The position numbers were made by a program, and so were the translations under genes. From the IMG/VR virus record IMGVR_UViG_3300042539_000116, positions 1 through 23,911 of that record: a stretch of 23,911 bases of DNA, one strand, 5' to 3'. A model generated the notes under the pieces. That model saw only the letters and a list, made by a program, of their open reading frames with translations, was not told where the DNA came from and did not search any database. The DNA is from a virus. Of this stretch, positions 1-23,911 are shown piece after piece. The first letter of the stretch is position 1. Every line of letters starts with the position of its first letter.

Positions 1-211
1 GCTGAAGTGTCTTAGTCTTGGTGATCAAGTTCTGGTTGCCAGCCGAACCAGCAGCCGTGACGAGGTTGACGCTGATCGTCGCGGCGCTGGCGCTGTAGTT
101 CGTCGCGGTGAACTTGTCGATGATGGTTGTCACGCCAGTCGCGGTGTACTGGGTGGTTTGAGTGTTCTCGACCGTCTTGGCCGGAACGAGGACTTTGACT
201 GAAACGGTCAT
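1..211 (-). CDS. Partial small virion-like protein, cut by the left window edge
   Basis: I do not recognise this gene. The reading frame opens with ATG at 209-211 and stays open for 70 codons to the window edge, so the C-terminus is missing. The visible part is rich in Thr, Ala, Val and Ser, without membrane segments or cysteines. It begins MTVSVKVLVPAKTVENT, and its alternating hydrophobic/polar pattern suggests beta structure. The start lies 2 bases after the TAG of the upstream gene (214-216), so it is translated from the same leftward message as the tail-completion genes. That position makes a minor virion or tail-associated protein plausible; this is inference from context only. Confidence 0.7.
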   Translation of the reverse strand, partial: MTVSVKVLVPAKTVENTQTTQYTATGVTTIIDKFTATNYSASAATISVNLVTAAGSAGNQNLITKTKTLQ

Positions 212-213
212 GG

Positions 214-1293
214 CTAGACTCCCTGTAGTGTCGGCACAGAGGCTATCGACACAGTTAATATGACTGACGGCGTGGCCGGGCGAACTGGTCCAGTTTTTGC
301 AGCAATGTACTCAATTGTAGTGGAGGTGTCAGTAGTTGCCCACATCAACTCGATGTACTCGTCTGCGGCTAAATCGATGAACAAGTTCAACGCGCCGATC
401 AAGTGGCCGTCTATGGAACCGTGCCGATTGGGCACGGAAAACTGGCTGTTGGAGTCAGGCACATCAACCCCGTTTTTACGCATCCAAACGTCAATGTCGT
501 GGATGTTGTTGTCGGTGTTGACCATCTGGACGCTGAACTGAATGTTGTACGTTCCGGCAATTTCGCACCTGACCTTGGACTTGCAGGTGCCGGTGATGGT
601 TGTAGACGCTACGGTCTGCGACACGCTGACCTGATAGGTGCCGGTGCTGCCATCCGTGCCTGTTAGCTGGGACACAATGCGAGTTCCAGCCGTAACGCCA
701 GTGCCCGTGATCACCATGCCAGGGTAAATTGGCCCCGAGGTGATCGCTGTCACCGTCATGGTGGTTGTGGCAATCGACGCAGTGAACACGGCTGTGCGGT
801 CTTCTATCGTGACGTTTTTGCTGAACTGCGTGGTGTCGTACAGCAGCGGGTACGCCGTAGTTGTTGAGCCGTCTGGCTGGTTGGCCGTGCTGTAAAAGGA
901 GCCGTATACAAACTGCGGAATCTGCGGCGTGGTAATCGGCGCAGATTGAAGCGCGTCGATCTGCTTTTGCATCTCGGCTATCTGCGACACCAAAGCCGAG
1001 CAGCAGTCTGCCAACGCTTCTGCTTGGATTTGCTTAGCCAACTCATTGCTCAAATCAGCCGCAGGCGGCAGCGTCTGCAACTCTTGCCGCACGGCGTCGA
1101 GCGCAGCCTCAAGAGACGCAATCGTTGACTCGGCGCTGAACGTAAGCCCTGAGTCATCAACGACTGCCGTGGCCGCATCGTTGAGCGACAAGAAGAACAA
1201 GTACCAAGCCCTGTCGATCAACCCGGTGCGCGGGTCGATCAACGGCACCCGTGGCGGGGTGATTGGCGTCGGCGTTGCGTTAGGGCTAGGCAT
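214..1293 (-). CDS. Putative tail needle/tail-fibre-position protein (359 aa)
   Basis: The gene follows directly after the gp10-like gene, overlapping it by 8 bases. In P22 that slot holds the tail needle. The N-terminus has a Pro-rich stretch followed by [16 protein letters not shown] (about residues 22-37), a motif seen in many podovirus virion proteins. Residues about 55-118 form an Ala/Leu/Glu/Gln-rich stretch with heptad character (coiled coil). The remainder is Thr/Ser/Gly-rich and beta-predicted, with a C-terminal half resembling the compact trimeric beta domains of fibres. A coiled coil followed by a beta knob fits a trimeric needle or fibre. No direct sequence match to P22 gp26 is visible, so the exact role is inferred from position and architecture. 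Confidence 0.6.
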
Positions 1294-2725
1294 TCGTTGG
1301 ACTCAGAATCAACTCTGCGCCCATGATGCTGATCTTGACCGGATCGGTGCCCGATAGCTCATAAACGCGGTCGCGCAGCTTCAGGGTCATGCCCATGCGC
1401 CGCCAGAACACCCGGCGGTAGTATTCGCCGATCTTGCCGATCTGCGCCCAGTGCTCGTTGCCCCATGTGTGGCCGCCGTCGTCCGACCAGCGCAGCATGA
1501 CCTCGGGGTTGCTGCCTTGGCCCAGATTCAGGCCAGTGCCGGCCTCAATGTCCAGTTGCAGGCTGTGCTGCGCGGTGCGCTTGAGGTTGTTCTGGCCGGT
1601 AGGCAGCGCCCGCCACGACCGCAGCCACTTCTGGATGCTGCCGTTGTCCGAGTAGTCTTCCAGATCAAAGGCGTAGATGTTGCCGTTCTCGTAATCGCCA
1701 ACAACGATCTTGTTGTTGAACGCCATCTGGCAGTTGCTGCGGTGCCGGGTGAACTCGCCGTTGCTCCAGCCAGCCCGCTCGTGCCAGGCTTGGGTGGCGG
1801 CGTCGTAGACCCAGGTCGTGTTGGCCGTGGGGAAGATCAGCACATAAAAGCTGTGGCCGTCCTGCTGGTAGGTGTACGCGATGGCGTCCGACAGGTCGCT
1901 GTACTGCTGAATCTGCCACTCAACGGCGTGGGTGCTGATGCGCTGGCCGGTGTAGCCGTTGGCCCGGTAGACCATGCCTTGGCCCCGGCGGTCGCGCCCA
2001 AGCCAGAACAAGGCGTTGTCCATCTTGGCAACCGAAAACGGGGCCGCGCAGCCCAGCTCGTTAAACGCGCCTTGGATGCGCTGGAGCGGGAAGTCGGTCG
2101 CGCCGGAGTCGTACCAAACCTCAATTGAGTTGGTGCCAAAGGCCCAGATTTCGCGGAAATTAGACGCCACGGCAACCAGCCCGTCAGGCGAGCCCTCGGT
2201 GCTGGCAAACTCCAGCGGGTCAATCGACGTGCCGTCCAGCAGCGCCGTGATCCACATCTTTTGGCTGTTGGGCTGATTGAAGACGAAGTAGCCGTCCAAG
2301 TAGCCCACGGTCACGGCGCCGGGAAAGTCCGGGTCGGTGATCTGCCCAAAAGCGTTGGTCGTGTTGTTGTAGATGTAGCTCGGGCCGTTGGCCGCGATGA
2401 AAAGCTGGGTGCCGTTGTCGGCCATGCTGACCGGGCCGGTGCCGGCCACGGTGCCGATGAGCGTCGGCGTGTAGCTGTTGTTGATCTTGTAGAGTTGCGT
2501 GCCCGACACCACGAAGCCGGTGCCGTCCTGCGGCGAGAAGGCCCACAGCCCTCGGATCGGGCCGGTGCCAATCGAGTTGAGCAGCTTTAGCCCCGGAGCG
2601 CGGTTCAAAAACGCCGGCTCCTTGCCCGCCTCGGGCACGATCTCGGGGAACAGGTTGACCATGCGGGCGTCGGCAGCGTTGACGCTGCGAGCCACGTACG
2701 AGCTACCCAATATAGGAGTTTTCAT
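1286..2725 (-). CDS. P22 gp10-like packaged DNA stabilisation protein (479 aa)
   Basis: The protein starts [29 protein letters not shown], the conserved opening of the phage_stabilise (P22 gp10) family, including the NLFPE motif and the following APGL. The length of 479 aa is close to the 472 aa of P22 gp10. In that family the protein binds below the gp4 ring and closes the portal channel after packaging, as part of the tail hub. The many aromatic, Gly and Asp-rich repeats with short beta strands suit a propeller-like hub. It shares one base with the stop of the gp4-like gene upstream (ATG ends at 2725) and is followed by the needle-position protein, reproducing the P22 order 4-10-26. Confidence 0.92.
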
Positions 2726-3456
2726 CAGTAGTTACCGGCATAGATGTTGTACCGCTGCCGCGTGGCAATCAGCGAGTACGGCATCGACATCACATCGTCC
2801 GGGTTGTTGATGCGCTTGAGGTTGCGCTTGCTGTACATCGCGATGCGCTGCACCTGGGGGCTTGGCTCGATGCCAAACTCCGGCGCGATCTCGCAGGCCA
2901 AGTTGTAGGTAAACGCCCGCAGATAGCCTGGCGGGAACAGAATCTGGGTGGACAGATTGGCCGGCTGCGTCAGCTCTTGGACGCTGATGAAGTGAAACTC
3001 CAGCAGCCGCGTCGGGCGCGGGTAGATGAAGATGTCAAAGTCCGGGTAGGTGTTGTTGACGAACATCACCTGCGGGTACGTCGAGGTCACGGTCTTGACC
3101 GCGATGCCGTCGTACTGCTGCTGGTTGATCAGCTTGATGCCGTACGACACGCCAGTGCCGGGGTCTTTAAAGTAGGTGGCGTCGTCCACCAGAATCGGGC
3201 GTACAGCAGTGCCGTTGAGCCGCACCAGCGAGCCGCTGGGGCCAAGGGTTGCGTTGATTAAGCCAACCGGCCAATTGCAAATCTGGTCGATGGTGGCAAA
3301 AACAGACAGGCGCTCGGTTGACCACGAGTCGATCATCTGATTTAGCGCCATCAGGGAGTCCTGAGACACTGAGGCCGACGACGTTTCGCCCTCGGCTAGA
3401 ACGCCTAGCAGCCGCAACGCCCGGTTAATCTGTTCGCCTGCGGTGTAGGTCGTCAT
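2725..3456 (-). CDS. P22 gp4-like tail accessory factor / head-tail adaptor (243 aa)
   Basis: The start MTTYTAGEQINRALRLLGVLAEGE and the following ALNQMIDSW segment match the helical opening of the P22 tail accessory factor gp4 family. In P22, gp4 binds as a ring under the portal and is the first tail protein added after packaging. At 243 aa it is longer than P22 gp4 (166 aa) but in the range of relatives in other podoviruses. The middle (about 85-165) is beta-rich with YFKDPGTG and FIYPRP, and the C-terminus is a helix with basic residues. It lies between a small structural protein (stop at 3458-3460) and the gp10-like gene, with which it shares one base, consistent with stepwise assembly order. 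Confidence 0.85.
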   Translation of the reverse strand: MTTYTAGEQINRALRLLGVLAEGETSSASVSQDSLMALNQMIDSWSTERLSVFATIDQICNWPVGLINATLGPSGSLVRLNGTAVRPILVDDATYFKDPGTGVSYGIKLINQQQYDGIAVKTVTSTYPQVMFVNNTYPDFDIFIYPRPTRLLEFHFISVQELTQPANLSTQILFPPGYLRAFTYNLACEIAPEFGIEPSPQVQRIAMYSKRNLKRINNPDDVMSMPYSLIATRQRYNIYAGNY

Positions 3457-3457
3457 G

Positions 3458-3652
3458 CTATTCCTCTTCGTCCTTTTTGCGCCGCCCGCGCCGAGGTGCA
3501 GGTGCTACCTCAATTTGCGGCTCGATCTGAGGCGCATCTTGTTCCTCAGGATTGTAGCGTGACCAGCCGTTTTGAACATCAAAATCGGCTTCTAGGTCCA
3601 TCACGGCAACTTTAGCGCCGTGGACGGGATGTGTCAGGTAGATTGCGGCCAT
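3458..3652 (-). CDS. Small structural-module protein with charged tail (64 aa)
   Basis: The ATG at 3650-3652 is preferred over an upstream in-frame start because the bases before it form the stem of a hairpin (3661-3684), and the protein then begins with the compact segment MAAIYLTHPVHGAKVAV. That segment followed by DLEADFDVQNGWSRYNPEE is a pattern I associate with small phage proteins found between coat and tail genes. The C-terminus is Pro-rich and ends in a basic-then-acidic patch (RRGRRKKDEEE). There is no membrane segment. No clear Shine-Dalgarno sequence sits between hairpin and start, so translation may depend on the hairpin or on coupling. Function unknown; head-tail joining is a guess from position. 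Confidence 0.75.
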   Translation of the reverse strand: MAAIYLTHPVHGAKVAVMDLEADFDVQNGWSRYNPEEQDAPQIEPQIEVAPAPRRGRRKKDEEE

Positions 3653-3658
3653 GTGTGC

Positions 3659-3684
3659 AAAAGTGGGGGCCAAAGCCCCCACTT
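3659..3684 (-). terminator. Hairpin with short T run between two structural genes
   Basis: A perfect 10-bp inverted repeat (3661-3670 with 3675-3684) encloses a 4-base loop. On the minus strand the stem is GC-rich and followed by TTTT (3662-3659). It is a modest intrinsic terminator or attenuator between the decoration-like gene ending at 3687 and the small gene starting at 3652. Confidence 0.65.
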
Positions 3685-3686
3685 AA

Positions 3687-4142
3687 TTAAGAAGCGACAA
3701 GAGGAACGGAGAACCAGTCTGTGGTGTCATACGCCACAAACCAGCAAGCCGTTTTCGCAGCCATCGAGAAAGCCGTAGTGCCCGCGACGCCGTTGATTTT
3801 GGCGCTGCCGGGAGCGTAGACCTTCAAAATAGCGTTGGCCGTATCGTCGTTCTTAACCACAAGCAGTCGGCCGGCCGTGGGAGCAGGCAGCACAACACCT
3901 TTGGTGGCGTCAGCTGCAGTCACCCAGTTGAACGAAGCCGTCATAGCCGTCGCGTCGGCGCGGGTCGAACCCGCAGCCGCCGGTTTGGCGACGTCGACGC
4001 TCAGGGAGGCGCCGGTCAGCGTGGGGCTGGACAGCGTGCCGCCGGTGATCGTGGAGTTGGAAATAGCGGCACCCGTAATCGTGGTCCCTGCGACAAGCTC
4101 GGGATCGGAAAACGCGACGCCTACTGCTTTAGTATTTGGCAT
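3687..4142 (-). CDS. Putative capsid decoration-like protein (151 aa)
   Basis: The start at 4140-4142 is preferred because a good ribosome-binding site (AAAAGGACAT) stands just before ATCATG; longer in-frame starts would run through a terminator hairpin. The protein MPNTKAVGVAFSDPEL... has a short repetitive stretch with SNSTITGGTLSSPTLTGASLS (about 26-46), the kind of beta-repeat seen in trimeric fibre shafts. A Ser/Thr/Ala/Gly-rich C-terminal beta domain follows. It sits two genes after the coat protein and is bracketed by hairpins on both sides. Neighbour position and composition suggest a virion surface or decoration protein. No enzymatic motif is visible and the family was not identified. 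Confidence 0.75.
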   Translation of the reverse strand: MPNTKAVGVAFSDPELVAGTTITGAAISNSTITGGTLSSPTLTGASLSVDVAKPAAAGSTRADATAMTASFNWVTAADATKGVVLPAPTAGRLLVVKNDDTANAILKVYAPGSAKINGVAGTTAFSMAAKTACWFVAYDTTDWFSVPLVAS

Positions 4143-4155
4143 GATATGTCCTTTT

Positions 4156-4179
4156 AAAAACAGGAGGCCGAAGCCTCCC
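4156..4179 (-). terminator. Intrinsic terminator with UUCG loop
   Basis: On the minus strand GGAGGC-TTCG-GCCTCC forms a 6-bp GC-rich stem (4173-4178 with 4163-4168) closed by a TTCG tetraloop, then TG and five T (4160-4156). This is a textbook rho-independent structure. It lies between the two decoration-like genes, so it probably attenuates rather than ends the operon. Confidence 0.8.
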
Positions 4180-4185
4180 GTTAGC

Positions 4186-4614
4186 TTAGACGCGGTACAG
4201 AGTCCAAGTCGTGTCGCTGGTTTTACGAGCGATAAACGAGGCCGAAGTACCATCGTTGATGGTCAGCGAGCCAACAATCGTCCAGCCCGTGCCAGTGCCA
4301 GCGGCCATCGTGATGTCGCCGGTCGAGGTGCCAATGTTGACCACCACCCAGTTAAAGGTGCTGCCAACTTTAGCACTGGAGACCAGATCGTTCACACCAG
4401 TGACGCCGCCTGCTGTAACCACGATAGGCATCGTGTAGATCGTAGCAGTGGTGCCAGGATTGGCGATCAGAATACCGCCGGTTACTTCAGCAGCGGTCAG
4501 AGTGACGGCGGAAGTGCCAGTTTCAGTAGTAGGGGCGGGCAAGTAGCCGATGACGGGTTCGTTGAGGTTGCCGTCGCCGACTTGATAGCCGCCTGCGCCA
4601 TTAGGGAGAGCCAT
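4186..4614 (-). CDS. Putative capsid decoration/stabilising protein (142 aa)
   Basis: This is the first gene after the coat protein. It begins MALPNGAGGYQVGDGNLNEP and is low in charge and rich in Thr, Gly, Val and Ile, with alternating hydrophobic residues typical of an all-beta fold. The ribosome-binding site GAAAGGA sits 8 bases before the ATG. Genes in this position, of this size and composition, often encode head decoration proteins made in large amounts. The C-terminus (SFIARKTSDTTWTLYRV) resembles the ends of small beta-sandwich virion proteins and recalls the end of the neighbouring 151-aa protein. Function is inferred from position; no experimentally known relative is recognised. Confidence 0.78.
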   Translation of the reverse strand: MALPNGAGGYQVGDGNLNEPVIGYLPAPTTETGTSAVTLTAAEVTGGILIANPGTTATIYTMPIVVTAGGVTGVNDLVSSAKVGSTFNWVVVNIGTSTGDITMAAGTGTGWTIVGSLTINDGTSASFIARKTSDTTWTLYRV

Positions 4615-4646
4615 GATAAATTCCTTTCAAAAAGTTACGAATTGAA

Positions 4647-4660
4647 GCCCCCGAAGGGGC
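4647..4660 (-). terminator. Short hairpin with UUCG tetraloop after the coat gene
   Basis: On the minus strand GCCCC-TTCG-GGGGC is a 5-bp all-GC stem with the very stable C(UUCG)G loop, 8 bases after the coat stop. The sequence beyond it (TTCAATT) has only a poor T run, so it may act as an mRNA 3'-end stabiliser or a weak terminator. Confidence 0.5.
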
Positions 4661-4667
4661 GTCAAAA

Positions 4668-5867
4668 TCAACCCCACATCCGAACGCCCATCTGGGGACG
4701 GATGGTGCTGTAGCCGTACAGAACGTCAATACGGCAAGGCATACGGTCGTTGTTGATGTCGTACTGGCGCACCACACGCAGGCTGATGCCATTGTGAACG
4801 GCGCGAGCGGCCATGTCCACACCTTGCGGCAGGAGCAGGTCGGCGGTTGCGAAGGTGATCGCGTCCTTGTGGTACACCAAGTTCTGGGCGTACTGGCTGG
4901 ACGGAGCGCCAACGAACACGACAGCCTTGTTGTTGCCAGGCAAAGCGGTCATGGTCGCCAGAGCATGGCTGGCCGAGTACATCGGAGCCACGGTCACAGT
5001 TGCGGTGGTGGTGGCGGTCGAAGAAGCCAAGGCCACAAACTGAAACAGCGAGCCGGTGGACTCGCGAGTCTGCGGGTTCACAGCGTAGACATCAGCGATG
5101 GTGAACACGTCACCAACAGCGATGGTGTCGCCAGAGCCAACAGTCAGGGTCAGCGTAGCATCGCCTTCAGCAGTCACGGCGGCGGCGGTAACCACGCCAG
5201 TAGCAGCGCGGGAGCCGGTGGTGTGCTGCTTGATCGACTGAGACATGTTGATCTCGTCGAAGCCCAACACGCCCATGCCCATCATGCCGTTCTTGAACTG
5301 CTTGCTAATGGTGTCGGTGGGGTTGAAGAGACCCTTCATGCCCTCGACCAGACCAGCGTTGGCAGCCGGGTTGACGGTTGCGTAGCGCGGGCTCATCACA
5401 GCAGCGTTCTCGTTGAGCTTCTGCTGGGCTTGCAGCAGAACCAGCGAGGTAGCGGGCGTGGTGCCAGGGGTACCGACGGAGTTACCGATGCTCTTGTAAG
5501 CGTTGGCAACGTCAGCGTCGATGCTCGATGCCAACTGGCTGATACGAGGCTTCAGAACACGCTCTGCGAAGTCGTCCAACTGCATGGTTAGTTCGGCAGA
5601 CGTGAAGTTCACGCCGATGTGCTTCTGCGAAGCCACAGTCAGGGTGGTGAACTGCTCGTTGTCATCTTGCACTTGCAAGGCGGCGCCGTCGGTGACCAGA
5701 GCGCGGTCAGGCAGACGGATACGCAGAGTCGAACCAATCTTGGCACCTTCAACAGCAAAGCTGTCGTCGTACTGACGGTTCACGTTACGGGTGAGCACAA
5801 GGTTGTTTTCAAGGATTTCCAAAGCCTTCCTTGTGATCATGTCAATGGTGAGAATACTGTTCGCCAT
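4668..5867 (-). CDS. P22-type major capsid (coat) protein (399 aa)
   Basis: The opening MANSILTIDMITRKALEILENNLVLTRNVNRQYDDSFAVEGAKIGSTL (here split by eye into its conserved blocks) fits the P22 coat protein family, which has the HK97 fold. P22 coat is 430 aa and this one is 399. A Thr/Ala/Val-rich beta insertion at about 225-315 sits where the P22 I-domain lies. The C-terminus (LRVVRQYDINNDRMPCRIDVLYGY) is the conserved end of the family. It forms the icosahedral shell and is assembled around the scaffold encoded directly upstream. The ribosome-binding site GAAAGGA is strong, as expected for the most abundant virion protein, and a hairpin follows its stop. Confidence 0.93.
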   Translation of the reverse strand: MANSILTIDMITRKALEILENNLVLTRNVNRQYDDSFAVEGAKIGSTLRIRLPDRALVTDGAALQVQDDNEQFTTLTVASQKHIGVNFTSAELTMQLDDFAERVLKPRISQLASSIDADVANAYKSIGNSVGTPGTTPATSLVLLQAQQKLNENAAVMSPRYATVNPAANAGLVEGMKGLFNPTDTISKQFKNGMMGMGVLGFDEINMSQSIKQHTTGSRAATGVVTAAAVTAEGDATLTLTVGSGDTIAVGDVFTIADVYAVNPQTRESTGSLFQFVALASSTATTTATVTVAPMYSASHALATMTALPGNNKAVVFVGAPSSQYAQNLVYHKDAITFATADLLLPQGVDMAARAVHNGISLRVVRQYDINNDRMPCRIDVLYGYSTIRPQMGVRMWG

Positions 5868-5888
5868 GATGCGAGTCCTTTCAAAGTT

Positions 5889-6680
5889 TTAGCGGTTCAT
5901 TTGCGCTTGCAACTTTTTCATCTGCCTAGCACGTTCAGCTTCAATCCACTGCGAATCTGTCATGGTCTTGGTAGACCTAGGATCAGTCGTGTCGTAGGAC
6001 GAACTTCCACTGGTGCGTGCGGTAACAGGCGAAATAGGCGTAGGCGCAGACGTAGTTGGTTTCACAAGAGGATTGGAGCCAAGTTTGGCCTCAATCTTCC
6101 CAATCTCTCGGGCCTGCAAAAGAGGTGCCAAGCGGGAAATGCGATCAGCTTCCTTCGGGTTGGTTCCCAGCCAATAGGCTAGGTCCGGCCCCATGTCGGA
6201 CGCCTTGATTGTCTCGGCCATCACGTCAGTGACTCGAAGCTGCGGGTTGTAGGCGACTTGTTCAAAGTCGTCGTACTTGGCCCTGGCCTCTTCCTCACGG
6301 TCGTGGTAAGCGTCGTTAATCTCAGCCTGCTGCCGTTGGAACTCACGCTGCGCAAGCAGTTCTTCAGCCTTTTTGACGGCCAGCGCTTCCGCGTAGGCAT
6401 CAGGCGACTCGAAATGCTCGATAGGCGGGACTTCTCTTGGCGCTTGCGGTTGGGCAAGTTTAGCCTGCTGCTCACGTTCCCATTTGCGCTGCTCTCTGGC
6501 AAGGCGCTTGCTGATCTTCTCGTCGAGTTCAGCCTGGGTGAATTTCTTCTCCTCGGGCGTCTGCTCGGGTTGACTCTCAGCTACTTCCGGCGCGTTTTGT
6601 GCATTCTCCGGGGCGGCCGTCGCCTCGGGTGCTGGCGCGGATTCAACTTCCGCTAAGGCTTGTTGGACTTCTTCAGTCAT
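5889..6680 (-). CDS. Capsid scaffolding protein (263 aa)
   Basis: The gene lies immediately before the coat gene, the standard place for a scaffold. The protein is highly charged, has no cysteine and almost no beta structure. It has an acidic, Ala/Pro/Glu-rich N-terminus (1-45), a long charged helical region with coiled-coil character (about 46-150), and a basic C-terminal helix (IEAERARQMKKLQAQMNR) like the coat-binding helix of the P22 scaffold. P22 scaffold is 303 aa. It would direct procapsid assembly and leave before or during packaging. The ATG at 6678-6680 has only a weak purine-rich site before it, and its own promoter lies about 50 bases further upstream. Assignment rests on composition and position. 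Confidence 0.85.
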   Translation of the reverse strand: MTEEVQQALAEVESAPAPEATAAPENAQNAPEVAESQPEQTPEEKKFTQAELDEKISKRLAREQRKWEREQQAKLAQPQAPREVPPIEHFESPDAYAEALAVKKAEELLAQREFQRQQAEINDAYHDREEEARAKYDDFEQVAYNPQLRVTDVMAETIKASDMGPDLAYWLGTNPKEADRISRLAPLLQAREIGKIEAKLGSNPLVKPTTSAPTPISPVTARTSGSSSYDTTDPRSTKTMTDSQWIEAERARQMKKLQAQMNR

Positions 6681-6728
6681 TTTTGATTCTTGTGAATCCC
6701 TGGTCTACCGGGCCAGTACAGTTCTCAG

Positions 6729-6756
6729 ATTATGCGCTAAGAAGGCGCAGTGTCAA
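6729..6756 (-). promoter_or_regulatory. Sigma70-type promoter for the scaffold/coat segment
   Basis: On the minus strand a perfect -35 TTGACA (6756-6751) is followed after 16 bases by CATAAT (6734-6729), five of six matches to the -10 consensus. It starts 5 bases after the tailspike stop codon and points at the scaffold gene. The spacer carries a small inverted repeat, TGCGC/GCGCA, possibly an operator. Confidence 0.75.
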
Positions 6757-6761
6757 GACGA

Positions 6762-8411
6762 TTAAAGTTGAATCAACGAGTTGCCGTTGCGGATAAATTG
6801 CACCACTTGGCCGGTTGTGAACGCAGTGTCTGTTCCAGTCTTCAAAATAAACTTGAAAGCCGCATTGACGCTGTAGTTGTTCTTCAATGTGCAGTTGGTT
6901 GAGAAGTTTAAGTAGAACACCTCAAACTCACCGATCATTGGGTAGTCAATCGCAAGTTCTTCATAAGGACGTATGGAGACAAAGCCTTCCAGCGTTGTCA
7001 ACGTTCCTGTCATCGCGACATCCCAAACATTTGACGATGCTCTGTTGAAATACGCAATGCAATTAGTTGCGGTCACCGTTGTCAAGGTTGTTGCGCCAAT
7101 ATTTACCGGACGATTTCTGTTAAACCCTGCCATTGTTGGGTATTGCAACAGCGTGATCGTATAGTTGTTTGGTAGCAGCGCATCTACTGTGTACCCAGTT
7201 CCTGTGGAGTTCGCGGCATCTATGGCCCACATCTTAATTTCGGCGTTAGTAATAAACTTAGTGCCAGAAAAAGATGAGTTAATTGTTCCACGGCAATCTT
7301 TAGCTGTGACCCAATTCATATCGTTGTCAACCAACAGCAAGTTAGTTGTGATGGTCGGAGGGCGAATGCGCTCAAGATGCAACTGAGCATCGGTAGCAGG
7401 CTGTGTTCCTGTGTAGCGAACAATGGCGTTGGTCGTGCCACTGTCTTGCGAATGTCGCCATCCGTCAATCTTAATGTCGTGAATGTCATAGTCACGAATC
7501 CACATCGCCACAAAATTGTCGCCAGCGTTTTCCGCATAGCAGTCTTGAATGACGATATTGGTAAATCCAATTGCGCCCGTTGCGCCAACAGATGTACCTA
7601 GCTCAAAACCAGCCACAACAGTTCCGCTTGCCTGCATACCGCCAAGAGCAAGATAGCAATACTCAAAGCGAACATCAAGGCAGGTGTCAAACAAGCCAAC
7701 AACAGGATAAAAAGAAGCACCAAGAATATAAAATTCTTGCTGAAACTCGCACATGTTGAAAACTTTGTCGCGGTTTGAATTGGGTACGCTATCGTCTTTG
7801 TAGACTGACGATGGTAAACCGGTGTCCCACACCGATGAGCAATACTGACCACCAAAAATTGAGCCTTCTACAAAAATGCCCTCTGCGCGGGTGTTGATGT
7901 AGGCCGCTTTCAAGAACGGGCCGAACACATAGGCGTTGTAAATTTTGACCTGCTGGCAAGTTGGGCCAGCAGTGATATTCAAGCCCTGAAGCGTGTAGTT
8001 TCCTGGCTCACGGTACAGCATCAAACCGCACACGGGGCGGTTAGCAAGCGAGACAGCCTGCCATGCAGTCAAGTCTAGATAAGACGGGATTTTCAACCCG
8101 TGAATTTCGCCGCTATAGCACGATCCAACTTCGACCACATTCTTGTGAAACCAGTTTGCATCTGGGTCAGGCAAGATGATTGCACCATCGGCAAAGATGC
8201 TAAAAAACCACATGCGGCGAAACGAAATAGTGTCGCTGACGTAATATTTCCCTGGTGGGATGTAGATGGCAACACCAGCTTTTTCAGTTGTTGCTGCGGT
8301 CAATGCTTGGAAAGCAGCAGTGCTGTCAGTTGCACCTGTTGGGTCAGCACCGTAATCAAGGACGTTGTAAGGCGCCCCTTGAATCATGGAGTAGGAAACT
8401 TTTGTCAGCAT
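6762..8411 (-). CDS. Pectate-lyase-fold tailspike / depolymerase-like protein (549 aa)
   Basis: Residues 17-65 carry the signature of the pectate_lyase_3 family: NVLDYGADPTGATDSTAAFQAL, then AIYIPPGKYYVSDTI. This is the first coil of a right-handed parallel beta helix, as in phage tailspikes that bind or cleave surface polysaccharide. A long run of short beta strands with Asn, Asp and Gly turns follows, ending in a beta-rich C-terminal domain (about 410-549). The N-terminus is very short (MLTKVSYSMIQGAP) and lacks a head-binding domain of its own, so it probably attaches through the fibre proteins encoded just upstream. The gene is visibly AT-richer than its neighbours, suggesting exchange. 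Catalytic residues cannot be picked out by eye, so enzyme activity is not proven. Confidence 0.87.
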   Translation of the reverse strand: MLTKVSYSMIQGAPYNVLDYGADPTGATDSTAAFQALTAATTEKAGVAIYIPPGKYYVSDTISFRRMWFFSIFADGAIILPDPDANWFHKNVVEVGSCYSGEIHGLKIPSYLDLTAWQAVSLANRPVCGLMLYREPGNYTLQGLNITAGPTCQQVKIYNAYVFGPFLKAAYINTRAEGIFVEGSIFGGQYCSSVWDTGLPSSVYKDDSVPNSNRDKVFNMCEFQQEFYILGASFYPVVGLFDTCLDVRFEYCYLALGGMQASGTVVAGFELGTSVGATGAIGFTNIVIQDCYAENAGDNFVAMWIRDYDIHDIKIDGWRHSQDSGTTNAIVRYTGTQPATDAQLHLERIRPPTITTNLLLVDNDMNWVTAKDCRGTINSSFSGTKFITNAEIKMWAIDAANSTGTGYTVDALLPNNYTITLLQYPTMAGFNRNRPVNIGATTLTTVTATNCIAYFNRASSNVWDVAMTGTLTTLEGFVSIRPYEELAIDYPMIGEFEVFYLNFSTNCTLKNNYSVNAAFKFILKTGTDTAFTTGQVVQFIRNGNSLIQL

Positions 8412-8420
8412 ACAAAACCC

Positions 8421-9053
8421 TTATACCGAGTATGTCAAGGAAAATTGTGCGCCAGCCCCACCTTGTGCATTAGCTGCGTACCCGGACACTTGAGTTCCGT
8501 TTAAAAATCCGCGAATAACAGCGTAATCTTGACCGCCTGCTGCAAACAACTGAACAGCGGTTGCTGCTGGTAAGTTAGCAAATCCATACACAAATACAGC
8601 GCCGGCCCCTGGTGAAGAATTTTGAATATTAAAAGGCAACCCACTAATTCTAAGATCGCCGGTGGGGGATAAAACAGACGCAATGTTGATATATCCTTCA
8701 ACAGTAACCAATCTACCTATTCGGGTGTACCGCCCGCCGCGATCAGTGGATGTGATGCTGCCACTTGTCCCAGCTTGAAATGCAGGCGTCCAAGTCCCCT
8801 CCTCATACCAGTTCAGCAACTGGCTCGTCATCCCCGCTGCGGGGGTGTTGGCGGTGAAGTTGACGCCTTTGGCTGCGGTGCTTTGGGTAATGTTGTCCGT
8901 AAACGACCCGCCAGCCGTTGCAACAGCGCGGCCAGCCGTAAGGTTTGCGACAGACACTTTTACCGTTGACCCGCTTTGAACAATCGGCAGAACCTCGGTG
9001 CCGGCAAGAGGAGTGCTTGCCCCAGTCAGTGCAGAAATTTTTAGGTCGGCCAT
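8421..9053 (-). CDS. Tail fibre protein with receptor-tip-like C-terminus (210 aa)
   Basis: The N-terminus MADLKISALTGASTPLAGTEVLPIV, followed by STVKVSVANLTAGR, is a widespread opening of podovirus fibre proteins. At about residues 81-120 the segment NWYEEGTWTPAF, then GGRYTRIGRLVTVEGYI, matches the YEEGTWTP module often found at fibre tips. The remaining C-terminus is beta-rich and ends in a hydrophobic strand, typical of a trimeric knob. It lies between the anchor-like protein and the tailspike with only short gaps, so the three are probably made together. The ribosome-binding site is TAAGGAAC before ATCATG. Role in adsorption is inferred from these motifs. Confidence 0.8.
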   Translation of the reverse strand: MADLKISALTGASTPLAGTEVLPIVQSGSTVKVSVANLTAGRAVATAGGSFTDNITQSTAAKGVNFTANTPAAGMTSQLLNWYEEGTWTPAFQAGTSGSITSTDRGGRYTRIGRLVTVEGYINIASVLSPTGDLRISGLPFNIQNSSPGAGAVFVYGFANLPAATAVQLFAAGGQDYAVIRGFLNGTQVSGYAANAQGGAGAQFSLTYSV

Positions 9054-9062
9054 GATTGTTCC

Positions 9063-9566
9063 TTAGACGTAATTGACTTCGATTGTCGAAGTAGTAGGCG
9101 GTGCCTCTGAGAAGGTGAGCACAGCGCCAGCAATGCTGTATGTGTTCTTTTGCTGGTACACGCCGTTGATGTACACATTGGTGGCGTTTTCGCCTGCGGG
9201 GGCGCTTGCCAGCGTGAATGCCACAGTGGAGCCATTGCCGGTAAAGTTGGCAATGATTGCGGTGGCGTTAAAGCTGCTGCCCACATTGTCGTATGTGGCG
9301 ATCAAAACGCCGGTGCTGGTTTCAAGCACGAACTTGTACAGCCGCAGTGCAATCCAAATCTCGCCGCCGCTAGGCACCCGGCCAGCAGCATTTAGCACGA
9401 TGGGGTTGGTGTGCGCGGTGTTGCCGGACGACGAGGTGTACGAGGCCAGCGGCGTAGTTGTGCCAGCTTCGTAGGTGTAGATTTTGCCGCCAGTCAGCAC
9501 ATTGCCACTGTTGTCAAAAAATTGAGCACCAACGCCGCCAAAGACTGAAAGCGATACTGCGGGCAT
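9063..9566 (-). CDS. Tailspike/fibre anchor-like virion protein (167 aa)
   Basis: Residues 8-100 contain GVGAQFFDNSGNVLTGGKIYTYEAGTTTP, then NPIVLNAAGRV, by eye in conserved blocks. These blocks resemble the head-binding domain of P22 tailspike, where GKIYIG and PLIINAAGKI occupy similar places. Residues about 105-167 form a second module (GNGSTVAFTLASAP, then VYINGVYQQKNTYSI, then EVNYV) common in phage fibre proteins. The protein has an anchor but no catalytic or beta-helix body, so it may serve as an adaptor for the spike encoded downstream. The start ATG at 9564-9566 has GGAG 6 bases before it. The adaptor role is my inference; the module pattern is visible. Confidence 0.78.
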   Translation of the reverse strand: MPAVSLSVFGGVGAQFFDNSGNVLTGGKIYTYEAGTTTPLASYTSSSGNTAHTNPIVLNAAGRVPSGGEIWIALRLYKFVLETSTGVLIATYDNVGSSFNATAIIANFTGNGSTVAFTLASAPAGENATNVYINGVYQQKNTYSIAGAVLTFSEAPPTTSTIEVNYV

Positions 9567-9569
9567 GTG

Positions 9570-9731
9570 TTACTCCAACAAAATCAAGCCGCCGTCCTCT
9601 TGGACGAGGTTGTCACCGGACTCGGTAAGAAGGTTGCTCTGAGCCTGCTCGCTACCACGCCCGCCGAAAAGCGAAATGATGCCGCCCAGCCCAAGGCCGA
9701 CGGCGTTGCGAAAGGCTACACCGAAGCTCAT
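9570..9731 (-). CDS. Small virion-module protein (53 aa)
   Basis: This gene runs from the ATG at 9729-9731, overlapping the upstream stop in ATGA, to a TAA at 9570-9572. The protein starts MSFGVAFRNAVGLGLGGIISLFGG, a hydrophobic Gly-rich helix of about 18 residues that could insert in a membrane or pack in the virion. It ends in the repetitive LLTESGDNLVQEDGGLILLE. Short proteins with this pattern are common between portal and fibre genes of podoviruses, but I know of no assigned function. The tight overlap on the left with the upstream gene, and only 3 bases to the next ATG, support that it is expressed. Confidence 0.78.
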   Translation of the reverse strand: MSFGVAFRNAVGLGLGGIISLFGGRGSEQAQSNLLTESGDNLVQEDGGLILLE

Positions 9732-10036
9732 TGCTTGTTGATGGGTTTGGCGTACGCAGTTCCGTCGGTGCTGCCAATCCGCAGCACGCTGACGCGCCAG
9801 GGAGCGCCGGTCGTGTTCAGCGGCACGACAAACGGAATGGGCGTGAAGGCGGGGATCGGGGTGCTGGCGCTGGTAGCCACGGCCCCCACACCTACCTGAA
9901 CGTAGCAGGGCTGGTCAGACCACACCATCACGCCTTGAGGACCAGCGCCCCATGCAGTCGTGTTGCCCGCAGTAGCACCGGCAGTTGCGGAGTAAGCGGG
10001 AAAATCCGCTTGGCTCATCGGGTTGAGGAGTTCCAT
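9728..10036 (-). CDS. Hypothetical beta-rich virion protein (102 aa)
   Basis: I do not recognise a named family. The sequence is neutral and rich in Ala, Thr, Gly, Val and Pro. A central stretch reads VMVWSDQPCYVQVG, followed by TPIPAFTPIPFVVP and GAPWRVSVLRIG, which looks like a small beta sandwich. The pattern is similar to minor structural proteins that follow the portal gene in many podoviruses. A strong ribosome-binding site (TAAAGGACA before ATCATG) precedes it, and its stop overlaps the next gene by ATGA. A virion component is plausible from context. Confidence 0.75.
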   Translation of the reverse strand: MELLNPMSQADFPAYSATAGATAGNTTAWGAGPQGVMVWSDQPCYVQVGVGAVATSASTPIPAFTPIPFVVPLNTTGAPWRVSVLRIGSTDGTAYAKPINKQ

Positions 10037-10046
10037 GATGTGTCCT

Positions 10047-10412
10047 TTACGCCAGGAATTTCAGTTTGTACAAACTGGTCAAGTACAGTTCGACGATATT
10101 ATCAATCAACTGCTGCAATGTTGAGTCTTCTTTTTTCGCCACCTTGTAGCGCATCTCCTCGACCTCGGCCAGAGATGCCTCAAGGAACTCGGTGATGTTG
10201 GTCGTCTTCTTGGCCGAGTGTAAGGTAATCGGCCCGATCAGCCCGTGACGGCCTTGGTACGCCTCGGCAAACGCATCAGCGTGGTCGATGATGGTGTCGT
10301 AGAAGGTGTTGAGCGCCACATGCTTGGAGTAGCTGCGCGTGTTCAGATGCACCGAATGGGCTACGTCGCGAGCCAAGAACAAGAGGCCCATGAAGTCTGC
10401 GGCGGTGCTCAT
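10047..10412 (-). CDS. DUF5856-like helical protein (121 aa)
   Basis: The protein is almost entirely helical. It carries LFLARDVAHSVHLNTRSYSKHVALNTFYDTIIDHADAFAEAYQGRHG (conserved blocks at about residues 11-56), the pattern of the DUF5856 family found in many phages. The spaced His, Glu and Asp residues and the four-helix arrangement recall ferritin-like folds. Metal binding has not been shown from this sequence. The start overlaps the portal stop by ATGA (10409-10412), so translation is coupled to the portal. Function in the virion or in infection is unknown. Confidence 0.78.
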   Translation of the reverse strand: MSTAADFMGLLFLARDVAHSVHLNTRSYSKHVALNTFYDTIIDHADAFAEAYQGRHGLIGPITLHSAKKTTNITEFLEASLAEVEEMRYKVAKKEDSTLQQLIDNIVELYLTSLYKLKFLA

Positions 10413-12592
10413 TGCATGGCTCCTTCAGGTGGCATCATTGGGGGCTGCTGCTCCATCATCTCTGGCTGCATCTCCGGCATTTGCGAGTTCAGGTTGTTGC
10501 TCTCCATCGCCGCAGCCACGACGCCCATAGCGATGTCCTGAATCTGCTGCTCGGTCATGCCGGCCTGCACCGCACTGATGCGCTGCGTCTCGGCCTGGTA
10601 CGCCTTGATCTCGGCCTCAAACTCTTTGATCGACAGGTCGCGGGCTTCCATCGACTTCTGCACGTTTTGAAGCATCCCGGCCATCTGCTGCATCTCTTGG
10701 TTCATGGCCTCCATCTGCTGCTTGGCCGCAGCCAGCGCCGGATTGTCCTCATCGTCGCCGATGATCGCCGGGTCGATGACCTTGGCAAACCGCTGAGACA
10801 TCTCCTGAGCGCCCGGCCAGTCCATGTTCTTGACAAACAAGTCGCCAGCCACGCGCCAGAGGTCCGGGTTGCCTTGCAGCAGTTGAGCCATCGCTTCCAG
10901 CGACTCTTGACGCTTGGTGGCAAAGCCGGGCCCGGTGATGACCATCACGTCGTACTTGCCGACGCCGGGGTTGTAGATTTTGTCCACCACGATGCCCTGC
11001 TCGTTGCGGATTTTCTTGACCGGCTCGGGCTGCATCGGGTTGATCTTGATCATCTTGGACTCGCCATCCTCGCCGACAATCCGGGCGATGCGCTGCGTGT
11101 CGTAGATTTTCGGGATCAGGTCGATCAACTGACGGCCGATGTAGCGAATAAACCGGGCGTAGTTGTCAACGTAGTGATAGGTGCCGGTGTCCGACTCTTT
11201 TTGCCGGGCCAAGATAGCCCTGCCCGACCGCTCGTTGGACGTTTGGCCCAGCGATGCGTTGTACTGCCCAGTGACCGACTTGATGTCGTCAGCAGCGCCC
11301 ATTTTGGCCTGTATGAGCCCGGTCTGGGGCAGGGGCGGGGCAGCACGCTGGGGCAACGGCAAGACGGCTCCTGCGCCGTCTGTAACGTCTGGGTTGACCT
11401 CAAGGTAGGGCCAGTTCTGGGTGTTTGCAGTCTTCCACTGCATCTCGTAACCCTCGAACTGACCGCCGTAGCCGATGAACGGCGCCTTGGGGGCCAGCGC
11501 CAGCATCTCGGCCTCTTGGCTGGTCCAGTAGTTGTACATGCGCTGCGCGTCTTTGGCGTTACGCACGAGGCCGCTGACGTACAGCCGGCCTTCAACCTCG
11601 AACTCATTGCCCACGCAGCGGATCACCGGGATGTGCGAGCCGGCCCAGTCGGACCGCTCCAGCACCTCGTAGCCGTTGATCTTGAGCCACTTGACCTTCT
11701 TGCGGTCAGACGGGCGCGAGCGCAGCGGCTTGCCAAACTGCGCCCGCATCATTTTGTCCTCGGGCGTGCCGCTAAATGCCGTGGCGTTGCCGGGGTACAG
11801 GTTGAGCGTTTCCTTGGTGTTCTCGATGTAGAAATATTCGGCGATACGCACCGTGTTTTCGTTCATCCACTGGCTAAAGCCTTGGTCGCCCACGCCCAGC
11901 GTTTGCAGCGTGGTGATGGGCGCAGCGTCCGGGTACTGGCGCTCGTACTCGTCCTTGGGGATGTCCTCGGTGATGAAGCACCAGCGGGCGTCTGAGCCGC
12001 ACGGGTCTTGGATCAGCGGGTCCATGTAGACGCTAAAACTGTTGCGGATGCGCCCGATCTTGATGTCCTGATCGAACGTGTTGTCGTCGCAGTACTCGGT
12101 CAGAATGCGAGCGTAGCCCTCGCCGTAGGACACCTGGTTCTCGCAGGCCGTGTCGTAGGCCACGTCGGCGTCCGAGATGTACTCGATGTGCCGGATCATG
12201 CCGTTGAAGATCTCGGCTACCTCAACGTCAGCGCCGTCGTCTGCCGGGATGACCTTAGGCTGCGGCCGGTTCTGCCGCTGCTCGTTGGTCACTTGGTGGA
12301 CGTGCTGGGGCAGCTTGTTGATTGTCAGGCACGGTCTGGCGTTGATCGTCTGGCCCTGCACCGCGCCACGGGTCGCCAGCACGTCAGCCGGCCACTGCCA
12401 GTGGTTGTCGGGCGAGCCGGCGTAGAACCGCAGGTCGTCCAGCTCGTCCTCACGCGACTCAGACAGCGCAGAAATCGCCATGTCGAGGCGACTACGGGCC
12501 GTCGAGAGCACCTCAGAGTCGCTCTTGTCCTTGGCCGAGCCGCCCTCGCTGACCGCTCCAGCAGCGGCGATTCCTGTGTAGTCTTGAGGCAT
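10409..12592 (-). CDS. P22-like portal protein (727 aa)
   Basis: The length of 727 aa is nearly that of P22 portal gp1 (725 aa). Conserved parts include the N-terminal helical segment with DDLRFYAGSPDNHWQWP and RPCLTINKLPQHVHQVTNEQRQNRP, the block YMDPLIQDPCGSDARWCFITEDIPKDEY, and the later GQYNASLGQTSNERSGRAILARQ. The last 110 residues are a Gln/Met/Glu-rich helical tail, like the barrel of P22 portal. Twelve copies would form the DNA-entry vertex and bind the terminase and gp4. The gene follows the small 61-aa gene by 2 bases and has ATCATG at its start without a strong ribosome-binding site. Downstream it overlaps the DUF5856-type gene. Confidence 0.93.
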   Translation of the reverse strand: MPQDYTGIAAAGAVSEGGSAKDKSDSEVLSTARSRLDMAISALSESREDELDDLRFYAGSPDNHWQWPADVLATRGAVQGQTINARPCLTINKLPQHVHQVTNEQRQNRPQPKVIPADDGADVEVAEIFNGMIRHIEYISDADVAYDTACENQVSYGEGYARILTEYCDDNTFDQDIKIGRIRNSFSVYMDPLIQDPCGSDARWCFITEDIPKDEYERQYPDAAPITTLQTLGVGDQGFSQWMNENTVRIAEYFYIENTKETLNLYPGNATAFSGTPEDKMMRAQFGKPLRSRPSDRKKVKWLKINGYEVLERSDWAGSHIPVIRCVGNEFEVEGRLYVSGLVRNAKDAQRMYNYWTSQEAEMLALAPKAPFIGYGGQFEGYEMQWKTANTQNWPYLEVNPDVTDGAGAVLPLPQRAAPPLPQTGLIQAKMGAADDIKSVTGQYNASLGQTSNERSGRAILARQKESDTGTYHYVDNYARFIRYIGRQLIDLIPKIYDTQRIARIVGEDGESKMIKINPMQPEPVKKIRNEQGIVVDKIYNPGVGKYDVMVITGPGFATKRQESLEAMAQLLQGNPDLWRVAGDLFVKNMDWPGAQEMSQRFAKVIDPAIIGDDEDNPALAAAKQQMEAMNQEMQQMAGMLQNVQKSMEARDLSIKEFEAEIKAYQAETQRISAVQAGMTEQQIQDIAMGVVAAAMESNNLNSQMPEMQPEMMEQQPPMMPPEGAMQ

Positions 12593-12594
12593 GA

Positions 12595-12780
12595 TTACTT
12601 GATCTTGTTCAGAACCTTAGCAACCGTGGCCTTGACGTTGGTGCCCGACGGGATGCTGCCGTGACAACCCATGCCCGGCATTTTGGAATACGTCTCTTTG
12701 TTGCGGTCAGGCATCCCGCCGCCGGACATCTTCGGCTCACGGGCGTTGAGTTTGCTGATGGGTGCGAGGATTTTGCTCAT
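12595..12780 (-). CDS. Small basic protein upstream of portal (61 aa)
   Basis: No family is recognised. The protein is basic (many Lys/Arg), with two Met/Gly-rich patches (KMSGGGMPDRNK and KMPGMGCHGSIP) and a Lys-rich C-terminal helix. The ATG at 12778-12780 is preceded by AAGGCAAGAA. It lies 16 bases after one gene and 2 bases before the portal ATG, so it belongs to the same message. A minor virion or assembly function is possible but not supported by any motif. Confidence 0.7.
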   Translation of the reverse strand: MSKILAPISKLNAREPKMSGGGMPDRNKETYSKMPGMGCHGSIPSGTNVKATVAKVLNKIK

Positions 12781-12796
12781 TTCTTGCCTTTTAAAT

Positions 12797-13030
12797 TTAT
12801 GCCCACACGCGATGCGGGCTACTTACTTGAACTGCAAACGGCGTCAGTGTATCACTCTGAGGCCCACGGACATTGACATGCCAGCCTTCGATAGGAGTCA
12901 TTACTGGCTCCTCGTCAGTGCCGCCCGTGCGCTTGTAGATAATGCCAATGGTGTCGATGCTGCCCTCGTAGCCTTCCAGCGCTTGGGTGGCTTGGGCTTC
13001 GCTTGTGAATTTTAGGTATAGATCAGTCAT
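12797..13030 (-). CDS. Small protein paired with the spike fibre (77 aa)
   Basis: The protein starts [21 protein letters not shown] and contains EGWHVNVRGP and, near the end, HRVWA, a pattern I have seen in small phage proteins next to fibre genes. Function is not established. The start overlaps the fibre stop by ATGA (13027-13030), so the two are translationally coupled, which suggests a partner such as a fibre-assembly helper or accessory protein. It is followed after 16 bases by the 61-aa gene. Confidence 0.75.
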   Translation of the reverse strand: MTDLYLKFTSEAQATQALEGYEGSIDTIGIIYKRTGGTDEEPVMTPIEGWHVNVRGPQSDTLTPFAVQVSSPHRVWA

Positions 13031-14316
13031 GCTGTGATCCCTTGCAATTCAGCGTTTGCCAAGCGACGGGGGTAGTAGGCGATTTGACGATACCGGATGT
13101 TTGAGGTACTACCTGCGCTTGACGCCGAAAGCCGCAATGCAATAATTCCAGTTGGGACTGCTGCAACAGTATCTGTAGTTCCGGCAGTTCCGTTGATTGC
13201 ACCGACAGTATTGTTTGTCGCAAGCGCAACCGCTTGCTTGTAATATGCTCCTGCCGCATAAGTCGTGCTAGGCGTTGAATTAACCGCCTCTGTAATGCTA
13301 GAAACAACTACTGGGTTTTGCATGTTGTTTCCGGATGTGGCGGTCATCCCCCAGTAATTAGCTGTCGTGCCGTCGTCCACAATCAAAGTTCGCTGCCCTG
13401 CAACCAATTTCAACCCAACCCAAGCATAGTCTGCAAACAACGTCCCCGCACTGGCGTTATACCAACTACTGAAGTTCGTCCCCGTCATGCTTGCAAAATC
13501 AGCCGCACGGGTCACTTGTGACGCCACTGTGGGGATGTAGCTGGTGGCGAAGGCTCCGGCTTCTAGTTGAGCGCCCCAGATGAAGATGCCTGATGTGCCG
13601 TCGCCTACTGTGTCAGAAGCATTAACCTGCCCGTAAATTCGCGGTGATGCCGTTGCCGTGGCAACAGTTGTGTATGTAATTGAACATCTGTACCAGCCGT
13701 TACCGGCAGGTGTTATGGAAGCAGTGCAATTTGCAACGCCGGTAGTTGTTCCGTTTGCTAGATTGAAATATGCTCTTGTAATTGATGCAACAACCGTACC
13801 TGTAATTCGTAATTGACAAAAATTGTACTCACCTGCTTTAGCGTAAACACTAACGGTGTATGCTGTTCCAGTGGTTTGGCTTAAAGACTGAACAACAAAA
13901 CCAAGTTGGCTAATGTTTGAAGTTATTTTGTCGCCAGTCAATGCCCCATCCGGCGCAATAACAGTATTTGCCGTAATACTGGAGTTGGTTTTAGTCCAAG
14001 CCGCATTGTCAAACTGCTCAGAATACGTCCACAAATTTACCCGCTGCTCTTCAATTAGCAGCCCAAGGCTTGCAAGCGTTGTGGGGTTGTAGTCAAACCG
14101 GGGTGCGTCGATGGCCGCTGTTTGGATCAGGCCGTTAGAGCCGGTGAACGTGGCCGTGGTAGAGCGTGTGAAGGTGATGCGGGGGTCGAGCGTGCTGGTG
14201 TTGGTGAAGTTAAGCAGCAGCGAGGGTGACAACTTGTTAAGCAAGTTCGGCCCGCCAAGCGTTGCTTGGTACGACACACCCAACGAAACAGCGTTACGCG
14301 CCCCAAGATAGCTCAT
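13027..14316 (-). CDS. Head-spike/LamG-type fibre protein (429 aa)
   Basis: Residues about 43-105 show [16 protein letters not shown], then APRFDYNP and [25 protein letters not shown], the signature of phage head-spike fibre or LamG-like proteins. At about 150-260 there is a carbohydrate-binding-like beta sandwich ending in [20 protein letters not shown], with a second jellyroll-like domain after it (about 270-429, ending with [16 protein letters not shown]). These features suit surface binding to glycans. The gene is AT-richer than the portal and terminase genes beside it. It sits between terminase and portal rather than with the tail genes, which is unusual. Its start overlaps the stop of the 45-aa gene by ATGA. 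Confidence 0.82.
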
Positions 14317-14450
14317 TTTTTAGCTTTCGGTGCAGCACGTTTGACAGCATATGCAATGGCAACGGCCTGCTTGACGGGCTTGCCGCTCTTGACCTCCGCA
14401 GAGATGTTCTTGCGGAAGGCTTCTTTGCTGGTGGACTTGACGAGTGGCAT
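14313..14450 (-). CDS. Small basic protein (45 aa)
   Basis: The gene starts at the ATG at 14448-14450, which overlaps the previous TAA by one base (TAATG), and ends in TGA at 14313-14315, overlapping the next ATG (ATGA). The product reads [20 protein letters not shown], then [20 protein letters not shown], ending in PKAKK. Proteins of this type, with a conserved MPLVKS...[10 protein letters not shown] pattern, recur in phage structural operons, but their role is unknown. High basic charge would allow DNA or RNA binding. The overlaps on both sides are strong evidence that it is real. Confidence 0.85.
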
Positions 14451-14605
14451 TATTTACCCTTCTTGGCAGTTTTGGCCGACTCTTTGAACGCCTTGTCGGT
14501 AGGTGCGCCAGGCGAGCCAGGCTTTCGCATCTTCTCGTTAGAACCTTGCTTGATGCGCTCGCGTTTAGCTGCAATGTTACTGTAGAGTCCGGGTTTAGTA
14601 GCCAT
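14450..14605 (-). CDS. Small basic protein (51 aa)
   Basis: The start at 14603-14605 is chosen because it is preceded by TAAGGCTATC, an acceptable ribosome-binding site, and because the protein then reads [20 protein letters not shown], a recurrent pattern in small phage proteins. Longer in-frame starts would run deep into the upstream gene. It is rich in Lys, Ala, Ser and Pro and has [20 protein letters not shown] at the end. It is probably disordered and nucleic-acid or virion associated. It lies 7 bases after the 275-aa gene and overlaps the next gene by one base. Confidence 0.78.
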
Positions 14606-14612
14606 GATAGCC

Positions 14613-15440
14613 TTATTTTTGCATGATACGTTGGTTGATCGGTGCGTCTGTAGCAATAAACGGGTTGTACAGAAAATTTTCCGGTGCGTCTTGCTGCCGC
14701 ACTTTTGCGGGTAGCCGCACAACGCTTTCATTTCTCATGTAGCTGTATTCAGGGCGTTTTGCGCCGTAAGTGCTAAAAGACCCTATGTATTCGCTAGGCA
14801 CAATTCTGACAGGCATGTATTCCACACCTTGCTCCATCAGTACCATAGCGCGGTGACGCCCTTCATGCCCGGTTACGCGGGCGCGTGATTGGTCTTTAGA
14901 CACACGCATTTCCAAATACGGGACATCCGCAAGCGGCGTGTTCGTGCTGATAGCTTGCCGAATGCGGTCCAATTTTTCTTTGCTTGGTTTTTCTAGCGGC
15001 GCAGACAATGACAAAAAATCTTGGGGGCGCACAAACGCAAGCGTTTCTTTTGCTTTGGGGTCGTTAGCTTGCTTAACTGCTCTTTGCACGGCGTTAGAGT
15101 CAAACAAATTGCTCGCCGCAACAACTTTATCCGCAACTTTAGACCCGGCAGAAAGTGACGGTACAAGGGGTAAAAGCCCAAGCCCAAGCAGCATTGCGTC
15201 GCCGTAGTTACCTTGCCGCGCCGCTTGCACAGCGTCGTAGCCTGACAAAAGATCACCAATTACAGGCGTAAACCCCAGCGCAGTCTTGGCAACATCCGAT
15301 GCTTGTTCGGGTGACGCATAGCCACCTTGAAGCGCCCTAGCTTTTGCGCCCTGCGCGGCTATGTTTGGATTGCCAAAGTACGGGCGGCTGAGATCGGCTA
15401 AGGCGTTGGCCGGTGTGGGGGCAAGTGCATTGCTAGGCAT
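14613..15440 (-). CDS. Protein with ParB-like motif (275 aa)
   Basis: No named family is certain. The N-terminal part (1-100) is Ala/Gly-rich with a hydrophobic segment (GDAMLLGLGLLPLVPSL, about 80-96). The C-terminal half contains the block TPLADVPYLEMRV, then VTGHEGRHRAMVLMEQGVEYMPVRIVPSEY (conserved blocks about 168-215). The GHEGRHRA pattern resembles the ParB/sulfiredoxin-like nuclease or NTP-binding motif (GxxRxxA), so nucleic-acid processing or phosphoryl transfer is possible. It starts directly after the stop of the basic 86-aa protein and precedes two small basic genes. In phages such domains also appear in large ejected polyproteins; here it is free-standing. Confidence 0.72.
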   Translation of the reverse strand: MPSNALAPTPANALADLSRPYFGNPNIAAQGAKARALQGGYASPEQASDVAKTALGFTPVIGDLLSGYDAVQAARQGNYGDAMLLGLGLLPLVPSLSAGSKVADKVVAASNLFDSNAVQRAVKQANDPKAKETLAFVRPQDFLSLSAPLEKPSKEKLDRIRQAISTNTPLADVPYLEMRVSKDQSRARVTGHEGRHRAMVLMEQGVEYMPVRIVPSEYIGSFSTYGAKRPEYSYMRNESVVRLPAKVRQQDAPENFLYNPFIATDAPINQRIMQK

Positions 15441-15701
15441 TTAGCACTTCCATCGTTTGAGTGATGCCTTGGCCCGCTCTGCTGGACCTTTGGCGTTCTT
15501 TACGACGCCCTCCATGCGGGCGCAGAAGCTTGCCTTGCGGCCAGCGTCGGCTTTGGTCTTGGGGTTGGGCGCCGGCGCCTTGAGGTTCGAGCCAGTGGCT
15601 GCGTTGTACTTGGCGCGGCCCTTGGCGGTCAGGCCCGCGCCCTTGCTGACGGGCAGCTTTTCGCCCCGTCCAACGCTTAGAGACACGCCTTTTTTAGCCA
15701 T
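15441..15701 (-). CDS. DUF6321-like small basic protein (86 aa)
   Basis: The start at 15699-15701 overlaps the large terminase stop by one base (TAATG) and is preferred over an earlier in-frame start inside the terminase gene. The protein is highly basic and reads MAKKGVSLSVGRGEKLPVSKGAGLTAKGRAKYN (in blocks), then APNPKTKADAGRKASFCARM and ERAKASLKRW. The K-G-A-G-L-T-A-K-G-R-A-KYN motif and the SFCARM block are the hallmark of the DUF6321 family of phage and host-associated basic proteins. Its function is unknown; binding to DNA is suggested by charge only. Confidence 0.85.
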   Translation of the reverse strand: MAKKGVSLSVGRGEKLPVSKGAGLTAKGRAKYNAATGSNLKAPAPNPKTKADAGRKASFCARMEGVVKNAKGPAERAKASLKRWKC

Positions 15702-17233
15702 TACGCCCCCATCCAACTGGTTACAGCCCCGCCACTATACCCGCTTGCGGTGCGGATGTGTGACTTTGGCTCACGATACTCTCGGCTGGCGACAGGATAC
15801 GCAAACGTCAGCGCGATGGCGTCTGCTGCGTCCGGTGAGGCCAGACCACGGGCTTTCATGTCCTTTTTGGACTCTAGATAGATCGTACCACGCGAATCGG
15901 GCTTCATCTTAGGCGAAATCAGGTCACTTTTCAAGAACCTGTCGTTGGGCACGCTGGCTGTTTTCAGCCAATCGCGCATATCACCCCACATTTCAGCCCG
16001 TTTGTTGCCGTACATAATGGGGTTTTTGGCCTTGTTGCCAAAGTTAACTCCCCTGACCTTGTACCGCTGCTCTTTAAGCCGGTCCACGACCCCCGCCCCC
16101 AGCCCGCCCTCGTCGATGTTGACCAACGACGGCTTAAATTCCTCAATCGCGTCGATAACGTGCCCGACCACCGTCATGGTGTCGTCGCCCCGGTGCCGGA
16201 TCAGCTTGACGATGTCGCGCCCCTGCCGCACGGCAATGACCGTTGCGTCTGCCCCGAACCGCGCCGGGTCTACGCCGATCACAATTGGTGCCGACTGGTC
16301 CATATGCTTGGCCCGTTTCATCGCCTCATCGACCACGCCAATACTGATGAACTGATCGTCGCCCTCGTTCGGAAACTGACCGTACACCTCGACGTGCGCT
16401 TGTGAAGAGTCCGGCCCGTATTCCGCGATGATCTGCTCGTAAACCGCCTTGTCGGTGCCCTCGACCGTCCTGGCGTCCACTATCTTGGACGCCCAAAACT
16501 CCCGTTTGCTGTTAAACGCCTCGTAGAAGTACCCGGTGTTGCGGCGCGGGTTGGAAAACGCCAGCCAAAAGCGGTTTGGCGTGTTCTCCGTAAAGAATCC
16601 ACTGGTCACCGCCCAGATCGAGTCGTCGATACCACTGGCCTCGTCGAAGATCACCATCACGCCGTCAAAGTTATGCACGCCAGCGTAGGCGTCCGGGTTC
16701 TCGGCCGACCATAGCCGCCCCTCGACGCCCCAGTATCTAGTGCCTTTCTTCAGGTCGCGCTCAACCAGCTCTGTCAGCCACTTGGCCGGCATCAGTCTGG
16801 TAGCGCTTACTTCGAACCAATGGCTGTTGATCGACATCGCCAGCCACTTTGTCAGCTCGGCCCAAGTGATACTGCGGAGCTGGCTTTCTGAGTTGGCCGA
16901 AATAATGGTCGTCGAGCCGATGCGCGTGGACAGCATCCAGTCCGTGATCCAAGACACTAAGGCCGACTTGCCAATACCCCGGCCCGAACTGACCGCCAGA
17001 CGCAGCACGTCGAAGTCCAGCTTGCCGCCGTTCTTCTTGATGTGCTCGGCCATAGTCGCGAGCACCTCGCGCTGCCACTTGCGCGGGCCAGTGAAGTGCT
17101 CCAGCGGCGTGCCCTTGACGCCCCACGGATACGCGAACATCACAAACGCCAGCGGGTTGTCCTTGATCGCCGGGCTCCATAGCCGAGCCATCAGCTCCTG
17201 CTCATCCTGCGCGCTGTAACGTGTGGTCTGCAT
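15701..17233 (-). CDS. terL: Terminase large subunit (510 aa)
   Basis: The packaging ATPase/nuclease. The N-terminal ATPase has a Walker A motif SSGRGIGKSA (82-91), followed by ISANSESQLRS and a Walker B VMVIFDEAS (192-200) with catalytic Glu. A motif III-like SNPRRNTG lies at about 227-234. The C-terminal RNase H-like nuclease shows GVDPARFGAD (320-329, first metal Asp), NIDEGGLGAG (372-381) and SPDAADAIALTFA (466-478). All catalytic regions are present and the length is typical, so it should be active. It overlaps the small subunit by 32 bases and is followed immediately by a basic small gene. It docks on the P22-like portal encoded downstream. Confidence 0.96.
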   Translation of the reverse strand: MQTTRYSAQDEQELMARLWSPAIKDNPLAFVMFAYPWGVKGTPLEHFTGPRKWQREVLATMAEHIKKNGGKLDFDVLRLAVSSGRGIGKSALVSWITDWMLSTRIGSTTIISANSESQLRSITWAELTKWLAMSINSHWFEVSATRLMPAKWLTELVERDLKKGTRYWGVEGRLWSAENPDAYAGVHNFDGVMVIFDEASGIDDSIWAVTSGFFTENTPNRFWLAFSNPRRNTGYFYEAFNSKREFWASKIVDARTVEGTDKAVYEQIIAEYGPDSSQAHVEVYGQFPNEGDDQFISIGVVDEAMKRAKHMDQSAPIVIGVDPARFGADATVIAVRQGRDIVKLIRHRGDDTMTVVGHVIDAIEEFKPSLVNIDEGGLGAGVVDRLKEQRYKVRGVNFGNKAKNPIMYGNKRAEMWGDMRDWLKTASVPNDRFLKSDLISPKMKPDSRGTIYLESKKDMKARGLASPDAADAIALTFAYPVASREYREPKSHIRTASGYSGGAVTSWMGA

Positions 17234-17654
17234 GTTGTAGCACTTGGCTTGGGTTGTTCTCGATTACGTCTACGACGTCCAGTACGCGCCGCTCGGCCTC
17301 TTGTAGCGCCGCTGTGATGCTGATGGACTGGTTCACATCTACTGTAATGGCCTGCTTGGCTACCCAGCCGTGGACGTTCTGGAGGATCGCCAGCGCCGCT
17401 TTGGCGTCGCCCTGCGCTGCGGCGTCGTGCAGCAGGTGGCTCATCTCCAGCTCGCCCTCGGCGCGGCCCTTGAGTTCAGCGTACTCCGCGATCTCGTCAA
17501 ACTGCTTGAGCCTGGCGTACTCCTTGGGCAACATGCCTGCGGCCAACGCCAGGTTGTCGCCCTTAAGGCCGAGCTTGGCAGCCTTGTAGATGCGATGCAG
17601 CCGGTCCTCAGTCGCTTGCAACTGACGCGGCTCATATGGCAGGGTCTCGAACAT
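17202..17654 (-). CDS. terS: Putative terminase small subunit (150 aa)
   Basis: The start at 17652-17654 shares one base with the HNH stop (TAATG); a TTG start two codons earlier is possible but less likely. The protein is helical. An N-terminal part (about 10-65) has AAKLGLKGDNLALAAGMLPKEYARLK, suggesting a helix-turn-helix that would bind DNA, followed by a long charged helix and a short region before the C-terminus. The immediate overlap with the large subunit gene gives the expected order TerS-TerL. Sequence motifs alone do not prove the assignment, because small terminase subunits are poorly conserved. Confidence 0.8.
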   Translation of the reverse strand: MFETLPYEPRQLQATEDRLHRIYKAAKLGLKGDNLALAAGMLPKEYARLKQFDEIAEYAELKGRAEGELEMSHLLHDAAAQGDAKAALAILQNVHGWVAKQAITVDVNQSISITAALQEAERRVLDVVDVIENNPSQVLQHADHTLQRAG

Positions 17655-18136
17655 TACCAAAGCTCCCGCTCAGCGTTTGCGCGCGCTTGGGCAGCGTCTT
17701 CTATTGTGTAGAAGTTCCCTAAAAATTTTCGATTGCCGTTAGCCACGATGTCCGCTCTCCAAGCTTTTTTTAGGCGCCTACCATTACGCAGTGGTCGCAA
17801 GGATACACCTTTTACGCCAGATTGGCTACGCCGCTGCGGGCCCGAGTTGTTGGCGTTTTCAGAGCGCCCTACGTCGCGTAAGTTTTCTATACGGTTGTCG
17901 GTGCGGTTGCGGTTTATATGGTCAATCACACCCGCAGGCCACTGCTTGTACACATACAGCCACGCTAGTCGCTGAGCTGTGTGCGTTCGGCCGTTAAACG
18001 CTATTTGCACATACCCGTCTCGGCTAAGGCCACCAACAACTGAGCCAACGGGCTTAGACCCCCACTTCTTTTTTCGCGTAAACACGCCAGTTGCGGGGTC
18101 GTAGCTAAACGCAGCGCGTAAAAGTTCATGTTCCAT
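17654..18136 (-). CDS. HNH endonuclease with AP2-like DNA-binding domain (160 aa)
   Basis: Residues 10-95 form an HNH_3-type module: FSYDPATGVFTRKKKWGSKP, a TAQRLAWLYVYKQWP block with the first His region, then VIDHINRNRTDNRIENLRDV with the His-Asn core. Residues 103-158 are an AP2-like domain (GVKGVSLRPL, then WRADIVANGNRKFLGNFYTIEDAAQARANAE). This is the classic stand-alone homing-type arrangement. HNH proteins next to terminase genes can also be needed for cleavage of packaged DNA in some phages. The gene is first in the leftward operon, with a promoter so close that the message may start at its ATG. It shares one base with the small terminase. Confidence 0.9.
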   Translation of the reverse strand: MEHELLRAAFSYDPATGVFTRKKKWGSKPVGSVVGGLSRDGYVQIAFNGRTHTAQRLAWLYVYKQWPAGVIDHINRNRTDNRIENLRDVGRSENANNSGPQRRSQSGVKGVSLRPLRNGRRLKKAWRADIVANGNRKFLGNFYTIEDAAQARANAERELW

Positions 18137-18142
18137 GTCGCA

Positions 18143-18171
18143 ATTATAGGGCTTGCGTTTTTAAATTTCAA
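18143..18171 (-). promoter_or_regulatory. Strong sigma70-type promoter for the HNH-terminase operon
   Basis: On the minus strand TTGAAA (18171-18166) and a perfect TATAAT (18148-18143) are 17 bases apart. The expected start of transcription, about 7 bases beyond the -10, falls at 18136-18137, which is the A of the HNH start codon. No Shine-Dalgarno sequence is present in between. Confidence 0.85.
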
Positions 18172-18220
18172 TAAAAAAATTCGCAGTTTTTGTAGCCCCT
18201 CCGCTGCCGTGACCGGCCAG

Positions 18221-18241
18221 CCCCCGGCCCCCTCCCCCCCC
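18221..18241 (-). other. G-rich tract with quadruplex potential
   Basis: Read on the minus strand, runs of 8, 5 and 5 G are separated by A and CC. The 8-G run can supply two of the four G-tracts needed for an intramolecular quadruplex. It lies about 50 bases upstream of the HNH promoter, on the strand that is its coding strand. Confidence 0.5.
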
Positions 18242-18283
18242 TCGGTTTTGGCCGCGCGCCGCCTGGGCGACGGCCTGGGTCAG

Positions 18284-18299
18284 ATTGTCACATTGTCAC
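18284..18299 (+). repeat. Tandem 8-bp direct repeat ATTGTCAC
   Basis: Two exact adjacent copies of ATTGTCAC occupy 18284-18291 and 18292-18299, near the left end of the repeat-rich region and just before the 9-bp repeat cluster. Possibly a protein-binding site. Confidence 0.6.
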
Positions 18300-18350
18300 G
18301 CGGCGCAGGGTCGAGGGCTTCCGTAGCTGCGCGCCGGCGGTCTGGCGGTC

Positions 18351-18395
18351 ATGGGTCATTTGGGTCATGGCCGACTGATGACCCAAATGACCCAT
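18351..18395. repeat. Perfect palindrome, 18-bp arms, built from the 9-bp repeat
   Basis: The left arm ATGGGTCATTTGGGTCAT (18351-18368) and its exact reverse complement (18378-18395) are separated by 9 bases. Each arm consists of two direct copies of the 9-bp repeat. No T run follows on either strand, so it does not look like a terminator; a protein-binding site or extruded cruciform is more likely. Confidence 0.85.
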
Positions 18396-18416
18396 AAGGC
18401 GCAAGCCGGGGAATTT

Positions 18417-18459
18417 ATGGGTCATTCTGGGCTTTTTAGGATGACCCATCGAAAAAGCC
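18417..18459. repeat. Two interleaved inverted repeats
   Basis: ATGGGTCAT (18417-18425) pairs with ATGACCCAT (18441-18449), and GGCTTTTT (18430-18437) pairs with AAAAAGCC (18452-18459). The second arm of the first pair lies in the loop of the other, so only one hairpin can form at a time unless they form a pseudoknot. Confidence 0.65.
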
Positions 18460-18689
18460 TTATGAATCAACAAGTTAGGTGCGTCCGAGGCATTTATGGG
18501 TCATCTTGCCAGAAAGTTGATAGAGGCTGACCCCCCCAGCGCGGCGGCTGGCGGCGCCGGTGCAGTCGAGACCGTACACCAAACTGTATACAATATATAT
18601 TTCCCCTTTTCTTACCTATACACTACATGACAATATGACCCAACAAGCCCCGTTTTCATTGGGACCGCGTATGGGTCACGACACCACTT

Positions 18690-18720
18690 CAACACGACCC
18701 AACACGACACAATCTCGACC
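18690..18720 (+). repeat. Tandem 10-bp repeats CAACACGACM
   Basis: CAACACGACC (18690-18699), CAACACGACA (18700-18709) and a diverged third copy (18710-18720) are directly adjacent. They end 15 bases before the -35 box of the rightward promoter, about one helical turn per unit, so they could bind an activator or initiator. Confidence 0.65.
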
Positions 18721-18735
18721 CTATAAACTACACGC

Positions 18736-18764
18736 TTGCGTATTTCTACGATCTAGCGTATTAT
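18736..18764 (+). promoter_or_regulatory. Rightward sigma70-type promoter for the small-gene cassette
   Basis: TTGCGT (18736-18741) and TATTAT (18759-18764, five of six -10 matches) are 17 bases apart. Transcription would start near 18771, giving a 25-base leader with TGGAG before the ATG at 18796. The weak -35 box and nearby tandem repeats suggest that an activator may help. Confidence 0.7.
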
Positions 18765-18795
18765 TCCCGCTCCTATCAACCACCTGGAGCGCACC

Positions 18796-19053
18796 ATGCC
18801 CACAAAAGCCCCTCTGTTATCCTTCCCGCACGTCAAAGACCGCCACCATCTCTATGACCTACTTTCCGTGCTCCATGTGCGCGGCGCAATCACACGCAGC
18901 CAGCTTGAGGTCATAAGCCTAGCGGCCGCGCCAGCTTTGCCCGCTCCTGTTGAAGTACATCAGCGCACGCCTAAGGGTGTCGTCTATGTACACGCTGGCG
19001 ACTCATCGTTTCGCGTTAACGTGCGCGCCAAGCTGGTTAGGGTTTATCCCTAG
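18796..19053 (+). CDS. Hypothetical protein, first of the plus-strand cassette (85 aa)
   Basis: I do not recognise it. The ATG is preceded by TGGAG at 6 bases. The protein starts MPTKAPLLSFPHVKDRHHLYDLL, then has VRGAITRSQLEVISLAA, which could be one helix-turn of a DNA-binding domain. A Pro/Ala linker and a basic beta-rich end (GVVYVHAGDSSFRVNVRAKLVRVYP) follow. It is basic overall. As the first gene after the candidate control region it may encode a regulator of it, but that is only a suggestion from position. Confidence 0.7.
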   Translation: MPTKAPLLSFPHVKDRHHLYDLLSVLHVRGAITRSQLEVISLAAAPALPAPVEVHQRTPKGVVYVHAGDSSFRVNVRAKLVRVYP

Positions 19054-19082
19054 TTCATAGCTGCAAGGAAATATCTTACACT
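19054..19082 (+). promoter_or_regulatory. Possible weak internal promoter
   Basis: TTCATA (19054-19059) and TACACT (19077-19082) are spaced by 17 bases, each with four of six consensus matches. It lies directly after the first cassette gene and ahead of the next ATG at 19114. Confidence 0.35.
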
Positions 19083-19113
19083 AACGGTTCACCAACCCAC
19101 TAGGAGCGACGAC

Positions 19114-19311
19114 ATGACCCATACAGACTACATGAGCTTTTTTGAGCGCTGGTTGCAATACCAATTCCCTCGCGCTGAGGATGACTGGTCTAACTTCTAC
19201 ATCTTGCGCGAGGTTGCGCGTGTGGTCGCAGACCCCGACGACCTCGCGCACTGGTCTGGCAGGGATTGCTGGTCTATGTATGACCTCGCAAAACAGACCG
19301 CCAAAATCTAA
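19114..19311 (+). CDS. Hypothetical small acidic protein (65 aa)
   Basis: No family is recognised. The product starts MTHTDYMSFFERWLQYQFPRAEDDWSNFYILREVA and is acidic, aromatic-rich (six Tyr/Phe and four Trp-type residues) and probably helical. TAGGAGC lies 10 bases before the ATG. The first nine bases of the gene, ATGACCCAT, are an exact reverse copy of the 9-bp repeat of the upstream control region. Small, acidic and aromatic phage proteins of early regions often act on host proteins, but no target is suggested by the sequence. Confidence 0.72.
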   Translation: MTHTDYMSFFERWLQYQFPRAEDDWSNFYILREVARVVADPDDLAHWSGRDCWSMYDLAKQTAKI

Positions 19312-19326
19312 CCCTCATCAACCCTC

Positions 19327-19345
19327 GCGCGGCCGAGCGCCGCGC
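19327..19345 (+). other. GC-rich hairpin between cassette genes
   Basis: GCGCGGC (19327-19333) pairs with GCCGCGC (19339-19345) around a 5-base loop. TTAATTAAG follows rather than a T run, so it is more likely an mRNA-stabilising or weakly attenuating hairpin than a full terminator. Confidence 0.45.
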
Positions 19346-19370
19346 TTAATTAAGTAAAGGACAGACCATC

Positions 19371-19562
19371 ATGCAACCCCTCATCCAATTGCCCAACGAC
19401 GTGCAAGCCGCCGGCTACAAGCAAACCCGGCCCTTCCACCATGAGCAGGTTTTCCATAGCCCCAGCGCCAACTTCACCGGCACCGAGCGCGAATTCTTGC
19501 AAGCCGGCCACGCTTACGCCTACATCCAACTCGACGCCTACGCCCGCGTTACCGTTCAGTAA
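19371..19562 (+). CDS. Hypothetical protein (63 aa)
   Basis: Not recognised. It starts MQPLIQLPNDVQAAGYKQTRPFHHEQVF and ends AYAYIQLDAYARVTVQ. It is rich in Gln, Ala, His and Tyr, nearly neutral, with no membrane segment. A very good ribosome-binding site, TAAAGGACA, precedes ATCATG. The same leader recurs almost unchanged before the next gene, which suggests the two were copied or are expressed at similar level. Function unknown. Confidence 0.7.
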   Translation: MQPLIQLPNDVQAAGYKQTRPFHHEQVFHSPSANFTGTEREFLQAGHAYAYIQLDAYARVTVQ

Positions 19563-19574
19563 AGGACAAACATC

Positions 19575-19805
19575 ATGAACTTCAATCAATCAGCACTGGC
19601 TCACTGGCCCGAAGATGAGGCACATCTGAGCGCCGCACTGGCGCTTGAAATCTTCGAAGAGCAAGGGCGCGACGATTATCACCAATGGCTCATCCGTGAG
19701 CGCCGCGTAATGGATGACGTGTTTGATGGCGACCAAGCGCTCATCGACCGATTCATGGTCGAATTTAACGCCATGACCGCGCCTACCACTAACCTGTACT
19801 TTTGA
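19575..19805 (+). CDS. Hypothetical acidic protein (76 aa)
   Basis: Not recognised. The product is acidic and helical: MNFNQSALAHWPEDEAHLSAALALEIFEEQ, then WLIRERRVMDDVF and ALIDRFMVEFNAM. It has no cysteine and no membrane segment. The leader TAAAGGACAAAC before ATCATG lies in the 12-base gap after the previous stop. The next gene starts 12 bases after its stop with GAGGAGC as ribosome-binding site, so it is part of a polycistronic message. Confidence 0.72.
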   Translation: MNFNQSALAHWPEDEAHLSAALALEIFEEQGRDDYHQWLIRERRVMDDVFDGDQALIDRFMVEFNAMTAPTTNLYF

Positions 19806-19817
19806 GGAGCCTAAACC

Positions 19818-20078
19818 ATGACCGACAAAACCTACAACGGCTGGACCAACTACGCTACTTGGCGTGTCCATCTTGAAATCTTCGATAGCCTGCCCCTTGA
19901 AGACTTCAGCGACGCAGACGACGTGTACGCGCTCGCTGAAGCATGCCAAGAGCGCGCAGAGTACTACGTCGAGTGCTCGTCCGAGCCCGGCCTCGCACGC
20001 GACTACGCCCTCGCCTTCATGTCCGACGTCAACTGGCGCGAGATCGCGCAACACATGCTTGAGGAGTACGCAGCATGA
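19818..20078 (+). CDS. YNGWTNYATWR-type small phage protein (86 aa, DUF7249-like)
   Basis: The N-terminus MTDKTYNGWTNYATWRVHLEIFD carries the NGWTNYATW block that is conserved in a large family of small phage proteins of unknown function, here taken to be DUF7249. The rest is acidic and helical (DADDVYALAEACQERAEYYVE, then SDVNWREIAQHMLEEYAA). GAGGAGC stands 9 bases before the ATG. Its stop overlaps the next ATG (ATGA at 20075-20078). The family name is from memory; the motif is clear. Confidence 0.8.
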   Translation: MTDKTYNGWTNYATWRVHLEIFDSLPLEDFSDADDVYALAEACQERAEYYVECSSEPGLARDYALAFMSDVNWREIAQHMLEEYAA

Positions 20079-20203
20079 GACAGCACTACACCCCCGAACC
20101 CCAACGCCGGCCCATTTTTCCGCGCGACTTCCTCGCCGCGCTCATCTTCGCCGCGCTCATCAGCGCGCCCTTCGTCCTTTACTTTTGGAACATGACGCCA
20201 TGA
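20075..20203 (+). CDS. Small single-pass membrane protein (42 aa)
   Basis: The frame runs from the ATG at 20075 (overlapping the previous TGA) to TGA at 20201-20203, which overlaps the next ATG. The product has a basic, Pro-rich N-terminus (MRQHYTPEPQRRPIFPR), then a hydrophobic stretch DFLAALIFAALISAPFVLYF of about 18-20 residues, and ends WNMTP. This topology suggests a single inner-membrane helix with the basic end inside. No signal cleavage site is obvious. Double ATGA overlaps and a GAGG site upstream support that it is translated. A role in host takeover or lysis is possible but unproven. Confidence 0.72.
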   Translation: MRQHYTPEPQRRPIFPRDFLAALIFAALISAPFVLYFWNMTP

Positions 20204-20523
20204 TTACCATCACCCACGAAAAAGCCACGTTTACAGTCAAACCCGAAAACGCCGAACCGACGCGCGAACTACTGGCGCTGATTGACAAGTCCAAAGGGCG
20301 CAAGGGCGCCAAGTTGACCCGGCCCAAGGGCCATGTTAAGCACGATAGCAGTAAACGCCATTTCCCGGCGTTTGCGCCCGGCATGACGACGTCGGACTAT
20401 GTCGCACGCTACGCGGCCTTGAACGGCCATTTAAGCCTTGCCAAGGTGGATTACGAGCACGCCGACAGGCCAGCGGCCATGTATGACCCGACGCAGCCGG
20501 AAGTTGAGGAGTTGCCATGCTGA
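20200..20523 (+). CDS. Hypothetical basic protein (107 aa)
   Basis: The ATG at 20200 overlaps the previous stop by ATGA and gives MITITHEKATFTVKPENAEPTRELLALID, a short beta hairpin followed by a helix. A basic middle follows (KSKGRKGAKLTRPKGHVKHDSSKRHFP) and then TTSDYVARYAALNGHLSLAKVDYEH. The basic central patch could bind nucleic acid. Longer in-frame starts lie inside the two previous genes and are rejected. The stop is overlapped by the next ATG by 7 bases. No family is recognised. Confidence 0.72.
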   Translation: MITITHEKATFTVKPENAEPTRELLALIDKSKGRKGAKLTRPKGHVKHDSSKRHFPAFAPGMTTSDYVARYAALNGHLSLAKVDYEHADRPAAMYDPTQPEVEELPC

Positions 20524-20735
20524 CCACAATACGCTACCTATACAAGCACGGCAACATAGAAATTGATTGCGAACTGGAATTTGACCCGGCGCAAGCCGGT
20601 AATGAGACGGACCCAGCATGGCCGGCGCAAGCCTTTTTGATAAGCGCCACGGTCGATGGGGCCGACGTTTTCCCCCTGCTGCGCGATACCATAATTGCCG
20701 ACATAGAGGAGGCGGCGGCATGGTCGCAGGACTAG
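20517..20735 (+). CDS. Hypothetical acidic protein (72 aa)
   Basis: Not recognised. The ATG lies inside the end of the previous gene, with GAGGAG 5-8 bases before it. The product MLTTIRYLYKHGNIEIDCELEFDPAQAG, then FLISATVDGADVFPLL and DTIIADIEEAAAWSQD, looks like a small beta-alpha fold and is strongly acidic. Similar short acidic proteins of beta-hairpin type are found in phage early regions. Its C-terminus overlaps the ATG of a 20-codon membrane peptide. Confidence 0.72.
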   Translation: MLTTIRYLYKHGNIEIDCELEFDPAQAGNETDPAWPAQAFLISATVDGADVFPLLRDTIIADIEEAAAWSQD

Positions 20736-20782
20736 TTGCGGTTATACTGGTCGCACTGCTAGTGGTCTTCCTCGATCTCTAG
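20720..20782 (+). CDS. Very small hydrophobic membrane peptide (20 aa)
   Basis: A 21-codon frame, ATG at 20720 to TAG at 20780-20782, encodes MVAGLVAVILVALLVVFLDL, almost entirely hydrophobic and just long enough to cross a membrane once. A near-perfect ribosome-binding site (GAGGAGG) lies 7 bases upstream, inside the previous gene. It is the last gene before the terminator at 20803-20836. The strong site and position argue that it is translated, but such short frames can arise by chance; resemblance to small toxic or membrane-targeting peptides is only structural. Confidence 0.55.
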   Translation: MVAGLVAVILVALLVVFLDL

Positions 20783-20802
20783 GCAGTTGCCACTCCTGTC
20801 TT

Positions 20803-20836
20803 AACCCCCACCGGCCACAAGCCCGTGGGGGTTTTT
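20803..20836 (+). terminator. Strong intrinsic terminator of the plus-strand cassette
   Basis: AACCCCCAC (20803-20811) pairs perfectly with GTGGGGGTT (20825-20833), with a short extra stem inside, followed by a run of five T (20832-20836). It lies between the cassette end and the stop of the converging primase gene. Confidence 0.88.
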
Positions 20837-20838
20837 CT

Positions 20839-23145
20839 TTACTTCACCCGCACCATAGACGGCGCCGGCGCGTCCTCCACAAGCCGGCGCAGGTCCGACT
20901 TCGTGTAGTCGGCCATCGACGGATGGCAATAGATGTTTTTCTTCGACGGGTAGTCGGCCGACGCAAGCCGGCCCATGTTGACCCAGCCGGCCTCCTTGAG
21001 CGCGTGCAGGAGCGCAGCTTGCGGCACCTTCACGCCCGACGGCGCAGACGCTGCTACGCGGTCGCACAAGGCGTGGAATGGGCTTCCGACGGCGCCGCGC
21101 GCGAACTCACCCCGACGCGCGCGCATCATCTCGACCAGGTAGCTTTCGGCAATGCTCATGCCATGCTCGACCAGGTTCGCTTTAAATTCAGTCCAAGCCG
21201 GCGCGGCCGACGGATTGAAGGCCGACACGTCACGGGCGCGCAGCCAGGCGGCGACGGCCTCATACCCGCCGGCCTTGTACCAAGCCCACAGTCGGGCGGC
21301 GGCGTCTGGCGCCATCCGAGGCGCCGAGGACCAGACGCAAAACCAGCGGCGGTCCTGACTGTCGATTGTGATCGGCACCGGGTCATTAGAAAACGCCAGC
21401 ACGAACATGCGATTAAGCGAATCGTACGGATGCAGCCCCTTGCGGTTGACCGTGAGCATGTCGGGCGGCGCGGCAATGATAGGCTTGAGCTTGTTTGCCA
21501 GGGCGCGGCGCTCCTTGGCCTCGGGCTCCTTCAGCTCGTTGAGGATCAAAATCTCGGACTCCAGCGCGTAGCCCCACTGTGACCCAAGCGTGTCATTGTC
21601 GAGCAGACCCCGGTTTTTCAGTTGCGGCCCGCACACGGCCCAGATAAACGGCGCCCATAGCGTATCTTTGCCGCAACCCTGATCGCCGCCATGCAGGACC
21701 GCGTGGTTGATCTTGATCTCGGGATGCTGGACCTTGTACGCCATCACGTTAAAAATATGCTCGCGCTCGGACGCCTCGGGCACCAGCGCCGCGCAGTGAT
21801 CCAGCCAGGGCGAGATATCGGCGCCGGCAGCGCCTACGGCCGGGCGGGCGTCGCGCCAGCGGTTACCGTACACGTCACCATCCCGCGCCACCAGCACGCC
21901 CTCACCGGCGGCGTAGGTGATGCCGACGAGCGCCTTGGCGCCCATGTCTTGGCGGTTCTCGTCGAAGCAATACGACGCTTCGATCTTGGGGCGCTTGCCG
22001 AACAGCGAGCGGCACTCGATGTGCCGGAACAGCGCATTAAAGGTCGAGCGGCTGATCTCGCGGCGGTCTTGCAAGTCGAAGTAGTGGTCACCCTCTTGGA
22101 CGTAGCAGAACCGTTTGTACCAATCAGCCTTCTCGGTGCGGCCCAACTCCTTGCGCTCGACCTCGGCGATCACGCGCTTGGCCTCATCGGGGAACGCCTC
22201 GGTGGGGTGCAGCTTGCCCAGCGCATCAGTCATCATCGACGCCAGCAGCTCATCGCGCAGGCCCGGCGCATGGTGGGGCCCGCCCTGCTCGCCGACCCAC
22301 TTCAAAAACGTCACGCTGTCCAAGTCGATGCAGTGCGAGTGTAGGCAGCAAAACGCCCGCATGGACGGGTTATAACGCCCCTCCGGGTTGCCGTCGCTAT
22401 GCTCGCTAGAGTTAGGGCAGACGATGCCGGCCCAGCCCTGTCCATTGGGCTTGCTAAGCACCAGCCCCTGATCGGATAGCCAGGCCAGCACGTCATCGGC
22501 GCCGTCGTCAGAGACGCGGATCGGGCGAAACGTTGCGGCCTCCTCGGTTGGGGTGACGCCAAGGGCCTCGCATATCTGGGGCAGGCTGAACTGGCGCTCG
22601 GGGTGGAACTCGACCAACCGCGAGACGAACCCGTCACGGCCAGGCTTGAGGTTGACGCTGCCAGGCAGTCGAAAGTTCCGCACGGGGTTGACCGCGCCCT
22701 TGTCGCTGTAACCGGCAGCGGCGATGGCCGTGATGGCCGCGCTGTACTCGGCCTTGGTCGGCTGTTCCTCGGTGAAGGCGTAGCCCCACTGGTAGCTGCC
22801 CTCGCTCGTCTCCATGACCCACGTCGGGGCCAGCGGCGGCGTCTTGGGCGCCTTCTCAGGGTCGCCCACGTCGTCCAGCACCATGCACAAGACGTACTCG
22901 CAGTTGGCGGCCGAGGCGCTGATCTTGCCGTCGGTGAAGCGGTCAAGGATGAAGCTGGCGGTGTTGCCGTACCACGACTGCCCGTCGGGCCGGGGCTTGT
23001 TGGGCAAGAACGCCGGCCAGGTGGCCTTGACCGCCCCGTCGGCGTGCAGTTGTATCTCGCCGTCTCTGATCTGTGGCTTTTGCCTAACAATCAGAAACGT
23101 CTCGCCCTCAGGGGCCAGAGATATGCAATAATCCAAGAAATCCAT
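20839..23145 (-). CDS. Primase-helicase fusion protein (768 aa)
   Basis: The N-terminal part (about 1-190) resembles AEP-type primase-polymerases of phages and plasmids, with VLCMVLDDVGD (86-96), SEGSYQWGYAF (114-124) and NPVRNFRLPGSVNLKPG (153-169). A putative zinc site follows, with C243 and H249 and then C266, C267, H269, H271 and C272. The C-terminal half is a superfamily 3-type/DUF5906 helicase: Walker A HGGDQGCGKDT (485-495), Walker B-like EILILNEL (531-538), and the motif FSNDPVPITIDSQDRRWF (585-602). AAAGGAG stands 8 bases before the ATG. It would prime and unwind for the adjacent family A polymerase. Confidence 0.87.
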   Translation of the reverse strand: MDFLDYCISLAPEGETFLIVRQKPQIRDGEIQLHADGAVKATWPAFLPNKPRPDGQSWYGNTASFILDRFTDGKISASAANCEYVLCMVLDDVGDPEKAPKTPPLAPTWVMETSEGSYQWGYAFTEEQPTKAEYSAAITAIAAAGYSDKGAVNPVRNFRLPGSVNLKPGRDGFVSRLVEFHPERQFSLPQICEALGVTPTEEAATFRPIRVSDDGADDVLAWLSDQGLVLSKPNGQGWAGIVCPNSSEHSDGNPEGRYNPSMRAFCCLHSHCIDLDSVTFLKWVGEQGGPHHAPGLRDELLASMMTDALGKLHPTEAFPDEAKRVIAEVERKELGRTEKADWYKRFCYVQEGDHYFDLQDRREISRSTFNALFRHIECRSLFGKRPKIEASYCFDENRQDMGAKALVGITYAAGEGVLVARDGDVYGNRWRDARPAVGAAGADISPWLDHCAALVPEASEREHIFNVMAYKVQHPEIKINHAVLHGGDQGCGKDTLWAPFIWAVCGPQLKNRGLLDNDTLGSQWGYALESEILILNELKEPEAKERRALANKLKPIIAAPPDMLTVNRKGLHPYDSLNRMFVLAFSNDPVPITIDSQDRRWFCVWSSAPRMAPDAAARLWAWYKAGGYEAVAAWLRARDVSAFNPSAAPAWTEFKANLVEHGMSIAESYLVEMMRARRGEFARGAVGSPFHALCDRVAASAPSGVKVPQAALLHALKEAGWVNMGRLASADYPSKKNIYCHPSMADYTKSDLRRLVEDAPAPSMVRVK

Positions 23146-23163
23146 CGATTAGCTCCTTTGGTG

Positions 23164-23197
23164 AAAACGCCCGGCAGGCCACTACCTGTCGGGCGTT
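23164..23197 (-). terminator. Hairpin terminator between polymerase and primase-helicase genes
   Basis: On the minus strand a 13-bp stem (23085-23097 offset 100: 23166-23178 with 23185-23197) with one mismatch or wobble and a 6-base loop is followed by TTTT (23167-23164). It probably lowers, rather than blocks, read-through into the primase-helicase gene, whose ribosome-binding site comes directly after it. Confidence 0.75.
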
Positions 23198-23204
23198 GTT
23201 GTTT

Positions 23205-23911
23205 CTACTTACCGTAGCGGGTCATGATTTCGGCCTCAACGGCCAAGGGCAGGCCCTCGGCCCATGCTGGTGGGGAGCACATGATACGCTCCATCTCCAG
23301 CTTAACGGCCTCGGGATTGTCTGTCTCGACGACGATCTCATCGTGGACGTGTAGGACCACGCCGTCGAGTTGGCGCAGCGAATGGCGCAAGATGTCATTG
23401 GCTGCGGCTTGGGTGATGTTCTCACACGCAAGGCCTTTCCAGAGGCGGGCGCGGGGCCATTCTTTGGCGTCGGCTGCAGGCTTCCAAGATGCTTTGGCGT
23501 AAGTCACGCCGTCGCTTTCCAGCCGAGCGTAGGGGTAGCATAGCACGCGCCCGGAGGGCAGCGCATACCATAGGTGCTGGCCGTCGAAGAGATACGCCAC
23601 GCGGCCGGCGCTGAACTCATGGCCGACGTTACGCATGGCGCGGGTGTACGCCTCTTCCAAGTCTTGCCAGAACGGCACGGCCCACGGGTTAGCGCGGCGC
23701 CAGGCGTCAACGATGCGTTTAGCCTGCGCCTCCTCGAAATGCACGCCGTAGGCGCGGCCCATCGCAGCGAAGGCGCCTACGCCACCGGCAAAGCCAAGCG
23801 CCAACTCCTGCACCTTGCCGACTTGGCGCTGCTCGCCGGTGACCTCCTCATACGCCACGCTGTAAGTCGCAGCGGCGTTGACTTTGTACGGGTCGAGCTT
23901 GCGCCGAAAGA
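23205..23911 (-). CDS. Family A DNA polymerase, C-terminal part (cut by right edge)
   Basis: The frame is open to the right edge, so only the last 235 residues or so are seen and the true start is outside. The visible segment reads LDPYKVNAAATYSVAYEEVTGEQRQVGKVQELALGFAGGVGAF. Within it, RQVGKVQELALGFAGG is motif B (O-helix type; the Lys binds the incoming nucleotide), and further on LHVHDEIVVE is motif C with the catalytic His-Asp-Glu. This is the polymerase domain of DNA polymerase I-like phage replicases. A GTG at 23856-23858 could be read as a start, but the protein conservation continues upstream of it. A terminator hairpin separates it from the primase-helicase gene. Confidence 0.92.
   Translation of the reverse strand, partial: FRRKLDPYKVNAAATYSVAYEEVTGEQRQVGKVQELALGFAGGVGAFAAMGRAYGVHFEEAQAKRIVDAWRRANPWAVPFWQDLEEAYTRAMRNVGHEFSAGRVAYLFDGQHLWYALPSGRVLCYPYARLESDGVTYAKASWKPAADAKEWPRARLWKGLACENITQAAANDILRHSLRQLDGVVLHVHDEIVVETDNPEAVKLEMERIMCSPPAWAEGLPLAVEAEIMTRYGK

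Follow-up and report, generated by a model that had tools for sequence, protein, structure and literature searches.

Which protein reads a short DNA word that is repeated many times in one intergenic region of a phage genome, and what would such reading accomplish? The question is raised by a stretch of viral DNA of 23,911 nucleotides (the window) that makes up the whole of IMG/VR record IMGVR_UViG_3300042539_000116, so that counts over the window cover all the sequence of this virus in the record. The window is a P22-like phage contig in which P22-like coat and portal genes were found. Much of one intergenic region is taken up by an array of repeated words, with an HNH endonuclease gene and a putative terS gene to its left and, to its right, a divergently transcribed operon made up of small genes (Table 1). 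The operon that diverges from terS is the early operon. A host search by genome scan matched only short contigs in metagenome bins, several of them betaproteobacterial.

A dense array of one short word

Between positions 18352 and 18679, the two strands of the window carry eight exact copies of TGGGTCAT and one copy with a single mismatch. The initial annotation had described at least nine copies within 330 bases, some directly repeated at 9-bp spacing, some inverted and some 55-139 bases apart, and all of these features are present, with the 9-bp spacing occurring at 18352/18361 and 18378/18387 and with distances of 55 and 139 bp. It had also judged the density to exceed chance expectation, and the shuffled controls bear this out. 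In 200 dinucleotide shuffles, the number of copies of any 8-mer per 330 bp reached a maximum of four, compared with the eight observed. A permutation count over the entire stretch, proposed with that annotation, gave 10 copies of TGGGTCAT versus a mean of 0.53 and a largest value of 3 in dinucleotide shuffles, and only two of the exact copies, at 19114 and 22814 on the minus strand, reside away from the cluster. If one mismatch is allowed, the window contains 35 copies versus an expected 14.8 +/- 3.9.

At the centre of the array, nucleotides 18351-18368 and 18378-18395 form a perfect 18-bp inverted repeat with a 9-bp spacer. The AT-rich tract that lies within the array is a candidate DNA-unwinding element. 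The degenerate copy TGGGTCAG is possibly not a site. No second array was seen elsewhere in the 23.9-kb window, and GC skew across the window gave no clear origin signal.

Table 1. Positions of the array components and neighbouring genes within the window
Feature	Position	Strand	Remarks
Putative small terminase TerS	17202..17660	-	Assigned by position only
HNH endonuclease gene	17654-18136	-	PF13392; between terS and the array
Degenerate copy TGGGTCAG	18276..18283	+	One mismatch; beyond the range of the initial annotation
Exact copies of TGGGTCAT (starts)	18352, 18361, 18378, 18387, 18418, 18441, 18497, 18635	+, +, -, -, +, -, +, -	
Central quartet	18351..18395		Tandem + sites 18352 and 18361 facing inverted tandem - sites 18378 and 18387
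Putative iteron	18418-18425	+	
Putative iteron	18441-18448	-	
Putative iteron TGGGTCAT	18497..18504	+	Last before the AT-rich tract
AT-rich tract	18575..18634		Within the 139 bp gap of the array; based on the AT peak in the corresponding gap of relatives
Putative outer iteron	18635-18642	-	Exact
Putative outer iteron TGGGTCAC	18672-18679	+	One mismatch
Putative outer iteron TGGGTCGT	18694-18701	-	One mismatch
85-aa protein	18796..19053	+	First ORF of the divergent operon
Primase-helicase	20839..23145	-	AEP-like N-terminal part, NrS-1/D5-type helicase with DUF5906, C-terminal winged helix (predicted)
Switching segment, residues 721-768	20839..20985	-	Wing hairpin GRLASADYPSKKN and last helix

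Arrays in related phages

A search with terL yielded 80 related loci, and three further searches extended the collection to about 200. In most relatives with enough upstream sequence, an array is found in the corresponding position, ~0.5-1.1 kb upstream of terL. The LLR values of the words are mostly 20-64, compared with a maximum of 17.7 for Markov-shuffled regions, with a minority of loci falling inside this null range. The words themselves vary and include ATGACCCA(A), TTG[T/C]CCACA, TGAC[C/T/A]CACA and other, rarer forms; ATGACCCAA is the word in many relatives and TTGTCCACA is the type-B word. A common layout is observed across word types, in which outer sites are followed by a gap of ~100-145 bp and then by tandem pairs 9-10 bp apart that include a four-site dyad. 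The quartet pattern (< 9 < 18-20 > 9/10 >) is kept in relatives of three word types, and an AT-rich tract occupies the longest gap of the relatives' arrays too. The array thus keeps its place and its layout as the word is exchanged.

Several other elements accompany these arrays. A stretch of ~55-70 bp near 18183-18243 flanks the array; many of the close relatives compared share it at 79-89% identity irrespective of their word. The HNH endonuclease gene has no DNA match at the same place in the close relatives compared. In one clade, a second repeated word, CACTAACTTA, resides near or within the array (L026, L032, L035, L043, L055, L165, L185 and others); it does not follow the primase tail and perhaps represents sites of another protein. 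A LexA-like element, CTGT-N8-ACAG, was found in the AT-rich tract, with 16 instances in 55 kb of array regions versus 11 in 685 kb elsewhere (L003, L004, L005, L008, L010, L011, L012, L014, L016, L017, L028, L044, L045, L050, L071 and L081); the window has only the half-like CTGTATAC.

The location of the relatives' arrays directly upstream of terS would suit a pac site read by the adjacent small terminase. We find this scarcely credible, since L088, L089 and L098 have other words and yet encode TerS proteins 97-99% identical to that of the window, and the word was not found to track the small terminase. The TerS protein of the window has no match among PHROG or Pfam families. It is also very improbable that the arrays are boxes for host DnaA. 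The type-B word resembles a DnaA box, whereas that of the window does not, and near-identical phages switch words along with a phage protein, as described below. No match to the DnaA DNA-binding domain (PF08299) was found in 26 virus records of the group. A phage-encoded DnaA domain was likewise rejected as the reader, as it was found only in the distant relative MW202483.1 (L083), where a DnaA C-terminal-like protein is present at 7083-7379 (PF08299, E 3.4e-19). This relative has its own array with a different word, TTTACGTAAA.

The primase-helicase tail and the word change together

Close pairs of phages with different words have primase-helicases whose last ~45 residues differ and whose remaining sequence is nearly identical. 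In the 560 aa that precede the tail, the window and L088, whose word is TTGTCCACA, share 99.3% identity, and both the tail and the word are switched. In this pair, the primase bodies are 98% identical, TerL 100%, TerS 97% and the polymerase fragment 94%, compared with 50% for the tail. Tail and word are also both switched between L008 and L009 (97.7% identical) and between L105 and L239 (97.5%). Along the gene, DNA identity drops within the final ~140 nt and is restored at the stop codon, which suggests recombination. Among the proteins compared, which are encoded by genes within the retrieved regions around the loci, only the tail separates the two words, whereas TerL, TerS, the polymerase and the primase body do not.

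Tail class corresponds to word in 120 of the 122 loci that could be scored (those with a body of sufficient length and an unambiguous word); the mismatching loci are L098 and L176. For new loci, outside the first set, that were callable, meaning those in which a word occurs four times or more, tail A goes with word A in 27/27, tail D with word D in 22/22, and tail B with word B in 40/42 plus one tie, counts that serve as a confirmation rather than a blind test because the tail and word classes were drawn up after viewing a table that included these loci. Of the 152 new loci whose tail belongs to class A, B or D, 26 did not reach four copies for any of the words A, B and D. Independent switches were counted on a tree of primase bodies from which the tail had been removed. 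Class A (the ATGACCCA class) underwent eight independent switches, all eight concordant with the word (sign test p 0.008), and for class B between seven and nine of nine switches are concordant and none is opposed (median p 0.004).

The association extends to a single residue, as words ending in ACA go with an arginine in the wing. ACA-containing words occur at 102 of 107 loci with this arginine (KSR/ASR) versus 2 of 52 without it. Counted over distinct tails, which is the only way in which kinship was handled, the fractions are 36/41 versus 2/17 (p 5.6e-8), with CTAAC-type words dropped from the count.

The initial annotation had proposed that the array is bound by a protein encoded in the neighbouring phage cassette, such as the 85-aa protein. 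A phage-encoded binder remains the favoured reading, but it is the primase-helicase tail, rather than the 85-aa protein, that tracks the word. The 85-aa protein was rejected because most loci with arrays lack it, including the close relatives L086, L009, L015 and L016, which share the same word; its relatives occur in few loci (comp 59: 7 loci) and alongside four different words (A, D, E and F). A small conserved basic protein (20202-20523) was also rejected as the specificity determinant, being similar despite different words, for example in the window and L003. In relatives, the first long gene of the divergent operon encodes one of two seemingly unrelated proteins of ~220-260 aa (clusters 26 and 36), which alternate independently of the word.

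Clustered words of 8-9 bp in a divergent intergenic region would also suit an array of operators, in this case for a phage repressor or early regulator that is encoded outside the retrieved regions and is co-inherited with the primase tail. That the comparison covered the retrieved regions around the loci favours this proposal. However, the tail alone among the tested proteins tracks the word over eight independent switches, and a distant regulator would need two unlinked exchanges to coincide at every switch. We therefore regard such operators as quite improbable.

Predicted architecture of the primase-helicase

The window protein carries an SF3/D5-type helicase fused to a primase. Its profile matches are to PF19263, to RepB_primase (weakly) and to the DNA primase family phrog_1156, and it matches PDB 6k9c both by sequence (E 1.5e-9) and by fold (E 8.6e-13), as well as the AEP PrimPol 6zp9 by fold (E 3.1e-6). 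Models were made for the full-length protein and for the domain. The tail is modelled as a winged helix (pLDDT 84), and in the predicted structures the variable residues map to the beta-hairpin that follows the second helix of this fold. A Foldseek search with the C-terminal domain alone gave no significant match (best E 0.13), and VIA-align 2 returned mostly generic winged-helix domains (Z 4-6). Together, the winged-helix model and the covariation of tail and word point to a C-terminal domain that is probably specific for the iterons.

A candidate replication origin and its probable reader

Given a primase-like part, a ring helicase, a winged helix that appears to read the word and paired words placed around an AT-rich tract, the system looks like a self-loading initiator with its origin. 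We consider it likely that the array constitutes the iterons of the phage replication origin and is bound by the primase-helicase. Binding by this enzyme, melting and the start of replication at the array are all inferred. The C-terminal winged-helix domain of the primase-helicase, which spans residues 648-768 in the window, would make the contact with the 9-bp words, and the wing hairpin (GRLASADYPSKKN in the window) would set which word is read. Copies of the enzyme would assemble on the paired sites on either side of the AT-rich tract, melt this tract, load as hexamers and begin to unwind and prime the DNA. The short tail segment and the array would have been swapped time and again by recombination, which would alter specificity but leave the remainder of the enzyme, and the neighbouring genes for terminase and polymerase, as they were.

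The main rival accepts the primase-helicase as binder of the array but assigns it chiefly a regulatory task, in copy number or early transcription, and places the start of replication elsewhere. The array does lie between two divergent transcription units, as a divergent promoter region would, and LexA-like boxes, which are usually promoter elements, are present in the same tract of 16 array regions. An AT-rich tract amid paired sites and a binding domain linked to a helicase fit an origin, and the window showed no other array, so we judge a mainly regulatory role unlikely.

Comparison with known systems

The kind of system proposed here, an iteron origin with a primase-helicase that reads it through its C terminus, is already known. 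The alpha protein of phage P4 with its ori/crr sites may be a close counterpart of the primase-helicase and array. P4 alpha has its binding domain at the C terminus, and the iteron sequence and layout of P4 ori/crr differ from those of the window array. The C-terminal domain of the window enzyme gave winged-helix matches; the P4 origin-binding domain does not appear in the structural matches listed. The NrS-1 primase-polymerase and poxvirus D5 share the helicase core, and the C-terminal region of NrS-1 is the best match by both sequence and fold; however, the parts of the literature consulted for these enzymes report no such iteron array.

In SaPIs and other PICIs, the Rep (Pri-Rep) helicase is fused or linked to a primase, and its C-terminal domain recognises the origin iterons (PMC7581432), which resembles what is proposed for the window enzyme. 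SaPI5 Pri-Rep structures (7ola and 7pds) are among its fold matches, and the window array, like PICI origins (PMC6092414), has two iteron sets that flank an AT-rich region. Differences are also evident. The PICI origin resides directly 3' of the rep gene, whereas the window array (18351-18701) lies ~2.1 kb past the end of the primase gene at 20839, with small genes in between. The window-type system occurs in phages with P22-like head genes, in the intergenic region between terS and the early operon, and it is distinguished by the quartet of tandem sites at 9-bp spacing and by many natural specificity switches limited to a tail of ~45 aa.

Joint change of a binding domain and its iterons through repeated swapping, with the rest of the protein conserved, has been described for RepA of PLE, the Vibrio satellite of phage ICP1 (PMC8263062). 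That system differs in having a RepA_N initiator from another protein family, three iterons of ~30 bp and few alleles. As far as the literature searched shows, the system is new in several respects: it occurs in this phage group, its array is separated from the primase gene, its sites form the quartet, and natural switches restricted to a short stretch of the wing are so numerous.

Implications

These findings suggest the location of the replication start site for a group of freshwater phages that is widespread and uncultured, and they raise the question of what drives such frequent switching of origin specificity. One tentative answer, which we put forward with some doubt, is that the wing hairpin may be a recombinable specificity cassette under diversifying selection. 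Near-identical co-circulating phages might then fall into separate replication-specificity groups, perhaps avoiding cross-talk with co-infecting phages or parasites that target origins, as is known for PLE and the Odn nuclease. Very probably, the last ~45 aa of the primase-helicase embody a natural code by which a replication protein recognises its origin. Well over 100 natural enzyme-array pairs show joint changes of a DNA word and a very short stretch of protein, and thus a recognition code for replication initiators could be read and tested.
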